Source: an uncultured Burkholderiales Genera incertae sedis bacterium (lineage in GTDB: Bacteria; Pseudomonadota; Gammaproteobacteria; Burkholderiales; Eutrophovitaceae). From it: a stretch of DNA of 37,312 bases. Positions within the stretch are counted from its first letter, which is position 1; every line of letters starts with the position of its first letter. The stretch covers positions 1 through 37,312 of the forward strand of contig CAJQIK010000046.1 of the NCBI GenBank assembly GCA_905478365.1. Direction: 5' to 3'. Below the pieces are notes generated by a model. It ran no database searches and was not told where the DNA came from. It saw only the letters and a list, made by a program, of their open reading frames with translations. Below are positions 1-37,312 of this stretch, in pieces. Made by a program: the position numbers and the translations under genes.

Positions 1-290
1 CGAAAAATACGTACACGAGAACCATCCTCTAGCGTCTTTACACCAACACGATCACCCTTCTCAGTCGCTGGGTTGTACACAGCGAGATTAGAACGTTGAA
101 TTGGCATCTCCTTGGTGTTGATGCCGCCCGCCGCACCAGTCATCGGATTCCCCTTCTGATGTTTCTTTACAAGATTAATCCCCTCGACCATAACCGTAGA
201 GTTGGGCATGACTTGGAGTACGGTGCCTTGTTTTCCTTTGTCTCGTCCTGAAGTCACGACGACCTGATCACCTTTTTTAATTTTTTCCAT
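1..290 (-). CDS. rplX: 50S ribosomal protein L24, 3' end cut by the window
   Basis: Large-subunit protein L24, an early assembly initiator that binds the 5' domain of 23S rRNA near the tunnel exit. I translated this from the ATG at 290-288; 96 codons are visible and the remaining C-terminus lies beyond base 1. The N-terminus [12 protein letters not shown] followed by [12 protein letters not shown] is the KOW motif (about residues 6-25), and the block [10 protein letters not shown] is typical of L24. AGGA sits about 6 nt before the ATG. It follows rplN by 14 nt, the usual second position of the spc operon. Confidence 0.96.
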
Positions 291-304
291 CGTGCGTCCT
301 TAAT

Positions 305-673
305 CTACAAAACCTCAGGTGCCAAAGAAACTATCTTCATAAATTTCTCTGTTCTTAATTCTCTTGTCACCGGTCCGAATATCCGTGTACCGATAGGCTC
401 TAATTTAGCGTTTAAAAGCACAGCGGCATTGGAATCGAATTTAATTTTGGAGCCATCTTGTCTACGCACTCCGGAAGCTGTACGCACTACAACCGCGTTA
501 TACACTTCACCTTTTTTTACCCTGCCGCGCGGCGCTGCGTCTTTAACCGCGACCTTGATCACGTCACCGACACCAGCATATCGCCTTTTAGAGCCACCAA
601 GCACCTTTATACACATTACAGAACGCGCGCCAGTGTTGTCGGCGACCTGAAGTCGTGTTTGCATTTGGATCAT
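305..673 (-). CDS. rplN: 50S ribosomal protein L14
   Basis: Large-subunit protein L14 at the subunit interface, contacting 16S helix 14 through bridge B8. From the ATG at 673 the product is 122 residues, the usual length, beginning [17 protein letters not shown]. An in-frame TTG at 697 would add eight residues not found in the family, so I reject it. This is the first gene of the spc operon. Unlike the tightly packed genes around it, it follows a 172-nt spacer containing a candidate promoter and a terminator-like hairpin with eight U residues about 32 nt before the start codon. Confidence 0.98.
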
Positions 674-845
674 AGTTTTACGCCTAATTTCAACCAACTT
701 ACCCCAAAAAAAAGGACAGTTTTGGCACCCGTACGGGTTAAAAACATATTCTGTCGACCACTTTAAGTGGGTTCACCTAAAGATTTACATCTACCAGAAA
801 AGCCGAGCATCTTATCTGAAACTGCCGCTTCAGACAAGCCTAATA
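674..845 (-). promoter_or_regulatory. Candidate spc-operon promoter and structured leader
   Basis: Reading the minus strand after the rpsQ stop, TTGTCT (837-832) is followed after 17 nt by TAAGAT (814-809), then GCTCGGC. The same GCTCGGC discriminator follows the -10 box of the tRNA-tufB promoter in this window, which supports the call. The predicted transcript has a leader of roughly 130 nt. It contains a small hairpin at 758-770 (CCACT/AGTGG) and a larger bulged hairpin at 715-755. The start site and activity are inferred. In E. coli the spc operon also has its own promoter here. Confidence 0.55.
706..755 (-). terminator. Terminator-like hairpin with U8 just upstream of rplN
   Basis: On the minus strand GACAG (755-751) pairs with CTGTC (719-715). 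The enclosed region carries a T-run/A-run pairing and the perfect palindrome ACCCGTACGGGT (738-727). One C later comes a run of eight T (713-706). It could end S10-operon transcripts, or act as an attenuator downstream of the candidate spc promoter. The stem has internal loops, so termination efficiency cannot be judged by eye. Confidence 0.5.
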
Positions 846-1115
846 TTAGATTTGGGTCGCTTTTTCTACTAATTTTGCTACAGACCAACTTTTCGTCTTT
901 GACCGAGGTGTTCCCTCCTCAATCAATACGGTATCACCTATCTGACACTCATTTGTATCGTCATGTGCGTGATATTTGCTTGATTTCTTTAAAAACTTAC
1001 CATACAGCGGATGCTTAACCTGTCGCTCCACGAGAACGGTAACCGTCTTATTCATTTTATCGGACACAACACGACCCGTCAGTCGACGGCGATTAGCAGT
1101 GGTCTTATCAGACAT
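846..1115 (-). CDS. rpsQ: 30S ribosomal protein S17
   Basis: Primary 16S rRNA-binding protein of the small subunit (5' domain, helices 7 and 11), with an OB fold. The ATG at 1115 gives 89 residues beginning [17 protein letters not shown], and [15 protein letters not shown] is the characteristic core. A GTG at 1121 would add only two residues and is less likely. The start lies inside the end of rpmC, with an 8-nt overlap, so the pair is translationally coupled. It is the last gene of the S10 operon. Confidence 0.97.
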
Positions 1116-1305
1116 TTGCACTCACTTTCTTTGCCAAAACAGTTTTAACACGAGCGATATCACGTCGAACTTTCCGTATTTCGCTAGAATTCGTAAGTTG
1201 CTGAGTCGCCTTTTGCATCCGGAGGGAAAACGCGGCCTTGAGGAGTTCGTGCAACTCTTTGTTCAAATCTTCGACACTTTTAGCTTCCAAATCTTTTGCT
1301 TTCAT
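1108..1305 (-). CDS. rpmC: 50S ribosomal protein L29
   Basis: Small alpha-helical large-subunit protein next to L23 at the polypeptide exit, part of the docking site for trigger factor and SRP. It has 65 residues, beginning [18 protein letters not shown], with the conserved [19 protein letters not shown]-type second half and a C-terminal helix [11 protein letters not shown]. The ATG is 3 nt after the rplP stop, and its own end overlaps rpsQ. The position between rplP and rpsQ is canonical. Confidence 0.97.
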
Positions 1306-1308
1306 GCT

Positions 1309-1722
1309 TTATCCCAAGTTTTTATGGACGAACACGGTACGAAGAGGAAGTTTAGCTGCTGCAAGCCGAAAAGCCTCGCGCGCAACATTTTCTTGAACTC
1401 CATCCATTTCGTACAATACCTTTCCTGGCTGAATCTCAGCGACCCAGTACTCGACGCTCCCCTTACCCTTACCCATTCGAACCTCTGCAGGCTTTTGGGA
1501 AATTGGCTTGTCCGGGAAAATTCGAATCCAAATACGGCCACCCCTCTTAATGTAACGTGTCATCGCACGACGAGCCGCCTCGATTTGTCTAGCTGTTAAT
1601 CTACCTCGATCAATCGCCTTCAAACCAAACTCACCAAACGACACCTTCGCTCCGCGAGTAGCAACTCCATAATTACGGCCCTTGAACTGTTTTCGGAATT
1701 TGGTCCTAGACGGCTGCAGCAT
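1309..1722 (-). CDS. rplP: 50S ribosomal protein L16
   Basis: Late-assembling large-subunit protein that helps position the A-site tRNA. It has 137 residues beginning [19 protein letters not shown]. The block [12 protein letters not shown] followed by [14 protein letters not shown] is diagnostic. Arg82 in VRMGKGKG corresponds to the E. coli L16 arginine hydroxylated by the oxygenase YcfD; whether that enzyme exists here is unknown. The start overlaps the end of rpsC by 17 nt. Confidence 0.98.
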
Positions 1723-2425
1723 TTTTCACTCCCGTTTTTCGTGGTTTTTTCGGAGCTGGTGGCACATCCGCAGGAAGCGTGGAAACCTGATCATTAGAAC
1801 CGATCATTTGCCCTCTATAAATCCAAACCTTGATACCAATGATCCCATATTGCGTTTGAGCCTCGGCGGTACCATAATCTATTTCCGCACGAAGCGTGTG
1901 AAGTGGGACACGGCCCTCTCTGTACCACTCTGTCCGAGCAATATCGATCCCATTCAAACGACCCGCGCTCATGATTTTAATGCCCTGCGCACCGAGCCGC
2001 ATTGCGTTTTGTATCGCTCGTTTCATCGCTCTTCGAAAAGCTATTCTTTTTTCTAATTGTTGCGAAATTGAATCAGCGATCAATTGTGCATCAATTTCCG
2101 GCTTCCTGACCTCTTCAATATTCAAATGAACTGGCACACCCATCAAACGCTGAAGTTCACCACGCAAAACTTCGATGTCCTCACCTTTTTTACCGATCAC
2201 AATACCTGGGCGCGCACTATGAATCGTGATTCTTGCGTTCTTTGCTGGGCGCTCGATCACGACTTTAGCGACGGACGCATGAGCCAATCGCTTTTTGAGA
2301 AATTTTCTTACTTCAATGTCCTGAAGCAACATCGAAGAAAAATCTCTACCCACCGCGTACCAACGAGAACTCCAGTTACGCTGAACGCCTAAGCGAAATC
2401 CAATCGGATTGATTTTCTGTCCCAT
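1706..2425 (-). CDS. rpsC: 30S ribosomal protein S3
   Basis: Small-subunit head protein that lines the mRNA entry tunnel and contributes to mRNA helicase activity. It has 239 residues, close to the usual 230-240. The N-terminus [14 protein letters not shown] is diagnostic. The KH domain contains [15 protein letters not shown] (about residues 74-88). The C-terminal domain carries the GCxG-like sequence [16 protein letters not shown] and ends in a Pro/Lys-rich tail. It starts 2 nt after the rplV stop and overlaps rplP at its end. Confidence 0.98.
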
Positions 2426-2427
2426 AC

Positions 2428-2769
2428 TTACTCCTCAGGCTGATCGCCAACAGTCAAAAAAACGTGACATGTCGGTTTAAGAATCTGTACCCCTCGTCCC
2501 TTGGCTCTAGGACGAAAGCGTTTTAACACTGGGCCTTTTTCGACGAAAATTGTTTTAACCTTCAATTCGTCTATATCAGCGCCATCGTTGTGCTCAGCAT
2601 TCGCAATTGCTGACTCCAACACTTTTTTTATGATCTCAGCACCTTTTTTAGGACTGAAATTAAGCAAGTCAAGGGCCTTATCAACCGGCATCCCTCTAAT
2701 TTGGTCAGCGACTAACCGACCCTTTTGCGGGGACAATCTGACACCACGAAGTACAGCCGATGTTTCCAT
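2428..2769 (-). CDS. rplV: 50S ribosomal protein L22
   Basis: Large-subunit protein whose long beta-hairpin lines the nascent-chain tunnel near the macrolide site. The ATG at 2769 gives 113 residues ([19 protein letters not shown]), matching the family length of about 110. A TTG at 2775 would add two residues and is not needed. The C-terminal region has the basic loop [17 protein letters not shown] typical of the hairpin. It lies 15 nt after rpsS in the S10 operon, with a GGTGAGGG purine stretch upstream of the ATG. Confidence 0.97.
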
Positions 2770-2784
2770 ATTCAAACCCTCACC

Positions 2785-3063
2785 TTATCTCTTAGCGACT
2801 TTTTTGTCTGCCGCATGACCTTTAAAGGTCCTTGTATTCGCAAATTCGCCGAGCTTATGCCCAACCATGTTTTCAGTAACGTAAATTGGTACATGCTGCC
2901 TTCCATTGTGTACCGCTATAGTTAAGCCGACGAAGTCAGGCAAAATTGTTGATCGACGGGACCAAGTCTTTACTGGTCTTTTGTCGTTTCCAGAACGAGC
3001 TGCATCCACTTTTTTAACCAGATGGAGGTCAACAAAAGGTCCCTTTTTAAGTGATCGTGCCAT
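2785..3063 (-). CDS. rpsS: 30S ribosomal protein S19
   Basis: Small-subunit head protein that binds with S13 near the A-site finger bridge. It has 92 residues, beginning [19 protein letters not shown], with the signature [18 protein letters not shown] and [18 protein letters not shown], all typical of S19. It starts 15 nt after rplB and precedes rplV, as in other S10 operons. Confidence 0.98.
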
Positions 3064-3078
3064 ATGCTATATCCCCTC

Positions 3079-3903
3079 TTATTTCGCTCGTCTTCGAACG
3101 ATCATGTTCTGAGTTCGCTTATTATTTCGAGTCCGGAATCCTTTCGAAAGCGTACCCCAAGGACTCACTGGGTCACGCTTGGTTCCAGTGCGACCCTCTC
3201 CACCACCATGAGGGTGATCGACCGGATTCATTGCGACACCTCGTACCGTTGGCCTAATTCCTCTCCAACGTTTTGCGCCTGCTTTGCCCAGGCTTCTTAG
3301 ACTGTGCTCACTATTACCAACCTCACCAATCGTTGCTCGGCATTCGATCGATATCTTCCGGATCTCTCCCGATCGCAAGCGCAGCTGGGCGTATGGCCCC
3401 TCTTTGGCTAGCAGCTGAACTGATGTTCCTGCAGAACGCGCCATCTGGGCGCCCTTGCCCGGCTTCATTTCTATGCAATGAATCGTTGTACCCACCGGAA
3501 TATTCTTTATAGGTAGGGAATTACCAGCCTTTATTGCTGCCAGAGGCCCGCTGTCCAGCTGATCACCAGCGCTGACTCCACGAGGTGCAAGGACATAACG
3601 CCGCTCCCCATCGGCATAAAGTATCAACGCAATGTTCGCACTGCGATTCGGGTCATACTCTAGTCGCTCCACACGACCGGGAATCCCATCTTTGTCTCTC
3701 TTAAAATCGATAATACGATAAAGACGTTTGTGACCACCACCCTGGTGCCGCGTCGTGATATGGCCTTTACTGTTACGCCCAGCTTTGCTATGCAGGGACT
3801 CTACTAGTGGCTCGTGCGGACGTCCTTTATGAAGTTCTTTATTAACTACCGCAACAACGCTACGTCGTCCCGGCGAGGTCGGTTTCATTTTAACAAGAGC
3901 CAT
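3079..3903 (-). CDS. rplB: 50S ribosomal protein L2
   Basis: Large-subunit core protein needed for subunit association and peptidyl-transferase integrity. It has 274 residues, the usual length. The N-terminus [17 protein letters not shown], the block [18 protein letters not shown] and the C-terminal [12 protein letters not shown] (with the conserved His) are diagnostic. Its ATG shares one base with the TAA of rplW (TAATG), which indicates translational coupling. Confidence 0.98.
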
Positions 3904-4220
3904 TAGCTAACCTCCCCAGTTGATAGATCGATATCCTGACCTGGCTTGAGACAAACATAGGCTTTCTTCCAATTCTTTCTTTGCCCAATTCTCTGCCCAG
4001 TTCTTTTTTTCTTGCCCTTTACGTTAATTACTTGCACGCTATCAACATCTTTCTTGAAAAGCATTTCGACAGCCGACTTAATTTCAGCTTTCGTGGCATC
4101 AGTAGCCACTCGGAAAACAAACTGGCTACGCGCATCTGCAAGTCCGGTTGCTTTTTCTGATACCACTGGACCCAAGATCACCTTGAGTAATCTCTCTTGA
4201 CTAAACTTCAACTCGTTCAT
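3903..4220 (-). CDS. rplW: 50S ribosomal protein L23
   Basis: Large-subunit protein at the tunnel exit, the main contact for trigger factor, SRP and SecA. It has 105 residues, near the usual 100. [15 protein letters not shown] at the N-terminus and [18 protein letters not shown] in the basic loop are diagnostic. Its ATG overlaps the TGA of rplD (ATGA) and its stop overlaps the rplB start, so rplD-rplW-rplB form a chain of coupled genes. Confidence 0.97.
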
Positions 4221-4837
4221 GATAATGACTCCTCTAATTGAGCAATCGCTTGTTTAGTAATCACGACTTTTTCGAAGTGCAGCAGACTCACAGGATCGGC
4301 TTGTTTTGGAGTCAAAATATCAACGGTATGGAGATTTCTTGCTGCCAAATATAAATTCTCATCTGGGTCACTCGTAACCACTAGTGCGCTGGACAAACCC
4401 ATCTCTTTGATCTTGCTACTCAATAACTTGGTTTTTGGCGCATCTACTGCGAATCCATCAACCACTATTAGTCTTTCTTCTCGAACAAGTTGGGACAATA
4501 TCGAGGAAATTCCGGCTCGATACATCTTCCTGTTAATTTTCTGCGAAAAATTTTCATCCGGACTCGAGGGAAAAGCCTTTCCACCACCACGCCAAATTGG
4601 ACTGCTGGCTGAGCCAGCGCGAGCGCGTCCAGTGCCCTTTTGCTTCCACGGCTTTCGTCCAGAACGAGTAAGATCTCCCCGTGCTTTTTGGGCACGAGTA
4701 CCGCTTCGCGCGTTCGCCATAAACGATATCACTAACTGGTGTATCAACGACTCGTTATACTCTCTAGCAAACAATGCATCAGATACTTGAATCGATTCAG
4801 ATGCTTGATTTGAGCTATTTAGAATTTTCAGTTCCAT
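4217..4837 (-). CDS. rplD: 50S ribosomal protein L4
   Basis: Large-subunit protein with a long loop reaching into the exit tunnel. In E. coli free L4 represses its own operon through the S10 leader. It has 206 residues (E. coli 201). The tunnel loop contains [20 protein letters not shown] then [11 protein letters not shown] (about residues 46-80). The C-terminal globular domain follows, with [20 protein letters not shown]. The S10 leader that L4 needs in E. coli is not visible upstream of rpsJ here, so its control may differ. Confidence 0.97.
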
Positions 4838-4839
4838 AT

Positions 4840-5484
4840 TTATGCCCCCTTCTTCACGGAAGGAATAACTACGACATCTGAGCCATCGGCGCCGGGCACT
4901 GACCCCTTTACAAAAATCAAATTTCTCTCTTTATCAAGCTTTATAAGTTGAATATTTTGAGCAGTCCGTTTCACTGACCCCAAGTGGCCAGCCATTTTTT
5001 TGCCCGGGAAAACCCGTCCGGGATCTTGGTTCATACCTGTCGATCCATGCGCATTGTGCGTAATAGACTGACCGTGACTGGCTCTCTGGGACGAAAAGTT
5101 ATGTCGCTTAATCGCTCCAGCAAAACCCTTACCCTTTGTAACGCCGGAAATATCGACAAACTTTATTTCATCAAATAGGCTCACGTCTAAAGGTTGGCCC
5201 AACTCAATCTCAGCCGGCGCTTCGGGCCCAAATCTGAATTCGTGAAACCCACGCGCACTCTCTACACCCGCTTTCGCAAGATGACCAGAAATAGCTTTAT
5301 TAATTCGGCTACGCCTGCGCTCTCCATAGGCGACTTGAACAGCAGCATACCCATCTGTCTCATTGGACTTAACTTGAGACACACGATTATTGGAAACATC
5401 AAGGACGGTCACTGGGACGGACTCTCCGCCTTCAGTGAATATCCTGGTCATTCCTACTTTACGACCAATCATTCCTAAACTCAT
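4840..5484 (-). CDS. rplC: 50S ribosomal protein L3
   Basis: Large-subunit assembly initiator whose loop reaches the peptidyl-transferase centre. The ATG at 5484, preceded by GAGGA about 8 nt upstream, gives 214 residues starting [17 protein letters not shown] longer reading from 5511 would add a non-family extension and overlap the ribosome-binding site, so I reject it. The central block [20 protein letters not shown] is the family signature and includes the Gln that PrmB methylates in E. coli. Confidence 0.97.
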
Positions 5485-5585
5485 TATTATTTCCTCAATT
5501 GAGGGACCCACTTCAATTGGCAGGTCTTTAATTATTTAACAAAATTCTAGAGTCCAAAGACTCCAATCTAAACTACTCAAAAAAA
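5485..5585 (-). promoter_or_regulatory. rpsJ-rplC spacer with hairpins around the rplC ribosome-binding site
   Basis: This is one of the longer gaps inside the S10 operon. On the minus strand it has a hairpin GAGTC-TTTG-GACTC (5563-5550), then an AT-rich stretch. The perfect 12-nt palindrome CCTCAATTGAGG (5504-5493) has the rplC Shine-Dalgarno GAGGA in its second arm. The arrangement could mask the ribosome-binding site, but the stem is only four pairs around an AATT loop. Function is inference. Confidence 0.3.
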
Positions 5586-5894
5586 CTACAGCTTAATTTC
5601 TACATCCACTCCAGCTGGTAAATCGAGCTTCATTAACGCGTCTACCGTTTTGTCCGTAGGATCAATAATATCCATCAAACGTTGGTGTGTCCGCATCTCC
5701 AACTGCTCACGAGACTTCTTATCAACGTGAGGAGATCGAAGCAAATCGAAACGCTCTTTACGTGTCGGCAAAGGAATAGGCCCCTTAACTACAGCACCTG
5801 TCCTTTTGGCAGTTTCCACAATCTCAATGGCCGACTGATCAATCAATCTATAATCAAAAGCCTTCAAGCGTATTCGAATTTTTTGGTTATCCAT
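5586..5894 (-). CDS. rpsJ: 30S ribosomal protein S10 (NusE)
   Basis: Small-subunit head protein that also acts with NusB in antitermination and links NusG to the ribosome. It has 102 residues (family about 103), beginning [19 protein letters not shown], with the conserved [20 protein letters not shown] and ending in [16 protein letters not shown] precedes the ATG. It opens the S10 operon but lies only 52 nt after tufA, and a terminator-like hairpin sits in that gap. Confidence 0.98.
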
Positions 5895-5907
5895 TCAATT
5901 ATCTCTT

Positions 5908-5938
5908 AAAAAGGACGACATGCATACACAGGCCGTCC
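5908..5938 (-). terminator. Terminator-like hairpin between tufA and rpsJ
   Basis: On the minus strand GGACGGC (5938-5932) pairs with GTCGTCC (5919-5913), seven pairs including one G-U. The 12-nt loop can form a few further pairs. Five T (5912-5908) follow directly, the form of an intrinsic terminator or attenuator. It ends about 13 nt before the rpsJ ATG, so partial readthrough from the str genes seems likely. Confidence 0.6.
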
Positions 5939-5946
5939 AATTAAAT

Positions 5947-7137
5947 TTACTCCGTGACTTTAGAGACGACGCCAGCACCTACTGTACGGCCGCCCTCTCG
6001 AATCGCGAATCGTAATCCTTCTTCCATCGCTATAGGCTGAATCAACGTTACCTTCATCTGAACGTTATCACCAGGCATCACCATTTCGGTACCCTCTGGT
6101 AAGTCACAAGATCCAGTAACGTCTGTCGTTCTAAAATAAAACTGAGGACGGTATCCGTTAAAGAATGGCGTATGTCGCCCTCCCTCATCCTTACTTAGAA
6201 TGTAGACCTCAGCATCAAACTTGGTATGCGGCGTAATAGAACCAGGCTTAGCCAACACTTGGCCGCGCTCTACTTCATCTCGCTTCGTGCCCCTTAGAAG
6301 AACACCAACATTATCACCAGCCTGACCTTGATCAAGCAGCTTACGGAACATCTCAACACCCGTACAAACTGTCTTGACCGTATCTTTCAGGCCAACAATT
6401 TCAATTTCATCATTAACGTGAACAATGCCCCGCTCAACACGACCCGTCACTACCGTGCCACGACCTGATATCGAGAACACGTCCTCTACTGGCATTAGAA
6501 ATGCCATATCCAGTGTTCGCTCTGGCTCAGGAATGTATGTATCAAGCGCCTCAGCAAGTTTCATGATGGCTTCCTCACCATGCTCGCCTGTATCGCCCTC
6601 GAGCGCCTTAAGCGCAGAACCAATCACGATCGGTGTGTCATCACCCGGGAAGTCGTACTTAGATAGTAGCTCTCGCACTTCCATCTCGACTAACTCAAGC
6701 AACTCAGCATCATCAACCATATCGGCTTTGTTCAAAAACACGATGATGTAAGGAACACCAACCTGACGAGCCAACAAGATATGCTCTCGAGTCTGTGGCA
6801 TTGGGCCATCTGCAGCTGAAACCACTAGGATTGCGCCGTCCATCTGCGCTGCACCTGTGATCATATTCTTCACATAATCAGCGTGCCCTGGACAATCAAC
6901 GTGAGCGTAATGACGACCTTCAGTCTCATACTCAACGTGCGACGTATTAATCGTAATACCTCGGGCTTTCTCTTCAGGCGCATTATCAATTTGATCGTAA
7001 CCCTTCTGTTCGCCGCCAGTCTTAGCAGATAAAACAGTTGTAATCGCCGCTGTTAGCGTCGTCTTACCATGGTCAACGTGCCCAATTGTTCCAACATTCA
7101 CGTGCGGTTTTGTCCGCTCAAACTTTCCCTTTGCCAT
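5947..7137 (-). CDS. tufA: Elongation factor Tu, first copy
   Basis: GTPase that carries aminoacyl-tRNA to the ribosomal A site. It has 396 residues. The G-domain motifs are GHVDHGKTT (about residues 19-27), DCPGHADY and NKADMVDD. Domains 2 and 3 follow, ending [15 protein letters not shown]. It is the last gene of the str operon, 45 nt after fusA. Base-by-base comparison with the copy at 22502-23692 found no difference across the coding region, while the flanks diverge within a few bases of start and stop. This indicates ongoing gene conversion. Confidence 0.99.
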
Positions 7138-7182
7138 GATGTCCTCTTAATCTCTAATCAATTAGTTAAAAACCGATATTTA

Positions 7183-9276
7183 CTACTTGTTATTTACCAC
7201 TGCTTCCGCAACATTTTTAGGCGCATCCGCGTAATGCTTAAATTCCATCGAGTAAGTTGCGCGACCTTGTGTAAGGGAACGCAGTGTAGTCGAGTACCCA
7301 AACATCTCCGATAGCGGCACTTCCGCACGAATAGCCTTACCGCCGCCAACCATATCTTCCATACCTTGGATGGTGCCTCGTCGACCCGACAAGTCTCCCA
7401 TAACATCACCCATTTTTTCTTCAGGCGTCTCTACATCAACTGCCATCATGGGCTCGAGCAGAACCGCCGTCGCCTTTCTCATGCCATCTTTGAATGCCAT
7501 GATTGCCGCCATTTTAAAGGCGTTTTCTGACGAATCAACCTCGTGATAGGAACCGTCAAATAAGGTAACTTTCACATCAACCACCGGGTAACCGGCAACA
7601 ACTCCTGATGTCATGGCTTCGTTCAAGCCTTTCTGTACCGCTGGAATATAATCTTTTGGCACGGATCCACCTTTGGTGGCGTCAAGAAACTCAAAGCCCT
7701 TCCCTTGTTCGGCGGGCTCCATTTTTAACCAAACATGACCATACTGACCTTTACCACCGCTTTGTTTTACAAACTTACCCTCGATTTCAATCGATTTTTT
7801 GATAGCTTCCCTGTAGGCGACCTGAGGTTTTCCAATGTTGGCATCGACACTGAATTCACGGCTCATTCGGTCAACTAAAATCTCAAGGTGCAGCTCCCCC
7901 ATGCCCGAGATGATTGTTTGGCCAGATTCCTCGTCAGTTTTAACTCGGAAGGAGGGATCCTCTTGAGCCAAACGACTCAAAGCAATACCCATTTTTTCTT
8001 GGTCAGCCTTAGTTTTAGGTTCAACCGCTTGAGAGATCACCGGCTCTGGAAACTCCATTCTCTCCAAGATGACAGCCTTGTCCTGAACACACAAGGTGTC
8101 TCCTGTAGTCGCATCCTTCAATCCAACAGCAGCAGCAATATCTCCCGCTCGAACCTCTTTCAGCTCTTCTCGGTTATTCGCGTGCATCTGAAGTATGCGA
8201 CCAATTCGCTCCTTCTTCCCTTTTACCGGGTTATAAACGGAGTCACCAGCCTTCAAAGAACCCGAGTACACCCTAAAAAAGATTAACTGCCCTACGTAAG
8301 GGTCAGTCATAATTTTAAATGCTAACGCAGAAAATGGTTCTGCGTCGTCTGCCTTGCGGTCTGTCGGCTCACCAGCCTCCGTCTCACCGGTAATCGCTGG
8401 AACGTCAAGCGGTGATGGTAAGTAGTCAATCACCCCGTCCAACATCGCTTGAACGCCTTTATTTTTAAAAGCTGTGCCACACATCATTGGGACGATTTCA
8501 ACCGCAATAGTGCGCAACCGAATACCCTCTTGGATTTCCTGCTCAGACAGTTCGCCCTCTTCAAGGTATTTATTCATCAACTCCTCTGAAGACTCTGCCG
8601 CTGCCTCAACCAACTTTTCTCGCCAGTCATCGCACTCAGCTTGGAGCTCAGCGGGAATATCTCTCATTTCAAATTTAGTACCGCCAGTCGCATCATCCCA
8701 ATAAATCGCCTTCATTTTGACAAGGTCGACAACTCCCTCAAATCCCTCTTCTGCCCCTATGGGAACCTGTAGCGCAACCGGATTAGCCTTGAGGCGAGCG
8801 CGCATTTGATCAAAGACTTTGAAGAAATTCGCGCCTTGCCGATCCATCTTGTTAACGAACGCCATTCTCGGCACGCGATACTTGTTAGCTTGGCGCCAGA
8901 CTGTTTCTGACTGAGGTTGAACTCCACCAACCGCACAATAAACCATGCACGCACCGTCAAGCACCCTCATCGACCGCTCAACCTCAATGGTAAAGTCCAC
9001 ATGGCCAGGAGTATCAATAATGTTAATACGATGCTCTGGCAAAGTTCCGTCCATTCCCTTCCAGAAACAAGTTGTCGCGGCAGAGGTTATGGTAATACCT
9101 CGCTCACGTTCCTGCGCCATCCAATCCATTACAGCAGCCCCGTCATGTACCTCACCCACCTTGTGGGAGACACCCGTGTAAAACAGAATGCGCTCGGTTG
9201 TAGTAGTTTTACCAGCGTCGATGTGCGCACTGATTCCGATATTTCGGTAACGCTCTAATGGGGTCGTTCGGGCCAT
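7183..9276 (-). CDS. fusA: Elongation factor G
   Basis: Translocation GTPase, also acting in ribosome recycling. It has 697 residues, the usual bacterial length. The G domain contains [15 protein letters not shown] (about residues 17-31), switch [10 protein letters not shown] and NKMDRQGA. The domain IV region includes GGKGQYGHV and the domain V region includes [15 protein letters not shown]. The C-terminus [16 protein letters not shown] is typical. It is 26 nt after rpsG and 45 nt before tufA, the standard str order. Nothing marks it as a second-type EF-G2. Confidence 0.98.
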
Positions 9277-9302
9277 GCGTACTCTCTAAAAGACTAAATT
9301 AA

Positions 9303-9773
9303 TTAAAAACGGAAATGGGAGAAAGCTTTATTCGCTTCCGCCATACGGTGAACTTCTTCTTTCTTCTTAACTGCACCTCCGCGCCCTTCGGACGCGTCTT
9401 TAAGCTCATTTCCCAATCTTGCAGCCATGGACTTTTCGCTCCTTGATCTTGCGGCCTCTTTTAGCCACCGCATAGCTAAAGCACTACGACGAGAAGGTCG
9501 AACCTCCACAGGAACTTGGTAATTCGCTCCTCCTACTCGCCGGGACTTTACCTCAACAAGCGGACGAACATTTGATAATGCGGTATTGAACACTTCTAAC
9601 GGATCTGCCTGCCCACCCTTTTGAATATGATCAAGAGCCCCATAAACAATTCGCTCAGCCACAGACTTTTTACCAGCTTGCATGATTACATTCATGAATT
9701 TCGCAACCTCCTGGTTATGAAATTTTGGATCTGGCAATATCTCCCGTTTTGGTACTTCTCTACGTCTTGGCAT
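9303..9773 (-). CDS. rpsG: 30S ribosomal protein S7
   Basis: Primary binder of the 16S 3' domain, lining the E site. In E. coli it is the translational repressor of the str operon. It has 156 residues, beginning [18 protein letters not shown], with the conserved [33 protein letters not shown] and [20 protein letters not shown]. It lies 51 nt after rpsL, and a T-rich stretch precedes its ribosome-binding site AGAGGA. Confidence 0.98.
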
Positions 9774-9824
9774 TGAATCCTCTTTTTATTTTTTTCTGGC
9801 AACAGATTGTCGTTACAAGAAAGT

Positions 9825-10199
9825 TTACCCTTTAGCCCTCTTGGCTCCGTACTTCGACCGGGCCTGCTTACGATCTTTTACGCCCTGAGTATCAAGGCTA
9901 CCTCGAACAACGTGATATCTAACTCCAGGTAAATCTTTAACTCGTCCGCCTCTAATCAGAACAACCGAGTGCTCCTGGAGATTATGCCCCTCTCCCCCGA
10001 TATAACTAATGACCTCAAACCCAGTCGTAAGGCGAACTTTAGCTACCTTCCGAAGCGCCGAATTCGGCTTTTTAGGTGTGGTTGTATAAACCCTCGTACA
10101 CACACCACGCTTTGCTGGCGCGCCACCCAGTGCTGGAACCTTGCTCTTCGCGATTGGCACTGATCGGCCTTTGCGAACCAATTGATTTGTAGTTGGCAT
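9825..10199 (-). CDS. rpsL: 30S ribosomal protein S12
   Basis: Decoding-centre protein that monitors codon-anticodon fit. It has 124 residues, beginning [12 protein letters not shown]. The block [17 protein letters not shown] carries Lys43, and [13 protein letters not shown] carries Lys88. These are the residues changed in streptomycin-resistant mutants elsewhere, so this allele has the wild-type, sensitive form. It is the first gene of the str operon and follows a 150-nt gap after rpoC. Confidence 0.98.
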
Positions 10200-10219
10200 C
10201 TTAAAATTCGAGTCCTAAA

Positions 10220-10248
10220 GTAATATGGTCTACACAACCAGCAGTTAA
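10220..10248 (-). promoter_or_regulatory. Possible str-operon promoter
   Basis: On the minus strand TTAACT (10248-10243) and TATTAC (10225-10220) are 17 nt apart. Each matches the sigma70 consensus at four of six positions. The position, about 20 nt before the rpsL start and after the rpoC terminator, fits a str promoter. The short leader and weak boxes make this uncertain. Confidence 0.3.
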
Positions 10249-10290
10249 GGCCAAAAACAAATCGACCTCAAATCCTAGTTTAACCGTTAC

Positions 10291-10311
10291 CCCAGTCGTG
10301 TTATGACTGGG
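10291..10311 (-). other. Perfect 7-bp hairpin between rpoC terminator and rpsL
   Basis: CCCAGTC and GACTGGG pair perfectly around a 7-nt loop. It lies directly after the T-tract of the rpoC terminator on the minus strand. No U-run follows it, so it is not a simple terminator. It might stabilise the 3' end of a processed message or be the 5' structure of an str leader. Function unknown. Confidence 0.45.
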
Positions 10312-10342
10312 AAAAAGACGGGCGATTCTAAGACCACCCGTC
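10312..10342 (-). terminator. Intrinsic terminator after rpoC
   Basis: Seven bases after the rpoC stop, GACGGGTGGT (10342-10333) pairs with ATCGCCCGTC (10326-10317): ten pairs with two G-U wobbles and a 6-nt loop. Five T (10316-10312) follow. This is a convincing factor-independent terminator for the rpoBC transcript, separating it from str. Confidence 0.8.
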
Positions 10343-10349
10343 GCCTATG

Positions 10350-13300
10350 TCAAGCCGCAGCTTCTCCTTCGCCTTCCGAAACTTCCTCAAATACGTCATC
10401 AGAATCAGGGGCCACATCCTCAAATATGTCGGGGACCTCTGGTCGTTTTCGATTTCTATGGTATGCGAGTCCAGTTCCACCCGGGATCAAACGACCCACG
10501 ATGACGTTTTCTTTAAGTCCTCGGAGCTCATCTCGCTTGCCCATGATGGCCGCCTCGGTGAGCACTCTGGTTGTTTCCTGGAAGGATGCAGCAGATATAA
10601 ATGAATCGGTTGACAGCGATGCCTTAGTGATACCTAGTAACACGTTATCGTAGAGCGCTGGCGCTTTCTCCTCGGCAGCAAGCTCCTCGTTCGCCGCCAA
10701 AACCTCTGAACGCTCAACTTGCTCACCCTGAATAAACTCAGTAGCGCCAGAATTTGTAATATTGACGCGACGCAGCATCTGCCTAACAATAACCTCAATG
10801 TGTTTATCATTGATCTTCACACCCTGCAGGCGATACACATCTTGTACCTCGTCGATTATATACCTGGCTAGGGCCTCAATACCCAACAATTTAAGAATCT
10901 CGTGCGGATCTGGCGGCCCATCCACAATCATCTCTCCGACATTAACCATTTGGCCTTCGTGCACCATCACATGCTTATCCTTCGAGATTAGAAACTCGTG
11001 AGATATCCCATCACTATCAGTAATCACCAATCGTTGCTTACCCTTTGTATCCTTTCCAAAGGATACTGCGCCTGTAACAGCCGCTAACGTCCCGGCATCT
11101 TTCGGTGCACGAGCCTCAAACAACTCCGCAACCCGAGGTAAACCACCCGTGATATCCCTCGTCTTAGAACTCTCCTGAGGAATACGAGCTAAAATTTCAC
11201 CGATTCCAACTTTTTGTCCGTTTTTCACTGTAATCACAGAGTTAACCGGAACGGTTATATTCACTGGCGTATCGGTCCCAGCGATCTTAATCTCTTCTCC
11301 GCTGTCATCGATCAAACGAACGCTAGGACGAGCGTCCTTACCCTGAGACGATGAACTCCTTTTGGGATCAGTAACAACCAAAGTCGACAAGCCTGTAACC
11401 TCATCGATCTGCCGAGCGACGGTAACACCTTCTTCAACATTCTCAAATTTAACCGTACCAGAGTATTCCGTGACAATCGGTCGTGTGTGTGGGTCCCAAT
11501 TAGCGAGAATTTTTCCAGCTTTTTCCGATGCCCCATCAGAGACATGCAACAAAGCACCGTAGGGAACCTTGTGCCTTTCTCTTTCCCTACCAACTTCATC
11601 GTGCACGACTACCTCGCCAGACCGAGCGATGACTACCTTTTCATTCCGCTCATTGGTCACATACCGCATCTGAGGAGAAAATTTAATGACTCCTTTAGAC
11701 TTTGATTCGATCTGACTTGCTACCGCTGTACGTGAAGCGGCCCCACCTATATGGAAGGTCCGCATCGTTAACTGAGTGCCAGGTTCACCAATGGATTGGG
11801 CAGCAATAACACCAACAGCCTCACCAGAGCTCACCAAGTGTCCACGTCCAAGATCCCGACCGTAACACTTGGAGCATAACCCATAGCGCGTTTCACACGT
11901 AAGAGCCGTCCTTACCTTGACTTCATCAACTCCGCTGTTTTCAATTTGATGCACTAATTTTTCATCAAGTAATGTCCCTGCTGTTGCGAGTAATGCTCCA
12001 TTTTCTGGATCAATCAAATCCTCAGCAACAACCCTCCCAAGAATTCGTTCACTCAGTGGCTCAATAACTTCACCACCTTCAATCAAAGCCTTTTGAACGA
12101 AGCCACGCGAGGTACCGCAGTCATCTTCAACAACTACTAAATCTTGTGTGACGTCAACCAACCTTCGAGTTAAGTATCCCGAGTTAGCGGTCTTGAGTGC
12201 GGTATCTGCAAGTCCTTTTCGAGCACCGTGAGTCGATATAAAGTACTGAAGAACATTTAAACCCTCTCTAAAGTTCGCGGTAATCGGCGTCTCAATAATC
12301 GATCCGTCTGGTTTCGCCATAAGTCCACGCATTCCAGCTAGTTGTCTGATCTGAGCCGCAGACCCTCTGGCACCAGAATCAGCCATCATATAAATTGAAT
12401 TGAATGACTCCTGATGTACTTGCTGTCCTTTTTCATCTTTGAGCATCACCCAAGAGTTAGAATCAGCATCCCATTTCTTTACTGGCTCTTTACCTAAGCG
12501 GTCCATCATCGCCTTCGCTACCACGTCTCCAGCGCGCCCCCAAATATCAACCACTTTGTTGTAACGTTCTCCTTGCGTCACGAGTCCTGAGGTGTACTGA
12601 TCCTCAATTTCTTTAACCTCTTCCTCGGCTTCAGCCAGGATGGTTACCTTATCTTCTGGTATCTCCATATCCTTAACTGCGAAAGACAACCCGGCACGCG
12701 TTGCGAAAGTAAATCCGGTATACATCAATTTATCGGCAAAAATAACAGTCTCCCGGGTACCACACTCTCTAAAACTAATATTGATTAGCCGAGAAATTTC
12801 TTTCTTTTTTAGGGTCTTGTTAATGATGTCAAAAGGCAGACCTTCCGGGAGAATTTCTGACAAAAATGAACGTCCAACAGTAGTTTTGTGGCGACTAACC
12901 CTCCGACTGAGACCAGCTTCCCCGTCAACCTTAGCCTCTGAGATACGGACCTCACATGATGCCTGAAGGTCAATATCTCCATTTTCATAGGCGCGCTTCG
13001 CTTCAGTGACATTAGCAAAAATCATGCCCTCGCCCTTAGCACCCAACTTCTCTCTCGACATATAGTAAAGGCCCAAAACTATATCTTGGGAAGGAACAAT
13101 AATCGGCTCTCCGTTCGCTGGAGATAAAACATTGTTGGAAGCCATCATCAAAACTCTTGCTTCCATTTGCGCCTCGATCGATAGAGGGACGTGAACGGCC
13201 ATTTGGTCACCGTCGAAGTCAGCATTGAAGGCCGCACACACTAAAGGATGCAATTGAATCGCTTTACCTTCAATTAACACTGGCTCGAAAGCTTGGATAC

Positions 13301-14597
13301 CCAAACGATGGAGCGTCGGTGCTCTATTTAGTAGAACAGGATGCTCTCTAATCACCCCTTCCAGAATATCCCATACCTCCGGAACCTCCTGCTCAACTAA
13401 TCGCTTAGCCGCTTTAATAGTTGTAGCAAATCCTAAAGTCTCAAGCTTATGAAAAATAAATGGCTTGAATAATTCAAGTGCCATTTTTTTCGGCAGACCG
13501 CATTGATGGAGTTTCAACTGAGGTCCGACGACAATAACAGAACGTCCAGAGTAGTCCACACGTTTACCTAACAAGTTCTGGCGGAAACGACCGCCCTTAC
13601 CTTTGATCATGTCCGCTAAAGACTTCAATGGCCGCTTGTTAGCTCCCGTCATCGCCTTACCACGCCGCCCATTATCGAGCAACGAATCAACCGATTCTTG
13701 GAGCATTCGCTTTTCATTTCTACAAATGATTTCCGGCGCTTTGAGCTCGAGCAGTCGTTTTAACCTGTTATTCCGGTTAATGACTCGTCGGTATAAATCA
13801 TTGAGATCTGACGTGGCAAAACGCCCGCCGTCCAGCGGCACCAAGGGTCGCAGATCAGGTGGTAGCACTGGCAACACCTCCATGACCATCCACTCAGGCT
13901 TAATCCCAGACTTATGAAAAGCCTCTAAAACCTTTAATCTCTTCGCAATCTTCTTGATTTTAGTCTCGGAACCGGTTTCGCTAAGCTCTTGACGAAGCTT
14001 CTCGATCTCTCCGCCAATGTCGATAGTCTTAAGAAGCTCTCGAATCCCTTCAGCTCCCATAACCGCTGAAAACTCATCACCGAACTCCTCAAACTTCTCT
14101 AAGTAGTTATCTTCGGACAGAAGCTCCCCCTTATTAAGCGGAGTCATACCTGGATGCGTCACAATGTATGCTTCAAAATAAAGCACTCGTTCAATATCTC
14201 GAAGAGGAATATCAAGAACTATTCCCAACCTTGAAGGTAAAGACTTAAGAAACCATATATGAGCTACCGGAGATGCAAGCTCGATATGAGCCATTCGCTC
14301 ACGACGAACTTTCGAGAGCGTCACCTCAACACCACACTTCTCACAAATAACACCTCGGTGCTTTAACCTTTTATATTTTCCACATAGGCACTCATAGTCC
14401 TTCACAGGACCGAAAATCTTTGCGCAAAACAAACCATCACGCTCAGGCTTAAACGTCCGATAGTTAATTGTCTCTGGCTTTTTTACCTCTCCATAAGACC
14501 AAGATCGAATCTTCTCTGGAGATGCGAGACTAATTTTAATAGCATCAAAGTCTTCTTCTTGGTTTGCCTGCTTAAATAGATCCAACAACGCTTTCAT
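10350..14597 (-). CDS. rpoC: RNA polymerase subunit beta'
   Basis: Catalytic beta' subunit of RNA polymerase. It has 1415 residues (E. coli 1407). The N-terminal zinc site is Cys70, Cys72, Cys85 and Cys88. The catalytic magnesium loop [12 protein letters not shown] lies at about residues 458-469, exactly as in E. coli. The trigger-loop and second zinc region is represented by [19 protein letters not shown]. It lies 55 nt after rpoB and is followed by an intrinsic terminator. The C-terminus ends in an acidic tail [12 protein letters not shown]. Confidence 0.99.
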
Positions 14598-14652
14598 TGT
14601 TTACCCCTTTAAAATTCTTTGTCGATGAACTAGGTACGATTAAAGTGAAACT

Positions 14653-17600
14653 TTAGTGACGGTCAAGGTCAATATCGATAACGAGCGAACGTATCTCTTT
14701 GACTAAAACGTTAAATGATTCAGGCATTCCTGCGTCAATTTTATGCTCCCCTTTCACAATATTTTCATACACTTTAGTTCGCCCGTTAACATCATCGGAC
14801 TTGACCGTTAGCATTTCTTGCAAGGTGTACGATGCGCCGTAAGCTTCTAACGCCCAAACTTCCATTTCTCCAAATCGCTGGCCTCCGAACTGAGCTTTAC
14901 CACCAAGCGGTTGTTGAGTGACTAGGGAGTAAGGGCCAGTGGAGCGCGCGTGCATTTTGTCATCGACTAAGTGATGTAACTTAAGCACATGCATATATCC
15001 AACAGTAACTTCCTGGTCAAACTGATCACCAGTTCTTCCATCGATCAGCGCAATCTGCCCACTCTGAGGCAATCCGGCAAGTTCCAACATCTGTCTAATT
15101 TCAGGCTCATCTGCCCCGTCAAATACTGGAGTTGCAAAAGGCACGCCATGCTTGAGTTGGCCCGCCAGGTCTAATACTTCCTGATCTGACAGAGCGTCAA
15201 TATCCTCTATCTTGCCACTGGTGTTATATACCTTGGAGAGGAAGTTCCTGATCTCATCGATCTTACTTTTTGCGCTTAACATCGCGCCAATCTTATGTCC
15301 TAGACCCTTTGCCGCCCATCCCAGGTGCGTCTCAAGAATCTGGCCCACATTCATTCGAGAGGGCACACCGAGAGGATTAAGCACAATATCCATTGGCGTC
15401 CCATCAGCAGTGTGAGGCATGTCTTCAATGGGTACGATCTTAGAAATCACCCCCTTGTTGCCGTGCCTTCCCGCCATCTTATCGCCCGGCTGCAAGCGTC
15501 GCTTGACCGCGAGATAGACTTTCACCATTTTCTGAACTCCCGGTGGTAACTCATCACCCGAAGTTAACTTCTTTTGCTTCTCATCGAATCGAGCATCAAA
15601 ATCTAATCGAGCCTGATCGATACCCTCTCGAACCTGCTCCACTTGATGAGCTGCACTTTCATTTGCCAGTCGAATATCGAACCAATCGTAACGATTCAAA
15701 TCTTCGAGATAGGATTTTGTGATTTTTGAACCTTTCGCTAGTTTGTTCGGGCCACCGTTGGCGACCTTACCAATCAAGAGCCGCTCCATTCGTCCAAATG
15801 CGTCGTTTTCGACGATACGCATTTGATCTGACAAATCCTTGCGGAAACGCCCGAGCTCATCATCCACAATCATTTGGGCGCGACTATCTCTTTCAACGCC
15901 CTCACGCGTGAAGACCTGGACGTCTATCACGGTACCCGCCATACCAGATGGGACACGCAGAGACGTATCCTTAACATCGGAGGCCTTTTCACCAAAGATA
16001 GCGCGTAGTAGTTTCTCTTCAGGGGTCAATTGCGTCTCACCTTTCGGCGTCACCTTACCCACCAACACGTCGCCAGCACGAACTTCAGCCCCAATGTACA
16101 CAACACCTGACTCGTCCAGGCGCCCCAGCTGGGATTCAGCAAGGTTTGAAATGTCCCTCGTTATCTCTTCTGATCCTAGCTTCGTATCCCTGGCCACAAT
16201 AGATAACTCCTCGATATGAATCGATGTAAAGCGATCTTCGGCCACAATTCTTTCTGAGATGAGAATTGAATCCTCAAAGTTAAATCCGTTCCATGGCATG
16301 AACGCCACGAGAAGGTTCTGTCCGAGTGCTAACTCACCTAAATCTGTGGATGCACCATCTGCAATCACATCGCCCCGTGCAACGATGTCTCCAGGTTTAA
16401 CAATTGGCTTTTGATTAATGTTTGTATTTTGGTTTGAGCGCGTGTACTTCACCAAGTTATATATATCGACTCCGACATCTCCAGCGCGTGTCTCATCGTC
16501 ATTAACACGGATAACGACCCTAGACGCATCCACATAATCGACCAATCCGCCCCGTTCGGCTTGAACCGCAGTTCCTGAATCAACCGCCACGGTTCTCTCG
16601 ATACCCGTGCCGACGAGCGCTTTCTCGGCCCGCAAAGTAGGCACAGCCTGCCGCTGCATATTGGAACCCATCAAGGCTCGATTGGCATCATCATGCTCTA
16701 GAAATGGAATCAAAGATGCAGCCACTGAAACAATTTGTGATGGCGCAACATCCATCATTTCCACTCGATCTGGAGATACCAAGGTGAATTCACCTCGATG
16801 TCGACAAGACACAAGCTCGTCCGTTAGCTTACCTACTTTATCGTAAGCCGCATTTGCTTGCGCAATAACGTACTGCCCCTCATCAATTGCCGACAAATAT
16901 TCAATTTCATCCGTGACCTTGCCATTTTTCACACGAACATAGGGTGTTTCTAAAAAACCATATTCATTCGTTCGCGCATAAATAGCAAGAGAGTTAATGA
17001 GACCAATGTTAGGTCCCTCTGGTGTTTCAATAGGACAAACTCGACCATAGTGTGTTGGATGCACATCTCGGACTTCAAAACCAGCACGCTCACGCGTTAG
17101 TCCTCCAGGCCCTAGCGCAGATATTCTTCGCTTGTGAGTAATCTCTGACAGAGGGTTTGTTTGATCCATAAATTGTGATAACTGAGAGGAACCAAAGAAC
17201 TCTCGAACGGCTGCCGACACCGGCTTTGCGTTAATCAAGTCATGGGGCATCAAATTCTCAGACTCCGCCTGAGACAACCGCTCCCTTACTGCACGCTCCA
17301 CTCGAACCAACCCAGAGCGAAATTGATTTTCAGCCAGCTCTCCGACCGACCGGACACGTCTGTTTCCTAAGTGGTCAATATCATCAATCTCTCCGCGTCC
17401 ATTACGCAATTCGACCAGAATCGCAATGACAGCTAATATGTCCGCGTTAGTCAACGTGCCCTCGTTTGGAATGGTGTTCTTCTGAGCCTCCTCGTAGAAA
17501 CTCTTGAGCCAATCAGATGTTTTAGGTTCTATAACCTCCGGATAAGCCCTTCTATTAAATTTCATTCGACCAACAGCAGATAAATCGTAGCGCTGCGGAG

Positions 17601-18786
17601 TATAGAACAAAGAGCCGAATAAGGCGTTGACAGAATCTTCCGTTGGTGGCTCCCCAGGGCGCATCATTCTATATATCGCAACCTTTGCCGAAAGTTGATC
17701 TGGAGTATCGTCCGATCTTAGTGTTTGCGAAATATAAGCGCCTTGGTCTAGGTCATTGACGTAGAGCGTCTCAATCTCACCAATATTTCCCTCAACCAGC
17801 TTTTCGATCAGCTCTTCGGTTAATTCCTCATTAGCCGAGGCGATGATCTCACCTGTATCTAAATCGATGATATTTCTCGCCAAAATTCTACCAACTAGAA
17901 ATTCATGATCGACAATAACTTTTTCAATTCCTGCTTCACGCAAATCGCGAACGTGTTTTGCTGTAATGCGCTTATCCTTTTCGACAATCAACTTGCCTTG
18001 CTTTGTCTTAATGTCAAAACGAGCAGTCTCACCTCGCAATCTATCGGGCTTTATATGAAATTCCGGGCCTTTTTTTCCGAACTCAAATTGATCAAATGAA
18101 TAAAAGAAGCCTAGAATATCTTCCACACTCATCCCAATCGACTTCAACAAAATAGAAACGGGTAACTTCCGACGACGATCGATACGGAAAAATAAGTGGT
18201 CTTTCGGATCAAATTCAAAATCAAGCCAAGAACCACGGTAGGGAATAACTCGCGCAGAAAATAACAATTTACCCGAAGAATGAGTCTTACCACGATCATG
18301 CTCAAAAAACACCCCAGGCGAACGATGCAATTGAGAAACAATAACCCGCTCTGTCCCGTTAATAACAAACGACCCAGTTGAGGTCATTAAAGGAATTTCC
18401 CCCATATAAACAACCTGCTCTTTGGCCTCTTTTATGACTTGTTTGGGAGAATCTTTATCCAGCAAGGTTAAGCGAACGCGTGCGCGCAATGGAGCCGCAT
18501 AAGTCAGCCCCCGTTGCTGACATTCTTTGACGTCGAAAGCCGGCTCGCCCATTTGGTATGATACGAATTCCAATCGTGCGTTTCCTGAATGACTCTCAAT
18601 CGGGAATATGGACTCAAACGCACTTTGCAAGCCCTGCGACTCTCGCTCCTCTGACGTAGCTCCTGACTGAAGAAACTCGGAATATGATTCTAACTGAGTT
18701 GCAAGCAAATAAGGAACGGGGGCAACACCTTGACGCTTCGCAAAGCTTTTTCGAATACGTTTTTTTTCGGTGAAAGAATAGGCCAT
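14653..18786 (-). CDS. rpoB: RNA polymerase subunit beta
   Basis: Beta subunit of RNA polymerase, forming much of the active-site cleft and the rifampicin pocket. It has 1377 residues (E. coli 1342). The rifampicin region [20 protein letters not shown], followed by [11 protein letters not shown], lies near residues 537-565. The block [18 protein letters not shown] follows. The C-terminal half contains [13 protein letters not shown] and [20 protein letters not shown], and it ends [17 protein letters not shown] precedes the ATG. Conserved rifampicin-contact residues appear unchanged, suggesting sensitivity. Confidence 0.99.
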
Positions 18787-19028
18787 AAAGTCTCCGTAAT
18801 ATTAGGCTCAGCGATACTCGTGAGCATTGAAGTCAATTAAAAGGGCCTGGTGGTTGGCCTCTACCAACCTCTGGCGGACGACTGGATGACCCAGCCCGAC
18901 CAAACCTTAAAAATACAAAAAAGCGTAAATAAAAATCATAAAATTTTTATCTAGACTTTCTAAAATGCTACTCGGTTTGCCCCCCCTCTGGGGAGGCAAA
19001 CCGCATCGCTTATTACATCACAAGTAAA
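18787..19028 (-). promoter_or_regulatory. rplL-rpoB intergenic attenuator and structured RNA
   Basis: On the minus strand the first element is a 13-bp hairpin GGTTTGCCTCCCC-AGA-GGGGGGGCAAACC (19002-18974). It is fully paired only when transcribed in this direction, because the one non-Watson-Crick pair becomes G-U. An AT-rich stretch follows. A second element (18897-18843) has an outer stem GGGCTGG/CCAGGCCC enclosing the hairpin GGTTGG-TAGAGG-CCAACC, then TTTT. E. coli has a partial terminator and an RNase III site at the same place; equivalence is inferred from position. Confidence 0.65.
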
Positions 19029-19412
19029 TTACTTAACTTCAACTGTTGCACCAGCCTCTTCAAGCTGCTTTTTGAAATCATCTGCTTCAGCTTTTGTGAC
19101 ACCTTCTTTAATTGCCTTTGGCGCACCATCAACGAGATCTTTTGCCTCTTTAAGGCCAAGTGAAGTAATGGCTCGCACTGCCTTAATGACCGAAACTTTA
19201 TTGTCCCCTACGCTAGCGACAATCACGTCAAATTCAGTCTTCTCTGCGGCGGCCTCTGCACCACCAGCAGCTGCACCAGGAGCCGCTACCGCAACAGCTG
19301 CTGCCGCAGCTGAAACGCCGAATTTCTCTTCCATCTCTGTGATGAGCTCAGAGAGTTCCAGCACAGACATGCCGGAAATTGCTTCTAAAATTTCTGCCTT
19401 ACCCATAGTCAT
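19029..19412 (-). CDS. rplL: 50S ribosomal protein L7/L12
   Basis: Stalk protein that recruits and activates translational GTPases. Starting at the ATG at 19412 it has 127 residues. The N-terminal dimerisation part contains [20 protein letters not shown], then an Ala/Gly-rich hinge, then the globular domain with [20 protein letters not shown] and ending [16 protein letters not shown] lies only 2 nt before this ATG but 8 nt before a second in-frame ATG at 19406, so initiation may be at 19406. Family alignment favours 19412. A longer reading from 19427 is unlikely. Confidence 0.96.
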
Positions 19413-19457
19413 TTCTCCTAAAATCAACTTTAAGTGTTCACTTAAATTAAAAAATGT

Positions 19458-19988
19458 TTAAGCCGCTTCTTTCTCTTTCATATCTTTGACCGCAGCAACA
19501 CCCCGTACAAATTTCGTTGGTACCTCGTTGAGGGTTTGAACGAACTTTGCGATTGGCGCCTGCATCGTACCTAGCAACTTAGATAACAATTCGTCTCGAC
19601 TCGGCATCTTCGCTAAAACAGAGACGTCCGCAGCGGACATCACCTGGTTCTTCATCGAACCCACCTTTATCTGAAACTTATCGTTACTCTTTGAAAAGTC
19701 ACTAAGGACTTTAGCAACAGCGACAGGGTCATCAGAAATCCCATATGCTAATGGGCCTACCATGTCCCCAGACAAACCCTCAAAAGGGGTGCCTTTAACC
19801 GCCAACTTGGCCAAAGTATTCTTGAGAACCCGCAGATAAACACCACTATTCCGGGCGCTAACCCGAAGTTGTGTCATCTCCTCAACTGTCAACCCCCGGT
19901 ACTCAGCAAGCACTACCGCTTCTGCAGCCGAAAGCTTGTCGGAAACCTCACCGATGACAGCCTCTTTTTGTTTCCTATTGAGACTCAA
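19458..19988 (-). CDS. rplJ: 50S ribosomal protein L10
   Basis: Base of the L7/L12 stalk. With L7/L12 it represses its own mRNA in other bacteria. It has 176 residues, beginning [19 protein letters not shown], with [15 protein letters not shown] and [18 protein letters not shown]. The start codon is TTG: AGGAGA lies about 6 nt upstream, and in-frame TAG and TAA codons precede it, so no ATG or GTG start is available. The TTG may set a lower initiation rate. A structured L10-type leader lies upstream. Confidence 0.97.
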
Positions 19989-20104
19989 GTTTTTCTCCTA
20001 TTGTTAACAAAAAGTAAGGCAAAATACCTTACCACCAGCTTCAATAGCGTACTTCGACACAAGCAGGGCAATTCACCAATTTCATGAACACCGACTTGTC
20101 TTTA

Positions 20105-20175
20105 GGTATCACTATCTGCGCAGGCTGAAGAGCCGAAGCCCTACATTTAGGTTCTCACGAACACCTACGGTCTTT
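20105..20175 (-). ncRNA. L10 leader (autoregulatory mRNA element)
   Basis: In the rplA-rplJ gap, minus-strand GACCGTAGGTG leads to the conserved 3' side CCTGCGCAGATAGTGATACC. The closing stem CGTAGG (20169-20164) pairs with CCTGCG (20124-20119). Inside are a GTTC-GTGA-GAAC hairpin and a GGGC-UUCG-GCUC hairpin. This layout and the CGCAGATAGTG sequence match the known L10 leader, where the L10-L7/L12 complex binds to repress translation. The outer boundaries are approximate. Confidence 0.8.
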
Positions 20176-20229
20176 GACAGCCCAGCCCTCCAGTATCTAC
20201 CGATGGACTGGTACCAAAGTTCTTGACTA

Positions 20230-20925
20230 CTAATTCGCCCAAGCTGATTGATCGAGGCGAAGACCAGGACCCATCGTGCTTGAAACAGCGACACGTTTTA
20301 GATACACACCTTTTGATGCGCTAGGCTTATTTTTGTTCAACGCATCTATCAAGGCTTTAAAGTTTACCGCTAGATCATCTTCAGCAAAGGAGGCTCGACC
20401 GATCGTGCAGTGAATAATACCCGCCTTATCGGTTCGGAACTGCACTTGGCCGCCTTTAGCGTTTTTAACCGCCTCGCTAACGTTGGGGGTCACTGTCCCC
20501 ACCTTTGGATTCGGCATCAGGCCCCTAGGTCCCAGCACCTGACCCAGTTGACCAACTACTCTCATCGCATCTGGAGTAGCAATCACTACATCGAAATCCA
20601 TCGATCCGGCTTTTACTTGCTCCGCCAAATCTTCAAATCCTACGATATCTGCTCCAGCCGCCTTTGCTTCTTCAGCCTTATCGGCCTGTGCAAACACGGC
20701 TACCCTCACGGTTTTACCAGTTCCCTTCGGAAGTACAACCGAACCCCGGACCAGCTGATCCGATTTCTTCGCATCCACACCAAGATTAACCGCTATATCA
20801 ATCGACTCATCAAACTTAGCAGATGCGTTTTGCTTCGCCAAACCAAGCGCGTCGCTGAGGGAATAGAATTTGTTAGGATCAACTGCTTCTCTAATTTGTT
20901 TAATTCTTTTCGATAATTTCGTCAT
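20230..20925 (-). CDS. rplA: 50S ribosomal protein L1
   Basis: Mobile stalk protein guiding E-site tRNA release, and translational repressor of the L11 operon in E. coli. It has 231 residues (E. coli 234). Typical blocks are [40 protein letters not shown] and the signature [16 protein letters not shown]. The C-terminus [15 protein letters not shown] is followed by [10 protein letters not shown]. It starts 2 nt after rplK, with GGAGAG before the ATG inside the rplK end. About 240 nt of leader-containing spacer separates it from rplJ. Confidence 0.98.
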
Positions 20926-20927
20926 AT

Positions 20928-21359
20928 TCAGCTCTCCTCAACCTCTACACCCATGCTTCGGGCGCTGCCTGCAATGATTTTTACAGCAGCCTCTAAGTCG
21001 CCCGCATTGAGGTCCTCCATCTTGGCTTTCGCAATCTCCTCCGCTTGGGCCCTTGTCAACTTTCCGACTTTGTCGGTATGAGGCCGGGGACTTCCCTTGT
21101 CTAATTTGATTGCCTTTTTAATGAGCACCGAAGCTGGGGGAGTTTTAATGATGAAAGTAAAACTCTTATCGGCAAATGCCGTAATGACAACAGGGAGGGG
21201 AAGCCCGGGCTCATAACTTTGTGTTTTAGCGTTAAATGCCTTGCAAAACTCCATAATATTCAAGCCTCGCTGACCTAAAGCTGGTCCAACTGGCGGACTT
21301 GGATTTGCCTTACCGGCAGGGATTTGCAATTTAATGAAACCAACAACTTTCTTTGCCAC
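20928..21359 (-). CDS. rplK: 50S ribosomal protein L11
   Basis: Protein of the GTPase-associated centre, needed for RelA activation by deacylated tRNA. It has 143 residues (usual 142). Diagnostic blocks are [21 protein letters not shown], then [14 protein letters not shown] and a C-terminal [11 protein letters not shown]. The start codon is GTG with AAAGGAG about 7 nt upstream. It lies 124 nt after nusG, in a gap containing a candidate promoter. Confidence 0.98.
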
Positions 21360-21483
21360 AAAAACACTCCTTTATAGTAAGTGCGGGTCCAAGCGCTTCC
21401 CACAGAGAAGCTCCCCAAAAAAATCTAGCCAGAAATTATAACCGAAAATGTATTGTTAAGTTTTTCTATGTAGAAAAATAATT
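21360..21483 (-). promoter_or_regulatory. Candidate L11-operon promoter and leader
   Basis: The minus strand carries a perfect -10 hexamer TATAAT (21440-21435), though I see no good -35 box at the normal distance upstream. About 65 nt of leader follow, with a hairpin GCTTC-TCTGTGG-GAAGC (21411-21395), then the AAAGGAG ribosome-binding site of rplK. In E. coli the L1 repressor binds the leader of this operon; this hairpin could be an equivalent site, but I cannot show the L1-binding motif with confidence. Confidence 0.45.
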
Positions 21484-22011
21484 TTACGCTTTTTCCACCT
21501 GCTCGAAATCTAATTCAACCGGAGTCGATCGCCCAAAAATCGAAACTGAGACTCGAATTTTACTTTTATCGTAATTAACTTCCTCAACGTTCCCGTGGAA
21601 ATCCATAAACGGTCCGTCTTTAACACGAACACCTTCACCAAGCTCAAACAAAGTTTTCGGCTTGGGCTTCTCAACTCCTTCTTGAATTTGTCCGAGAATG
21701 CCATCGACCTCTTTCTGAGTAATAGGCGCAGGTTTATTACCAGACCCACCAACGAACCCAGTAACCTTAGAAGTACTCTTAACCAAATGCCAAGTCTCAT
21801 CAGTCATATTCATTTCCACTAATACGTATCCAGGAAAGAATTTCCGCTCACTGATTGATTTTTGACCGCCTTTAATCTCTATAACTTCCTCTACAGGAAC
21901 TAATATTTCACCGAAATGCTGCTCCATTTCTGTTCGTTCAATACGCTCCAAAAGGCTTCGTTTGACGCTTTTTTCATAGCCTGAATAAGCATGTACTACG
22001 TACCATTTCAT
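21484..22011 (-). CDS. nusG: Transcription elongation and antitermination factor NusG
   Basis: Binds RNA polymerase at the clamp and links it to Rho or, through S10, to the ribosome. It has 175 residues. The NGN domain starts [20 protein letters not shown] and includes [12 protein letters not shown]. The KOW domain has [20 protein letters not shown] (about residues 125-144) and ends [20 protein letters not shown]. It lies 5 nt after secE, the conserved pair. It is ordinary NusG rather than RfaH, as shown by context and the intact NGN/KOW sequence. Confidence 0.98.
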
Positions 22012-22016
22012 ATCAC

Positions 22017-22367
22017 TTAGCCCTCCACACCGAGAATCATTCGAATCAGTGATCCGAGCACGCCGTCAATACCCCACAACACGAGCGCCATCACCAGCAC
22101 AAACACTACCACGATGCCAGTGGTCTGCGCAGTTTCCTTTCTGGTTGGCCAGACAACTTTTTTTGTCTCAACTATGGCCTCACGGCCAAACTGGATCAAG
22201 TCCTGACCTTTAACGGTCAGGGACAGCATACCAAAGGAAAGTGCGAATCCAACGAGGACGCAAAGCACACGGACAACCATCGGGAGATCACTCAACATAT
22301 AGGATCCCACAATACCGGCCGCGAAAATTAGTGCCGAGAAACTAAGCTTTAACTTATCCATTAACAT
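22017..22367 (-). CDS. secE: Protein translocase subunit SecE
   Basis: Essential clamp subunit of the SecYEG inner-membrane translocon. It has 116 residues from the ATG at 22367 or 114 from the ATG at 22361; GGTAAG upstream slightly favours the first. Three hydrophobic segments are visible at about residues 9-26, 29-50 and 83-108, as in the long enterobacterial form. The conserved cytoplasmic stretch [20 protein letters not shown] precedes the last segment. It follows tRNA-Trp and precedes nusG. Confidence 0.96.
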
Positions 22368-22406
22368 TTACGCTTACCATCCAATTAAGGAAACTGTTTA
22401 TGTAAT

Positions 22407-22424
22407 CTGCCAGCTAACTGGCAG
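22407..22424 (-). other. Perfect 7-bp hairpin overlapping the 3' end of tRNA-Trp
   Basis: CTGCCAG (22424-22418) and CTGGCAG (22413-22407) pair fully around a 4-nt loop on the minus strand. The first arm consists of the last two acceptor-stem bases, the discriminator, the CCA end and one base beyond it. The structure would compete with the mature tRNA fold in the tufB-tRNA-secE transcript. No T-run follows. Confidence 0.5.
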
Positions 22425-22494
22425 GCCAGGAGGGTCTCGAACCCCCAACCTTCGGTTTTGGAGACCGACGCTCTACCAATTGAGCTACTGGCCT
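22419..22494 (-). tRNA. trpT: tRNA-Trp (CCA)
   Basis: Minus-strand cloverleaf of 76 nt including an encoded CCA. The acceptor arms are AGGCCAG and CTGGCCT. The anticodon stem TCGGT/ACCGA encloses loop CTCCAAA, giving anticodon CCA. The T loop is TTCGAGA and the discriminator base is G. It closely resembles E. coli trpT. It sits between tufB and secE, an arrangement found in Pseudomonas, and is probably cut out of the tufB transcript. Confidence 0.97.
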
Positions 22495-22501
22495 AACTAA
22501 T

Positions 22502-23692
22502 TTACTCCGTGACTTTAGAGACGACGCCAGCACCTACTGTACGGCCGCCCTCTCGAATCGCGAATCGTAATCCTTCTTCCATCGCTATAGGCTGAATCAA
22601 CGTTACCTTCATCTGAACGTTATCACCAGGCATCACCATTTCGGTACCCTCTGGTAAGTCACAAGATCCAGTAACGTCTGTCGTTCTAAAATAAAACTGA
22701 GGACGGTATCCGTTAAAGAATGGCGTATGTCGCCCTCCCTCATCCTTACTTAGAATGTAGACCTCAGCATCAAACTTGGTATGCGGCGTAATAGAACCAG
22801 GCTTAGCCAACACTTGGCCGCGCTCTACTTCATCTCGCTTCGTGCCCCTTAGAAGAACACCAACATTATCACCAGCCTGACCTTGATCAAGCAGCTTACG
22901 GAACATCTCAACACCCGTACAAACTGTCTTGACCGTATCTTTCAGGCCAACAATTTCAATTTCATCATTAACGTGAACAATGCCCCGCTCAACACGACCC
23001 GTCACTACCGTGCCACGACCTGATATCGAGAACACGTCCTCTACTGGCATTAGAAATGCCATATCCAGTGTTCGCTCTGGCTCAGGAATGTATGTATCAA
23101 GCGCCTCAGCAAGTTTCATGATGGCTTCCTCACCATGCTCGCCTGTATCGCCCTCGAGCGCCTTAAGCGCAGAACCAATCACGATCGGTGTGTCATCACC
23201 CGGGAAGTCGTACTTAGATAGTAGCTCTCGCACTTCCATCTCGACTAACTCAAGCAACTCAGCATCATCAACCATATCGGCTTTGTTCAAAAACACGATG
23301 ATGTAAGGAACACCAACCTGACGAGCCAACAAGATATGCTCTCGAGTCTGTGGCATTGGGCCATCTGCAGCTGAAACCACTAGGATTGCGCCGTCCATCT
23401 GCGCTGCACCTGTGATCATATTCTTCACATAATCAGCGTGCCCTGGACAATCAACGTGAGCGTAATGACGACCTTCAGTCTCATACTCAACGTGCGACGT
23501 ATTAATCGTAATACCTCGGGCTTTCTCTTCAGGCGCATTATCAATTTGATCGTAACCCTTCTGTTCGCCGCCAGTCTTAGCAGATAAAACAGTTGTAATC
23601 GCCGCTGTTAGCGTCGTCTTACCATGGTCAACGTGCCCAATTGTTCCAACATTCACGTGCGGTTTTGTCCGCTCAAACTTTCCCTTTGCCAT
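22502..23692 (-). CDS. tufB: Elongation factor Tu, second copy
   Basis: This gene encodes the same 396-residue EF-Tu as the copy at 5947-7137, and I found no nucleotide difference over the whole coding region. Upstream of the ATG the two sequences diverge immediately, and only six bases (including the stop) are shared at the other end. It lies downstream of three tRNA genes, like E. coli tufB, and 7 nt before the 5' end of tRNA-Trp. It probably shares the tRNA promoter at 24142-24170. Confidence 0.99.
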
Positions 23693-23755
23693 AACTAACC
23701 CCTAATTAAACTGGTACAACTTAAAATTTAAATACAAATCGCGCCTAAAACTACA

Positions 23756-23830
<75 letters not shown>

Positions 23831-23848
23831 ACGCGGTTAAAGCTATTT

Positions 23849-23922
23849 TGGAGCGGGTGAAGGGAATCGAACCCTCGTCATAAGCTTGGAAGGCTTCAGC
23901 TCTACCATTGAGCTACACCCGC
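23849..23922 (-). tRNA. glyT: tRNA-Gly (TCC)
   Basis: A 74-nt cloverleaf with encoded CCA. The acceptor arms are GCGGGTG/CACCCGC and the anticodon loop is CTTCCAA, giving anticodon TCC. The anticodon stem is GAAGC/GCTTA, so the outermost pair (27-43) is a G-A mismatch, and the first T-stem pair is G-U. The remaining pairs are good and the T loop TTCGATT is normal, so it is probably functional. Its position matches E. coli glyT. Confidence 0.95.
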
Positions 23923-24042
23923 AGGCGCAACAGCTACTCGTCGACCAAAACTACAACTAAATCGGCGAGCAACCTAAAATTCTTAGTGCTAATCTAAACG
24001 CCCCAAAAAAATTCACTACAAAAACAACAGCATAACATTTGT

Positions 24043-24127
24043 TGGTGGAGGGAGAAGGATTCGAACCTTCGAAGGCTGAGCCAACAGATTTACAGTCTGC
24101 CCCCTTTGACCGCTCGGGAACCCCTCC
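24043..24127 (-). tRNA. tyrU: tRNA-Tyr (GTA)
   Basis: An 85-nt class II tRNA with a long variable arm and encoded CCA. The acceptor arms are GGAGGGG and CTCCCTCC, where the final C pairs with G1. The anticodon stem CAGA/TCTG encloses CTGTAAA, giving anticodon GTA. It is the first gene of the tRNA-tufB operon. About 120 nt separate it from tRNA-Gly. Confidence 0.97.
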
Positions 24128-24141
24128 GAACGAAGCCGAGC

Positions 24142-24170
24142 ATTATCAGGTTTTCAGATTTTGTTGTCAA
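24142..24170 (-). promoter_or_regulatory. Promoter of the tRNA-tufB operon
   Basis: On the minus strand the -35 box TTGACA (24170-24165) is a perfect consensus. A 17-nt spacer separates it from GATAAT (24147-24142), which matches at five of six positions. GCTCGGC follows, a GC-rich discriminator typical of stringently controlled stable-RNA promoters. The start site would lie about 7-8 nt before tRNA-Tyr. This is the clearest promoter in the window. Confidence 0.85.
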
Positions 24171-24371
24171 TCATTGGGTTAGCGTCCCTTGTAACTAAAA
24201 TCGGAGGAAACATGTTATGCGGAGCTAATACAAGGTACAAATATGATCAAATCAACATGCTGGCTCTTAGCCAAGATACCTAACTCGTTTGCTACACTGC
24301 CAACATGAAAAAAGGTAATCAACCAGACATTCAAACAATTTACAAATCATTTTTAGTGAGGAGCGACTATC

Positions 24372-24716
24372 TTGGAGCAACAAAACGAAGAGGCAGAAAC
24401 CAAAAGTTGGACTTTAAGAAATCCTTTTTTAACCAGCGTCTTTCTCATCTTACTAGGCATCATTGCGCTCTGGATTATCTCCAATCTTCGCTCTCCAACG
24501 TCATTTAACGATGTGTTCACGTTTCTTATCGTAATTCCAATACTCCTTTTGCTACCGGGAGTGGCGCTCGCAGCCTCTTTTTTGTGTGTAAGTTTATTGA
24601 AAATAAGTCTCGTGAGACCTGTTAAATGGCCGGCCACAACTACAAGCACTCTCGCGCTACTATTGAACGTATTGGCAATCATCTTTTTCATTAAAACTAT
24701 ACCTGTATTGTTTTAG
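24372..24716 (+). CDS. Small predicted inner-membrane protein, unknown function
   Basis: I do not recognise this 114-residue protein. It begins at a TTG with GAGGAG 8 nt upstream. An acidic N-terminus (EQQNEEAETK) precedes three hydrophobic segments at about residues 18-38, 46-75 and 89-112. There are no conserved charged residues inside the membrane spans that would suggest a transporter. It is transcribed divergently from the tRNA operon and ends 80 nt before the larA-like gene, so co-transcription is possible. Good ribosome-binding spacing supports it as a gene; the TTG start lowers certainty. Confidence 0.6.
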   Translation: MEQQNEEAETKSWTLRNPFLTSVFLILLGIIALWIISNLRSPTSFNDVFTFLIVIPILLLLPGVALAASFLCVSLLKISLVRPVKWPATTTSTLALLLNVLAIIFFIKTIPVLF

Positions 24717-24796
24717 TTCTAAAATGTCGTTAATGAGTTAAGCGCATATAGTCCTATTTGAAATCAACTGAATATACTGAATTTTTTACGATATCA

Positions 24797-26086
24797 ATGC
24801 AAATTAAATTAAATTATGGTCGCGGCAGTATCCCGTTAAACGTTCACGAGAGCTGGAATCCAGAAATCATTCGTAAACCATTAATGCCATTTGAAAAAAA
24901 TCCAAAATCAGCAATAACCAAGGCCCTAAACAACCCGGTTAACGCGTTACCACTATCAGAAATAGCTAAACATAAAAAGAATGCATGCATTCTCATCTGT
25001 GACATAACAAGACCAGTGCCAAATCATCTGCTGCTACCTGAGATAGTAGCTGTTCTCGTGGAAAATGGCATTCCAACAAAAAACATTGAGATACTTATAG
25101 CCACTGGGCTGCATCGACCCAACGAGGGGAAGGAACTCGAACAGCTCATTGGCAACAAGTGGATTTTAAATAATATTAAGATCTCTAATCATTTCGCGAA
25201 AAATGAAGAAGATCATGTATTTATGGGAGTCACGACCAAAGGCACAACAGTCAAACTCGATAAACGATTTGTAAATGCCGACCTAAAAATTGTGACTGGA
25301 CTCGTCGAACCACATTTTATGGCGGGTTATTCCGGAGGAAGAAAGGTAATATCACCTGGGGTTGCCCATCAAGATACCATTACCACCTTCCACAACCATA
25401 AGTTCATGTCTAACCCACAAGCGGACAGCTGTATTTTAAAAGGAAACCCCTTACACGAAGAACAACTCGAGATTGTCGCCATGATTGGAGAGGTGCTCAG
25501 TGTGAATGCGGTTTTAGACGAACACAGAAACTTATCGTTGGTTAACTATGGTGAAATTATTGCTAGTCATTTAGAGGCAGTAGACTTTGCAAAAGATTAC
25601 CTCTCAGTACCTGTTAAGCGTAAATTCAACACTATCGTCACAAGTGCAGCAGGGTATCCATTGGACGCCACGTATTATCAAACGGTCAAAGGAATGGTTG
25701 TCCCGTATCAGATTCTTGAGCCCGGAGGAGATTTAATAATCGCGTCAGAATGCGCCGAAGGTCTTGGCTCTAATGAATTTAAGAAAGCACAAAAAATGCT
25801 TGTCGGGACGGGAGCAGAGGACTTTTGCGCTAAGATTTCAGCGAAGTCCTACGCCGCAGTAGACGAATGGCAAACACAAATGCAAACTAAAATCATGAAT
25901 GTTGGTAATGTACATTTATACGCGCCCGGTCTGCAACGCTCGGATCAGAAATTGACCGGAGTAAACATTATTAGGGATTTAAACGAATTTGTAGAATCTC
26001 GAGTGATTAAAAACCTAGACTTATTCGGGGAATCTAGCTTAGCGATCATCCCAGAAGGGCCTTACGTCGTTCCAACGCTGAACTGA
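24797..26086 (+). CDS. LarA-family nickel-pincer racemase/epimerase homologue
   Basis: From the ATG at 24797 the product has 429 residues. Positions known from Lactobacillus plantarum LarA are all present: Asp69 and Arg72 in CDITRP, His106 in GLHRP, His173 in EPHFMAGYSGGRK, Lys183 (the residue that binds the NPN cofactor), His199, Gln295 and Lys298 in YQTVKG, and Trp358. The last three have the same numbers as in LarA, supporting this start over a TTG at 24758. The family racemises or epimerises alpha-hydroxy acids (lactate, malate, aldonates), so the substrate is open. No larB, larC or larE lies in the window. No clear ribosome-binding site precedes the ATG. Confidence 0.88.
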   Translation: MQIKLNYGRGSIPLNVHESWNPEIIRKPLMPFEKNPKSAITKALNNPVNALPLSEIAKHKKNACILICDITRPVPNHLLLPEIVAVLVENGIPTKNIEILIATGLHRPNEGKELEQLIGNKWILNNIKISNHFAKNEEDHVFMGVTTKGTTVKLDKRFVNADLKIVTGLVEPHFMAGYSGGRKVISPGVAHQDTITTFHNHKFMSNPQADSCILKGNPLHEEQLEIVAMIGEVLSVNAVLDEHRNLSLVNYGEIIASHLEAVDFAKDYLSVPVKRKFNTIVTSAAGYPLDATYYQTVKGMVVPYQILEPGGDLIIASECAEGLGSNEFKKAQKMLVGTGAEDFCAKISAKSYAAVDEWQTQMQTKIMNVGNVHLYAPGLQRSDQKLTGVNIIRDLNEFVESRVIKNLDLFGESSLAIIPEGPYVVPTLN

Positions 26087-26133
26087 TTAAATTTACTCGG
26101 GCCAGACCAGTAAAAAAACCTTAAAGGAATCAA

Positions 26134-27432
26134 ATGATTCACAAAAAAATAGACGTTCCAATTGCTGGAGGGCTAAATTTCCCATTACAGAGTATGGTTA
26201 GGGTGGAGCAAAAATTCAGCGCACCGCAGATTGGCGACATCAAAGCAACCATCAAAAATGAATTCGCCAAAGAAGCCATCAGAAACAAAATCAAGCGAGG
26301 TCAAAAAATTGCTGTTGGTTGCGGTAGCCGAGGAATCGCCAATATTGCAATCATTACCAAGTCAGTTATTCATGAATTAATCAGCCTCGGAGCTGAACCT
26401 TTCATTTTTCCATGCATGGGCAGCCATGGGGCGGCTTCGGCTGAGGGGCAAAAAGAAGTTCTAGCGGGATATGGCATTTCAGAAGAAACAATGTCTGTGC
26501 CAGTGCACGCAACAATGGCGACAGAAATCGTTGGTCACCTAGAAGATGGAACACCGGTGCACGTGGATAAAAATGCTTCGCATGCTGACGGCATTGTCGT
26601 GATAAATAGAATAAAACCACATACAGCATTTCGCGGTGCTACTGAAAGTGGACTAACTAAGATGCTTGCAATTGGCATCGGAAAAATCAACGGGGCGGCG
26701 ACATATCATAGACATGGCATGGATATGTTCCCATCGTTACTCCCGAAGATTCGAGACGTGAACATAAAGCAACGCAACGTATTGTTTGGTGTAGGTATTG
26801 TAGAGAACGCATTTGACCAAACAGCCGTGATCGAAATCATTCCTGCCGATCAGATCGCCGATAAAGAGCCGGATCTGCAAAGGCTCGCAAAGGAAAACAT
26901 GCCCAAACTCAACTTCTCACGTATAGATGTTCTGATTATTGATGAAATGGGTAAAAACATCAGCGGCGCCGGTTTCGATCCAAACATTACAGGCCGTAAT
27001 CGACGTGCGGTAGCATGGAGCCATGCGCTAGATGTTAAAAAAATTGTAGTTTTACGACTCACCCCCGAGAGTCATGGGAATGCGACAGGCATTGGTGGAG
27101 CAGACGTGATCACAATGCAACTCTATCGAGACATGGATGTGGGCGCGACATACGCTAATGTCGCCACATCAATGAATCTTGATGGCGCAGCAATTCCGAT
27201 CATTATGAATTCAGATCGAGACGCGATCGCGCTAGCAATTAAAACTGTGGTTCGAACCACCCCCGAGAACTGCCGTGTTGTGAGAATAAAAAACACGTTA
27301 TCACTCGGTGAGATTTATGTTTCGCAAAATATGGTAGAAGAAATTAAGAATAATCCTGATCAATTTACCATCATGTCAAACGCAAAAAACTGGCAGTTTG
27401 ATTCCGAGAATAAGATTCAACCGTTCGACTAA
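26134..27432 (+). CDS. Divergent LarA-like (DUF2088-type) protein
   Basis: A 432-residue soluble protein. Its landmarks mirror LarA in order: GSRGI (Arg66), MGSHGAASAEGQ (His98), INRIKPHTAF (His163), SGLTKM (Lys176) and YHRHG (His192, His194). I infer an N-terminal LarA-type domain. The spacing from KPH to Lys is 13 residues rather than the 10 of true LarA, so cofactor binding is not assured. The C-terminal half (DEMGKNISGAGFDPNITGR, then GGADVITMQL) differs from LarA. AAAGGA lies about 6 nt before the ATG, and it follows the larA-like gene by 47 nt, so the two are probably one operon. Substrate unknown. Confidence 0.75.
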   Translation: MIHKKIDVPIAGGLNFPLQSMVRVEQKFSAPQIGDIKATIKNEFAKEAIRNKIKRGQKIAVGCGSRGIANIAIITKSVIHELISLGAEPFIFPCMGSHGAASAEGQKEVLAGYGISEETMSVPVHATMATEIVGHLEDGTPVHVDKNASHADGIVVINRIKPHTAFRGATESGLTKMLAIGIGKINGAATYHRHGMDMFPSLLPKIRDVNIKQRNVLFGVGIVENAFDQTAVIEIIPADQIADKEPDLQRLAKENMPKLNFSRIDVLIIDEMGKNISGAGFDPNITGRNRRAVAWSHALDVKKIVVLRLTPESHGNATGIGGADVITMQLYRDMDVGATYANVATSMNLDGAAIPIIMNSDRDAIALAIKTVVRTTPENCRVVRIKNTLSLGEIYVSQNMVEEIKNNPDQFTIMSNAKNWQFDSENKIQPFD

Positions 27433-27744
27433 TTAGTGCGTCGCAATAAGATATGTACATAAGATTCTTTGTAACTTGTTTGAGTCCCACTTCTAATGGT
27501 CATATTGATGCATGTACGTTAATAGGGAGAAATAAAACGCGCATTTTTGGTGCAGGTTCAAAGTTTCATCTCAAATCGATACGTCGTCTATCCACAAAAA
27601 CTGTGGATAACATCATTTAGTTACTGAACTCGATAATTAAAAGTTGTTTGCGCTTAATAGTTTTGTTTGTGCTGATTAAAAATTAATCAGCACAAGAAAT
27701 CTTGTTATAACAAATTTTATTAATATTATAAATATTTATTACTT
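27433..27744. other. 312-bp intergenic region rich in inverted repeats
   Basis: I find no convincing gene here. The region is AT-rich and contains three perfect dyads. TATCCACA/TGTGGATA (27589-27609) includes one perfect and one near-perfect DnaA-box-like 9-mer facing each other. TTGTGCTGATTA/TAATCAGCACAA (27667-27695) has 12-bp arms and a 5-nt loop. TTGTTATAACAA (27702-27713) is a 12-nt palindrome just upstream of the enolase-family gene. They could hold the terminator of the upstream operon and the promoter/operator of the downstream gene. Confidence 0.6.
27702..27729 (+). promoter_or_regulatory. Possible promoter and operator of the enolase-family gene
   Basis: The palindrome TTGTTATAACAA contains TTGTTA (27702-27707) as a possible -35 box. 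TATTAT at 27724-27729 is a possible -10 box after 16 nt. A repressor bound to the palindrome would block the -35. Its shape resembles operators of GntR-type repressors, though no regulator gene is in the window. The start site would fall within about 10 nt of the ATG, giving a nearly leaderless message. Confidence 0.3.
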
Positions 27745-28932
27745 ATGAGAATAATAGACATACGTACAATTCCTTTAGAAGTGGTGCTGCATGAAACCGT
27801 CTTTGACGCCAACTATACGATGAAAAATAAACCTGCTCTTTTAGTTGAAGTGATAACTGATGAAGGATTAGTTGGCATAGGCGAGGCGGCGCATTTTGGG
27901 GGACCGATGAGTTCGACTGCACATGTCATTGAGCAGGAGCTTAAACCTTATTTAGTGGGTGAGGACCCCGTCAATACAGAACTTATTTGGGACCTAATGC
28001 ACAAACGCGCATACAAGCATGGTCGCGGTGGAATAGTGATCGCCGCTATCAGTGGAATTGATATTGCGCTTTGGGATATCAAAGGAAAAATTGCTGGCTT
28101 ACCTTGCTGGCGTTTGATGGGTGGATATCGAAAGCGAGTACCTGCTTACGCTACGGGAGGCTTTTACTCGAGCAGTAAAAACAATGACGCTCTTATCGAT
28201 GAAATGCGCAAATACATTGACGCAGGATTTCGAGCCGTCAAAATGAAAGTTGGCCGCAACAGCACTATGGAACTGTCTCCGTTACGCACTTCAGAGGAAT
28301 GTGGCATTGCGGAAGTTTCCCTCCAAGAAGACATCGAACGTGTCGAGCTAGTAAGACAAACGATTGGACCCGATATCAAGCTCTGCGTTGATGCAAATGG
28401 TGCGTGGGATGTTGCAACCGCTGTCAAAATGGGCCGCCGATTGGAGCACTACGATATATATTGGCTCGAGGAGCCGGTTTGGCCGGACGACATACTCGGC
28501 AGCAGAGAAGTAGCTAAAAAACTATCCATTCCAATTGCTGGATACGAAACCTGCAGCTATGGCATTGTGGACTTTCAAAAATACATTAGCCACCGAGCGG
28601 TTCATTTTGTGCAACCTGACGTTGCGTGGTCAGGCGGATTAACCGAGTGTTTAAAAATCGCCCACCTTGCTCAGGCAGCTAATTTACCTCTGGCTCCGCA
28701 TATTCATGGCTCAGCGGTAGCGGTTGCCGCGGGCCTTCATCTTCTAGGCGCAATAAGAAACGGAAGTATGGCTGAGACCGTATTCCCAGCGCATCCATTA
28801 ATGACACAACTGGTGAAGGAGCCGCTCACCATTAATGGAGATACAGGTGACATTACACTGTCCGAAAAACCCGGATTAGGTATCGATCTCAACTTGGATG
28901 TTTTAGAGCAATACAGAACAGATAGGGCTTAA
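27745..28932 (+). CDS. Mandelate racemase-type enolase superfamily enzyme
   Basis: A 395-residue predicted cytoplasmic enzyme. An N-terminal capping domain (residues 1-125) is followed by the barrel. The catalytic set of the mandelate-racemase subgroup is present: Lys166 and Lys168 in KMKVG; metal ligands Asp216 (VDANG), Glu242 (EEP) and Glu268 (YE); and the Asp292 (QPD)/His319 (APHIHGS) dyad. Such enzymes abstract the proton alpha to a carboxylate and are usually sugar-acid dehydratases or racemases. About 15 extra residues follow the KxK motif. No ribosome-binding site is visible. The LarA-like neighbours fit a hydroxy-acid or sugar-acid pathway; the substrate is not predictable. Confidence 0.88.
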   Translation: MRIIDIRTIPLEVVLHETVFDANYTMKNKPALLVEVITDEGLVGIGEAAHFGGPMSSTAHVIEQELKPYLVGEDPVNTELIWDLMHKRAYKHGRGGIVIAAISGIDIALWDIKGKIAGLPCWRLMGGYRKRVPAYATGGFYSSSKNNDALIDEMRKYIDAGFRAVKMKVGRNSTMELSPLRTSEECGIAEVSLQEDIERVELVRQTIGPDIKLCVDANGAWDVATAVKMGRRLEHYDIYWLEEPVWPDDILGSREVAKKLSIPIAGYETCSYGIVDFQKYISHRAVHFVQPDVAWSGGLTECLKIAHLAQAANLPLAPHIHGSAVAVAAGLHLLGAIRNGSMAETVFPAHPLMTQLVKEPLTINGDTGDITLSEKPGLGIDLNLDVLEQYRTDRA

Positions 28933-28938
28933 CAATGA

Positions 28939-30387
28939 TCAGTTAGCGCGCCAAGCTCTCGTTTTTTGTTGCGCGCGCTTTAAGTCTTCAGGCGAAAGTT
29001 GAGAACCGATATAGTTTCTCAACTCCTCCAATTCTTTTCTTTCTGAACCTTTAGAAGCGGTTGCCGATAAATTGCTCCAAACATAGGCTTCGATCAAATC
29101 TTGTTCGGTACCAAGACCCTCAAAATACATCCACGCCAGTTGGCTTTGCGCTTTGAGTTCACCCTGATTTGCCGCAAGCTGGAACCATTTCATTGCCTCC
29201 ATTAAATTCTTCATGTTCGCGGACTCTTCTGAATAGATGTGTCCCATCAAATATTGCGCGTAGGCATTACCGGATTTTGCTGGCTCTTCGTACCACTTGG
29301 CTGCCTGTACATAATCCACTGGAATACCGTCCTCACCAAAAAAATATAATTCTCCGAGAATTTCATGAGCGGGAGCGTGCCCTGAATCGGCAGCAGATTC
29401 TAACCAACGGGCCCCCTCTGTAGGGTCCTTCGGCACCCCAAGTCCCTTAAGAAGCGAGTATCCCATCAGAAATTTTGACTCGACATCACCATTTTCAGCC
29501 GCCTTAGAAAACCACTTAAAGGCCTCTGTAGCACTCTTACTGACCCCATTCCCATCGTAATATGCCCAGGCTAAAGGCTTAAAGACCGAACTCTCACCAG
29601 CTAACGCAGCTTTTTGAAAATACTCGAAGGCTACTGCAGGGTCCTTTTCGCGTCCCTCTCCGTTAGAGTACATAAACCCTATCGCAGCACTCGCTCCAAT
29701 ATGTCCTTGTCTTGCAGCCGCCTCATAAAAATCAGCTGATTTATTCAAATCCTTTGTGACCCCATTACCATTTTGATAAATCCAACCTAGGGCATATTGA
29801 GGATATACACGGTTCCCGAGCGCGGCCTTCTCATACCAAATCAACGCTTGGGAGAAATCTGGTTCACCCAGAAGACCGGTAAAATATATATATCCCACGA
29901 TTTCTTGCGCATCAACGTTACCGGCCTCCGCGGCTAGTCGGTATATATCCAGCGCTTTGGGAATATTTTTCTCGATCTCTTTCCCCTCAAAGTACAGACC
30001 ACCAGCGATTAAAGCCGCATCCATATTTCCCTGTTTAGCAGCCCGGCTGAACCACATAGCTCCTAATTCAACATCTCGCGAAACAAATTTACCAGACAGA
30101 TAAAGGTTGCCAAGACGTTCTTGCGCCTGAACAAATTGTTGCTCAGCACTTGCGGTATACCACTCAACAGCTAGTGAAAAATCTTGAGGAACGCCTCGTC
30201 CGTTAAAATAGCACTCGGCAAGAAAAAATTGTCCTTTTGCATCACCGTCTTGTGCAGCCTCTTTAAATAAACTAAAAGCGGACAGATAGTCTTCCACCTC
30301 GTATGCACGCTGACCTTCGTCCACGTTGGCTTGAGCCGAAAAAGCGATAATGAGAGTAAAAACTGCTAGAACGCGCAAAAAAATCAT
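28939..30387 (-). CDS. Secreted Sel1-repeat protein
   Basis: It has 482 residues. A signal peptide (about residues 1-20, ending AFSAQA) predicts export. Eleven tandem Sel1-type repeats of about 36 residues follow, from near residue 34 to 440, each with the pattern A..G...AQ..LG..Y..G.GV..D...A..WY.KAA. A charged C-terminal tail contains LSPEDLKRAQQKTRAW. Sel1 repeats form a solenoid for protein binding, so this is likely a periplasmic scaffold. It lies 119 nt after the VWA gene and may belong to that operon. It converges on the enolase-family gene with 6 nt between stops. Confidence 0.85.
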   Translation of the reverse strand: MIFLRVLAVFTLIIAFSAQANVDEGQRAYEVEDYLSAFSLFKEAAQDGDAKGQFFLAECYFNGRGVPQDFSLAVEWYTASAEQQFVQAQERLGNLYLSGKFVSRDVELGAMWFSRAAKQGNMDAALIAGGLYFEGKEIEKNIPKALDIYRLAAEAGNVDAQEIVGYIYFTGLLGEPDFSQALIWYEKAALGNRVYPQYALGWIYQNGNGVTKDLNKSADFYEAAARQGHIGASAAIGFMYSNGEGREKDPAVAFEYFQKAALAGESSVFKPLAWAYYDGNGVSKSATEAFKWFSKAAENGDVESKFLMGYSLLKGLGVPKDPTEGARWLESAADSGHAPAHEILGELYFFGEDGIPVDYVQAAKWYEEPAKSGNAYAQYLMGHIYSEESANMKNLMEAMKWFQLAANQGELKAQSQLAWMYFEGLGTEQDLIEAYVWSNLSATASKGSERKELEELRNYIGSQLSPEDLKRAQQKTRAWRAN

Positions 30388-30506
30388 TAGAACTCCGAAA
30401 ACTTTTTAATCGCTGAGGTTTATTAAAACAATAGCCATAATACTGCTGATTAAGCCGAAAAGTCGGATTAACATATCGTCAACAACACCGAAAGGCAAGC
30501 GCTCGC

Positions 30507-33086
30507 TTAGCTTGACAGTCGTTTCCAAGCAAAAGAGGAGCGGCGAACAAAAATATCCAGCAAAAATGAAATCAACGCCAAGGTCATCAAGACGGGCCAC
30601 AACGCAAAACGCTTTTGGGCTGTATCCCCACTTGGAGTAAAGATTTCTTCAGCACGAGCACCAAGCTCACCACCGGTAGATGAGGCAACAACCGACAAAA
30701 GCTCCAAGTTTGGCTCAGAAAAACGATATTCAGCAGGAAAACCAGGGAATATAGCCCTGGATCCAGCCATATCTACAACTTCACTGGAAATATCCTCCCC
30801 TGCTTCCAATGTTGCAGAAATTGCCTCTTGACCAATAAATGGCACAACAAGCCGGTACTGACCTGGCGAAATTTGCGACATATCAACCGACGACTCCTCC
30901 TGCCCAACAGTCACGCGCAACTTGGGAGATAGGCTATTCCTATAGCTCCCTCCCTCGGTAAGAAGCGTGAGATTAAAAACTGCCGCCTCATTTTCTCTAT
31001 CACCAGAGAAAAATACTGTCGTTGAGCCCAATTGTTTCGTAACACTGCGCGTTAACTGCGACCAAAACTTACCATACCCCTCCCACTGAACCCAATCAGC
31101 AGACCACCGATTTTTAACATCCGAAGTGAAAAATACAGTCTTACCTAGCCCATATTGCCAACGCGTGAGAAGCGGAGCTCCTTGTTGCGTTACTAATATT
31201 GTTTCCGCAGTATCTTTAGCCTTTACAGCGATATGGCCTTTAAGTGGAGGAGCAGACTGCAAATCAATACCAGCCAAAGATCCAGTCGGTTGTTTCATCA
31301 CAGTAAGAATTGGCTCTTCTACTAGACTAGTTCCGACAACTTTCTTAGTTTCCTCAGTAAAAATTTGTGGAATCGAATCTGCTGACAGTGCCAAGTAATT
31401 TCTACCCTCCCCCCAATCTGATAGTTGTCGCATCAAACCGGGGTTACCACCTTCCCCGATCGTAACCGTAGAGACCACAATATTACTGTCCCTCATTCGT
31501 TTTAGTAGACGTTCGTATTCAGCTGGGGCCGTGTCTCCGTCTGAAAGCAAAATAACGTGCTTTGTAGGAACTTCTAAATCTCTAAGAAGCCGATAAACAA
31601 TTCCAAGAGCTGGATAAATATTAGTCTGTCCGCTGGCCTGAATTCGGCTAATCAAGGCCTCTGCCTTTCGTTTAGACTTAACGGGCTCGACGGGAACAGG
31701 CACGTAAGGCTGGGAGTCAAACGCCACTACGCCAAAGTAGTGTTGTTCTTCAAGTAAATCAAGAGAGGCTCTTGCAGCCTCTTTCGCATACTCAATCTTG
31801 CGACCTTTCATACTGTAGGAACGATCAATTGCGATAACGAGAGCAATGTCCTTGCGTTTTTCTTGAGCCTCGAAATCAGCTGGTAATAAATCTTCAAGAA
31901 TCGAATTGGAGTACCCATCATCGCCAAAAGTATTTTCTCCCCCGGCAAAGATTAGCCCTCCCCCGTAGTCCTGAACATACCTTTTAATATCCTTCATCGA
32001 ATTAGAAGATATCGTATTGGCTAAAACATCGGAAAGTACCACCGCGTCATACAACTTCAAGTCATCGTACTTAGGAATACGGTCGTTCACAATTACTTCG
32101 AAACCAGCCTCAGATAATGCCTCATTAAGATATGAAGACGCATCCGAAACCCCTTCTAAATAGAGAATCTTGGCTTTATCTTCGACCCATGCGCTGATCT
32201 GCGCGCGATTATTTTCTAAATAAGGATCATTTTCAACAGTCATTAAGACGTCCAGCGGTACAGATCCCGCCTCAGGCAGCCGTATATTAATCTGAAGGTC
32301 ATTAAAACCTTGCTTGACAACATACGATTGCTTTGTAATCAAGCCACCATCAGCTGAAATAGAAATTTCTACTGATGCTGCTGAAGGGCTGAATACACTG
32401 ACCAAAGAAGTCATCGGCTCCAAAGCTCTCACCCTCTCCGGAAGCCTTACATTACTGATCCAAGCATCCTCCACTTGAGCAGAATCAGCCACCATGGGAT
32501 ATATGCGTACACCAGAACTCTGTGCAGACTGCACTAAGTCCAATAACGAGCCATCAGTTTGATTTCCGTCAGAGAACAATACAATTCTCTTAACGTGGTC
32601 TGCCCCCAGCAAAGCCAAGGATTCATCGATCGCGGCCTCTAAATTTGTACCTGATTGCTCTACGTGCGAGGAATCACTTGATAACGCGTCCTTTCCGAAA
32701 TCAGCAATCGTTATCGACTTTGCTTCCTCGGTAGAGGACACTACCGTACGATTTTGTCCGAAAATAATAATCCTCGAATGAGCGGGATTATGTCTCTCCT
32801 CGACCTCATCTATCCACTTCAGTGATTTATCGATAAAGTCCGCGGCCACACTCCTGGAGACATCCAGCGCGTATATGACTGAGATATCTTGATTCCCATA
32901 TCGAATGATAGGTTGCGCCAAACCCAAGATAACAGCCAGCAAAGATACGGCACGAAAGGTAGTTAATAAACGAAGGTGCTTACGACCCAAAGTCGTTTTG
33001 GTGTTGGACGAAAGCCACCAAAGCAAAGGAAGCAGAAGGATTAACCAAAGTGCGTGAGAATTTTCGATGGTGAATATAGAAGTCAT
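30507..33086 (-). CDS. Membrane protein with two VWA domains and an amidotransferase-like segment
   Basis: It has 859 residues from the ATG at 33086; a GTG at 33104 would overlap the previous gene. Two N-terminal membrane spans (about 11-25 and 43-60) precede a first VWA domain with intact MIDAS DVSRS (Asp75, Ser77, Ser79). A class I glutamine-amidotransferase-like segment (about 300-385; YGGGLIFAGGENTFG) follows, then a second VWA near residue 420 with DRSYS and LLSDGD. A final membrane span sits near the C-terminus. The bulk probably faces the periplasm. The amidotransferase-like part shows no clear catalytic Cys, so it is probably structural. It lies downstream of the BatA-like gene. Confidence 0.8.
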   Translation of the reverse strand: MTSIFTIENSHALWLILLLPLLWWLSSNTKTTLGRKHLRLLTTFRAVSLLAVILGLAQPIIRYGNQDISVIYALDVSRSVAADFIDKSLKWIDEVEERHNPAHSRIIIFGQNRTVVSSTEEAKSITIADFGKDALSSDSSHVEQSGTNLEAAIDESLALLGADHVKRIVLFSDGNQTDGSLLDLVQSAQSSGVRIYPMVADSAQVEDAWISNVRLPERVRALEPMTSLVSVFSPSAASVEISISADGGLITKQSYVVKQGFNDLQINIRLPEAGSVPLDVLMTVENDPYLENNRAQISAWVEDKAKILYLEGVSDASSYLNEALSEAGFEVIVNDRIPKYDDLKLYDAVVLSDVLANTISSNSMKDIKRYVQDYGGGLIFAGGENTFGDDGYSNSILEDLLPADFEAQEKRKDIALVIAIDRSYSMKGRKIEYAKEAARASLDLLEEQHYFGVVAFDSQPYVPVPVEPVKSKRKAEALISRIQASGQTNIYPALGIVYRLLRDLEVPTKHVILLSDGDTAPAEYERLLKRMRDSNIVVSTVTIGEGGNPGLMRQLSDWGEGRNYLALSADSIPQIFTEETKKVVGTSLVEEPILTVMKQPTGSLAGIDLQSAPPLKGHIAVKAKDTAETILVTQQGAPLLTRWQYGLGKTVFFTSDVKNRWSADWVQWEGYGKFWSQLTRSVTKQLGSTTVFFSGDRENEAAVFNLTLLTEGGSYRNSLSPKLRVTVGQEESSVDMSQISPGQYRLVVPFIGQEAISATLEAGEDISSEVVDMAGSRAIFPGFPAEYRFSEPNLELLSVVASSTGGELGARAEEIFTPSGDTAQKRFALWPVLMTLALISFLLDIFVRRSSFAWKRLSS

Positions 33087-33090
33087 GTTT

Positions 33091-34881
33091 TTACTGAGTA
33101 ACACGCCGATGATAGAGATACCAATCCACCATCAGCAAGATCAGTGTTAAAGCACCAACAAGAAAAGAAAACGAGTACCCGTTTAAACCGGGGGCAACAA
33201 AGTTTTTTGAGGATTCAAAAATCGGTAAATTGGACCTATTAATGTCACTAAACCTTCTGTCAAGTTGGCTAACAGAAACTCTAAGCGGACCATTTGAGGA
33301 AAATCCGGTAAACAAACCCGTCTCACGGGTATGAAAGTAAGAATTCCCATCTGCAAACCATAAAGGAACATCAACGCCATCAATTCGATAGACCTTTGTA
33401 ATGTCGCTCGGTAGTTTTATAGTCCCTGGGGTGGCATTGAGAATTGGAGGCTCGTCAACCAACCATGTAATTGAATTCGACAAAAAGATAGGAAAATCCG
33501 CTAAAAAAGCAAGATTTGACTTATCAAGATCAAATCCGAGCAAGACACTCTTAACAGCACCTGGAACAGCAATGGCTAATATAGCTTCGTCCTCAGATGT
33601 CAACAATGCTTCAACGCCAACCATAGGCGCAAATAAAACGCCTGATTCGATCAAGAGATCCGTCATTGAAATATTACGAAGAATCGGATGAGCAGTATTT
33701 CTCTCGACTGAAAGTTGCGAGCTTCTAATTGATGAAACAGAAGCCCCTAACCAATTAGCTGAATTAACACCAAAAAATATCGATGGAATAACCGGCTTGC
33801 GGTCTACGGAGACTCGGTCAAAAACTAAGATATCGAATTGCAGCTCCTCAGATTCAAGACCTTGATAGTCGGCATTAGTCAATGAAGTGAGAACAACACG
33901 CGGCATTAAATCCAGCAAAGTTAACATCTTTGAATCTACATCGTCTGAAACGAAACCAACACGAACCTGTCTTTTAGCAGTGATATAACCAAAAGCCACA
34001 TCGTCTGCCTTAAAACGATCCACAGTCGATACGACAGACGCTTTTACTGGCCCGCTTTCAAAAGCGGTAGCATCAAAGATCTGCGTCAGTTTCTCGTAGG
34101 GTGCAAGTTCAACTTGTCGAGTAATTAATCGCGACTCAGTTTGAGTCAGTGCTATCTCGACAACTGTAGGTTCAGCCCCCCCATTGACGATTTCAATAAA
34201 AGCCTGCCGTTGCTGCGTATTCCCGGGCACTGCCGCAAAGGATAACCGCGTAATACCCACGTTAGGAACAGGCTGGAATGCGGACACAGAGGTGAAGTCT
34301 TCGGGCACACCACCAATCATGACGCCATCGGTGTAAATAAATTTTCTTGACGCATCGATAGTCGCTACTTGAGCTGGCACGAGAGGATCCAGGCTACTGC
34401 CTACGCTTAGACTGTCGAGAATTTCTAAAGCTTGCGAAATCGACCCAAAAGAAGGCGTTGTGACTTGCCTTTGAGTATCGACCAACATAACTTGCATGTC
34501 TTTAGATAGAGAATTCAAATGACGTGTCACGGAATCTTTCGCGACATTAAACCGACTCATTCCATCTCGAGTTAACGCTCCCATTGAAGGGGCATTATCA
34601 AAAATAATCAGCGATCGATCGTTCATTTGGCCGTTGTCCATAGGACGGAAAGCAGCTAAAAGGAGACAAATCGCAATTAACGTAGCCAACAGGAGGGATA
34701 ACCACCATCGCCAGCGCTCATTAATCGCTCGTGACGAACCAAGAACCCGCCTCCATATCAAATTCGATGACATCAAGCGATTCAGCACGGGAGGCCGCAA
34801 CAAATAAAGCAGAACCACCGACCCAATCAGCCCAGCTAACAAAAGGAAAAATACAGGACTCGAAAGCGCGACCGAGGTCAT
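33091..34881 (-). CDS. BatA-like membrane protein with degenerate VWA domain
   Basis: It has 596 residues. The N-terminus carries the BatA-type pair of membrane spans (about 8-28 and 59-78) with the joining LLYLLRPP and WRRVL. A VWA-like domain starts at LIIFDNAPSMG (about 91-101). Its metal site reads D-x-A-x-S instead of D-x-S-x-S, so metal binding may be weakened or lost. A long central region of unknown fold is followed by a C-terminal span (SFLVGALTLILLMVDWYLYH). Its ATG overlaps the DUF58 stop (ATGA), showing tight coupling. It is probably a structural partner in the MoxR system. Confidence 0.78.
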   Translation of the reverse strand: MTSVALSSPVFFLLLAGLIGSVVLLYLLRPPVLNRLMSSNLIWRRVLGSSRAINERWRWWLSLLLATLIAICLLLAAFRPMDNGQMNDRSLIIFDNAPSMGALTRDGMSRFNVAKDSVTRHLNSLSKDMQVMLVDTQRQVTTPSFGSISQALEILDSLSVGSSLDPLVPAQVATIDASRKFIYTDGVMIGGVPEDFTSVSAFQPVPNVGITRLSFAAVPGNTQQRQAFIEIVNGGAEPTVVEIALTQTESRLITRQVELAPYEKLTQIFDATAFESGPVKASVVSTVDRFKADDVAFGYITAKRQVRVGFVSDDVDSKMLTLLDLMPRVVLTSLTNADYQGLESEELQFDILVFDRVSVDRKPVIPSIFFGVNSANWLGASVSSIRSSQLSVERNTAHPILRNISMTDLLIESGVLFAPMVGVEALLTSEDEAILAIAVPGAVKSVLLGFDLDKSNLAFLADFPIFLSNSITWLVDEPPILNATPGTIKLPSDITKVYRIDGVDVPLWFADGNSYFHTRETGLFTGFSSNGPLRVSVSQLDRRFSDINRSNLPIFESSKNFVAPGLNGYSFSFLVGALTLILLMVDWYLYHRRVTQ

Positions 34882-35756
34882 CGAAATATACCCTCTTTCT
34901 TCAAAGAAGTAAGGACCGAATTTTCGAAATCGTCATTGGTTCTTAATGAAACATATCCCCAGCCAGAGCGATTAAAAAAGGCTTCTGTATTCTCTCGATG
35001 TTTATCAAATTCTGAACGATAAGCCGCCAACGTACCTTCAGTTACGTGAGCACTGAGCGCCTCACGTGTCTCAGAGTCAACTAAAACTACATGCCCATCA
35101 ATATTTGGACTCTCCTCCTCCTCATCAATAACATGAGTTGCGAAAACCTCATGTCCATATTGCACAATCGGTCGAAAACTTTCCTCTATCGGTTGCTCAA
35201 ACAAAAAATCAGATATGATGAAAACCAAACCTCGCGTGCGGCCGGCACCGAAATATTTACGAAAAGTATTACCTAAGTGAGTTTCACCTTCATTTTTCAA
35301 AGATTCCAGAAAATGCATAGCACGCCACATTTGATTTTTACCTCGGCGACCCGGCATCTCTTTAACCATCCCGTCTGAAAAGGAGATCAAACTCACACGA
35401 TCATGATTCAAAAGGCCCACATAAGCCAATACCGCCGCAAATTTTTTGGCCATTTCAAATTTGCCAGAATCATCTCTCCCCATCGATGCGCTATTGTCAA
35501 TGAGTATGTAGATAGGCGTGTCTGCCTCTTCTTCAAACATACGCAAAACAAGACGATCTAACCGCATGTATGTGGCCCAATCCAAATTACGGACATCGTC
35601 ACCGGAGGAATAAGGCCTATAGTCTGAAAAAACCATACCGACCCCAGTTTTTCTCGACCTATGTTGACCGCGCAGATGTCCTGCGACTGGTTTACGCAGT
35701 AACAACGATATGCCGTCTAAGCGACGCATAAATTCTTTACTTAAGAGAGTCGACAT
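34878..35756 (-). CDS. DUF58 family protein
   Basis: A 292-residue protein with no membrane span. The DUF58 signature FSDYRPYSSGDDVRNLDW lies at about residues 43-60. A VWA-type fold follows with metal site DNSAS (Asp87, Ser89, Ser91) and a later FIISDF strand. DUF58 proteins are almost always encoded next to MoxR ATPases and are thought to be their adaptors or substrates. It follows moxR by 58 nt and overlaps the BatA-like gene by 4 nt. Biochemical role unknown. Confidence 0.9.
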   Translation of the reverse strand: MSTLLSKEFMRRLDGISLLLRKPVAGHLRGQHRSRKTGVGMVFSDYRPYSSGDDVRNLDWATYMRLDRLVLRMFEEEADTPIYILIDNSASMGRDDSGKFEMAKKFAAVLAYVGLLNHDRVSLISFSDGMVKEMPGRRGKNQMWRAMHFLESLKNEGETHLGNTFRKYFGAGRTRGLVFIISDFLFEQPIEESFRPIVQYGHEVFATHVIDEEEESPNIDGHVVLVDSETREALSAHVTEGTLAAYRSEFDKHRENTEAFFNRSGWGYVSLRTNDDFENSVLTSLKKEGIFR

Positions 35757-35814
35757 ACATCTTCAAAAATATTCTTTAACCGAAATTTTGTTCGGGCCTC
35801 TTATAAACTAGCCC

Positions 35815-36810
35815 TCAACTTTTTGGTAATTCAACAACCCGAACTATTTCTTCAAGGATATGGTCAGGATCTACTTTCTCAGCCTCAGCCTCAAAATTAA
35901 TCAAAACTCGATGTCTCAAGGCCGGCAAAGCAACTGCTTTAATATCATTGGCACTTACATAAAAGCGATCGTTAAGTAGCGCATTAACTTTCGCCCCAAG
36001 AATTAATGACTGCACCCCTCGAGGACTCGCTCCAAAACGAACATACTTTTTAGCTAACTCATGACCCTCACTGCTCTCCGGATGGGTAGCAAGCGTAATC
36101 GCAATTGCATATTGCATAACCGGCTGAGCAACAGGAACAGCACGCGCAGTTTCCCTCATTTCCAAAATTTCAGTTTTTCCAAGCACATGTGATGCAGTTA
36201 GGTCGTCCTGCTGCGTCGTTCGTTCAACGATTGTTAACAAGTCACTAGCCTCAGGAAAATCTAGTCGCAACTTATAGAGGAATCGATCCATTTGAGCTTC
36301 TGGAAGTGGGTAAGTCCCTTCCATTTCAATGGGATTCTGAGTGGCCAAGACAAAAAACGGCTGATCTAGCTTATGTGTTGAACCGCCTGCAGACACACTG
36401 TTCTCTTGCATTGCCTCGAGCAGTGCAGACTGAGTTTTAGGTGTGGCTCGATTAATTTCATCTGCAAGTAATATATTCGTAAATACAGGCCCTCGTTGAA
36501 ATTCAAACGATTTTTTACCGTCCTCAGTTTCCCTTACTACGTTAGAGCCGATAATATCCCCAGGCATCAAGTCAGGGGTAAATTGAATCCTTGAAAAGCC
36601 TAAATCCGTCGCATCCGATAAAGTTTGCACGAGCTTTGTCTTCCCTACCCCAGGGATTCCTTCAAGCAGAACATGTCCACGAACCAGCAAACATGTTAAG
36701 ACGTTCGAAATGACCTCTCTATTACCGACAATAACTTTCGAGACCTCATCAACAACCTGAGAGAAACGATCCTGAAAAACCCGCACCTGTTGTTCCACAC
36801 TTGACGTCAT
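35815..36810 (-). CDS. MoxR-family AAA+ ATPase
   Basis: Cytoplasmic ATPase of 331 residues. Walker A is GIPGVGKT (about 51-58), the MoxR box is LMPGDIIGS (about 81-89), Walker B is LLADEINRATPK (about 114-125), and the sensor/substrate region is ATQNPIEMEGTYPLPEAQMDR. MoxR ATPases act as chaperones that mature or assemble partner proteins, usually VWA proteins encoded alongside. Its ATG overlaps the stop of the preceding gene (ATGA), so expression is coupled to the gene that runs off the window. Confidence 0.93.
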   Translation of the reverse strand: MTSSVEQQVRVFQDRFSQVVDEVSKVIVGNREVISNVLTCLLVRGHVLLEGIPGVGKTKLVQTLSDATDLGFSRIQFTPDLMPGDIIGSNVVRETEDGKKSFEFQRGPVFTNILLADEINRATPKTQSALLEAMQENSVSAGGSTHKLDQPFFVLATQNPIEMEGTYPLPEAQMDRFLYKLRLDFPEASDLLTIVERTTQQDDLTASHVLGKTEILEMRETARAVPVAQPVMQYAIAITLATHPESSEGHELAKKYVRFGASPRGVQSLILGAKVNALLNDRFYVSANDIKAVALPALRHRVLINFEAEAEKVDPDHILEEIVRVVELPKS

Positions 36811-37312
36811 CTGTTATTTCCTTCGTGAATTTCTAAAAAATACTGTTGTACTGATTTCCTGTGTTCTACGGATACAAACTCACCATTAATCACATCAGAG
36901 TCTTGATAGGTGATTGTATCGAGTCCTTGAACAATTTCCGTGCGGGCCTTGCCCTGCTTACTTGCTTGAAACTCCCAAGCCGAATCCTCACTATCGACAC
37001 TTTCATCACCTTCAACCTCGGTTTTTTCTAATCGCAAAATAGCATCTAGACGCTTGGTCATTCGGCCCTCCAAGGCTAGTGCGGCCGCATGACCTTCCGG
37101 CGCGCCAGTGGAACTCCCATCATCCCCTTGATCCTCCTCGTTCGCGGTTACCGATCCACGTCTGAAAAGTGAGCCACCAGTCATATCATTATTACCAGCG
37201 TCAGGAGAGGGTGTTCCGTTACCGGCCTCCGCTTGATCAGAAGTGGCTGATCGACCGCCATAATCGGCCGCACCAGTCTGAGCAATACCAATACGCTCTC
37301 CCGCACTCTCCA
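36807..37312 (-). CDS. C-terminal part of an unknown protein upstream of moxR
   Basis: The frame is open from base 37312 to the TGA at 36807, about 168 residues; the N-terminus lies outside the window. An internal ATG at 37184 is not needed. The visible part is low in complexity and rich in Gly, Ser, Asp and Glu (AGERIGIAQTGAADYGG, GNGTPSPDAGNND), so probably disordered. It ends in a charged helix, HRKSVQQYFLEIHE. In similar MoxR clusters a large membrane protein with such a C-terminal helix often precedes moxR; that identity is only an inference here. It overlaps moxR by 4 nt. Confidence 0.7.
   Translation of the reverse strand, partial: ESAGERIGIAQTGAADYGGRSATSDQAEAGNGTPSPDAGNNDMTGGSLFRRGSVTANEEDQGDDGSSTGAPEGHAAALALEGRMTKRLDAILRLEKTEVEGDESVDSEDSAWEFQASKQGKARTEIVQGLDTITYQDSDVINGEFVSVEHRKSVQQYFLEIHEGNNR

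Follow-up and report, generated by a model that had tools for sequence, protein, structure and literature searches.

Two genes for LarA-type proteins, followed by one for a mandelate-racemase-type enzyme, lie in a 37,312-nt stretch of DNA from an uncultured, small-genome betaproteobacterium of the order Burkholderiales (the whole stretch is called the window below). They raise the question of whether the three products serve one hydroxy-acid pathway in which racemisation or epimerisation is followed by dehydration, as the initial annotation supposed. The kinds of enzyme are already known, and the two larA-type genes probably encode stereo-inverters of hydroxy acids that use a rare nickel cofactor, the nickel pincer cofactor (NPN).

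Organization of the Locus

The three genes are all intact and lie on the plus strand in the order larA, divergent larA-like gene, mandelate-racemase-subgroup gene (Table 1). Their coordinates, order and strand in the initial annotation were correct on re-check, as was the spacing of 47 nt between the first two (26087-26133). A gap of 312 nt between the second and third genes (27433-27744), absent from that annotation, contains a terminator-like hairpin at 27666-27696. The hairpin is weak evidence because seven such sites were found in the 5 kb scanned vs. 4.8 expected from shuffled sequence; the P0003 gene is possibly a transcription unit of its own.

Table 1. Features of the locus, with positions in the window.
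Feature	Position	Strand	Basis
Small predicted membrane protein, 114 aa, TTG start	24372..24716	+	ORF list, upstream of larA
larA, group 2 (SAR-type) signature, predicted short-chain 2-hydroxyacid racemase (P0001)	24797..26086	+	Domains, signature
Group-22 NPN-dependent isomerase, paralogue b (P0002)	26134..27432	+	NF052515, fold, residues, tree
Palindrome TATCCACA-N5-TGTGGATA	27589..27609	.	In gap between P0002 and P0003 genes
Mandelate-racemase-subgroup enolase-superfamily enzyme, predicted acid-sugar dehydratase (P0003)	27745..28932	+	Domains, active-site residues

The 114-aa protein has no match in Pfam or NCBIfam; in sister genomes, homologues with 72%, 27% and 27% identity precede larA. 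Its "membrane" label is a reading of its sequence, and its membership in the unit is uncertain. A Pfam search of nine flanking window proteins gave matches for eight, and none of these bears the name of a transporter or a dehydrogenase.

The Two LarA-Type Proteins

The nine nickel-pincer residues of LarA named in the initial annotation are all present in P0001, and none of them varies when P0001 is compared with its 20 orthologues (21 sequences in all, 52-86% identity). P0001 matches the Pfam domains Lar_N with 200.4 bits (cut-off 23.3) and LarA_C with 55 bits, and scores 342 bits against the equivalog NF033504 Ni_dep_LarA, below its curated cut-off of 460. Its best match in the PDB, with 300 bits over residues 3-428, is LarA of Isosphaera pallida (LarAH2/SAR; 9eia, 9eid, 9eif). 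In the alignment the two proteins agree in the residues for catalysis, cofactor and carboxylate, in the Met of the loop and in the Trp-Gln pair; they differ at position 174, which is Leu in I. pallida LarA and Phe in P0001. Section 8 of PMC7583248 permits both: in group 2 the second catalytic His is followed in the loop by Leu-Met or Phe-Met. P0001 carries F174-M175 and W358-Q359, as do all 21 sequences, and, judged by these residues, bears the loop signature of LarAH group 2 (SAR).

Near larA orthologues, glycerate kinase genes occur in 4/84 loci and a lactate-permease-family gene in another count of 4/84, while 76 of the 84 loci have neither. Glycerate kinase was also considered as a marker of LarA function and rejected: DUF4147 is present in 19/23 group-22-positive vs. 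9/15 negative genomes and is therefore not diagnostic. A GlxK-type glycerate kinase is absent from the bacterium's own genome, and a literature search found nothing on a glycerate racemase.

The divergent LarA-like gene, taken initially for that of a partner or a second racemase, is intact and, by family, fold and residues, encodes a candidate second NPN-type isomerase. By NCBIfam, P0002 belongs to NF052515, "nickel pincer cofactor-dependent isomerase, group 22", with 513 bits (cut-off 400) and a match that spans residues 19-406 of 432 and nearly the full model; with Pfam Lar_N it reaches 32.3 bits, just over the cut-off of 23.3. Its predicted structure has the LarA fold: VIA Z is 19.0-20.9 for 12 LarA-family entries and 6.0 for the next, and the 18 Foldseek matches at E<=0.001 all belong to the LarA family, though their TM-scores reach only 0.41-0.53. 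R66, H98, H163, K176 and H192 are invariant in 16 group-22 members, the others being 36-66% identical to P0002. When group 22 is aligned with LarA by hhalign, the match is weak (probability 57.5%, E 1e-4, 201 columns, all in the N-terminal half); it pairs H98/H106, H163/H173, K176/K183 and H192/H199, and puts R66 one column off R72. By this alignment the NPN ligands and both catalytic His are kept, and P0002 would bind NPN. The equivalents of Gln295 and Lys298 are not placeable, since much of 273-296 has pLDDT <50 and hhalign covers the N-terminal half only; the substrate-binding part of the group-22 model is of low confidence. In the tree P0002 falls in one of two betaproteobacterial clades of group-22 paralogues.

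The D-gluconate 2-epimerases GntE (LarAH19/20) have the LarA fold in common with the P0002 model (Z 19.0 to 4nar), and their C2 chemistry on an aldonate is that proposed for P0002; GntE belongs to other LarA groups and is likened by fold. A literature search on NF052515 group 22 found neither an assay nor a substrate; the group-22 neighbourhood may already be published, since Table S1 of PMC7583248 gives the neighbours of each group.

Cofactor Genes

The initial annotation named a lack of NPN biosynthesis genes as grounds against its proposal. Those grounds fall away because the genome itself encodes LarB (268 bits, cut-off 175), LarC (172 and 89; 90 and 50) and LarE (219; 150), all on another contig, C28. 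There larC-larE-larB stand in a row with a second divergent copy, group-22 paralogue a, beside an L-arabinonate-dehydratase-like gene. An IlvD/Edd gene lies within 8 kb of paralogue a in 10/17 loci of the order, and the full-length IlvD/Edd protein of a sister genome passes the cut-off for L-arabinonate dehydratase (967 vs. 882). Of 120 relatives, 23 are group-22-positive; when 38 genomes were tested, i.e., these 23 and 15 drawn from the 97 negatives, larB (over cut-off) together with larC was found in exactly the 23 positives and in 0/15 negatives.

The Mandelate-Racemase-Type Enzyme and Gene Order in Relatives

The active site described for P0003 is indeed complete (K166-x-K168, D216, E242/E243, E268, D292, H319), with residues placed by motif starts and by alignments to 5olc, 4ggb and 5xd7. 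Both MR_MLE domains are matched in Pfam, and by its sequence P0003 is assigned to the mandelate racemase subgroup. It shares the domains and the KxK, D/E/E and D-H site with galactonate dehydratase (5olc) and arabinonate dehydratase (NF040866), but scores 215 vs. 311 for the former and 289 vs. 650 for the latter, and lies under the curated cut-off for all 18 NCBIfam families listed, dehydratases and others. A literature search found no LarA-type gene cluster with a mandelate racemase.

In relatives larA adjoins group-22b in 18 of 21 LarA-positive genomes. The third gene is adjacent in 8/18 of these pairs, all from one family, and the P0003 orthologue is non-adjacent in 8 of the 16 pairs that can be judged. 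Of the three-gene neighbourhood initially expected to be conserved, the larA-divergent pair stands, whereas these counts do not support all three genes as one conserved unit.

Neighbourhoods of Group 22 Outside the Order

An acid-sugar dehydratase gene, in some loci one of the mandelate-racemase type, lies within 8 kb in 9/16 group-22 loci outside the order vs. 1/69 larA-only loci, a comparison in which the 16 include related Rhodobacterales and haloarchaea, 30 of the 69 are under 15 kb, and the dehydratase queries were in part taken from the same loci. In one larA-only locus, L193, the script overlooked a gene annotated as mandelate racemase at the point where the locus is cut off; with this gene the count is 2/69 (p 1.3e-6). 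Among larA-only loci of at least 15 kb the figure is 1/39 (p 1.6e-5), or 2/39 with L193 (p 7e-5). Three loci (L198, L210, L217) were excluded from the count because they had been fetched through mandelate-racemase matches. Numbers of mandelate-racemase genes per locus are gene calls and not the script's bins, and genes in GC-rich loci were called by a composition-weighted caller and tblastn. Group 22 is present in 15 of 80 larA loci (the best 80 of 114) and is rare across the phylum (3/398 genomes, own genome included), so that the phylum sample yields only two further loci. A search of the literature for LarA with altronate dehydratase gave only a work unrelated by its title. This linkage of group 22 to dehydratases favours the initial idea of stereo-inversion followed by dehydration, though not as one three-gene unit.

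Proposed Pathway and Its Alternatives

The sequence and the model give the enzyme families and the fold, show that residues for cofactor and catalysis are retained, and reveal the cofactor genes and a conserved gene pair; from these we infer NPN binding, the substrates of LarA and group 22, and any connection in metabolism with the third gene. In the reading that we prefer, and consider to have about an even chance of being right as a whole, larA and group-22b would form a two-gene unit of NPN-dependent C2 stereo-inverting enzymes, supplied with cofactor by larC-larE-larB at another place in the genome. LarA would racemise a short-chain 2-hydroxy acid, with lactate or glycerate as the likeliest substrate, via proton-coupled hydride transfer. 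The group-22 enzyme would by the same chemistry epimerise a sugar acid at C2, giving an epimer usable by an acid-sugar dehydratase, for which the candidate here is the downstream mandelate-racemase-type enzyme, with a 2-keto-3-deoxy acid as its product.

A broader version, put forward tentatively and with some doubt, would make group 22 a class of NPN-dependent aldonate C2-epimerases that, in bacteria and haloarchaea alike, widen the substrate range of acid-sugar dehydratases whose folds are unrelated (mandelate-racemase type, UxaA, IlvD/Edd). An old betaproteobacterial duplication would have left two copies with separate specialisations: the first would go with the cofactor genes and frequently with an L-arabinonate-dehydratase-like gene, the second with LarA and, in a single lineage, also with a mandelate-racemase-type putative dehydratase. 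If true, this would give a concrete substrate class to an NPN enzyme group that, in the papers accessible to the search, has a family name and no activity, and would explain why three NPN-type isomerases and cofactor genes are kept in assemblies of 1.4-2.1 Mb, some of them incomplete.

The third gene may instead be a chance neighbour, in a block separate from a two-gene NPN unit of larA and group-22b, a reading that deserves serious weight even if we lean away from it. The 312-nt gap and the limited adjacency fit it, as do two genomes of another family, G509 and G038, whose fetched stretch contains a P0003 orthologue and the palindrome of Table 1 and gives no match to larA; in G509 a Sel1-repeat gene accompanies them, in G038 no more than a short match resembling Sel1. 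G084 has the palindrome and the Sel1 gene without a P0003 orthologue. On the other side, P0003 orthologues are confined to group-22-positive genomes (9/9 in 120 relatives), and group 22 has mandelate-racemase-type genes in its vicinity in several further genera: Sporomusa, Rubrobacter, Natronococcus and Natribaculum, the last fetched via such a match.

It is rather unlikely that both NPN enzymes act in one pathway on C3-C4 acids of the glycerate, threonate or tartrate kind, with the last steps left to three enzymes encoded in the genome: a 2-oxo-tetronate/hydroxypyruvate isomerase, a tartronate semialdehyde reductase and a glycerate-kinase-family protein. These three genes do stand in a row (the kinase is under equivalog cut-offs and matches DUF4147), but they are unlinked to the window, and the kinase-family gene also occurs in the 9/15 genomes without lar genes mentioned above. 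No dehydratase of the searched kinds was found in 7/16 outside group-22 loci, three of which, all haloarchaeal, have a DUF4147 gene adjoining group 22 or one gene away. A tartrate dehydrogenase gene lies near the group-22b orthologue of G032, a 2-oxo-tetronate isomerase gene close to the P0003 orthologue of G509, and some larA orthologues stand with glycerate kinases; dehydratase genes are, however, the commoner neighbours of group 22. Least probable, and in our view improbable, is that group 22 catalyses a different reaction of the hydride type or serves LarA as a partner subunit. Section 8 of PMC7583248 notes that some groups, which it does not name, lack equivalents of H174 or K298 and possibly catalyse other reactions, and the unplaced equivalents of Gln295 and Lys298 would agree with this, but P0002 retains the cofactor ligands as well as both catalytic His. 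Group 22 stands away from larA in G032, G044 and G089 and has no second larA-type gene beside it, annotated or read, in the 16 outside loci, and is thus not an obligate neighbour of LarA, which argues against a subunit.

The Palindrome in the Intergenic Gap

The palindrome, which resembles a pair of inverted DnaA boxes, occurs once in the bacterium's own genome and at first appeared to track these genes (13/14 genomes). It is present in 122/399 genomes of the order, with the reversed-pattern control in 2, and its spacer is 5 in 72 of 75 sites among the matches listed. A role as operator was rejected: it lies beside different genes in different families and, in G084, stays with the Sel1 gene in the absence of P0003. 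We judge it to be a chromosomal landmark and not an operator of these genes.

Group 22 protein and its family

P0002, the product of the gene following larA, was regarded as a divergent LarA-like protein in the initial annotation, and it is indeed a member of the LarA family by NCBIfam score, model fold and residues. It scores 513 bits (cut-off 400) against NCBIfam NF052515, "nickel pincer cofactor-dependent isomerase, group 22". Its AlphaFold2 model, built from 15 input sequences, has a mean pLDDT of 76.7, with most of residues 273–296 and 310–354 below 50; all 18 Foldseek matches at E ≤ 0.001 are LarA-family proteins (TM-scores 0.41–0.53), and in VIA 12 LarA-family entries have Z 19.0–20.9, the next entry reaching 6.0. 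R66, H98, H163, K176 and H192 are invariant across 16 aligned group 22 members from betaproteobacteria, alphaproteobacteria, firmicutes, actinobacteria and haloarchaea. In a profile alignment, weak at probability 57.5% and E 1e-4, both catalytic His, the Lys and the Ni-ligand His of group 22 fall opposite their LarA equivalents; the Arg is displaced by one column, and no equivalents of the LarA carboxylate-binding Gln and Lys could be placed in P0002. Judged by sequence, group 22 retains the recognised residues for C2 inversion dependent on the nickel-pincer cofactor (NPN).

LarA-family enzymes with bound NPN invert C2 of 2-hydroxy acids by oxidising them briefly to the 2-keto acid (PMC7583248, PMC11770544). 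The available text of these two papers and of PMC12611868 gives no activity for group 22; "LarAH22" and "group 22" are absent from the main texts of the former two, and "group 22" from the available text of the latter. LarA and group 22 are already described families, and P0003, encoded by the third gene, is an unassigned member of a large known subgroup, mandelate racemase.

Coordinates of the features discussed, in the window unless another contig or locus is named
Feature	Position	Strand	Remarks
Left flank of the three genes			tRNAs, EF-Tu, SecE and NusG genes
Small gene upstream of larA	24372–24716		probably a membrane protein
larA (P0001)	24797–26086	+	intact
Group 22 gene (P0002)	26134–27432	+	intact
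Palindrome TATCCACA-N5-TGTGGATA	27589–27609		single copy in own genome
Mandelate-racemase-subgroup gene (P0003)	27745–28932	+	intact; predicted acid-sugar dehydratase
Right flank of the three genes			Sel1-repeat gene and MoxR/DUF58/VWA-type set
Second group 22 gene, larC, larE, larB	C28, 1170–5206		in this order
b orthologue and dehydrogenase genes of G032	L101, 9069–14664
Mandelate-racemase-type stretch of a relative	L116, 2250–12356
Genes matching NicO, G038 and G509	L258, 2703–3521 and 7672–8700; L261, 9825–10724 and 14833–15630		nickel transport

Cofactor genes and two group 22 paralogues

The source assembly comprises 1.83 Mb in 156 contigs (completeness 94.67%). The initial annotation made its proposal dependent on NPN biosynthesis genes in the genome, and larB, larC and larE are all found, above curated cut-offs, on another contig, C28. 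Among 38 searched genomes (23 group 22-positive of 120 relatives and 15 of the 97 negatives), larB above the cut-off and larC are confined to the positives and present in all 23; of the 15 negatives, 13 have weaker larB-like matches, and one, G005, is only 64% complete.

Two group 22 matches are present in 21 of the 23 positive genomes (a single one in G007 and G098), which suggests two substrates. In a maximum-likelihood tree of 37 group 22 proteins, with some long-branched outgroup rows, the copies of the larA pair (paralogue b, 12 rows) and those of the larC-larE-larB row (paralogue a, 10 rows) form two branches, each supported at 100/99 in the comparison between them; the split is old. Nine of the ten a copies adjoin larC, that of G032 lying on the larC contig apart from it, and three of the 12 b rows are away from larA. 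After the b orthologue of G032, which lies apart from larA, come genes for an aldehyde dehydrogenase, a zinc alcohol dehydrogenase and a tartrate dehydrogenase; the tartrate dehydrogenase scores 536 bits (cut-off 470).

Divergent from the C28 row is an IlvD/Edd gene, truncated at the contig end, whose product matches an annotated L-arabinonate dehydratase at 61%; its full-length counterpart in a sister genome scores above the L-arabinonate dehydratase cut-off (967 vs 882 bits). Within the order Burkholderiales an IlvD/Edd gene lies within 8 kb of paralogue a in 10 of 17 loci and in none of the other seven.

Dehydratase genes near group 22

Outside the order, 16 loci found by group 22 match, not by dehydratase match, were searched within 8 kb for mandelate-racemase-type, UxaA, IlvD/Edd and UxuA genes. 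One of the first three types occurs in 9/16, versus 1/69 larA loci without group 22 (Fisher p 2.5e-7), a comparison in which some of the 16 loci are related and several query dehydratases come from the same loci. Annotation shows one further mandelate-racemase gene at the cut edge of L193, a larA-only locus; 39 of the 69 larA-only loci reach 15 kb, and under the strictest control 2/39 have a dehydratase gene (p 7e-5 against 9/16). By annotation, the seven group 22 loci lacking the sought dehydratases contain KDPG aldolase and KDG kinase genes instead (Marinovum), uxaC (Paenibacillus), class II aldolase and FGGY kinase genes (Haladaptatus QDMS2), a DUF4147 gene each (Halorussus, Haloarcula marismortui, Halomicrobium) or a sugar ABC transporter (Halocatena). 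The DUF4147 (glycerate-kinase family) gene adjoins the group 22 gene, or is one gene away, in three haloarchaeal loci, L211, L213 and L216.

Three loci fetched via mandelate-racemase matches were excluded from the count: in Natribaculum group 22 adjoins a P0003-like gene, in Haladaptatus salinisoli two LarA-like genes lie amid P0003-like or mandelate-racemase-type genes, and the fetched stretch of Natrinema zhouii has a P0003-like gene and no annotated group 22 gene.

The dehydratase genes near group 22 suggest that it epimerises aldonates for a dehydratase. Its putative substrate would be an aldonate whose C2 configuration the dehydratase does not accept; group 22 would turn it into the accepted epimer, and the dehydratase would then yield a 2-keto-3-deoxy acid. 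The partner of paralogue a in this genome may be the L-arabinonate-dehydratase-like enzyme, and that of paralogue b may be P0003. The association may already be tabulated in a published supplement of neighbours per group. The neighbourhood is a useful, testable substrate lead.

LarA and its gene context

The nine LarA residues listed in the initial annotation are all found in P0001 and are invariant in 21/21 sequences (P0001 and 20 orthologues, 52–86% identity), as are Phe174-Met175 after the second catalytic His and the later Trp358-Gln359. PMC7583248 allows Leu-Met or Phe-Met at these loop positions in LarAH group 2, the racemases of short 2-hydroxy acids. Among proteins of known structure P0001 is closest to Isosphaera pallida LarA (300 bits, residues 3–428). 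Gln at the T359 position has been proposed as a possible cause of the glycerate preference of LarAH43 (PMC11770544).

In a sample of 84 larA loci (the best 80 of 114 and four plasmid loci), a glycerate kinase gene is near larA in four: Rhizobium ruizarguesonis, below equivalog cut-offs, and Rhodovastum and two Roseospira, with a second family, two of whose three members (two scanned) exceed its cut-off. A lactate-permease-family gene is near larA in another four, and neither gene was found in the remaining 76 (E ≤ 1e-10). This context loosely fits a role with a short 2-hydroxy acid; the substrate of LarA would be lactate or glycerate. Glycerate could be used, since the genome contains, in a row, 2-oxo-tetronate/hydroxypyruvate isomerase and tartronate semialdehyde reductase genes (both above a cut-off) and a glycerate-kinase-family gene.

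The closest named LarA relatives are from Betaproteobacteria bacterium TMED22 (86% identity), Burkholderiales bacterium AH-141-I18 (82%) and Betaproteobacteria bacterium UBA3031 (80%), which we take to be marine; by these relatives the source would be a betaproteobacterium of the order Burkholderiales. The product of the small gene upstream of larA has no family match and is kept in sister genomes (72%, 27% and 27% identity). A RidA/YjgF-like gene is near larA in 11 of the 84 loci (L116–L120, L128, L154, L155, L164, L166, L168; identified by Pfam in L116), ten of them with group 22, and aldo-keto reductase matches occur in 11/84, one of them weak (L193, 25%).

Conservation of the neighbourhood and the third gene

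Of the three-gene neighbourhood whose conservation the initial annotation made a test, the larA–group 22 pair is conserved, adjacent in 18 of the 21 LarA-positive genomes among the 38 searched (not in G032, G044 and G089), but a P0003 orthologue adjoins the pair in only 8/18; in two of the other ten pairs (G004, G016) the contig ends too early to judge. P0003 orthologues (E ≤ 1e-100) are present in nine of 120 relatives, all nine group 22-positive (hypergeometric p 8e-8, with kinship ignored and eight of the nine genomes from one family). In G038 the orthologue is ~95 kb from the pair, with only a short Sel1-like match beside it; in G509, of the same family, it has the palindrome on one side and a Sel1-repeat gene on the other, and the fetched 16 kb contain no larA match. 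Given also the 312-nt gap upstream of the P0003 gene in the window, we regard this gene as a lineage-specific neighbour, possibly under its own promoter.

Further mandelate-racemase-type genes are found near the larA–group 22 pair of relatives, three in L116 and L119 (the P0003 orthologue included) and two in L117 and L120. In G038 and G509 the surroundings of the P0003 orthologue include four genes matching NicO, two of them above the Pfam cut-off of 27.7 bits (37.5 and 30.5) and two below it (27.3 and 24.0); the block may thus have a link to nickel in these two genomes.

The palindrome in the 312-nt gap, which resembles paired inverted DnaA boxes, is a chromosomal element. It occurs in 122 of 399 genomes of the order, mostly in single copy (two genomes for the reversed control), with a spacer of 5 in 72 of the 75 counted among the sites listed, and its neighbours are different genes in different families.
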